IMG/VR virus record: IMGVR_UViG_3300009537_000104
Location: 1-31,524 of that record
From: a virus
Direction: 5' to 3' (one strand)
DNA: 31,524 bases
In this document: positions 1-31,524 of the stretch, one piece after another
How the letters are laid out: each line of letters opens with the position of its first letter
Numbering within the stretch: the stretch's first letter is position 1
Position numbers and translations under genes: made by a program
Notes under the pieces: model-generated
Databases searched by the model: none
Told to the model about the DNA's origin: nothing
Seen by the model: only the letters and a program-made list of their open reading frames with translations

Positions 1-18
1 TACAGTTAATTAACTGTA
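1..18. repeat. 18-bp perfect palindrome at the window edge
   Basis: The first 18 bases, TACAGTTAATTAACTGTA, equal their own reverse complement. It lies 13 bp beyond the stop codon of the minus-strand gene that follows. It has no GC-rich stem or T-run, so it does not look like an intrinsic terminator; it could be a protein-binding site or half of a larger element cut by the window edge. Confidence 0.5.
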
Positions 19-31
19 CTCTTCGCGCGTT

Positions 32-244
32 TTATATAAGGTGTATTACAGGGTGTTTGCGCGCACAGTGTGTCGTGCAGTGCATCCATACACCCCTCCG
101 CGAAATTCCCATGTAGTTTGCCACTGCTTGCACGGTGGCGATTTGAATTAGACTCTCCGCCGTCTGACGGCGGTTTTCAAATTTTATTTCTTTAGCAGTT
201 ATGAAATTTTCAATCTTTCTCACTGTATTTAATTTTCTTTTCAT
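32..244 (-). CDS. small basic protein with helix-turn-helix-like segment
   Basis: This gene encodes 70 residues. The start is supported by an AAAGGAGA ribosome site about 7 bases upstream of the ATG. The N-terminal third is basic. Residues about 33-55 (ATVQAVANYMGISRRGVW) have the spacing of a helix-turn-helix: small residue, Val/Ala helix, Gly turn, recognition helix. The C-terminus is rich in His and Cys (HCTTHCARKH), which might bind metal. It diverges from the virion operon and a perfect palindrome overlaps its likely -10, so an autoregulated small transcription factor is plausible. No family is recognised; the function is inferred only. Confidence 0.55.
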   Translation of the reverse strand: MKRKLNTVRKIENFITAKEIKFENRRQTAESLIQIATVQAVANYMGISRRGVWMHCTTHCARKHPVIHLI

Positions 245-277
245 CGGGTAGTCTCCTTTATTTGTTAATTGAGTATT

Positions 278-293
278 TATAATTGCAATTATA
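278..293. promoter_or_regulatory. 16-bp palindrome overlapping a minus-strand -10 hexamer
   Basis: TATAATTGCAATTATA is a perfect palindrome in the 144-bp divergent gap between the small minus-strand gene and the virion operon. Read on the minus strand, bases 293-288 give TATAAT, 43-48 bp upstream of that gene's ATG, a good -10 position. No convincing -35 is visible. A symmetric site over a -10 is typical of a repressor operator; the DNA-binding-like product of the adjacent gene is the natural candidate ligand. On the plus side, weak TATGAT hexamers occur at 336-341 and 369-374 without a convincing -35. Confidence 0.45.
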
Positions 294-388
294 GCGCCAA
301 AATAATCTCGTTTATTTTACATATAGTTACAGAATTATGATTACACATTTTACCTCCCTAATTACAAATATGATATCGGAGTACGGGA

Positions 389-1117
389 ATGTCATTCACA
401 GATAATTGGTCATTCGAAACCCCCGCAGAGGGGACGATAAATTTCGATGACGCTTTAAATGCTGATATCAGCACGATGGACGGCCTTATCGGTGGAGGGG
501 TTATTACTGCCGGTGAAAATCTTTCTGTGCGTGATGTCGTTGGTATTAAGAGTGATGGGAAAGCATGGAAGGTGAATGGCTCCGGTCCGACGACGTCTAT
601 AGCATTCGTCCATACTGCTGCTGTTACTGGTTCTCCATGTAAGATTCAGACAGCAGGCAGGATTGGCGGGTTTTCGAGTTTAACTCCCGGTGGCATCATA
701 TGGTCAGATGGTTCAGGAGGTATTACACAAACAAAACCTTCAACCAATCCACAGCAGGTGGGCATCGCCAAGAGCGCCTCTGTTATCGAAATTCAGATTG
801 CGCCGTCGGAAGATTCTAAGGTTGTGAAATCTACAACAAATAACCGCACAGTAATTTCAGGCACAACAACTATAGCCGGAGAAGCGATAGATGTAGTTTC
901 AGGACTTTCCAGTATTGATGAGGTTGTAGCAAGCCTCGCCAGCGGATACCCTGCTTATGAGCCGACACTTAATGAGATGGCAGTTCGGGTACAGAAGAGT
1001 GGGACTGCCGGAAAGTTTCACGTATTCGTTTCAAAACTGGATGGTTCATCGGCAGGCAGATGGGTTGCCGGTACGACAGCACGGGATGTTTACTGGATAG
1101 CGATAGGAGCCCTGTAA
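389..1117 (+). CDS. virion decoration / head- or tail-fibre-like protein
   Basis: The protein has 242 residues and is rich in Gly, Ser and Thr, with a predicted all-beta character and no Cys cluster. Residues about 42-135 resemble the DUF2190-type capsid decoration fold: an 'SVRDVVGI' strand, alternating short strands, then a 'GGFSSLTPGGIIW' turn and 'GITQTKPS'. The C-terminus, ending DVYWIAIGAL, resembles the last strand of phage fibre or H-type-lectin-like tips. It is the first gene of the plus-strand operon, has a GGAG site upstream, and its stop abuts the next ATG. A surface-exposed virion protein is likely; the exact location (head fibre, tail fibre or hoc-like decoration) cannot be told. 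Confidence 0.6.
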   Translation: MSFTDNWSFETPAEGTINFDDALNADISTMDGLIGGGVITAGENLSVRDVVGIKSDGKAWKVNGSGPTTSIAFVHTAAVTGSPCKIQTAGRIGGFSSLTPGGIIWSDGSGGITQTKPSTNPQQVGIAKSASVIEIQIAPSEDSKVVKSTTNNRTVISGTTTIAGEAIDVVSGLSSIDEVVASLASGYPAYEPTLNEMAVRVQKSGTAGKFHVFVSKLDGSSAGRWVAGTTARDVYWIAIGAL

Positions 1118-1363
1118 ATGAGAAGATTGCTTTTTATTGTGCTTTTATCGTTTTCATTAGTCAAGAGAGGCTTTGCAGACAGCGGTTTTACCTGGGACCC
1201 CAATCCGCCGAATGAGACTGTAATGGAATACCGGATGTACTGGCGTCATCAGAGCGGCGAGAAGACGTGCGCAGAAAATAAAGGCGCTTGTACGCAAGAA
1301 GTTATTTTTGCGAATCTGAACCGGCAGGAGATTACTGTTGTTTATGAGGGATCCGTGAAGTGA
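1118..1363 (+). CDS. small secreted FnIII-like protein
   Basis: The 81-residue product begins with a Sec signal peptide (MRR, hydrophobic LLFIVLLSFSLV, likely cleavage after GFA at about residue 20). The mature part starts FTWDPNPPNETVMEYRMYWR, matching the first strands of fibronectin type III domains ('WDP..P....YR.YW'). The domain ends early at about 60 residues and lacks the later strands. It starts directly after the previous stop and ends in a GTGA overlap with the next gene. An exported protein is unusual inside a virion operon; it may be a moron acting in the periplasm, or a truncated adhesin. Confidence 0.6.
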   Translation: MRRLLFIVLLSFSLVKRGFADSGFTWDPNPPNETVMEYRMYWRHQSGEKTCAENKGACTQEVIFANLNRQEITVVYEGSVK

Positions 1364-1836
1364 AAATTTTGTACGATGGCCAGTTCGTGGAGATGAGTGA
1401 GGAATTCTCCCAAAAGGGGCATGTCCTTCATAGCCTTGAAAAAGAAAATGTTCCAGTCGGCACAAACATATACGCAACCTGTTATTCACGCGAGCAGCCG
1501 GATTCTATTATATTTCCGAAAAACATGACCGGCGTGACTTTTTATAACTGCAATCTTATGAATGTGTATATTCCGCAAGGGAATACGGTCGTAAATTGTC
1601 GCACAGAGCGTTTTTATTGCCAAAACGACTTAGAAGACTGGGAAATAGATCAGGCGGATAAGCCGATAAAACCGATAAACTCCAAATCTTTACAGTTTGA
1701 AGGTTATGCGATTGAACCAAAATACATTCCTATCCGAAGACTTGAAAAGCGAGAGGATATGCCGAAATTGGCTGATATCCTTGCAGGAAATTATGACACC
1801 ACTAAGATCAAATTTCCCGCTGAACTGCTTGAATAA
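1360..1836 (+). CDS. conserved phage protein with a short beta-helix-like segment
   Basis: The 158-residue protein is read from a GTG that overlaps the preceding TGA (GTGA). Residues about 52-85 have the pattern 'GVTFYNCNLMNVYIP.GNTVVNC', the alternating-strand repeat seen in pentapeptide-like or right-handed beta-helix coils, followed by 'FYCQNDLEDWEI'. I recall similar proteins next to tail-fibre genes of uncultured phages, with no assigned function. The C-terminal 40 residues are charged and probably helical. It is likely an accessory virion or fibre-assembly protein; the call rests on context. Confidence 0.55.
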   Translation: MKILYDGQFVEMSEEFSQKGHVLHSLEKENVPVGTNIYATCYSREQPDSIIFPKNMTGVTFYNCNLMNVYIPQGNTVVNCRTERFYCQNDLEDWEIDQADKPIKPINSKSLQFEGYAIEPKYIPIRRLEKREDMPKLADILAGNYDTTKIKFPAELLE

Positions 1837-1847
1837 GAGAGGCGAAA

Positions 1848-4800
1848 ATGGCGTTAGCAGCAGGAACATTATGGGAGATTAAATCGACGGCCTCAGCGAA
1901 CAATGTCAACGGCGGCGGTTTTAACATCGACAACATCAATTTTCTGACGAATCTGGCCTGCGATACGGGCACAGGGAACACAGACAGCCCGGTCGTGTCC
2001 TCGGCTAGTTATAATTTTGTTGCAGGAGATGTGGGAGCTTGGGTATACATCAAATCCGGAACGAACTGGACGCCCGGCTTCTATCAGATCGCATCCGTCG
2101 CAACGAATAAAGCTACCCTTGCAGCCGGAATTGGTGTCGCTGTTCAGTATAACAATACGACTGGATCGTGGGGAGCCAATACTGTTGTTGGATGTGCAAC
2201 AGTTGGAACGCCGACTGGCGGCACATTTGGTGTCGATTACAGTCAGCAAGACGCCGCTGAACTTACGAATACCGACCTCTCCACATCGGGAGCGGCTGCA
2301 ACCACGGTCACATCTGCTAGCGGCGGGTTTACGCCTGTAATGGCCGGGAATATTATACACATTACGGCGGGCACGAACTTTACTGTTGGATGGTATGAGA
2401 TCGTATCTTACACTAACACGAACAATGTTGTTGTAGACAGGACACCGTCCCCGTCGGCGGGGGGAAGCGGAGGCACATTCTATGTTGGCGGTGCAATGTC
2501 GTTAGCATCAACGCTCGATGATGACTTTTTTGACATAGTCGTTTCAGGGAACACGGTTTTCATTAAGAATGGCAGTTATACGCTTGGAGAGAGTGTGATT
2601 GCTGCTAATGGCGGTGGTGTAACGACACAAATACGTGTTGAGGGATACAATTCTGTGCGGGGAGATGCCCCTGCGGGATTAGCAAGACCGACAATTGCTG
2701 CCGGTGCACAGTCTCTTTTCTTTAATTCTGATTGGTATCTTCAGTATCTAATAATAACAACTACACATTCGTCCGGCGTGGACATGCAGACAGGCAGTAG
2801 AACTGCTGCATGTAAATTTGTAAATACAAGTACATCCACGGATAGACCTGCACTACGACTTAGAGGCAGTAACCATTCTTATTCGTGTGAGGAAATATCT
2901 GTAGCTGGACATGCCATTCTTTTAGTTAACTCCAACACAAGTTATTACATTACTACTAATTACATACATAATAGTAAAAATGGGATAGCGTCGAGTGTGG
3001 CAGGTATAAATGTGTTGATTGGTGATTGCATAATTACAGCATGCACTTTTGCTGCTGTAGGTTTTACGGGCGCTACTGTTAGTATGATTCTGATAAATGC
3101 AAACACTTTATACGGATCATCCTCGACATATGGAACAGGAATAACCTTGGCAGCGGGCGAGGGTAATATATCTATAATAAACAATATTATAGCTGGATGT
3201 GCAACAGGCGTAAGTCACGGAACATCCGGTCAGCGGGGGGTCATTTGTGATTATAACGATTTTTACAATAACGATACGGATGTTACTAACGTAAATAAAG
3301 GTGTAAATAGCAAATCCCTTAATCCGCAATTCACAGACGTAACAGAGTTAACAGGAACAGGGAGCACTTCAGGCGGCGTGCTGTCAGATGGCGTCCAGAA
3401 TTTCAGTAACGTACAAGATAACGTAGATTATCTATACGTAATATCTGGTGCAGCCGTAGGCTGGTGTCTGATTACCGCACATACGGCTACAACAGTAACA
3501 CTATCCCCCAACCCTGGTGACAGCGGCTCTGTAGTGTACGAGGCGGCATTGTTACATAATTTTGCAATTGGTACAAATTTAAAAGCGCTTGGATTTCCTG
3601 GGGTATTTCCGGGCGGGCTAACACAAGGATATACTGATATTGGCGCTGTTCAGCGTCAAGAATCCGGAACCGGAGGTTACAGTGGAGGAAATGAGGAAAT
3701 GACATTATATCTGAAAAAGAATGTGGCTGTGGAGATAAAGTTCTCCATGACTGACTCCACAACGCCAGCAAATTTAAAAAGTGGTCTTTCAGTTACGAAG
3801 CTTGGTTATTACAAAGACGGCGCAGGAGCATGGTCGGGATTATCAATAGCTGCATCTGTAGCGGAGATTTCGACATCCGGATTGTATACATTAGTTCTTA
3901 CTTCGGATGAAATGAATCATGACCAGATAATGTTAAAGTTCACTGCTACGGGGGCTGTTGCAAAAGTTATTGAGATACATACATTTGCTGTTAATGTAGA
4001 TGACCTGGTTCGTTCCACAACACCGGCAAATACATTGGCTGTTGACTCCAATAGCCGCATTGATGTTGGTAAATGGCTTGGTACTGCGGTTACACTGTCG
4101 GCAACAACAAATAAGCCTGAGGTGGATGTCAATAGTATTAGTAATGACTCTGCTGCCGCAAACAATGCTGAGGCGTTCTTTGACGGAACAGGCTATGCAG
4201 GAACTAACAATACAATCCCAACTGTGACGGGCGTAACAAATACAGTCTCTGCCGATGTTGTGTCAGTATCGGGCGATTCGGCTGCCGCCGGCAATCTGGA
4301 ATCGGACTATGATGGCACAGGCTATAATAAAGCTAATAGCACTATAGGAACTTGCACAACTAATACTGATATGAGAGGCACTGATAACGCTTTACTCGCT
4401 TCATCCGCTCCGGCGAACTTCAGCAATATGGCTATAACGGTTACAACTGGAAAAGTAACAGTTGGTACTAATGACGATAAGGCTGGCTATAGCATAGCAG
4501 GCACAAAAACTAATTTAGATGCTCTTAATGATGTTTCCACTGCACAGGTCAATGCTGAAGTTGATGCGGCGCTTGCAGATGTCAATCTCGATCACATAGC
4601 CGGTACCGCCAGTGGAATTCCCGCTATACCTGCGGGAACATATATAGATCAGATTATGGATGACGGCACTGCTACATATGATCGTACAACTGACTCTTTG
4701 CAGGCCATTAGAGATAGAGGAGACTCGGCTTGGGTAACCGGTGGCGGCGGGTCTATTTCTGATATACTTAACGTATCATACATGATACCGCCTTCTGTTG

Positions 4801-5549
4801 ACTTAGCTAACACTGCGACTGTGCGCCTCGGGTTGATTTTGACGAATGCCATAGACGATCTGCCATCTGCTGCTGAAATTATACCTGGTACTGTTTCAAT
4901 TGATAGGAAAGCTATCGGAGGGGCATCCTGGTCGAGTGTAGTTACCAACGCTGCTTGCTCTGACTCGGCGGGGCAGATTTATTATGACGAGGTATTTGAT
5001 TCAGGATCGGGATATGCTGAAGGCGACTCCGTTAGAATAACGTTTAAGGGACAGAAAATTACGGTTGCATCTAATGATTACGAAATCACAGATACAACTG
5101 GTATTATATTTCAGACAGAAATACGACAAACAATGCGAGGAACAAATAACGCAGCGACAGCGTCGGCACTGTCAACTATGCAGACAGACGTATCCGCAGT
5201 AAAAGCAAAAACAGACAATTTGCCCGCCTCCCCTGCAAATGAGATCACGCTAAGCACGATCATAGCTAATATCGCAGCGTTGAATAATATTTCCGCTGCG
5301 CAGGTAAATGCTGAGCTTTCTGACGTGTTGAAGGTTGATACTATAGCGGAGTTGACGCAGGCTCAACCCACAGCGACTCCGACTTTTGAGAGTGCTTTAA
5401 TGTTAATATATATGTGGCTCCGAAATAAAAAAACGCAGTCAGTATCAGTAGAGAAGATTTATAATAATTCGGGCATTAATATTATTAAGGCACAGGTCAG
5501 TGACGATGGGACTACGTTTACAAAAGATATTATGACAGCAGGTAGTTAA
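1848..5549 (+). CDS. large beta-helix tail fibre / adhesin
   Basis: The 1233-residue protein is the largest in the window and is extremely rich in Ala, Gly, Ser, Thr and Asn. Residues about 45-97 and 142-200 form a tandem pair of the 'sAGdVGawVYIksGTNWtpGfYqI' module typical of phage tail spikes. Residues about 215-600 show right-handed parallel beta-helix repeats, including the 'NIIAG...YNDFYNN' turns common in pectate-lyase-like folds. The region about 770-840 repeats 'sDSAAA.N.E..FDGTGY' twice, and two 'VSTAQVNAE / ISAAQVNAE' units follow. The C-terminal 'MWLRNKK...IYNNSG.NIIKA.VSDDGTTFTK' is a recurring fibre end motif. It probably binds, or degrades, a host surface glycan. No catalytic residues were identified. 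Confidence 0.75.
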   Translation: MALAAGTLWEIKSTASANNVNGGGFNIDNINFLTNLACDTGTGNTDSPVVSSASYNFVAGDVGAWVYIKSGTNWTPGFYQIASVATNKATLAAGIGVAVQYNNTTGSWGANTVVGCATVGTPTGGTFGVDYSQQDAAELTNTDLSTSGAAATTVTSASGGFTPVMAGNIIHITAGTNFTVGWYEIVSYTNTNNVVVDRTPSPSAGGSGGTFYVGGAMSLASTLDDDFFDIVVSGNTVFIKNGSYTLGESVIAANGGGVTTQIRVEGYNSVRGDAPAGLARPTIAAGAQSLFFNSDWYLQYLIITTTHSSGVDMQTGSRTAACKFVNTSTSTDRPALRLRGSNHSYSCEEISVAGHAILLVNSNTSYYITTNYIHNSKNGIASSVAGINVLIGDCIITACTFAAVGFTGATVSMILINANTLYGSSSTYGTGITLAAGEGNISIINNIIAGCATGVSHGTSGQRGVICDYNDFYNNDTDVTNVNKGVNSKSLNPQFTDVTELTGTGSTSGGVLSDGVQNFSNVQDNVDYLYVISGAAVGWCLITAHTATTVTLSPNPGDSGSVVYEAALLHNFAIGTNLKALGFPGVFPGGLTQGYTDIGAVQRQESGTGGYSGGNEEMTLYLKKNVAVEIKFSMTDSTTPANLKSGLSVTKLGYYKDGAGAWSGLSIAASVAEISTSGLYTLVLTSDEMNHDQIMLKFTATGAVAKVIEIHTFAVNVDDLVRSTTPANTLAVDSNSRIDVGKWLGTAVTLSATTNKPEVDVNSISNDSAAANNAEAFFDGTGYAGTNNTIPTVTGVTNTVSADVVSVSGDSAAAGNLESDYDGTGYNKANSTIGTCTTNTDMRGTDNALLASSAPANFSNMAITVTTGKVTVGTNDDKAGYSIAGTKTNLDALNDVSTAQVNAEVDAALADVNLDHIAGTASGIPAIPAGTYIDQIMDDGTATYDRTTDSLQAIRDRGDSAWVTGGGGSISDILNVSYMIPPSVDLANTATVRLGLILTNAIDDLPSAAEIIPGTVSIDRKAIGGASWSSVVTNAACSDSAGQIYYDEVFDSGSGYAEGDSVRITFKGQKITVASNDYEITDTTGIIFQTEIRQTMRGTNNAATASALSTMQTDVSAVKAKTDNLPASPANEITLSTIIANIAALNNISAAQVNAELSDVLKVDTIAELTQAQPTATPTFESALMLIYMWLRNKKTQSVSVEKIYNNSGINIIKAQVSDDGTTFTKDIMTAGS

Positions 5550-5550
5550 C

Positions 5551-5814
5551 ATGGCCTTGGATACTATAAATAAAAGAGGATCTGTTTTATGCACATTGCC
5601 GATCCCTGATGGGCTTATCGATCAGGGAGATAGGCAGCAGTTGCTGTGGTGCTACCCTGGTCTTCTTGCTGTCGAGCAGAAAATTCCGTACATACGGGAC
5701 GTCGAATGTTCGGATTTTGTTCAGATGACGCATGCATCAGAGGATTACTTAGAGCAATTGATAGCAGATAGCGACTTAATTGACATAGCAATGAACTCGT
5801 TTTATGAGAATTAA
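5551..5814 (+). CDS. small conserved phage protein after the fibre gene
   Basis: The 87-residue product begins one base after the fibre stop. The core 'LPIPDGLIDQGDRQQLLWCYPGLL' resembles short proteins that regularly follow fibre genes in environmental phages ('PDG...DRQ...W.Y.G'). No enzymatic motif is seen; the acidic C-terminal half is probably helical. A structural accessory or assembly role is inferred from position only. Confidence 0.5.
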   Translation: MALDTINKRGSVLCTLPIPDGLIDQGDRQQLLWCYPGLLAVEQKIPYIRDVECSDFVQMTHASEDYLEQLIADSDLIDIAMNSFYEN

Positions 5815-5816
5815 AA

Positions 5817-6119
5817 ATGGTTAGACGGAAATACACAGTTGGGACTACAATAAAATTAGAAGTCACTGTTAAAGATTCTGACGGCAATCTTCACGATCCG
5901 ACTTCTGTTAAAGTGACGGTAAATTATCCAGACGGGGCAGTCAAGCTGTCGGCGACTTCTTGTGCTCAAGTTAGCGCTGGCGTATATTCATACGATTTCC
6001 AATCGGCAACGACAGATCAAGAGGGTTTGTATAAAGTAACTTTTACTGCTGTCAGTTCAGGCAAAACTGCGATAAAAGCAGTCGAGCTTTTTGAATTAAG
6101 GAGTACTGTCGATGGCTAA
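5817..6119 (+). CDS. Ig-like beta-sandwich virion protein
   Basis: The 100-residue protein has seven or eight predicted beta strands: 'YTVGTTIKLEVTVKDSDGN' at the start, 'SVKVTVNYPDG' and 'AGVYSYDFQSA' in the middle, then 'GLYKVTFTAVSSG'. This is the layout of bacterial Ig-like or baseplate-upper-protein N-domains. It overlaps the portal gene by 8 bp. Ig-like domains on phage particles usually decorate the head, neck or fibres and help weak binding to glycans or mucus. The specific location here is unknown. Confidence 0.6.
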   Translation: MVRRKYTVGTTIKLEVTVKDSDGNLHDPTSVKVTVNYPDGAVKLSATSCAQVSAGVYSYDFQSATTDQEGLYKVTFTAVSSGKTAIKAVELFELRSTVDG

Positions 6120-7608
6120 TGGTCTGTTCGAATCTCAAGTTGAGGAGGTTGTTAAGGGCGGTTTATATCGAATAATTGAAGGAAGCCGTCTCGAGTGGAT
6201 AAAGCAGACAAAGAAGAATTGGGATTTTTATGGCGGAAATCAGTTGTGTTACGCGAGGCAATATCCTGGCGAATCTGACGATGAGTTTAAATCTAAGCAG
6301 AAAGCCGTATTTAATTATACTGGCGCAGTCATCGATGAGTATATGTCTGGCGTATATCAAATGCCTGTAACACGCGTGTTTAAAACAAAAATTAATAGAG
6401 AGATATACGATAAGATATCCTCCTCATTTGACTTACACGGATTCTTCAAAAAAGTACAAAAAATAGCAGAGCTTTCCGCGCTGTGCGGCGTTGTCATAAG
6501 AACTAATGCCACTAAAACAAAGCTATTTCTAGATGCTATTCCGGGCGAGTATATAAAAATTGCTACGAGCAGAGATCAGCCGGACGGTGTAGAGCACGTG
6601 ATAATAGCGTACAATTTCGATGCTGATGATCAGCGCGGCCTAGGGCTGCGTGTTGAGGGGTGGTCACGAAATCGTGTTGTCATATACGAAGTTTTTGGCA
6701 AGCACGTAGATAAGGTTTATGACGAGAGCAATGCTTTTGTAGACGATGTGGGCGAGCCGTTCATTCCCATTGTTTTTTTCAGACCTGATGAGGATGCCAA
6801 TTCCCCGTATGGCATTTCCAAGATAGATTCCATCGTATCCATTAATGAAGCGTATAATTCTATGTGGATGGACGTTATGCGGACAGTCCGCATGCAGCAA
6901 TTCTCTTTGCTATTTGTCAAGCGCCCCGCGTCAGAAACGCAGGAAGCTCCTGCGCCTTTAAATATAGCGCCTACACGTATGATAGAAGATTCGAGTCCCG
7001 ACGCGGATGCAAAATACATAACTCCTGATCCTAAAATCGAGGCGTGCTTAAAAACGCTCCGCGCACTTCGGGAAGACCTTATGGATTTGTCCAGAGTTCC
7101 GATTGAGGTTTTAGCCGGTAGTTCTAAGCAGGGTGTTGAGTCCGCGTCCACATTACGCGTGAAGATGATCCCTGTTGAGAAAGTATGGTCACAAAGAAAG
7201 GCATCGTACGGATCGTCAGAGATGCAGTTGTGGAAGAAGATAATCCTCGCATCTAAGGGGATATGGGGGATCGGAGATATCTCTGATTTAAAGCCTCAAA
7301 TAGATTATGGCGAGGTTCCTCTGCCTCTCGATGTGGAGGAGGATTTGAAGCGGACTGCACAGGACTTACAATTGGGGTTGACAAACCCGTACGAACTGTA
7401 TTTAAAACGAGACCCTGATATAGGTACTTTAGAGGATGCGGCTAAAAAGGTTCACTTCAATGTCGAGGCCACGAAGAAGGTATTAGATCAAACACTGAGC
7501 TACGGAATAACGTCGCCCGAGGAGTCCGTCGAAGACTTTATAAAAAGGCTTCAGGAGTTCCGGCAGGCGGCTAACAGGGTGCAAGACGATTTAAATGCCG
7601 CTAAATAA
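6112..7608 (+). CDS. portal protein (SPP1 gp6-like family)
   Basis: The 498-residue protein has the length and order of the Phage_prot_Gp6 family. An N-terminal 'W...KKNWDFYGGNQL' region is followed by 'FNYTGAVIDEYMSGVYQMPV', a beta-rich wing, then 'PFIPIVFFRPDEDANSPYGISKIDSIVSINEAYNSM', the clip/stem segment usual in this family. The C-terminal 100 residues are helical (crown). The dodecameric portal forms the head vertex through which DNA is packaged and ejected. AAGGAG lies before the ATG. The gene overlaps the Ig-like gene upstream and the MuF gene downstream (14 bp). No terminase is found upstream, where it normally lies. Confidence 0.88.
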   Translation: MANGLFESQVEEVVKGGLYRIIEGSRLEWIKQTKKNWDFYGGNQLCYARQYPGESDDEFKSKQKAVFNYTGAVIDEYMSGVYQMPVTRVFKTKINREIYDKISSSFDLHGFFKKVQKIAELSALCGVVIRTNATKTKLFLDAIPGEYIKIATSRDQPDGVEHVIIAYNFDADDQRGLGLRVEGWSRNRVVIYEVFGKHVDKVYDESNAFVDDVGEPFIPIVFFRPDEDANSPYGISKIDSIVSINEAYNSMWMDVMRTVRMQQFSLLFVKRPASETQEAPAPLNIAPTRMIEDSSPDADAKYITPDPKIEACLKTLRALREDLMDLSRVPIEVLAGSSKQGVESASTLRVKMIPVEKVWSQRKASYGSSEMQLWKKIILASKGIWGIGDISDLKPQIDYGEVPLPLDVEEDLKRTAQDLQLGLTNPYELYLKRDPDIGTLEDAAKKVHFNVEATKKVLDQTLSYGITSPEESVEDFIKRLQEFRQAANRVQDDLNAAK

Positions 7609-9310
7609 ATTACGCGAAAGTATTAAAGAAAAGGCAGAGTTGAAAGATGCGTATATTGATAGTTTGCGCTCTCTATCGCGTGAAGTGTCGGATAAAGCTA
7701 ACACACCCCTATCGCGTATAATAGACGCTGCACTTAGCGGTCTTGAAGCGGATGATAATGATATAATAAAAAGCTCATCTAACAACCGCAGGATTGTTCG
7801 ATCTGTAGTGGGCAAAACATCAGCAGAAATAAATAAGCACGCAAACCGCTCTAAGAAAGTATTTACTGCGGTTGGGGTTTCCGCTACTGAAGTATATAAA
7901 GATTTGAAACGCATTGATATTGAGTATTTAGGTAAAGGTAGAAATAAAGCATTTACTGAACTGTCGGACGCTGAAATAGAAGACGCTGCGGGGTTGAATA
8001 AGGATGCAACAAAATCCTTCGCTCGAAGTATGGAGGGCGCTTCTGCATACATAAAAAGCGCTCTAGAGGGCGGAATTGTTTACCATATGTCGCGTCAATC
8101 TTTGCGTAATAAGCTGCTTAGTGCTGATGGCGATGTGAATGTAGCAGACGGGGGCACTCTGTATTCTACAACGCTTAATAGCTTAAACTCGTACAGCGGT
8201 GACATTATTAACTTTTACACGGAAGTCGGTGCAACACAGCAAGAGGGTGTTAGAAGCGTATTTAATTCGAATCCTATGGATGATCGAACTAAACCTATAT
8301 GCGCCGCAGCCACACTCGCAGGTATTATACCCGTCGATCAGATGGAGAGCAGCTATGGTGTACCTCCTCGTATGCTATGTCGATGCGATCTAGTGTATAT
8401 CGATCCGGAGTGGAAAGATGTTCAAGCAGACATAGAAAAGCACCTAGACGAGCAGAAGGAGAATTGGCGCAAGATACTGAATGACCTCCCGCGAAGGAAA
8501 GATGGGCATTTCTATTCGAACGTGCAAAAGCAGTTGGATGTGCTGTCGGGAAAATTGACGCCTCAAAAGTTCGACGCAACGGCATTGCATACAGCCAGAT
8601 TACGCTTATTAAGTAAAGGTGAGATCAATCGTATACTTACTAACTATAAGAGCACGTACAGAATGCAGTATAGTATGCCGGATGTCGTATTGAAAGATAC
8701 AGCGCCGCGTGCGGCAAAGACGATTGTATCTACAGAGGGCATAAAGAGCAGTGAGGATCGTGTTCGCGCTTCGGGCGTTTCAAATGTAGACTTTTCGCAA
8801 GCGAGCAGCGACAAGATGGCATCTGTTGCGGCGGATGCTTTTAAAGATTTAGCCGATAGAGGTTATAGTCTACCTGCTAACGTTATTATACGTGGCGTAT
8901 CGGATGATGACTACCTTAAAAAGAATTCCCGTGTTATCGCGTATTTTAGGAGAGCAGATAACAAAATAACTTTGAATAAAGATGCGCCGTTCAAATGGTG
9001 GAATGCGACGGAGAAGCGGTCTTACGGCAAAGCGCTGAAAGGCTTTTTAGCGTCTGACAGCCCGAAAGCCGTGATATTCCACGAATTGGCACATAAAAAC
9101 CACTTCGACAAAATAGGAGGGTCTTTATATGAAACGGCTAAGCACATCAAATTCTTACCTGATCAAGTCGCTATTATAAAAAAGCACGTCAGCGCTTACG
9201 CTACGACTAACGCAGAGGAATTCGTGGCAGAGACATTTTCGGGTATTATGAGCGGAATCAAATACGACGAGCAGATATTAGCGCTGTATGACAGATATAG
9301 GGGGCCGTGA
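7595..9310 (+). CDS. MuF-type minor head protein fused to a zincin-like metallopeptidase domain
   Basis: The protein has 571 residues. The N-terminal half is the SPP1 gp7/MuF-like minor head region, ending in the signature D229-D-R-T-K-P-I-C236 and the P257-P-R-M-L-C262-R-C264 cluster. After a charged linker (about 270-400) the C-terminal domain contains H496-E-L-A-H500 (HExxH) and, 41-46 residues later, 'YATTNAEEFVAETFSG' with E541, E542 or E546 as candidate third zinc ligand. This layout matches phage-borne zincin 'polyvalent' tails on MuF proteins. MuF proteins sit inside the head and can be ejected with the DNA, so the peptidase could act in the host cell or during head maturation. Its substrate is unknown. 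Confidence 0.82.
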   Translation: MPLNKLRESIKEKAELKDAYIDSLRSLSREVSDKANTPLSRIIDAALSGLEADDNDIIKSSSNNRRIVRSVVGKTSAEINKHANRSKKVFTAVGVSATEVYKDLKRIDIEYLGKGRNKAFTELSDAEIEDAAGLNKDATKSFARSMEGASAYIKSALEGGIVYHMSRQSLRNKLLSADGDVNVADGGTLYSTTLNSLNSYSGDIINFYTEVGATQQEGVRSVFNSNPMDDRTKPICAAATLAGIIPVDQMESSYGVPPRMLCRCDLVYIDPEWKDVQADIEKHLDEQKENWRKILNDLPRRKDGHFYSNVQKQLDVLSGKLTPQKFDATALHTARLRLLSKGEINRILTNYKSTYRMQYSMPDVVLKDTAPRAAKTIVSTEGIKSSEDRVRASGVSNVDFSQASSDKMASVAADAFKDLADRGYSLPANVIIRGVSDDDYLKKNSRVIAYFRRADNKITLNKDAPFKWWNATEKRSYGKALKGFLASDSPKAVIFHELAHKNHFDKIGGSLYETAKHIKFLPDQVAIIKKHVSAYATTNAEEFVAETFSGIMSGIKYDEQILALYDRYRGP

Positions 9311-9501
9311 TGATACCTTTTCCGAATTGTATAATTTGCAAACATTTCAAACAAGATCGAATGCCGGATCATAAGTGCGACGCTTTCGAGCATATTCCCG
9401 CTGCCATTTGGAATGGCGATGTTGATCATACTGAACCATTTAACGGGGATAAGGGCATTTTATTTGACGAAGATACCTCTATCCTGGGTGACTTCAAATG
9501 A
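9310..9501 (+). CDS. small Cys-rich conserved phage protein
   Basis: I start this gene at the ATG in the TGATG overlap with the MuF stop, giving 63 residues (a GTG three bases earlier is possible). It has a 'CIICKHF' pair of cysteines and a third Cys in 'HKCDAF', then 'IPAAIWNGDVDHTEPFNGDKGILFDED', a pattern I recognise in short proteins next to MuF genes in many siphophages. A small metal-binding fold is plausible. The role is unknown. It ends in an ATGA overlap with the next gene. Confidence 0.6.
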   Translation: MIPFPNCIICKHFKQDRMPDHKCDAFEHIPAAIWNGDVDHTEPFNGDKGILFDEDTSILGDFK

Positions 9502-9740
9502 GGGTGGTAATTGTTGCTCGTAACAATCTTGATAATTTTAGGCTGGCTGAAATTGCATTTGATAAACTGTCGGATTTTTTATCGCGAGATATAAGTATGT
9601 CGAATATAAATAACTTGGACGACATTCTTTCCAACGGCGTAACTATTAAGTATGAGGATGAGTCGTCCTCCTATGTTTTTGATGTTGTAAAATCCGTCTG
9701 TCTAAGTAGAATATCTTTTTCGATAACGTATGAGGATTGA
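9498..9740 (+). CDS. hypothetical protein in the head gene cluster
   Basis: The 80-residue product starts in an ATGA overlap with the preceding gene. It has an amphipathic N-terminal half (MRVVIVARNNLDNFRLAEIAF) and a beta-rich end. It matches no family I know. Tight translational coupling on both sides supports it as a real gene of the head operon. Confidence 0.5.
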   Translation: MRVVIVARNNLDNFRLAEIAFDKLSDFLSRDISMSNINNLDDILSNGVTIKYEDESSSYVFDVVKSVCLSRISFSITYED

Positions 9741-9741
9741 T

Positions 9742-10035
9742 ATGCTCCCTATAAGCTTCGCCCAGTTGTTACAGTACGGAACTGCTCCTGCTTTAATGAT
9801 CCTATGTTTTTTGATAGTTCAGATGCGCGGTGATATAATAGAACTTACAAAGAAGCAGCAAAAATTGGATGATCGTATAAGGGAGGCGGAGCACGAGTAC
9901 GTTCCGAAAGATGATTGCGCCTCAGATATGGATCAAATAAATACGAAAATGCAGGCTATATTTAATAAATTAGACACAGTAGGGGAATCCATTTCGTTTA
10001 TCAGCGGTAAAATGGATTTCAGAAAAGGGGGGTGA
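9742..10035 (+). CDS. single-pass membrane protein with coiled coil
   Basis: I place the start at the ATG at 9742, which has GAGGA 6 bases upstream (an in-frame ATG at 9730 is less likely), giving 97 residues. Residues about 5-28 (FAQLLQYGTAPALMILCFLIVQM) form one membrane segment. The rest is a charged heptad-like coiled coil (IIELTKKQQKLDDRIREAE) followed by 'YVPKDDC...DMDQINTKMQAIFNKLD'. Proteins of this layout often sit in phage structural clusters and are sometimes annotated as holin-like. A lysis role is possible but unproven. Confidence 0.6.
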   Translation: MLPISFAQLLQYGTAPALMILCFLIVQMRGDIIELTKKQQKLDDRIREAEHEYVPKDDCASDMDQINTKMQAIFNKLDTVGESISFISGKMDFRKGG

Positions 10036-10036
10036 G

Positions 10037-10510
10037 ATGGCAGTTTCATTGAATACTAAAGGTAATTCGAATTTAAAGGCTTTGATAAACGGCGGCAAAG
10101 TAGATAAAACATCTGAATGGTCTATGAGCGTTGATGACGAGAATGCGATGATGACGGAAATGATGGATGAGAATGCGTGGAGCAAATACGGAGAATGGTT
10201 TCTTGGTGTTGATGATGCCGAGGGGATGATGACGAAGGCGCATTATAAATATCCTTTCGGAAAAGGCGGGAAAGTCTACCGTTCCGCTTTGACAGCTATT
10301 AGACAGCGTGCAGGACAGCAGGACGCGAATGATATATTTGATGCTGCGGGCAGCGCTATTGAGATGATTGATAAAGAAATTAAGCAGCGAGCGGCTGATG
10401 CAATAAATAATGTGTCGAATTCTGCTAATAATGATAAAATAGGTAATTATACGATTGATGGCGTTAATACTATCTTAGATAAGATAGAACATCAATTGAA
10501 CCTCTTGTGA
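10037..10510 (+). CDS. conserved head-operon protein ('YPFG..GKVYRSAL' type)
   Basis: The 157-residue product contains 'LKALINGGKVDKTSEWSMSVDDENAM', 'WFLGVDD' and 'YKYPFGKGGKVYRSALTAIRQRAGQQ'. I recognise this motif set from proteins encoded just before scaffold and capsid genes, and as a terminal domain of some prohead-protease polyproteins. No protease Ser/His pair is visible here, so it is likely the non-protease part. The C-terminus is helical. It probably takes part in head assembly. Confidence 0.55.
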   Translation: MAVSLNTKGNSNLKALINGGKVDKTSEWSMSVDDENAMMTEMMDENAWSKYGEWFLGVDDAEGMMTKAHYKYPFGKGGKVYRSALTAIRQRAGQQDANDIFDAAGSAIEMIDKEIKQRAADAINNVSNSANNDKIGNYTIDGVNTILDKIEHQLNLL

Positions 10511-10523
10511 TTGGAGATTTGAT

Positions 10524-11186
10524 ATGACAGAAGCAGAACTTCTAAAGAAGGTCAGTGTCCTGGAAGGACGCATGGAGGAATTAGTTAACCGTATTAGTGA
10601 GTATAAAACTGAGAATGCGAATTTAAAGACCGAGTTAAAAGCGTCTAGAGATACACTCCACTTAAAGGAACAGGGGTGGAAAACTGAAAAGGAAGATGCA
10701 GGTAAAACAGGCACTCAAATCGCAGAAAAATTAAAAACGCTTGAAACGGAGAATTCAACTCTGAAAGGCGCTGTTGAGAAATCGGAGAAAGAACTCTCAA
10801 AATTAAAAGCAGCAGCAGAAGAGGCTGCGTTTAGAAAGGTTGTATACGACGAATTGGGAAGCTACGAGTTCAAAAACGCCTTTGAGAAGGGCGGGTTTGA
10901 AAAGGAGATGTTTTCTAGAGGAGAGGACGGCAACTTTTTACCGCATGATACTCTTAAAAAGAAAATTAAATCCTTCCTTGAGAGTGTTAAGAAGGGTACT
11001 GAAACGCCTCCTGATGCCGCTTCGAAAAATAAGGCTGAGGATCACGGGAACAAGGGCTCGACTGACATATCGACTAAAAGTACTCGAATTGTAGAGCTAC
11101 TCAAAAAACCCGTGCGCACTCGTGACGAAATGGGCGAATTGATGCGTTTGGAATCTGAGATTGAAATTGCGTGTAGGGCTAAATAA
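10524..11186 (+). CDS. scaffold-like coiled-coil protein, copy 1
   Basis: The 220-residue protein is highly charged. Residues 1-95 are a long coiled coil rich in Glu, Lys and Leu heptads. Residues about 100-155 form a small domain ('YEFKNAFEKGGFEKEMFSRGE...TLKKKIKSFLESV'), and after a Gly/Ser/Pro linker a C-terminal helix begins 'STRIVELLKKPVRTRDEMGELMRLESEIE'. Scaffolding proteins of siphophages have this composition and sit directly before the capsid gene. The next gene encodes a paralog with the same domain order. Confidence 0.65.
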   Translation: MTEAELLKKVSVLEGRMEELVNRISEYKTENANLKTELKASRDTLHLKEQGWKTEKEDAGKTGTQIAEKLKTLETENSTLKGAVEKSEKELSKLKAAAEEAAFRKVVYDELGSYEFKNAFEKGGFEKEMFSRGEDGNFLPHDTLKKKIKSFLESVKKGTETPPDAASKNKAEDHGNKGSTDISTKSTRIVELLKKPVRTRDEMGELMRLESEIEIACRAK

Positions 11187-11845
11187 TGGACCGCGAAGAT
11201 ACGCATGACTCAGAACACGAGTTGGACTACAGCGGGTGGTCTCATGAAGACTTTGTAGGTGAGATTAAAAAACTGCGTAGGGAGAACGCTTCAAAGCGCG
11301 TTAGATTGCGCGAACTGAGCGAAAAATCTGCCGATTCGACTTTAAACATTACCGTCAATGAGCGCGATGAACTTAGAGATAAATTGCAGAAGTTACGGGA
11401 TCGCATAGAAACGGGGGAGTACGTATCGAGCAGCAGCCTCGAACTTCTTAAAAGCGCTTTTTTGAGGGAGAAGGGGGAGGCTGATTCGGCTTTGGCGCTC
11501 GCTCGTGAGGAGCTTACAAAAGAGCGTCTATTGCGCGACGCGTATACTAAAGTGTATAACTCGGGCTATAAATTTAAAAATGTTCAGGAGCAAACTGGCT
11601 TTGAATATTTTGTGCTGAATAAAGGTAAGAATGGGGCATTCAAATCCCCCGAAGAGATATCGTCTTCCATAGATGTATTCTTAAAAGAGAATTTCACCCC
11701 TGCCCAGTTACCTGTAGCAGGGCCGCTCCCGGGCTCAGGGAGTCCGGCCAGCGAGATATTGCGAATAATGAAAAAGGGTAAATTGGCAAGCGAGGATATT
11801 AAAAGGATTTGCGAGCTCGAAGCTCAGATTGAAAGATTAAAATAG
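11186..11845 (+). CDS. scaffold-like coiled-coil protein, copy 2 (paralog)
   Basis: The 219-residue protein overlaps copy 1 by a TAATG junction. It repeats the same plan: coiled coil (about 20-110), small domain ('YKFKNVQEQTGFEYFVLNKGKNGAFKSPEEISSSIDVFLKE'), Pro/Gly linker, and a terminal helix 'SEILRIMKKGKLASEDIKRICELEAQIE'. Matching positions with copy 1 include 'FKN...GFE', 'G.NG.F', 'FL' and 'LE..IE'. The two probably arose by an old tandem duplication. One could be the main scaffold and the other an assembly modifier. Confidence 0.65.
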   Translation: MDREDTHDSEHELDYSGWSHEDFVGEIKKLRRENASKRVRLRELSEKSADSTLNITVNERDELRDKLQKLRDRIETGEYVSSSSLELLKSAFLREKGEADSALALAREELTKERLLRDAYTKVYNSGYKFKNVQEQTGFEYFVLNKGKNGAFKSPEEISSSIDVFLKENFTPAQLPVAGPLPGSGSPASEILRIMKKGKLASEDIKRICELEAQIERLK

Positions 11846-11900
11846 AAACGGATGAGTCTGGTACTCCTACGTGATACTAATGCGTTAAGGAGAATTAAAA

Positions 11901-12899
11901 ATGCCGTCATTAAATGATTTAAATGCGAATACTGTCAGCGATCTTACTAAATGGATACCAACTATCTGGTCTCTGCTGGTCTACGAGGAGGCACAGAACC
12001 GATTAGCGTGGCAGCGTTACATCGGGGATGAAGGATCGGGAATGCCCGTTATTTTGAAACGGGAGGTTTTGAACGGCCCTGGATCGACTATCAAGATAAG
12101 CCAACTGGCGAATCTTACTGGATCGGGAGTTTCAGGGGAGTCCACTCTGCAAGGGAACGAGGAGAAGTTATCTCCACGTGATATTTCCGTTGCGCCTGAA
12201 TGGTACAGGCATGCTGTTGCAGAAACTCATAAAGCCAATGTGCAAGTAACGCAAGACTTCAGGAATAAAGGGAGACTTGTACTGGGCAAGTGGATGGCTA
12301 GGAAGATGGATGACTCTCTTTGGACCGCTGCCGCCGCCACGGGTGCTGTAGGGTGGGAAGCGGGTACTATATCCGTGGTTTACGGAGGTAACGCAACAAG
12401 TGTAAATACGGTTGATTCTTCAGATACTTTCGGCGTCGAAGAAATCAGGAAGGCTGTTAATAAGCTTGAGGCGAACAATATTGAGAAGATCGGTGGGGAA
12501 GACGGTATGTATGTGATCTTGATTCACACCCATCAGAAATATAACCTTGTGAAAGACTCTGAATGGCTTTCTGCACAGCGGGAAGGCAACGTCAGGGGCG
12601 CAGATAATCCCATCTTCTCAAACGCTCTAGGGCAGTTTGGCGGGGCTGTTATAGCCACTACCAATTCTTGCCCAAGGGCACAAAATGCTAATTCGCCCGT
12701 TGTTTATTATGCCCGTGCTATAGCAATGGGTGCCGAGGCGTTATGTCGCGGGCTTGGCGAGGACATATCTTGGAATGAGGAAGTAACAGATTACGGTTTC
12801 AAACGTGGTATTGCTACAGGCGCTGCGTGGGCAGACGCTGTGATGAACCATAAAGCCCTTGTTCAGATTGTCACCGCTGCTACCGATCCTACAGCGTAA
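11901..12899 (+). CDS. major capsid protein (N4-gp56-like, HK97 fold)
   Basis: The 332-residue length, the position after the scaffold genes and the strong AAGGAGA site fit the major capsid. Recognisable features of the N4-gp56 type are 'STIKISQLANLTGSGVSGE', 'LQGNEEKLSPRDISVAPEWYRHAV', and a long helix with 'GRLVLGKWMARKMDDSLW'. Later come 'YVILIHTHQKYNLVKDSEW', typical of the A domain, and 'RAIAMGAEALCRG'. No N-terminal delta domain is apparent, consistent with a separate scaffold. It forms the icosahedral shell. Confidence 0.85.
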   Translation: MPSLNDLNANTVSDLTKWIPTIWSLLVYEEAQNRLAWQRYIGDEGSGMPVILKREVLNGPGSTIKISQLANLTGSGVSGESTLQGNEEKLSPRDISVAPEWYRHAVAETHKANVQVTQDFRNKGRLVLGKWMARKMDDSLWTAAAATGAVGWEAGTISVVYGGNATSVNTVDSSDTFGVEEIRKAVNKLEANNIEKIGGEDGMYVILIHTHQKYNLVKDSEWLSAQREGNVRGADNPIFSNALGQFGGAVIATTNSCPRAQNANSPVVYYARAIAMGAEALCRGLGEDISWNEEVTDYGFKRGIATGAAWADAVMNHKALVQIVTAATDPTA

Positions 12900-12914
12900 A
12901 GGAGGTTGAGACAG

Positions 12915-13304
12915 ATGCGCAAAGACGTACAGTGTAATATAGATGCTATTGAATACGTGGGGGGTAGAGATTCGCAGGAGTTTACTATCCTCCCGTACAG
13001 TAGCGATGATCTGGAACGTGTTGTAGTATTTTCAAAAGGTGAAGTTAGATATTCGGGCATAGATATAAAAGCCGAAACTGTGGGATTTTTACTTAGGGAT
13101 TACAAAGGCTGCTTTCTTTTTCGTCAACAGACTTTTCAGCCCGCGGAGCTTTTCAAAATGCAGTTCAAGAAGTTGGTTGAAGGGTACTCTCTTTCCGCTG
13201 ACGCCGTAACTAGACTAGTACTTTCGGTTATGAAGGAGGTAGAGGATGCCCGCAAGACGCCTAGCAATTCCGCATTAAAAGGTAAAGTCGTTAAAAGGAC
13301 TTAA
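12915..13304 (+). CDS. hypothetical protein downstream of capsid
   Basis: I choose the ATG at 12915, 9 bases after AAAGGAGG; an in-frame TTG lies at 12906. The product has 129 residues: an N-terminal beta-rich part ('IDAIEYVGGRDSQEFTILPY'), a central 'GFLLRDYKGCFLFRQQTF', and a helical, basic C-terminus. No family is recognised. The position between capsid and glycosyltransferase suggests a head accessory protein. Confidence 0.5.
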   Translation: MRKDVQCNIDAIEYVGGRDSQEFTILPYSSDDLERVVVFSKGEVRYSGIDIKAETVGFLLRDYKGCFLFRQQTFQPAELFKMQFKKLVEGYSLSADAVTRLVLSVMKEVEDARKTPSNSALKGKVVKRT

Positions 13305-13307
13305 GCC

Positions 13308-14546
13308 ATGTGGGTCAGGTATACTTTAAGTGCAGATGAGAAAATTGTCGAAGTCAACAATCATAAGTACACATTTCCTAAAATGTGTTGGCTGCAAATT
13401 ACCGATCCGACATTGCTCAGAAAAGTAACTGATCATCCCGATGTTTTCGAAGTGGCGGACTTTGATTTGATGATGCTGGACGGCATTCATAATGTTAAAT
13501 GCCACGGCAAATTGATTCACACGAATGATCCTGTATCTGCAACGCAGATGTCGTCATCCAAATATTTTGCCCTAAAAGCGCGCGTAGAAAACACGTGGAT
13601 ATTTAGAATATGTATCACAGATGCTAAATATAAACTTACTACTGCATTAACTCGCGATACTCCGACCATTGGGGTGTATAGGCTTAAAGGAGGATGGGGG
13701 GACATTGTCATGTCATTCTCCGCTGCTAGGGCATTAAAACGACAATACAAGAATTCAAAAGTAATATACTCGTGCCCATTGGCATTTAAAGAGCTAGTAG
13801 ATTGTGATCCTGAAATTGAATATATGGAATTGAATTCTTTTTCGAAAAGTTCTTTCGATGCCTTCGTAAACTTGACGAGTCCGTGCATTAAGCATGAGAT
13901 TTCTAGACAGCCGAATGTTGATAAGAATCGAACGGAGATATTTTGTGGTGAGTGCGAAACTTCGTATAGTCGTTATTTTAAGCCCTGTCAGCCTGTTAAC
14001 AAGGTTTACTTGTCTTGGGCAAAAGAGTTTATGCGTAAGTTTTCGCGACCGATTATAGGCTTCGTTCCCGAAAGCTGCGCGCCTATTCGAAGTTGGGGGC
14101 ACTTTGAGATCGTGTCTGAGATGTGCAGTGAGCAATTACGCTCCACGAATCTGATCTTCAACTCGTTAGGCTCTTACGCCTGGCGTAGATACGAGGATAA
14201 GAAGATATTTGGATACACAATGGGTCAAGTGGTGGCCCTGCTATCAATGTGCGATATTGTTGTTGGCGTAGATACAGGTCCCATGCACTCGGCGGCTTCC
14301 CTGGGGGTCCCAACGATTTGGTTATTCACTCATATCGATGGCGCTGTCCGCACTAAAGATTATAAAAATGCTGTAGTAATACAAGACAAGGAGTGCGATA
14401 GGAGCCCTTGTTGGTATATGAAACCTTGCGATGATGGCAAAACAGCTTTATGCGGAGAGAATATTAAACCCGCACGAGTATTTAATACAATTATGCACTG
14501 TTTAAATGCGGAGAGACAATGTCGTACAGCGTCAATAGCGATTTAA
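13308..14546 (+). CDS. glycosyltransferase family 9 (heptosyltransferase-like)
   Basis: The protein has 412 residues. Residues about 118-412 show the two Rossmann halves of GT9 (GT-B): 'GVYRLKGGWGDIVMSFSAARALK' at 122-144, the glycine-rich acceptor loop, and 'DIVVGVDTGPMHSAASLGVP' at 316-335, the nucleotide-sugar site with D-T-G-P-M-H. The Cys-rich end 'CDRSPCWYMKPCDDG..ALC' resembles the C-terminal loop of phage and LPS GT9 enzymes. Residues 1-115 are an extra domain I do not recognise. It lies between capsid and connector genes and overlaps the next gene by 28 bp. It could glycosylate a virion protein or alter host glycans. Confidence 0.8.
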   Translation: MWVRYTLSADEKIVEVNNHKYTFPKMCWLQITDPTLLRKVTDHPDVFEVADFDLMMLDGIHNVKCHGKLIHTNDPVSATQMSSSKYFALKARVENTWIFRICITDAKYKLTTALTRDTPTIGVYRLKGGWGDIVMSFSAARALKRQYKNSKVIYSCPLAFKELVDCDPEIEYMELNSFSKSSFDAFVNLTSPCIKHEISRQPNVDKNRTEIFCGECETSYSRYFKPCQPVNKVYLSWAKEFMRKFSRPIIGFVPESCAPIRSWGHFEIVSEMCSEQLRSTNLIFNSLGSYAWRRYEDKKIFGYTMGQVVALLSMCDIVVGVDTGPMHSAASLGVPTIWLFTHIDGAVRTKDYKNAVVIQDKECDRSPCWYMKPCDDGKTALCGENIKPARVFNTIMHCLNAERQCRTASIAI

Positions 14547-15232
14547 TATTAGATAGCGGGGAATCCCTACAGCTATTTCTAGATGCTAAGTTGTCGTCCG
14601 CGAACATCACGTCTGTGTTAAATAGCGCCAGAGATAGGGCATATCAAAGTATAAATAGTTTCTTGAAAGATAGAACGTTAACGCCCGCGTCCATCTCGAA
14701 TATACCTGAGTTGAAGTACATAGAGGTCGATTTAGCAATATCGAACGTGTTAGAAGGATCATTCAGCGCGGGTACTAAGAGAAAGCTCCCCGACAAGATA
14801 TACAAAGATAGGGCCATGAGGGCCTTAGGGGCGCTTCGGTTCCCTGCGTCGGCGAGTACGCCGTCCGCCGTGTCAGGGAATACGGGTGATGGGACTGTAT
14901 CTGCAATAACTATTAATGACGATTTCACTCTAACAGAAATTTGGACACTGACCGCTCTAAGCAGTCAGTGGTTTCGGGTCGAAGGGACGAGGACTAAAGA
15001 TTTACCTGACTGTGAAATGGGAGTTGATTATCCAGATAAAACTCTAATAAACACGTTCGGATCTGATTACGGTAGAAAAGATTTGAGGCTTGGTATATCG
15101 TATACAGACTATCCGATTCGGTTTAAAATAACAGAGGGGGCGACGCCATTCGCTCAATACGATATGTTTACATTTAAAACATTCTCCTCCACACGTAAGA
15201 AGCGGGGTTCTGGCAAGGTTATATTGGGATGA
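14519..15232 (+). CDS. head-tail connector / neck protein
   Basis: The 237-residue product begins inside the glycosyltransferase 3' end with GGAG upstream. Residues 1-105 are helical, with 'SARDRAYQSINSFLKDR' and 'VDLAISNVLEGSF' similar to connector (gp6/DUF1320-like) helices. Residues 125-237 are beta-rich with 'WTLTALSSQWFRVEGTRT', 'YGRKDLRLGISYTDYPIRF' and a basic end. Position before a gp10-like gene supports a neck role. The assignment is mainly positional. Confidence 0.5.
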   Translation: MSYSVNSDLILDSGESLQLFLDAKLSSANITSVLNSARDRAYQSINSFLKDRTLTPASISNIPELKYIEVDLAISNVLEGSFSAGTKRKLPDKIYKDRAMRALGALRFPASASTPSAVSGNTGDGTVSAITINDDFTLTEIWTLTALSSQWFRVEGTRTKDLPDCEMGVDYPDKTLINTFGSDYGRKDLRLGISYTDYPIRFKITEGATPFAQYDMFTFKTFSSTRKKRGSGKVILG

Positions 15233-15738
15233 AAATAGATGTCGTCAATCCGAGCGGAACACTTCGAAGCATAAATCTATTTGATAGATTTGTAAGGCGT
15301 AAAGTGGGAAAAGCGCTTGAGAAAGTAACTTTATCCTTAAAGAAATCTGTGCTGAATAATATGTCCTTAAGTGATCACACATTAAAGGATATGGCTAAAA
15401 TGGGGCATCCCTACGGCCTTCAAGGAGGTCAGCGGGAGTCGTGGGAGGCTGCGAAGGGCGTTCCGGCGCGACAGAAATTACATACTCCTGAGTATAATAT
15501 ACATACGCATACAGGAAACTTGAAAAGTGAAGTATATCATAAGCTGCAAATACAGGAGAAAATGGGGATTCTAGGCGCGGATAGGATGGATGGAATTGTA
15601 GGTCTCAATAAAGACAGCAAATACGCCAAATACGTGATTATGGGAACACGAAAAATGGTCAGTCGTGACGTGTTGACAGAAACAATGAAGGCGGAGAGGG
15701 ATTCGCTTCAAGCGATGATGAAAGAAGTGTTGAAGTGA
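15229..15738 (+). CDS. HK97 gp10-like neck / tail-completion protein
   Basis: The 169-residue protein overlaps its neighbours by ATGA upstream and GTGA downstream. The C-terminal 'SKYAKYVIMGTRKMVSRDVL' matches the HK97-gp10 hallmark 'YA.yvE.GT.km..R'. 'HTHTGNLKSEVYHKLQ' corresponds to the 'TG.Lr.si' strand. The middle contains 'GHPYGLQGGQ.ESWEAAKG'. Such proteins complete the head-tail interface. Confidence 0.7.
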   Translation: MKIDVVNPSGTLRSINLFDRFVRRKVGKALEKVTLSLKKSVLNNMSLSDHTLKDMAKMGHPYGLQGGQRESWEAAKGVPARQKLHTPEYNIHTHTGNLKSEVYHKLQIQEKMGILGADRMDGIVGLNKDSKYAKYVIMGTRKMVSRDVLTETMKAERDSLQAMMKEVLK

Positions 15739-16133
15739 CTACGTTTATAGATATAGTAAAATCTGCTGTTCTCTCTGATCCTATAACTGCGGCGTTGATA
15801 CGCGATAGATTTCATTATGGCGAGTTGGCTGCAATAAAAGATACGCTGTTCCCATGTGCTAATTTTGATGCAAGCGGTAACATGGTTTCGAGAATCGAGA
15901 AGTATCAGACACTGACTTTCAGACTCTGGACGTGGTCGGGCAAATCTATAGACGAGGCATATGAGGTGTATAGTGCTATAATGAATGTATTACACGCTGC
16001 TAGAATAAGTGACGATCCTCTTACGGCCAATATCGTATGTCATGAAGATTCAAGGCCTATTTACAACTATGACAATTCTGACGATCTGCACTATTTCATG
16101 GCATCATGGTCGGCGGTAATGGTTAAGGTATAA
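15735..16133 (+). CDS. tail terminator-like protein
   Basis: The 132-residue product starts at a GTG overlapping the previous stop. Its order of elements, an N-terminal helix ('FIDIVKSAVLSDPITAALI'), a strand-rich core ('YQTLTFRLWTWSGKSIDEAYEVYSAI') and a final 'YFMASWSAVMVKV' strand, fits DUF3168/gpU-type tail terminators. These cap the tail tube next to the neck. Sequence similarity is weak; the size and position support it. Confidence 0.6.
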   Translation: MTTFIDIVKSAVLSDPITAALIRDRFHYGELAAIKDTLFPCANFDASGNMVSRIEKYQTLTFRLWTWSGKSIDEAYEVYSAIMNVLHAARISDDPLTANIVCHEDSRPIYNYDNSDDLHYFMASWSAVMVKV

Positions 16134-16140
16134 AACGAAA

Positions 16141-16410
16141 ATGAATAAAAATAGTAGCCTCTTAGAAGGTACAGATGGTAAGGGAAATAAAAGCCCGTTT
16201 CCGTGCAGCGATTTCAGATGGGAATGCTCAAGCTGCCGGTGCTTGCTAGGATTTATGGATAATAATTGCGAAACTGTAAGAATCAAACATCGTGATCTGT
16301 ACATTGAGGCGACAGGGGGTAAATTGACAGTAACCTGCCGCAGATGCGCTAAGAAAAACACTTTGCAACAAGAGTCAGATTGGGCTCAGGAGGTGAATAA
16401 TGTCATATAA
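16141..16410 (+). CDS. zinc-ribbon protein related to Mu Com-like phage proteins
   Basis: The 89-residue product carries CSSC (about residues 29-32) and CRRC (about 66-69) separated by 'VRIKHRDLYIEATGGKLTVT'. This is a zinc ribbon with the 'I+.RDLYI...G.v.v.C..C...N' signature of Com-like phage proteins. Mu Com regulates translation of mom; most homologues are uncharacterised. Its end overlaps the tail-tube start (ATG at 16400), so it could tune tail-tube translation. That is inference. Confidence 0.65.
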   Translation: MNKNSSLLEGTDGKGNKSPFPCSDFRWECSSCRCLLGFMDNNCETVRIKHRDLYIEATGGKLTVTCRRCAKKNTLQQESDWAQEVNNVI

Positions 16411-16945
16411 TTTACCGAGTTATGATACTAATAAATTTTCTATCGGGCCTGGGATTTTATATATGGGCCCTGAGGGTTCAGAGCCTACAGTGGATGTAGG
16501 CGCTGTGCGATCTGGCATGACGCTGGTTACTACGCGCGAGAAAGTTGATATAATGCAGGGTATACCTCGTACCTTGGTAGAAACTTTCACTGTTCAAGAA
16601 ACCGGCACACTGACTATTAACGGCCTTGAATGGAATCTCAATAACATAGCATATGCGCTTGGTGCAGGGTCAGTATATAGTGACGCATCCAACAACATAT
16701 TTGATTTCGGAGGCGAATTGACTTTCAAGAAAGTAGCCTTGAAGTTCGTTCACACAAAACCGAACGGCAAGACAATTACATGGAAATTATGGAAAGCCCG
16801 CGGCGCGGGAGAATTCACGCTCACATTTGGTGATGACCCTCATGAGATACCTTATGTGTTCGATTTGTTAGTGGCAACTACAGATTGGAACGCTGCCCCT
16901 CTCGCTGTCGGAAAACAGCTTTATAGAATACTGGAACAAAAATAA
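16400..16945 (+). CDS. major tail tube protein
   Basis: The 181-residue product is beta-rich. It opens with 'FSIGPGILYMGPEGSEPTVDVGAVRSGMTL' and continues 'REKVDIMQGIPRTLVETFTVQETGTLTINGLEW', features common in siphophage tube proteins of this tail type. It precedes the frameshifted chaperone pair and the tape measure, the canonical place. AGGAGGTG lies upstream within the zinc-ribbon gene. It polymerises around the tape measure to form the tail tube. Confidence 0.75.
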   Translation: MSYNLPSYDTNKFSIGPGILYMGPEGSEPTVDVGAVRSGMTLVTTREKVDIMQGIPRTLVETFTVQETGTLTINGLEWNLNNIAYALGAGSVYSDASNNIFDFGGELTFKKVALKFVHTKPNGKTITWKLWKARGAGEFTLTFGDDPHEIPYVFDLLVATTDWNAAPLAVGKQLYRILEQK

Positions 16946-16974
16946 CATCGTTGATTTAGAGGAGCTAGACTCTC

Positions 16975-17373
16975 ATGCAAGTCAATTTGGACGTCGTCGA
17001 GAAAGTACTTTCTCTGGAGGGGGAAGAGGTAATAATCCCTATCCGAATAAGCTGGAAGACCGAGCAGGCTGTGTTAGCGAAGATACATGGCCTGACAGAT
17101 CGTATACCGGGTCTAATCCAATTCGTAAAAGATGCTGTGCGGGACCCCGCGGCGGTTGATTCGGGTTGTGTAGTAGATATGCTGCCCGAGATTTTAAACC
17201 ACGCACCAGAATGTATAACTAGCATTGTAGCGATATTACTGTGTAAGGATGAGCAGTGGGTAAATAACAGTTTAGATAGTGAGTTGATAATTAAAATACT
17301 CACCCCTTTTTTGTCCTCTATATCCCAACGCTTGATTGGCAAGAGGGGGGTAGGGAAAGCGGGAAAGGCGTAA
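16975..17373 (+). CDS. tail assembly chaperone (G-type)
   Basis: The 132-residue protein starts 9 bases after AGAGGAGC. It is mixed helical and acidic, with 'EVIIPIRISWKTEQAVLAKIHG' and 'LTPFLSSISQRLIGKRGVGKAGKA' at the end. It sits between tail tube and tape measure. The coding sequence ends just after a lambda-type slippery heptamer, and the -1 frame continues open for another 73 codons. The two together form the G/GT pair that recruits tube protein to the tape measure. Confidence 0.72.
   Translation: MQVNLDVVEKVLSLEGEEVIIPIRISWKTEQAVLAKIHGLTDRIPGLIQFVKDAVRDPAAVDSGCVVDMLPEILNHAPECITSIVAILLCKDEQWVNNSLDSELIIKILTPFLSSISQRLIGKRGVGKAGKA
17361..17367 (+). promoter_or_regulatory. programmed -1 frameshift site GGGAAAG
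   Basis: G GGA AAG is in the correct phase (codons GGA AAG GCG TAA) and is the same heptamer as the lambda G-T site. It lies one codon before the zero-frame stop. The -1 frame is blocked by a TGA further upstream (in 'gcttgattgg'), so the shift must occur in this short interval. A second GGGAAAG at 17353-17359 is out of phase. Tandem GGA/AAG to GGG/AAA re-pairing is favourable. Confidence 0.75.
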
Positions 17374-17588
17374 CAGAGTTTGAGTATATCCTTTTCTTCT
17401 GCGACCGGTTTGGTTGGACAATAGATGAGGTTAAAGCGCATTCTAGACTTGAACTAAATAGCTTATTAGAGGTTTTGGAAAAGAGGCAGAGGCGTGCAGA
17501 TGTTAATAATTCATCGGCGCATGATTCTGTTGTTGAATATAATATAGAAAAGTTACGAAGAATGAAACGTGGTGCATCCCCGTCATGA
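17367..17588 (+). CDS. T-extension of the tail assembly chaperone (-1 frame)
   Basis: This is the -1-frame continuation of the chaperone gene. After the shift it adds 73 residues (GVTEFEYILFFCDRFGWTID... ending MKRGASPS) to 131 residues of G, giving a GT fusion of about 204 residues. The segment 'FEYILFFCDRFGWTIDEV' resembles the T domain of other siphophages ('..Y.l..l...fGw...ev'). No independent start or ribosome site is seen. The T domain normally binds the tube subunit and the G part the tape measure. Confidence 0.68.
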   Translation, partial: GVTEFEYILFFCDRFGWTIDEVKAHSRLELNSLLEVLEKRQRRADVNNSSAHDSVVEYNIEKLRRMKRGASPS

Positions 17589-17621
17589 ATAAGCCTCCCT
17601 GTCACATTAGGGAGGCTTATT
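17588..17621 (+). terminator. 13-bp perfect hairpin before the tape-measure gene
   Basis: AATAAGCCTCCCT (17588-17600) and AGGGAGGCTTATT (17609-17621) pair perfectly around an 8-base loop. It starts at the last base of the T stop and ends 15 bases before the tape-measure ATG. Only a few T residues follow, so full termination is unlikely. It may act as a partial terminator or an mRNA-stability hairpin that sets tail-protein ratios. Confidence 0.5.
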
Positions 17622-17636
17622 TGCTATAGGTGGTAA

Positions 17637-20618
17637 ATGGCAGCATCAGATTTATTAGTTAGATTGTCGGTAGACTTATCTAGATTCACAGATGGCTTTA
17701 AGAAAGCTGCTGAAGAAATTCGTGTTCTGTCCTCGCGGGCTGTGCAGTTTTCAAAGGACAATAGCGAACTATTTCGAAATGCGGGGCTGGCTGTATCTGC
17801 ATTTGCCGCTACAGCGGGTTTAGCTCTGAAGAAAGCGACAGGAGTTACTCTCGAATATGAAGCGCAAATGGCTAGAGTGGCCACGATGCTTAGAGACGAT
17901 GTAAATACTCCTGTAAACGAAGTGGCGCAAAATATGCAACGCTTCAATTCGGAGCTAAAAGATATGGCTGTACGTTTCGGTCAGTCTACAGAAACACTTG
18001 CGGATGGTTTATACGATACATTGTCCGCGGGACACAGTGCCGAGAGCGGCCTTAAACTTGTGAATGCCGCCGCACAAGTCGCCGCGGGGCAGTTTGCACA
18101 AACAAAAGACGTTGTGGGCGCGATGTTAACGGCGCTTAAAGCCTATGGCGATGGGGCAACGGATGCTGCGCTAGTATCAGATATGTTGTCGAACACAGTG
18201 TACTATGCGCGTACAACAATGGGGGAGATGTCCGCATCGATAGGGCGGGTAATCCCGATAGGAAAGCAGTTGGGCATCCCGCTGAACGATTTGCTTGCTA
18301 TTTTCGCCGAATTGACTCTGTCTTTAGGCAGCACGGACATGGCGGTAACATCGCTAGGAGCGGTGCTGAATTCCTTCACTAGTCCGACTAAAGAAGCTAG
18401 AGAAGCATTCGCAAGTATAACAGAGAAGGCCGTCGGTTTTAGAGCGGAATTGGACATAAATACAATTAAACAGTTAGGCTTTCAAAACGCTCTGAAGCTA
18501 ATAAGTCAGGCAGGAACCGAAGCGGCGAGCGGAATATTCAGTGAGCAGCGCGCTATACGAGCGTTAGATGTTATCGTATCAAAGCATAACGATACGATTG
18601 ACAAAAGCACACATATCCTAAATGATCGAAACACGTCGCAGGAGTTATTTAACATGACGCAAGAATCGGCGTCTTTTAAGATCAAGCAGACCGAGCAGAG
18701 TATCAAAGTAGCTCTAATCGACACCTTTCAAAATTCTCTCCCTATAATCAAATTATTTTCGGAAACAATTGGTGGTATAGCACGTATAGTTTCTGCCATG
18801 CCTACGCCCCTTAAAAAAGCAGTGGGCGCTTTATCACTGTTGACTGTCGGGTTAGCTTCTGTAGCAGGGCCCACGCTGCTACTGATTTCGCAGTGGCATA
18901 GATTGGCGGCAACATTTAGCGGTCTGGCGAGCGTGACCCCTCAAGTTGTAAAAAGTTTCGGCGCTCTTGCTGCAAAAGGAGCGGCACTATTCGCAGCGTT
19001 TGAGATCGGTTGGACAATAGGAGAACTTTTGCGATCTACATTTAAAGGGATCGATGAGGCGGCGCAGAAAGCGATTGGAAGTATCGCTCGATTTGCAGGG
19101 ATAGACCTTTCCAAATCAGAGGCTAATACAGAGGGTCTAGCCAGAAAACTCGACGAAGTTAATAAAAAATATGGGATTCAAGCCGCGTCGCTTCAAGAGG
19201 CATTGACAATTATCAAAGAGCGGAATAAAGCCGCTGCTGCGGGGAGTGATAAAGAGATAAAAAGTATCGACGCTGCCAGCAAGGCACTGTCTAAAGAAGA
19301 AGAATTACGGCAAAAAATTCTAAGCCTTAAACCTTTTGTGGGGGATAAAGCTGCTGACGAGGAGAAGCGAAAGCAGGAGGAGATAGCACGGTTACGCCGA
19401 GATATATCAGTAGAGATGCTCGAATTGGCAGGTAGGGAGAAAGAGGCGAAGCTTGAAAATCTCAAAACTGAGTTTGAGGAGCGCAAGCGTCTTCTCGGCG
19501 AAGACGCTTCTTTAACGGCGTGGTATCAGGCAAGCAAACTTAACATAGAGAAAGAGTATGCGGATAAGCAGGCTAAAGACCGTAATGATCAGCTTGTGAA
19601 GGAATTTCAGGATCAGCAAAGCTTATTGAGCCAAGAGACCGCGTTGAGAGACTCTCTTGGCTTTGGATGGGACGGCTATTACGAATGGAAGAAAGAGCGC
19701 CTTCAGGAAGACATGCTTTTGAACGCGGACATTCTGAATGATAGAAAGCTCGCCGAGACTATATACGTCGAGGAGATTAAAGACCTCGATAAAAGCTTGG
19801 CGGACTTCAAAAAAGCTCAATCTGCGGCAGAGGTAGAAGCGTTAAAACAAAAGCTGTCTACAATGACTGAGGCGAATCAGGAGTACTATGATACAGTAAA
19901 CAAGATAGCGTCTATAAGTGAGGAGAATAAAGCTGATATAATCGCACAGAGCGGCCAAAACGCCGTTCAAGGCATGCTGAGCGTAAGTGAGGGAGTTAAA
20001 TCGGGCATTCAGGATATTGCTAATACACAAGTGAATTTGTTTCAGATGTCACAGGATGTCGTTAAGTCCGGTTTCAACCAGACTGTGGACGGTATGTCAG
20101 ACGCGTTATCCGGATTTCTGATGGGAGAAATAAATAGTTTTGAGGATTTCAAACAGGGATTTGACAACTTCGCACGAAGTATGGCAAAATCATTTATACA
20201 AGCCGTATCTCAAATGATTGTGAAATGGATGGTTTTCAAAGCATTGCAGGCAGCCGGAGGTGTTCCTATACCCATGGAAACAGGCGGTTTAATACCAGGT
20301 TTCGCTGCTGGCGGACCTGTATTTGGGGCGAGCGGGCCAGGCGATAATGTAAGGGCGAATTTGAAGGGAGGGGAATTTGTAGTGCGTAAAGGCGCTGTTA
20401 CGAGAGAAACGGCCGGTCAGATCGCGGCGATTAACAAATTCGGTAAACCGATTCAGAACGAAGGTTCGCAGTCAGCTTCTGGAACTATAGTCAACTTTAT
20501 CGATCCTACATTGTTTCAGAATTATATAGCTAAAAATCCGGATGCCATCATCAATACAATAACTGCCGATGCCGCCGGTGCAGGGAAAGTTCGGTCAGGT
20601 TTACGGAGGACTCTCTAA
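17637..20618 (+). CDS. tape measure protein (TP901 type)
   Basis: The 993-residue protein has the TP901/PhageMin_Tail organisation. Residues 1-60 are amphipathic ('LLVRLSVDLSRFTDGFKKAA'), and residues about 80-300 include 'YEAQMARVATMLRD', 'TLADGLYDTLSAGHSA' and 'MGEMSASIGRVIPIGKQLGI'. Hydrophobic membrane-like segments lie near residues 385-425 and 440-460, followed by a long coiled coil (about 510-800). The Gly-rich C-terminus 'GGLIPGFAAGGPVFGASGPGD' with 'VRANLKGGEFVVRKGAV' is diagnostic. At about 0.15 nm per residue the tail would be near 150 nm. Confidence 0.88.
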   Translation: MAASDLLVRLSVDLSRFTDGFKKAAEEIRVLSSRAVQFSKDNSELFRNAGLAVSAFAATAGLALKKATGVTLEYEAQMARVATMLRDDVNTPVNEVAQNMQRFNSELKDMAVRFGQSTETLADGLYDTLSAGHSAESGLKLVNAAAQVAAGQFAQTKDVVGAMLTALKAYGDGATDAALVSDMLSNTVYYARTTMGEMSASIGRVIPIGKQLGIPLNDLLAIFAELTLSLGSTDMAVTSLGAVLNSFTSPTKEAREAFASITEKAVGFRAELDINTIKQLGFQNALKLISQAGTEAASGIFSEQRAIRALDVIVSKHNDTIDKSTHILNDRNTSQELFNMTQESASFKIKQTEQSIKVALIDTFQNSLPIIKLFSETIGGIARIVSAMPTPLKKAVGALSLLTVGLASVAGPTLLLISQWHRLAATFSGLASVTPQVVKSFGALAAKGAALFAAFEIGWTIGELLRSTFKGIDEAAQKAIGSIARFAGIDLSKSEANTEGLARKLDEVNKKYGIQAASLQEALTIIKERNKAAAAGSDKEIKSIDAASKALSKEEELRQKILSLKPFVGDKAADEEKRKQEEIARLRRDISVEMLELAGREKEAKLENLKTEFEERKRLLGEDASLTAWYQASKLNIEKEYADKQAKDRNDQLVKEFQDQQSLLSQETALRDSLGFGWDGYYEWKKERLQEDMLLNADILNDRKLAETIYVEEIKDLDKSLADFKKAQSAAEVEALKQKLSTMTEANQEYYDTVNKIASISEENKADIIAQSGQNAVQGMLSVSEGVKSGIQDIANTQVNLFQMSQDVVKSGFNQTVDGMSDALSGFLMGEINSFEDFKQGFDNFARSMAKSFIQAVSQMIVKWMVFKALQAAGGVPIPMETGGLIPGFAAGGPVFGASGPGDNVRANLKGGEFVVRKGAVTRETAGQIAAINKFGKPIQNEGSQSASGTIVNFIDPTLFQNYIAKNPDAIINTITADAAGAGKVRSGLRRTL

Positions 20619-20619
20619 C

Positions 20620-21210
20620 ATGGGTGCCACAGACATTTTCATATGGGAGCCCGATTATACAGAAATAAATTCTGGAATAACGCATAGAACCCTAGTTACC
20701 ACGTTCGAGTCAGGTAAAGAGCAGCGGCGAGCAAAGTGGGCGAGGCCGAAATATACAGCGAATTTAAAGTTTCAAAGGTATTTGTCCTCTCGTGGGGTGA
20801 TTGGTGACATATGGAATTTTGTTAAGAATATGCAGGGCAAGTACGATTATTTCTGGCTCCCGTCATTTAAGCACGACACGAAACTGACACAGAACTATTC
20901 CGGCGGTACTACACTTTACGCGGAGAAGAAGGATCGTTTCTCTGCTACAGCAGGGGCACACGGAAATTATATATATATAACAGACGGTACAAATCACGAG
21001 GTAAAGCAAGTCAGTTCATTAGCGAGTTCTCCCGATCGCATAATCCTTACAGGAGCGCTATCTTACTCATACACAATTGCCAGCGCCAAGGGGCAGGTCG
21101 TTTGGGTACAAATAGCATATAAGGTACGCTTATCCGCCGATGACTATTCCGAGGATAACACCGCGGATATGGTGTACGGATCGGGAATAACATTCGTTGA
21201 GGTGTTTTAA
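20620..21210 (+). CDS. distal tail protein (DUF2460-like)
   Basis: The ATG at 20620 is chosen because GGAGGA lies 9 bases upstream; an in-frame ATG at 20569 lies within the tape-measure gene. The product has 196 residues. 'ITHRTLVTTFESGKEQRRAKW' and 'FVKNMQGKYDYFWLPSF' match the DUF2460/GTA distal-tail pattern. The second half is a beta domain. It caps the tube below the tape measure and connects to the hub. Confidence 0.72.
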   Translation: MGATDIFIWEPDYTEINSGITHRTLVTTFESGKEQRRAKWARPKYTANLKFQRYLSSRGVIGDIWNFVKNMQGKYDYFWLPSFKHDTKLTQNYSGGTTLYAEKKDRFSATAGAHGNYIYITDGTNHEVKQVSSLASSPDRIILTGALSYSYTIASAKGQVVWVQIAYKVRLSADDYSEDNTADMVYGSGITFVEVF

Positions 21211-22047
21211 ATGTCTCGTACTATACCCGCAGCACTCGTAAGTGTACTATCATCTGAGCAGAATATTCCTGTCGAACTCTATGAGGTTTATCTTGAGGGT
21301 ATCACTTATTATTATGCAAATGCGGAACAGAATATAACATTTGGATCGCAGACATATACTGCTTTAGGCATCAGCCGCACACGTGTAAGCACATCAATAG
21401 ATTCTAAAGTAGACGAGATCAGCGTGCAGCTTGATAATGTAGATAAAAGCTTCTCCCAGTTGATACAATCTAAATCTCTCCCAGGAAAAAGAATTGTTAT
21501 TAAGAAGGTATTTAGGGGTTATCTCGGCAGTGCGGACAATTACATTGTTACTTTCGACGGGAAAGCGGATTCGATAGCGATTGATCAAGATAGAGTACTG
21601 GTTAGAATCGTTAGCTCTTTGGATGCTATAACGAAGCGTTATCCAGGTAGAACATTTAAACAAACGTGTAACTACAAATTGGGCGATACGTGGTGTACTG
21701 TAAATCGGGAGTCAGCGGCAAATAAAGGTACAGGGACGGCCACATCTGGAACTGTTACTACACTTGTGGATACCGTGAATTTGAATCAAGCAGACGATTA
21801 CTGGAACAACGGATTTGTGAAGGTTACGGGCGGAACCAATAGCGGATTGTCTCGCCCGATTTTGGATTTCGTTCAATCGTCAAAGACAGTCACATTTAGA
21901 ATCGGATTCCCCGTGGCAATTGATAATACATCTCAATACACGATCTATAGAGGTTGCGATAAGACACAATCGGATTGTGTAAATAAATTCAGCAATTGGG
22001 CAAACTATGGCGGATTCGTTAATATCCCTGAGCAACCTTTCATTTAG
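21211..22047 (+). CDS. tail tip protein (DUF2163 / BR0599-like)
   Basis: The 278-residue protein starts 'IPAALVSVLSSEQNIPVELYEV', then 'YANAEQNITFGSQTYTALGI' and 'RTRVSTSIDSKVDEISVQLDN', all typical of this family. Residues about 150-170 have 'TCNYKLGDTWCTV'. The end 'CDKTQSDCVNKFSNWANYGGF' is the conserved Cys-pair motif of BR0599-type proteins, which bind an iron-sulfur cluster in the GTA homologue. The four cysteines are present here. It belongs to the GTA-like tail tip with its neighbours. Confidence 0.75.
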   Translation: MSRTIPAALVSVLSSEQNIPVELYEVYLEGITYYYANAEQNITFGSQTYTALGISRTRVSTSIDSKVDEISVQLDNVDKSFSQLIQSKSLPGKRIVIKKVFRGYLGSADNYIVTFDGKADSIAIDQDRVLVRIVSSLDAITKRYPGRTFKQTCNYKLGDTWCTVNRESAANKGTGTATSGTVTTLVDTVNLNQADDYWNNGFVKVTGGTNSGLSRPILDFVQSSKTVTFRIGFPVAIDNTSQYTIYRGCDKTQSDCVNKFSNWANYGGFVNIPEQPFI

Positions 22048-22516
22048 CTCCCTTGATCGTTTTAGCCGAGCGCTCAATTGTGAGGCTAAACGTTGGATAG
22101 GTGTGCCGTTTAGAAATATGGGGCGCACGCTATTGGGCGTGGACTGTCAAGGTCTTATAATCTCAATGTATAGAAATCTAGGGTACAATATCCCGCATGA
22201 AATTGATGAGGCGTATTCGTATAATTGGCAATTAGGCAACCCTAGGAAATGCGAGTCTGTGTTGAACACCTATTGCGTATTGACGACTCATGACGCTAAA
22301 ACCGCAGGGGACATATGCGCGTTTAGAATTAATCACGAGAATGTAAATCACTTAGGCGTGTGGATTTCACGTGTTGAATTTATACACTCCTACGCAGGAG
22401 GAAAATTCGAAGTGTTAATTTCTGATCTCACTAAGCATTTCTGGGCGTCAACATATTCAGAAACTTATAGACTTAAATTTATGGTTGAGGAGCATAAGAG
22501 ATGGGCGGCGGAGTGA
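22007..22516 (+). CDS. NlpC/P60 peptidoglycan hydrolase of the tail tip
   Basis: The 169-residue protein has the NlpC/P60 order: 'WIGVPFRNMGRTLLGVDCQGL' with catalytic Cys47, 'NVNHLGVWI' with His115, and a probable third residue His127 in 'EFIHSY'. Such tail-tip hydrolases open the peptidoglycan during DNA entry. The 5' 41 bases overlap the upstream gene and no clear ribosome site precedes the ATG, so the true start may lie slightly downstream at a non-ATG codon. The 3' end overlaps the hub start by 16 bases. Confidence 0.8.
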   Translation: MADSLISLSNLSFSSLDRFSRALNCEAKRWIGVPFRNMGRTLLGVDCQGLIISMYRNLGYNIPHEIDEAYSYNWQLGNPRKCESVLNTYCVLTTHDAKTAGDICAFRINHENVNHLGVWISRVEFIHSYAGGKFEVLISDLTKHFWASTYSETYRLKFMVEEHKRWAAE

Positions 22517-25500
22517 CAGTAGGACAAGCGGCAGGCGCTGTTGTAGGCGGCGTTGTCGGCTTTTTCGCCGGAGGTCCTGCAGGGGCTCTGTACGGAGCGT
22601 CATTGGGCTACGGTATAGGCGGCATGATTGATCCGCCTAAAACACCCGGCCAGGATATTGATACACAAGATTTAAGCTTCAATACTTTTCAGCGCAATCT
22701 TCCTGTGCCTATTGTATATGGTAGGAATAAGGTTCCTGGAAACATTATATGGATAGGTAACACACGATCTAAAACGCATAAGGAAAGCGGCGGGGGAAAG
22801 GGCGGCGGTGGAGGTGGTGCATCTAAGTGGGTTGAATATTTCGCTGATTTTGCTGTTGGTATCGCAGAAGGTGAGATAGTAGATATTGTAAATGTATACG
22901 TCGATGACGCTGATGTTACAGCTAATGAGGGGGATAGTTGGGTCGGCTATGTAGGATCAACTACTCAAGTTGTCAACTCAAATGTGCAATCCGCTATTCC
23001 TACAAATCCCCCTTTGTGGAGAAATACAGCGTATTTGCTCTTTACGGGGTCTCTGGGTCAAATGAATAGACTTCCGACGTTGTCTGCAATTATACATGGC
23101 ATTGATTCGGAAATAGTAGGGGATGTTTCTATCGGCGGAAGTTGGGAGGATTACTTAGCAACGCCATATACAGGCACTGAAAGTCACTTTTACCCAAATC
23201 CGAATGCCGACGGCACAGAACTACTTGCTGTATGGTTCAACCGAACTAGCCAATGGACTAAATATTATAAGTGGACGAAGGCGAGTCAGCAGTGGACGTA
23301 TCTGGGGCAGAGAAACGGTTTTAGTGTTCTGAATGAGATGGACGGACGTAATCTGTGTAGGGCGATATACTGGAAAGGCCAGTGGTGGCACGGCTCCTTC
23401 AGAGACAGCCCATTTTATTGCTTTTTGACATACACAAGTGACTTCATCACGTTTAATGATTATAGTACGCCGTCTTTGCAATACACCAAAATCCAATTTG
23501 TAGCGCCCTCATTAAACGATAGCACGCTTTTCTTCGGGGGAGGAAACAATTCCACTGCGAAGTGGGAAATATGGGAAACACCATTTCCTGTCAGTCCTAC
23601 CCTTCGTTATCAAACGCCGTCTACCTACACCATGCTCGGGGCGAGCGTTGTAAAATACGATAACAATAATAGCTACAGAATAGTCGTATTCACGAAGACT
23701 GGAAGTAGCTATTACATAGCTATTTCTAACGAGAACGATCCAACAGCATTTACATATTACGATTTTACGTTGTATGGGAGTTTTACACTCGGGGGCGGCG
23801 GATGGACTATTCCTGTCAAGTATACGGAGGAGGACAGATTTTATTTTTGTGCGCTAAACAGCGGCGATTCTGACAAAACATACCTATACGCTTGTACGTT
23901 TGATGGGACGATTACTATTCACACTAAGGTGACAGATACCGTCATTAGTATTTACAAAACAATAGGCGGAATGTTTTCATGGAACGGTTATCTTTGGATA
24001 TCCTCTCATGAATGGGACGCCGCACTTTCACAGTGGAGTCATATATGCGGATATTGGGCGTCTCAAACAGACGAGATGGTGTGGTTAGACACGCCGGTTT
24101 TCACGTATAGATATAGCGGTCTCGGATCGCTGACACACGACGATGAATACCTAAGGTTGATTCAGGCGGATTTCTCGGGGGGCGGCGTCAACAGGGATGT
24201 TAGGCTAAGTGTCGGTCCTCTTGTAATTAATAATTCCCCTCCTACGAGTGTATGGGATTTTTTAACAAATACTCGTTACGGCATGGGCATTCCTGAAGAG
24301 AAGCTTGATATAGACTCATTTATCGCTGCGCATAATTATTGTATTGAAGAAATATCGGCAGGGGATTTAAGATACACTCTAGATATCGTTCTTGGCTCTT
24401 CCAAATCTGCTCTTGACCATCTTGTTATGATGCTGCAATCCTTCGGAGGGTTTTTGGTATGGTCTGAAGGCGTCATAAAACTTAAGGTGGAGAAATCCGA
24501 ATCAAGTACTGCATCTTTAACTGAAGATACGATAATAGCGGACTCTTTTCAATACACAGTACCCTCTTTAAAAGACGTCCCCAATCGTGTTAATGTTGAC
24601 TTTCGAGATCGTGAAGACGATTTCCGTCATAGGATATTAACTGCAAATGACGAGTATAACCAAGACGACACATCAGAAATACGGTCATTAGATGTGCAGT
24701 TACACGGCGTAACTCGCGAGACTCAAGCTGCCCGACTTGCGCAATTCTATTTAGACAGCGCTATTTCAAATCAGATTATATTGATCTTCAGGGTAAGCAT
24801 ACAAAATATAGCGTTTGAGGTGGGCGATGTAATTGACATTACACATTCTCTTCCTGGATGGACGGGAAAGCTCTTCCGCATAATGGAGATATCAGAGGAA
24901 GAGAATGATGAGATGCTCGTAACATGCAGGGAGTATAACGCAAATATCTATCATGATGAGCCAGCAGCGTCACAAGGAAACACAGACTCCTATATACCCT
25001 CCTCATTCGCACCGCCTGAACATGTGGTGCATTTGGACGCGTATGAAAAACCGGAGGCCCCTGAAATTCGAGTGACATTCTCTTTGCCTACTAACCCTGG
25101 GTGGTGGGCGGCGGCTCAGATATATAAGAGCGTAGGGGATAATTTGAATTATGAGCATGTTGGCGATTCACTTGATATATCAGATGCTGGATTGGTTGAG
25201 TCGTCTATTACGGCTACAGCGTCAATTTTATACGTCAAAAGTATATATGGATCATTTCCCGCGAGCGGCACATTAATTGTAGATGATGAGGAGATGGCGT
25301 ACAGCACTTTCACTGACGATGGGGATGGGACGGGCTATTTTTCGGGGCTTACACGAGGACAGAACAATACGTCTGCTGCACCACATCTTGTCGATGTCGT
25401 CATCACGCTAAAAGCAGGCTCTTTTATTTACGGATTTGATACTGTAAATGAGTTATATCAAAGACTGTACTTTAAGGCAGTCTCTGTATCTCCGCGAGGG

Positions 25501-25938
25501 GTAGCGGCTACTCCCTTGGCATATGCGCCTGAGACGTCTGTGGACGTAGTCGGTAGATATAAACGCATGCCGCCTGTCGGTAGTCTACAAATTAATGGGC
25601 AGGGTAACTATAAGGTATTGCCTGATAGTGTAGATTGTGTTATATCATGGAGAGGCCGGAATCGGTACGTCGGTTACGGCAAAATGAAATATGGTGCTTA
25701 TGAGGGTGGATACGGCGGTGGAGGCAATGAGGATGGATTTCAATATTATCGTATAGATATATTAAGCAGTGGCGGATCAACATTGCGGATTGCCCGAACC
25801 ACAGACGAGTCATGGACATATTCATCTGCGATGAGGACTGTAGATGGTACAGATACAGGAGCTGATTTCACAATAAACGCGAGGCAGAAATCGTCGTGGG
25901 CTTTATCTGAAGGTGTTACTCTCGTTGTCAACTCGTAA
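22501..25938 (+). CDS. tail hub / host-specificity protein with inserted propeller-like domain
   Basis: The 1145-residue protein opens with a Gly-zipper-like hydrophobic stretch (about 8-45), then 'RNLPVPIVYGRNKVPGNIIW' typical of hub proteins, and a poly-Gly loop near 97-106. Residues about 570-850 contain the conserved tail-protein core ('SVWDFLTNTRYGMGI', 'DLRYTLDIVLGSSKSALDHLVMMLQSFGG', 'RVSIQNIAFEVGDVIDITH'). Between them, residues about 212-563 hold a Trp/Tyr-rich insertion with repeated 'YKWTKASQQWTYLG / YWKGQWWHGSF / YTSDFITFNDYS'-like strands, resembling a beta-propeller. The C-terminal 70 residues are a FnIII-like end domain that also occurs as a relic near 30.2 kb. Confidence 0.82.
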   Translation: MGGGVTVGQAAGAVVGGVVGFFAGGPAGALYGASLGYGIGGMIDPPKTPGQDIDTQDLSFNTFQRNLPVPIVYGRNKVPGNIIWIGNTRSKTHKESGGGKGGGGGGASKWVEYFADFAVGIAEGEIVDIVNVYVDDADVTANEGDSWVGYVGSTTQVVNSNVQSAIPTNPPLWRNTAYLLFTGSLGQMNRLPTLSAIIHGIDSEIVGDVSIGGSWEDYLATPYTGTESHFYPNPNADGTELLAVWFNRTSQWTKYYKWTKASQQWTYLGQRNGFSVLNEMDGRNLCRAIYWKGQWWHGSFRDSPFYCFLTYTSDFITFNDYSTPSLQYTKIQFVAPSLNDSTLFFGGGNNSTAKWEIWETPFPVSPTLRYQTPSTYTMLGASVVKYDNNNSYRIVVFTKTGSSYYIAISNENDPTAFTYYDFTLYGSFTLGGGGWTIPVKYTEEDRFYFCALNSGDSDKTYLYACTFDGTITIHTKVTDTVISIYKTIGGMFSWNGYLWISSHEWDAALSQWSHICGYWASQTDEMVWLDTPVFTYRYSGLGSLTHDDEYLRLIQADFSGGGVNRDVRLSVGPLVINNSPPTSVWDFLTNTRYGMGIPEEKLDIDSFIAAHNYCIEEISAGDLRYTLDIVLGSSKSALDHLVMMLQSFGGFLVWSEGVIKLKVEKSESSTASLTEDTIIADSFQYTVPSLKDVPNRVNVDFRDREDDFRHRILTANDEYNQDDTSEIRSLDVQLHGVTRETQAARLAQFYLDSAISNQIILIFRVSIQNIAFEVGDVIDITHSLPGWTGKLFRIMEISEEENDEMLVTCREYNANIYHDEPAASQGNTDSYIPSSFAPPEHVVHLDAYEKPEAPEIRVTFSLPTNPGWWAAAQIYKSVGDNLNYEHVGDSLDISDAGLVESSITATASILYVKSIYGSFPASGTLIVDDEEMAYSTFTDDGDGTGYFSGLTRGQNNTSAAPHLVDVVITLKAGSFIYGFDTVNELYQRLYFKAVSVSPRGVAATPLAYAPETSVDVVGRYKRMPPVGSLQINGQGNYKVLPDSVDCVISWRGRNRYVGYGKMKYGAYEGGYGGGGNEDGFQYYRIDILSSGGSTLRIARTTDESWTYSSAMRTVDGTDTGADFTINARQKSSWALSEGVTLVVNS

Positions 25939-25943
25939 AAGCA

Positions 25944-25972
25944 TTGACAATCTGTACATATAGTATTATAGT
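25944..25972 (+). promoter_or_regulatory. strong sigma-70 type promoter
   Basis: TTGACA (25944-25949), a 17-base spacer and TATAGT (25967-25972) match the consensus at 11 of 12 positions. It begins 5 bases after the hub stop and faces an intrinsic terminator less than 100 bases downstream. A start near 25979 is expected. The motif GTTGTAATGTA overlaps its downstream edge and may be an operator. Confidence 0.7.
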
Positions 25973-25978
25973 TGTAAT

Positions 25979-26061
25979 GTAATAGTCTGGTATCCGAGAA
26001 TACATACATTACAACCTCCGAGAGCAACAAAGGCACGTGATGAACGTGCCTTTGTTGTTTT
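25979..26061 (+). ncRNA. predicted small RNA of about 83 nt
   Basis: The interval runs from the expected start of the consensus promoter to the T-run of the terminator. It contains no open reading frame with a ribosome site. The 3' half is the terminator stem. The 5' half has short self-complementary pieces only. A free-standing promoter-terminator pair of this spacing is the standard layout of a small regulatory RNA. It could alternatively be a trap that only blocks read-through. The exact ends are estimates. Confidence 0.5.
26025..26061 (+). terminator. intrinsic terminator after the virion operon
   Basis: CAACAAAGGCACGT (26025-26038) and ACGTGCCTTTGTTG (26044-26057) form a perfect 14-bp stem with a GATGA loop, followed by TTTT. 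It would end both the long virion transcript and the small RNA from the promoter at 25944. The minus-strand side lacks a T-run. Confidence 0.85.
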
Positions 26062-26173
26062 AGAACTATTGGAGTTTGCGCGTAACGCGTAGCAACATCA
26101 CACGCTGATCCTCTCTCAGAAGCTGTCTAGATAAAGTTTTTATATCTCTTCCCCCTTCAGCGCCTAAATTCCA

Positions 26174-26554
26174 TCAAAACAAATTTGGTTCGAATGCGAA
26201 GTGGTGGCAAGCATCTGTCACTGCTTTTTCTCCATCCGCCGCCGTTACGGCCTTACGCATTCTTTTGAACCTTTCTATGTATTTTATATTCTTCTCTTTA
26301 TTGCCGTAGTTTGGGTTAGGGATGTGGAGTAGACTTCCGTCTAGCCACACAACAATATCTGGCCAGTCATAGGCCAAGGTGCAATATGAGCACCTATTGT
26401 TTAGTGGGAAATATTCCTGCGTGACAACATTTAAGAGGATATTGTTTGATACAACTAATCCTCTTTTTATATCGGCAGAGTGGGCGTCAGGGAAACGCCC
26501 CCCGTTCTCTGTTATAAATGGATACTTGGCAATAAACATTTCTTTTAATGTCAT
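26174..26554 (-). CDS. hypothetical phage accessory protein
   Basis: The 126-residue protein has a clear AAGGAGAG site 7 bases before its ATG. It begins 'MTLKEMFIAKYPFITENGGRF', then 'KRGLVVSNNILLNVVTQEYF', followed by 'NNRCSYCTLAYDWPDIVVWLDGSLLHIPN', and a basic helical C-terminus. Two Cys (CSYC) lie near the centre, not enough for a zinc site alone. It is the only minus-strand gene close to the hub and faces the virion terminator. No family is recognised. It may be an early or lysogeny-type accessory gene. Confidence 0.55.
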   Translation of the reverse strand: MTLKEMFIAKYPFITENGGRFPDAHSADIKRGLVVSNNILLNVVTQEYFPLNNRCSYCTLAYDWPDIVVWLDGSLLHIPNPNYGNKEKNIKYIERFKRMRKAVTAADGEKAVTDACHHFAFEPNLF

Positions 26555-26930
26555 TTCACTCTCCTTTAAAAATTATTTATCCCTTCGAGAAGGGATTTTT
26601 CCCTCCTCATGTATCGCATTGTTTTTAAACAATTGCGAGCACAGTCCTCTCACGCCATAAGGCGCACTGGATTTGTTATGCAAACATATAAATGCAGTAA
26701 CTGTGCCATGGGTTACATAGAAAGATAATAAGTTGTAATGTGTTTATATTATAACAATTTAGCTTTAGTTTATTATCTAATCATACACATTATAAGATAA
26801 TGTACGACAAAAACTGAATTACAAAAACGTCACAAGCGACAAAAACTGTAATTTACTTGCATTTGTAAACTTTAAATTAAAATTTATAAAAGAGATTAGT
26901 GTAAAGGAGAAGTGTGTTAAAGGAGGCAGT
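26555..26930. promoter_or_regulatory. 376-bp divergent control region
   Basis: This AT-rich gap lies between the minus-strand hypothetical gene and the plus-strand TIM-barrel gene. It holds: a hairpin with T-run on the plus strand (ATCCCTT/AAGGGAT, 26579-26596, then TTTT); a second stem (CGC-ATTGTTT/AAACAAT-T-GCG, 26615-26637); AGTTGTAATGT at 26731-26741, shared with the small-RNA promoter; two direct repeats (26805 and 26837); and TTGTAA, 16 bases, TATAAA as a candidate promoter near 26865-26892. An AAAGGAGG site precedes the next ATG. No gene is seen. Confidence 0.5.
26805..26852. repeat. direct repeat CGACAAAAACTG, two copies 32 bp apart
   Basis: CGACAAAAACTG occurs at 26805-26816 and 26837-26848, each followed by (A/T)AATT-like sequence. 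A partial copy (ACAAAAACGTCAC) lies between them. A 32-bp period is three helical turns, so a protein could bind both copies on one face. The repeats sit upstream of a candidate promoter. Confidence 0.55.
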
Positions 26931-27791
26931 ATGAATAGAATAAGCTTTAAGCTCTTTCATGATTTTGACAAGAGGGCAGAATATAAAGAGCTTTTTAAAA
27001 ATGTGGATTACCCGCTGAGTTATCTTAAGAGTATCGGTGTAGATGCACTAGAAGTGCCTTTTAACTTTTGCATGTCAATAGAAGAGGTCTATACTGAGTT
27101 ATGTGAATTCATAAACGAGGGATTTAAAGTATCAATTCATCCATATACTTGTCGCACTATCTGGGATTACGGTGAAGAAGCATGTAACCCTTATTTTGAT
27201 AGGTTGTTTGACAAACTTTGCAAGTTAAATCAGGCTCATATAATCTGTAATGTACACGGGGCAATGCCCTCTGATAACACAAAATATAGTAGGGGAGACT
27301 ATCTGGGCAGGACAGTATGTTTCTTAGATCGTTATCTATGCCGGCTTAGGGGCACCAATATAGAAATAGTTCTTGAGCTGCAACAAAGATCGGCCACTGA
27401 GATAAGAATAGCCGACACATGGAAAGAGTTAAGTGAGCTGTCCCATGCTGTAGACATGCGTATGTGCTTGGACATAGGACACATGTATCTAAACAATCTG
27501 GCAGGGGCAGATAGCACCCCATTGCCCACAGGCGGTATAGATAGAATAGCGCACGCACATGTGCACGGCATACATGATGTCAGAGATCATTGTACGCTCG
27601 ATGAATCTAGTTTGCCGTGGGAGATGTACATCAACGAGCTGCTTATAAACAAATATGAAGGAAGTTTTATCTTAGAGATAATGGCGGACAATATGCTTAA
27701 GGAAGGCAAGAATATATCTAATTTAAAGACTTCTATCTGCCTGTTAAAAGAACAGATTCAAAAATCTCTTAATAACGCGGGAGTAATTTGA
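26931..27791 (+). CDS. AP_endonuc_2 / xylose-isomerase-like TIM-barrel protein
   Basis: The 286-residue protein has the length and metal-ligand ladder of the endonuclease IV / sugar-phosphate isomerase superfamily: H70 ('SIHPY'), H109 ('NVHGA'), E149 ('VLELQ'), D181 and H184 ('CLDIGHMYL'), H208/H210/H212 ('HAHVHGIHD'), H220 and E249 ('FILEI'). The 'H..LDESSLPWEMYINELL' segment resembles the isomerase branch ('H.plG.G.idw..y') more than Nfo, whose 'DRH' motif is not exact. It could be an isomerase/epimerase or a nuclease. AAAGGAGG precedes the ATG. It begins a plus-strand cassette with the next two genes. Confidence 0.68.
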   Translation: MNRISFKLFHDFDKRAEYKELFKNVDYPLSYLKSIGVDALEVPFNFCMSIEEVYTELCEFINEGFKVSIHPYTCRTIWDYGEEACNPYFDRLFDKLCKLNQAHIICNVHGAMPSDNTKYSRGDYLGRTVCFLDRYLCRLRGTNIEIVLELQQRSATEIRIADTWKELSELSHAVDMRMCLDIGHMYLNNLAGADSTPLPTGGIDRIAHAHVHGIHDVRDHCTLDESSLPWEMYINELLINKYEGSFILEIMADNMLKEGKNISNLKTSICLLKEQIQKSLNNAGVI

Positions 27792-27809
27792 AATAGGAAA
27801 GGATTGGTC

Positions 27810-28202
27810 ATGATAAAAAACGCAGTAAAGCCTTCTGTCAAAAGAACAATATCCCTTGAGGAATTTAGGCAAGCATGTAAAGTACAAGGCGCATCTAGGA
27901 GTAAGGACGTAGTATTCAAATGTGTAAGCTGCGGAAATCTTCAATCACAGGAAGGTTTTATGAAGTGGTTTGATATGTCCGAAGAGGAAGCTGCCAAATA
28001 CGCACATTTCTCTTGTGCTTGAAGATTCAAGTCGTATAAAGGTAAGGGATGTGACTGGTCATTAGGGGGTCTTTTTCACATACACAACTTAGAGCTTGAT
28101 CTAGGGGGCGGCAAGCTAGTTCCTATATTTAACATAGCGACCGCAGAAGAGGCGGATGCCTTTAGAAAAATGTGGGGCTTTGTTAAAGGTGAAAAGCTAT
28201 AA
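27810..28202 (+). pseudogene. VVA0879-family protein interrupted by an in-frame TGA
   Basis: The ATG at 27810 follows AGGAAAGGA. Read through one TGA at 28020-28022, the frame gives a complete VVA0879-like protein of about 130 residues. The N-terminal part has 'VFKCVSCGNLQS' and 'HFSCA', and after the TGA come 'RFKSYKGKGCDWSLGGLFHIH' and 'PIFNIATAEEADAFRKMWGF'. Family members, as I recall them, have FSC-x-G-R-F here, so the TGA replaces the Gly (GGA to TGA). Four Cys on both sides of the stop suggest one zinc-binding fold. It is either a fresh nonsense mutation or a read-through gene. Frame and motifs are otherwise intact. Confidence 0.72.
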
Positions 28203-28293
28203 AGAAAATTTACCTTGTAATGTAGGAGGCAAGGGCACTCTTGTATATGAAGAGTCTACCTTAATTTGTGGACAAAACATGGAGGAGCTATGT

Positions 28294-28926
28294 ATGACAT
28301 ATCTAAATGAGTTTAAAGCGTTAAAGTGTGCAAATGATATATTAACCGTGCTAAGTCCAATACCCAAGATGGAAAAGGAAATATCAGAAGCTATGACAAT
28401 ACTAAATGCCCTCATACGAACAGTGGGTAGTTTGGGTATTGAACTGCACAATATATATGATCTGTGTGCAGGAAATGGTCTTGCCGGTGTGTTAATTACA
28501 CATATGTATAAAAGGGCTAACGTAACTGCTGTTGATATACATAAAAGAGTGCGAGAATGGGAGAAGATAGATCGGTTTCAGTATCTAGAGGCAGATATAG
28601 CAATCCTGAAGCACAGGGATGTTTCTGGGGGTATATTAATCTCCTCACACCCATGTGCTAATGCTAAGTACCTTGTTCAAATGTTTAGGCAGCTAAACCC
28701 GAAGGCGCTCATAATGATTCCATGTTGCAGTGGGAAAGTAAAATATGATATACCCCAAGCAGTACAGGATAAACTGGGAGATTACGCCTCTTGGTGTTTT
28801 AGTCTATATCAAGAATCGAAGATATTTGCAGAAACAGAATCTCTAGAAAAGATAAAATTATGTATGTATTATGCCAAGAAATGTGTATCACCAAGAAATA
28901 TAGTAATAACAGCAATTCGGGAATAA
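28294..28926 (+). CDS. class I SAM methyltransferase (Methyltransf_32-like)
   Basis: The start at 28294 has GGAGGAG 6 bases upstream; the frame is open further upstream but overlaps the previous gene. The 210-residue protein has motif I 'IYDLCAGNGLAG' (D56, G60, G62), 'VTAVDIHKR' as motif II, and 'LISSHPCANAKYLVQMFRQ' followed by 'ALIMIPCC'. The H-P-C-A...PCC pair is characteristic of Methyltransf_32/TRM13-like enzymes ('LHACG...PCC'). The substrate is probably RNA or a small molecule; DNA is possible. The 91-bp upstream gap contains a second ribosome-like site (TAGGAGGC, 28222-28229) and the TTGTAATGT motif. Confidence 0.7.
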   Translation: MTYLNEFKALKCANDILTVLSPIPKMEKEISEAMTILNALIRTVGSLGIELHNIYDLCAGNGLAGVLITHMYKRANVTAVDIHKRVREWEKIDRFQYLEADIAILKHRDVSGGILISSHPCANAKYLVQMFRQLNPKALIMIPCCSGKVKYDIPQAVQDKLGDYASWCFSLYQESKIFAETESLEKIKLCMYYAKKCVSPRNIVITAIRE

Positions 28927-28959
28927 TATTACAGTGTGGTGGAGTAAGGTTCCTCGCAA

Positions 28960-29145
28960 TTACCTCGTAACATATGGCGCAAATGCGCTGTTATAGATAT
29001 TTCTGTTATATTGCTGTGGAGCACAGCCTTGCATATAATAGCCCCCATTCGGGGATAGTGTCATGCGCCCGATGCTGTTCGCTGCCCCTGAACATCCGAG
29101 TAGCATTAGACTAATAAACAATGTACTGAGTCGTACCAACAACAT
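28960..29145 (-). CDS. small lipoprotein, copy A
   Basis: The 61-residue product has a lipoprotein signal: 'LLVRLSTLFISLMLLGC' with lipobox L-L-G-C and Cys18 as the lipidated residue. The mature part is 44 residues, 'GYYMQGC' near the middle and the end 'SAFAPYVTR'. Its start overlaps the end of the 166-residue gene by 35 bp, and its GGAGGA site lies inside that gene, so translation is coupled. Copy B at 30971-31156 matches in length, lipobox, 'YYMQ' and 'SAFAPY.TR'. Lipoproteins of this size serve in lysis, exclusion or surface masking; no family is recognised. Confidence 0.7.
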   Translation of the reverse strand: MLLVRLSTLFISLMLLGCSGAANSIGRMTLSPNGGYYMQGCAPQQYNRNIYNSAFAPYVTR

Positions 29146-29611
29146 GGCTCAGTCCTCCTCTGTCCTGTAAGATAGCTGCTACGAGTGCTGTACTGCTACC
29201 CTCAACTTCTATCTGAAAGGTATCTTTGTAATAGGAATTAACAGTCTCTAAAGATACCTTGTTATTTCTGAAATAGCTGAATATGACAGCGATCCTATAA
29301 GCTTCGCTGTTTTTGTTAAAGATATTTGAGATGTCTACCCACCCCTTAACTTGAGTGGGTTTGGCTTTCTTAGCCTTCATTTTGACTCCATAGGCTGGCA
29401 TATCTTTAATCTTCAGTTCCTGAGTAACAAAAATCTTTGTGTACAACTCAAGATTATCCTTTATCCAGGCATAAGAATTAGGATATCCCATATTTCTTGC
29501 CATTCTGGCGATAACCATGGGATATTGGGTATAATATTCGTAATGCCCCGTGGGCTCGTATGCCAGCATGGCCATTCTTATACCTGTTATTATGTTCTTA
29601 GAGATTGTCAT
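29111..29611 (-). CDS. 166-residue protein of the lipoprotein module, copy A
   Basis: The start lies in an ATGA overlap with the stop of an upstream gene fragment, with AGAGG nearby. The first 60 residues hold 'TGHYEYYTQYPMVIARMARNMGYPNSYAWIKDN', a Tyr- and Arg-rich helical pattern shared with copy B. The C-terminal part, from 'NSEAYRIAVIFSYFRNNKVSLETVN', has helix-helix-strand order that could form a winged helix. Between the halves is a Lys-rich linker. I know no family for it. Constant pairing with a lipoprotein gene suggests a joint function; DNA or protein binding is only inferred. Confidence 0.65.
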   Translation of the reverse strand: MTISKNIITGIRMAMLAYEPTGHYEYYTQYPMVIARMARNMGYPNSYAWIKDNLELYTKIFVTQELKIKDMPAYGVKMKAKKAKPTQVKGWVDISNIFNKNSEAYRIAVIFSYFRNNKVSLETVNSYYKDTFQIEVEGSSTALVAAILQDRGGLSHVVGTTQYIVY

Positions 29612-29748
29612 AACAGACCTCTAACTCTGTCCAGTTCTTCTTTGGTGTGGGCTACACCACACCCGTTCATGTGTAAATACCCTTCAACAACCTCTTTCTT
29701 ATTGTTGAGGTTATTAACGTTGAACAGGAATTCATACTGCCATAGCAT
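29608..29748 (-). pseudogene. 5'-truncated gene upstream of copy A
   Basis: A minus-strand frame ends 'VVEGYLHMNGCGVAHTKEELDRVRGLL' with its TGA in an ATGA overlap with the 166-residue gene, the usual layout of an operon. Going upstream, the sensible protein runs out where the sequence becomes antisense to the ParB-like fragment, near 29738-29748. No ribosome site precedes any start there. It is therefore a gene that lost its 5' part at a rearrangement point, with the 3' end kept. Confidence 0.5.
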
Positions 29749-30076
29749 CGAAGATAAGTATAGAATTGTCGATGGGTTCCATAGATATGAGACACTAAAA
29801 AGATTAGGAGCTAATAGAGTATCTATTATTCAATTGGATATACCGTACCACGAAGCTGTTCAATTAACCGTTCTTATGAATCGGATAAAAGGAATGCATC
29901 AAGTGGAAAGTATGAGCGATTTAGTAGTTAATCTTGGGGATTTAGGTGTTGGAGATAATGAGATATGTGAGAATCTAGGGATGGAACCTGAAGAGTATCT
30001 ACGCCTTAAACAGCAGCTTGGTATTGCCCATGCGTTTAGGAACCATGAGTACTCAAAAGCGTGGGAAGATAAGTGA
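29741..30076 (+). pseudogene. 5'-truncated ParB/IbrB-like protein
   Basis: The plus frame gives 'YRIVDGFHRYETLKRLG', the ParB/sulfiredoxin-nuclease signature (DGFHRY), followed by 'TVLMNRIKGMHQVESMSDLVV' and an HTH-like 'GVGDNEICENLGMEPEEYLRLKQ', ending 'YSKAWEDK'. This order matches IbrB-like phage ParB proteins, which work beside a PAPS-reductase-like partner. The N-terminal part of the nuclease fold (first strands and QP-loop) is missing and no start or ribosome site is present; upstream sequence belongs to the truncated minus-strand gene. No IbrA partner is in the window. It is a relic. Confidence 0.68.
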
Positions 30077-30297
30077 TTAGCCGTTAATAACTAAATTTGT
30101 AGCATCCGACAGCGACCATAAAGATCGCTGTCTAACTCTTATCGTAAAATCAGCACTAATACCTGTCCCGTCTTCAGTGCGCATAGCAGATGTATATACC
30201 TAAGTTTCATCTGTAGTTGCATGAGACCGGATAATAATTCCCGCATCAACAATTTCAATTAAGAAGTTAACAAACGTATCTTCTGCTAATAACATTT
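30077..30297 (-). pseudogene. C-terminal relic of a second tail-hub protein
   Basis: Translated on the minus strand, this stretch reads 'FLIEIVDAGIIIRS' then 'TTDET*VYTSAMRTEDG', then 'ADFTIRVRQRSLWSLSD' and ends LVING. It aligns with the last 65 residues of the hub at 22501-25938 ('TTDESWTYSSAMRTVDG', 'ADFTINARQKSSWALSE'). My hand alignment has 27 identities over the last 46 positions. The one internal stop, TAG at 30200-30202, stands where the hub has Trp (TGG). It stops directly against the ParB-like relic stop. Upstream, the frame closes at once with TAA, so only a fragment remains. Confidence 0.8.
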
Positions 30298-30429
30298 ATG
30301 TAGTTAGCTTTTTGCCGCTTTATGTATGTTTAGTCTATAACTTTAAAATTTTCGCCTCGTTGCATAATAATTGCATCATTCGTATTCCAGTATTGTTAAG
30401 TCATTATTCTACTGAAAGGAGGAACAATA
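30298..30429. promoter_or_regulatory. gap upstream of module copy B
   Basis: This AT-rich gap separates the hub relic from copy B of the module. Its left part may be decayed hub sequence (minus-strand 'GENFKVID' followed by a stop). TTGCAT occurs twice, at 30360 and 30371, 11 bp apart, a spacing of one helical turn. No convincing -10 was found, so the promoter for copy B is not located. AAAGGAGG lies just before 30430. Confidence 0.35.
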
Positions 30430-30480
30430 ATGAAATGTAACTTAAATATCTACATGAAAATCGCGTGGGAGGTAGAATAG
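30430..30480 (+). CDS. 16-residue leader peptide before module copy B
   Basis: The open frame MKCNLNIYMKIAWEVE has a near-ideal AAAGGAGGA site 6 bases upstream and its TAG directly abuts the ATG of the 166-residue gene. The stronger ribosome site thus belongs to the leader, while the gene itself has only GGGAGG inside the leader. This is the layout of a coupling leader, or of the remnant of a longer upstream gene like the one preceding copy A. Confidence 0.4.
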   Translation: MKCNLNIYMKIAWEVE

Positions 30481-30981
30481 ATGGATGATATCGTACTAAT
30501 CGGTATTCTAGCCGTGGAGAGGTTTTATACGAATACTGGTTACATCCATTACTACATGTCGCATCCCAATGTTGTCTCGAAGAAAGCCCGGGATTTGGGC
30601 TACAGCGACGCTGCTGAATGGATTAAGAACAATCCCGATGAGTATTTAAAATATTATACTAAGGGAGAGGGGCTCGAAAGTGAAGATGCTTTTCAAGAGT
30701 TTAAACCGAGAGAGGCACCTAAATACTCTCGAAAGGCAAAGAAAGAGTGTGATTATCTAAATATGTTTCCAGAAAATACGGAAGCATATAAATTAGCGTT
30801 GTGTATCGGCTACTTTAGAGGGAAGCGCGTCTCTTTACGCCGTCTGACTGATGTGTTTAAGTCAGCGTTCGGGAGATATCCTGAAGACGCCGTTCAAAGA
30901 CGGTTTTTTGGGTTTTTGATGGCGGAAAATTACGTAGCAGAGATAACATCTAAGGGGGAGGTGACGTACTATGTTAAATAA
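30481..30981 (+). CDS. 166-residue protein of the lipoprotein module, copy B
   Basis: The protein is exactly as long as copy A. Shared positions include 'TGYIHYYMSHPNVVSKKARDLGY...EWIKNN...Y.K' (copy A 'TGHYEYYTQYPMVIARMARNMGY...AWIKDN...Y.K'), and 'N.EAYK.A...YFR...VSL'. The Lys-rich middle linker is poorly conserved. Both halves therefore look constrained and the linker free. The C-terminal region with 'GEVTYYVK' could be the wing of a winged helix. Its 3' end overlaps the lipoprotein gene by 11 bp. The function is unknown. Confidence 0.68.
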   Translation: MDDIVLIGILAVERFYTNTGYIHYYMSHPNVVSKKARDLGYSDAAEWIKNNPDEYLKYYTKGEGLESEDAFQEFKPREAPKYSRKAKKECDYLNMFPENTEAYKLALCIGYFRGKRVSLRRLTDVFKSAFGRYPEDAVQRRFFGFLMAENYVAEITSKGEVTYYVK

Positions 30982-31156
30982 AAACATATTTATAATAATT
31001 GTTACGATGCAATTATTGATCGGATGTGCTTATAAGCAATTCGGACGTAAAACGGCGTGGCCAAATCAATCCTACTATATGCAACAGAAGTTACAGAATA
31101 GCGCGGCTATGGGAAATATATCGACATCCAGCGCTTTCGCCCCGTACACGCGGTGA
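30971..31156 (+). CDS. small lipoprotein, copy B
   Basis: The 61-residue product has a lipoprotein signal (KNIFIIIVTMQLLIGC, lipobox L-I-G-C, Cys19 lipidated). The mature part carries 'SYYMQQKLQNSAAMG' and the end 'SSAFAPYTR', the same tail as copy A. A very good GGAGGTGA ribosome site lies 7 bases upstream inside the 166-residue gene. Its stop is TGA, whereas copy A stops with TAA at the equivalent point, which shows that TGA is a normal stop here. The mature C-terminal SAFAPY-x-TR may bind a partner. Confidence 0.72.
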   Translation: MLNKNIFIIIVTMQLLIGCAYKQFGRKTAWPNQSYYMQQKLQNSAAMGNISTSSAFAPYTR

Positions 31157-31322
31157 ACATATCATTTTCTGGCATCTACAGCAATTTAAACATCGTCTAG
31201 TATGATTCTCCTACGCCGCTGTATTTTTATATTGCTCACGCTATATGTATGGGCAGCTACAGCAGCTTAAAATCGATTTTGGTTTAGGGGAGGTTTGATT
31301 TGAGTCAGGAATGCCTTTAAAA

Positions 31323-31417
31323 CTTCCAAAACTGCCTCTAACTTTAACTTTAATTGCCTTAGTATATATTTCCATAACCGAGCACAGTAAAATTGAAATT
31401 AGAGGCGTTTTTGGAAG
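31323..31417. repeat. imperfect long inverted repeat
   Basis: CTTCCAAAACTGCCTCTAAC (31323-31342) pairs with TTAGAGGCGTTTTTGGAAG (31399-31417) with two to three mismatches over about 20 bp. The arms are 50-60 bp apart. Transcribed, it would make a long stem; as DNA it could be the ends of a small decayed element. Confidence 0.4.
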
Positions 31418-31460
31418 CCAAAGCATTTTTTAGCAAAAGGAGGCGATAAAAATATTTTTC

Positions 31461-31476
31461 TGGCATAGATTTTGCT
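31461..31476 (+). promoter_or_regulatory. possible sigma-54 type promoter
   Basis: TGGCAT, five bases, TTGCT matches the -24/-12 consensus (TGGCAC-N5-TTGCW) with one mismatch and correct GG-GC spacing. No gene start follows before the window ends, so its target is unknown. A single match in AT-rich DNA can occur by chance. Confidence 0.25.
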
Positions 31477-31524
31477 ACGTGCGCACATGCGTAATATGGA
31501 AGTCGCACGCCTGCGCGCGCAGTT

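What the first reader, a model, noticed from the sequence alone, without database searches (positions are those of the whole stretch)
28960..31156. Duplicated two-gene module: 166-residue protein plus overlapping 61-residue lipoprotein, in opposite orientations
Two copies of the same unrecognised gene pair lie in this accessory region, one on each strand. Both proteins keep identical lengths (166 and 61) despite heavy divergence. The first keeps a Tyr/Arg-rich N-half and a winged-helix-like C-half; the second keeps a lipobox, a YYMQ element and a SAFAPY-x-TR end. In both copies the lipoprotein ribosome site is inside the upstream gene and the genes overlap (35 and 11 bp). Preserved pairing, length and coupling suggest selection for a joint function at the envelope, such as exclusion, lysis control or receptor masking. 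The function is inferred, the pairing is seen.
Basis: partly seen in the sequence, partly recalled or inferred. Interest (0 to 1): 0.75.

Follow-up and report, generated by a model that had tools for sequence, protein, structure and literature searches.

The report
Duplicated phage regulator–lipoprotein gene pair
An uncultured tailed phage carries two old, intact copies of an unknown gene pair, probably a DNA-binding protein plus a tiny membrane-anchored lipoprotein, with no detectable relatives in the collections searched, which may change the host surface to keep other phages out.

Summary
The 166-aa proteins (29111-29611 -, 30481-30981 +) are 30% identical (BLASTP 1e-22). The 61-aa lipoproteins (28960-29145 -, 30971-31156 +) are also homologous (7e-7). 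Both pairs overlap as stated (35 and 11 bp), with a strong ribosome site inside the upstream gene. Equal lengths mean less than claimed, because indels cancel. The pair is an orphan: no relative was found in IMG/VR, about 50,000 phage records, plasmids, about 85,000 species genomes or the family libraries. The requested co-occurrence test therefore cannot be made.

New results: (1) the C-half of the 166-aa protein is predicted, at low confidence, to be a winged helix, so it looks like a cytoplasmic DNA-binding protein, not an envelope or spanin partner. (2) Between the copies lie only gene remnants: a ParB-like piece, a tail of a possible ParB/DUF262-like gene, and a decayed second copy of the tail-tip J C-terminus on the strand of the first pair. 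Both pairs stayed intact in a recombination scar. (3) Both mature lipoproteins are basic and lack acidic residues.

Best guess: a regulator-coupled envelope cassette, the lipoprotein acting in superinfection exclusion like Cor/Llp. This is inference (about 0.3).

The parts
29111..29611 (-). P1, 166-aa protein of copy 1: helical N-domain plus predicted winged-helix C-half
28960..29145 (-). L1, 61-aa lipoprotein of copy 1 (lipobox LLGC, mature 44 aa, net +3, no acidic residue)
29154..29159 (-). Shine-Dalgarno AGGAGG of L1, inside P1
30481..30981 (+). P2, 166-aa protein of copy 2
30971..31156 (+). L2, 61-aa lipoprotein of copy 2 (lipobox LIGC, mature 43 aa, net +5, no acidic residue)
30954..30961 (+). 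Shine-Dalgarno GGGGGAGG of L2, inside P2
29608..29748 (-). 46-codon upstream ORF whose stop overlaps the P1 start (ATGA); possibly the 3' remnant of a ParB/DUF262-like gene
   Evidence: the homology is weak (E about 1, by-eye alignment), and Pfam gives no match
30430..30480 (+). 16-codon leader ORF MKCNLNIYMKIAWEVE, SD AAAGGAGG at 30415-30422, stop abuts the P2 start (TAGATG)
   Evidence: sequence reading
29750..30076 (+). ParB-like remnant (phrog_2159 positions 107-227 of 365), 5'-truncated at about 29745-29750
30077..30283 (-). Decayed copy of the tail-tip J C-terminus (60% aa identity over 38 aa, E 1e-10, one internal stop)
22501..25938 (+). Intact tail-tip protein J (phrog_1101, phrog_31)

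Best explanation
A phage accessory cassette of two translationally coupled genes. The first makes a small cytoplasmic winged-helix DNA-binding protein, which probably controls when the cassette or nearby genes are expressed. Ribosomes then reinitiate on the second gene, which makes a 61-aa prelipoprotein that is lipidated and cut to a 43-44 residue basic peptide held in the host outer membrane. There it most likely blocks or alters the phage receptor, as Cor and Llp do (superinfection exclusion). The second copy came by recombination with a relative's region near the tail-tip gene J, leaving truncated J, ParB-like and other fragments between two intact pairs. Shown: homology, pairing, coupling geometry, lipobox, remnants. 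Predicted at low confidence: winged helix. Inferred: regulation, outer-membrane site, exclusion function, origin by recombination.
For: Homology and pairing with protein-level constraint. Lipobox and ribosome sites. Models of both copies match mostly winged-helix proteins: P2 Foldseek best E 0.015 (Fur, ArsR, PadR, SSV1/STIV F93), VIA-align Z 10.2, rmsd 2.3, 79 residues; P1 weaker but the same fold class. No transmembrane segment in P1/P2. The pairs lie in the region after J, and a decayed J C-terminus lies on the strand of copy 1. Published exclusion lipoproteins are small and typically encoded directly downstream of gpJ (PMC9586334; PMC13164509). Both pairs stay open while everything between them is truncated.
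Against: No sequence similarity to Cor/Llp or to any phage lipoprotein. The pairs are not directly downstream of J: L1 lies 3.0 kb and L2 5.0 kb beyond its end, with other genes between, and copy 1 is on the opposite strand. No second-cysteine pair as in Llp. Known cor cassettes have membrane proteins upstream, not a winged helix. The models have mean pLDDT 46-51 only. The host and receptor are unknown.
Confidence: 0.3

Rival explanations
1. Lysis cassette: the lipoprotein is an outer-membrane spanin (Rz1-like) or a release lipoprotein that breaks the outer membrane at the end of infection.
For: Size (61 aa), lipobox and overlap with the upstream gene resemble Rz1. No lysis gene was recognised among the window ORFs that I scanned.
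Against: The partner has no transmembrane segment (maximum 19-residue hydropathy 0.87 and 1.17) and is predicted to be a winged helix, so it is not an inner-membrane spanin. The mature lipoproteins have only 3 and 2 prolines. A second divergent copy would be redundant.
Confidence: 0.12
2. Lysogenic-conversion or host-takeover moron: the lipoprotein changes the host envelope for a purpose other than exclusion (uptake, stress, surface charge), expressed under control of the winged-helix partner.
For: AT-richer accessory region with other non-structural genes; basic mature peptides; no similarity to known exclusion proteins.
Against: No integrase or repressor is seen in this fragment, so temperate life is not shown.
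Confidence: 0.25
3. The two genes are only neighbours: an accessory DNA-binding regulator and a lipoprotein that share a transcript without a joint function. Both copies descend from one ancestral operon.
For: No relatives, so independent co-occurrence is untested. The two products are predicted to sit in different compartments. Overlapping genes are common in phages.
Against: Pairing and coupling survived divergence to 30% identity and survive in a scar where other genes decayed.
Confidence: 0.25
4. The second copy in one genome is an assembly artefact: the contig joins two related phages at about 29745, where two 5'-truncated genes meet head to head.
For: ParB-like (+) and the upstream ORF of P1 (-) are both cut at 29745-29750. 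It is a linear metagenomic contig of unknown completeness.
Against: A second truncated fragment, the J C-terminus at 30283, lies away from that joint, which speaks for a real mosaic region. G+C is similar on both sides. Reads are not available.
Confidence: 0.08

Closest known systems
Superinfection-exclusion lipoproteins Cor (T1, phi80, N15, HK022) and Llp (T5)
   Same: Small phage lipoprotein encoded in the part of the genome after the tail-tip/receptor-binding genes; preceded by accessory genes in the cor cassette
   Different: No sequence similarity; no cysteine pair; not immediately downstream of J; partner looks DNA-binding, not membrane-associated
Rz/Rz1 spanins
   Same: About 60-aa lipoprotein whose gene overlaps the upstream gene
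   Different: Upstream protein lacks a transmembrane segment; lipoprotein not proline-rich; only the ends overlap
Winged-helix regulators (Fur, PadR, ArsR classes; SSV1/STIV F93)
   Same: Predicted C-half topology H-E-H-H-E-E; Foldseek and VIA-align matches
   Different: No sequence family match; extra N-terminal helical domain with TG-xxx-YY-xxx-P-x-V and WIKxN motifs that matches nothing known

Membership tests
Cor/Llp superinfection-exclusion lipoproteins | Small lipoprotein with signal peptide and lipobox | tested here: met
   LLGC/LIGC after a hydrophobic N-terminus; by motif reading only, no wet test
Cor/Llp superinfection-exclusion lipoproteins | Sequence similarity to Cor/Llp | tested here: not met
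   No PHROG or Pfam match; tblastn against the phage collection gives only chance hits
Cor/Llp superinfection-exclusion lipoproteins | Gene directly downstream of gpJ/receptor-binding gene | tested here: not met
   J ends at 25938; other genes lie between. A decayed J tail lies near the pairs
Cor/Llp superinfection-exclusion lipoproteins | Intramolecular disulphide (Llp) | tested here: not met
   One extra Cys in L1, none in L2
Cor/Llp superinfection-exclusion lipoproteins | Blocks the phage receptor | not testable with these tools
   Host and receptor unknown
Rz/Rz1 spanin pair | Partner is an inner-membrane protein with an N-terminal transmembrane helix | tested here: not met
   Maximum 19-residue hydropathy 0.87 (P1) and 1.17 (P2)
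Rz/Rz1 spanin pair | Proline-rich outer-membrane lipoprotein | tested here: not met
   3 and 2 prolines in 44 and 43 residues
Winged-helix DNA-binding proteins | H-S-H-H-S-S fold | tested here: inconclusive
   Right topology in both models and consistent fold matches, but pLDDT 46-51 and best Foldseek E 0.015
Winged-helix DNA-binding proteins | Sequence match to a known regulator family | tested here: not met
   Pfam, NCBIfam, PHROGs, PADLOC, PDB sequences: nothing credible

The most novel reading that the evidence does not exclude
A new two-part phage system in which a DNA-binding protein and a co-translated basic mini-lipoprotein work together, exchanged with the receptor-binding end of the tail-tip gene, so that receptor specificity and self-exclusion are swapped as one block, and a phage may hold two specificities at once.
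Probability: 0.12. Interest if true: 0.65.

Novelty: new variant of a known kind. Interest (0 to 1): 0.36.

Why it matters
Phage morons that modify the envelope are poorly catalogued outside enteric phages. A pair kept twice in one genome at 30% identity, beside a decayed copy of the J tail, is a compact test of whether receptor-binding tips and exclusion lipoproteins travel together. As it stands, the protein families are orphans and the function is not shown.

Tried and rejected
Homolog searches: 8 IMG/VR scans; one search used a pattern with one base too few and is void, corrected; one search was for the capsid protein. tblastn of P1 and P2 against phages and of P1 against plasmids: none. 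L2 hits in Rhizobium and Salmonella phages lie inside larger unrelated genes. Genome scans: none; 30 pattern hits are nearly all one unrelated bacterial family with a look-alike YY..P..AR..GY..W motif, and the profile gives no convincing match. About 1,400 genomes of four phyla: none; the same tool found both copies in the window from P1 alone. Weak library hits (phrog_13043, GAIN, PedR) judged chance: P1 only, low scores, not shared by P2. Inversion across the 12-bp inverted repeat at 26925/29730 considered and dropped: matches of that length are expected by chance and flipping does not restore ParB. A diversity-generating template/variable repeat was considered for the J fragment and dropped: 89/136 identical bases, differences not confined to one base. 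Shared operators upstream of both copies: no shared direct word of 9 or more bases.

Full report
Setting. The window is a whole IMG/VR virus record of 31,524 bases, linear, completeness unknown. It carries a siphovirus-type head and tail gene set (portal, major capsid protein, tape measure, tail-tip J) that is remote from named phages (capsid 24-28% identity at best; J matches only in its central part). The accessory region after J (26000-31524) is AT-richer, 0.37-0.40 G+C against about 0.44.

Observation. P1 and P2 share 30% identity (BLASTP 1e-22) and L1 and L2 are homologous (7e-7); none of 2000 shuffles reached either score. A six-frame self-comparison finds no further copy in the window. 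Among residues identical in both copies the same codon is used in only 14 of 44 and 7 of 23 cases, and second codon positions diverge less than third ones, most clearly in the lipoprotein. So protein sequence, not recent copying, explains the likeness. Chance of a stop-free 166-codon frame at this composition is about 8e-6. Equal lengths are partly coincidental, since the alignments need 24 and 10 gap columns.

Coupling. Each lipoprotein has a strong Shine-Dalgarno motif inside the upstream gene (29154-29159, 30954-30961). These two upstream ORFs are not alike.

The 166-aa protein. No family library, PDB sequence or phage record matches credibly. Two AlphaFold models from the two-sequence alignment are of low confidence (pLDDT 46 and 51) but agree: five short helices, a disordered linker, then H-E-H-H-E-E. 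Structure searches with each model return mostly winged-helix proteins: P2 best Foldseek E 0.015 and VIA-align Z 10.2 over 79 residues to Fur-type regulators; P1 E about 1 but the same fold class. In the BFVD viral library no match passes E 0.001. There is no transmembrane segment. I take the winged helix as likely, not proven, and a shared fold shows no function.

The lipoprotein. A lipobox follows a hydrophobic start. The mature peptides are 44 and 43 residues, net +3 and +5, without a single acidic residue. The residue after the cysteine is S or A, not D, which by the rule known from enteric bacteria (own knowledge) favours the outer membrane.

Neighbourhood. Between the pairs nothing is intact. 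A ParB-like segment (29750-30076, phrog_2159 positions 107-227 of 365) lacks its start. The 46-codon ORF on the other strand begins at the same spot (29745-29750); its end (GYLHMNGCGVAHTKEELDRVRGLL) resembles the end of a ParB/DUF262-like phage protein (weak, Pfam silent). From 30283 to 30077 on the minus strand lies a decayed copy of the C-terminus of J (60% identity over 38 aa, E 1e-10, alignment score 160 against a shuffle maximum of 54, one internal stop), ending directly beside the ParB stop. This is a scar of repeated recombination, or at 29745 possibly a chimeric join. Two intact pairs in a field of broken genes argue that the pairs are kept by selection, or that they arrived recently in already functional form.

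Function. Small phage lipoproteins with known roles are mainly exclusion proteins and outer-membrane spanins (own knowledge). For exclusion, the literature places such genes directly downstream of gpJ and shows how Llp jams FhuA from the periplasm (PMC9586334); cor cassettes also contain upstream accessory genes of unknown role (PMC13164509). The pairs here lie in the region after J and close to a second J tail, which raises exclusion above the other options, but strict position, sequence and cysteines do not fit, so I do not file them as Cor/Llp. The spanin reading fails on the missing membrane helix of the partner.

Limits. No homolog was found in IMG/VR, phage, plasmid or species-genome collections. 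These scans rely on exact peptide or DNA patterns or on two-sequence profiles and would miss relatives as distant as the two copies are from each other when the chosen motifs have changed.

Noticed in passing
window 30077-30283 (-): Decayed second copy of the C-terminus of tail-tip J, one internal stop, ending beside the ParB-like remnant.
   Followed up: yes
window 29745-29750: Two 5'-truncated genes meet head to head (ParB-like + and a 46-codon ORF -): recombination junction or possible assembly chimera.
   Followed up: partly
window 28156-28926 (+): Methyltransferase with a weak Methyltransf_32 match (E 2e-5, below the curated cut-off) and an SHPC...PCC motif pair, unusual in a phage accessory region.
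   Followed up: no
window 26931-27791 (+): Xylose-isomerase-like TIM barrel (AP_endonuc_2), with a sub-threshold match to cobamide-remodelling phosphodiesterase CbiR.
   Followed up: no
window 10524-11845 (+): Two adjacent ORFs (220 and 219 aa) before the capsid gene are weak paralogs (26%, E 4e-4), perhaps a duplicated scaffold protein.
   Followed up: no
window 13308-14546 (+): An ORF that reads like a heptosyltransferase-type glycosyltransferase (by eye, PHROG match weak) sits inside the head-tail gene cluster.
   Followed up: no
window 31323-31417: Imperfect 30-nt inverted repeat (83%) with 35-nt spacer downstream of copy 2.
   Followed up: no
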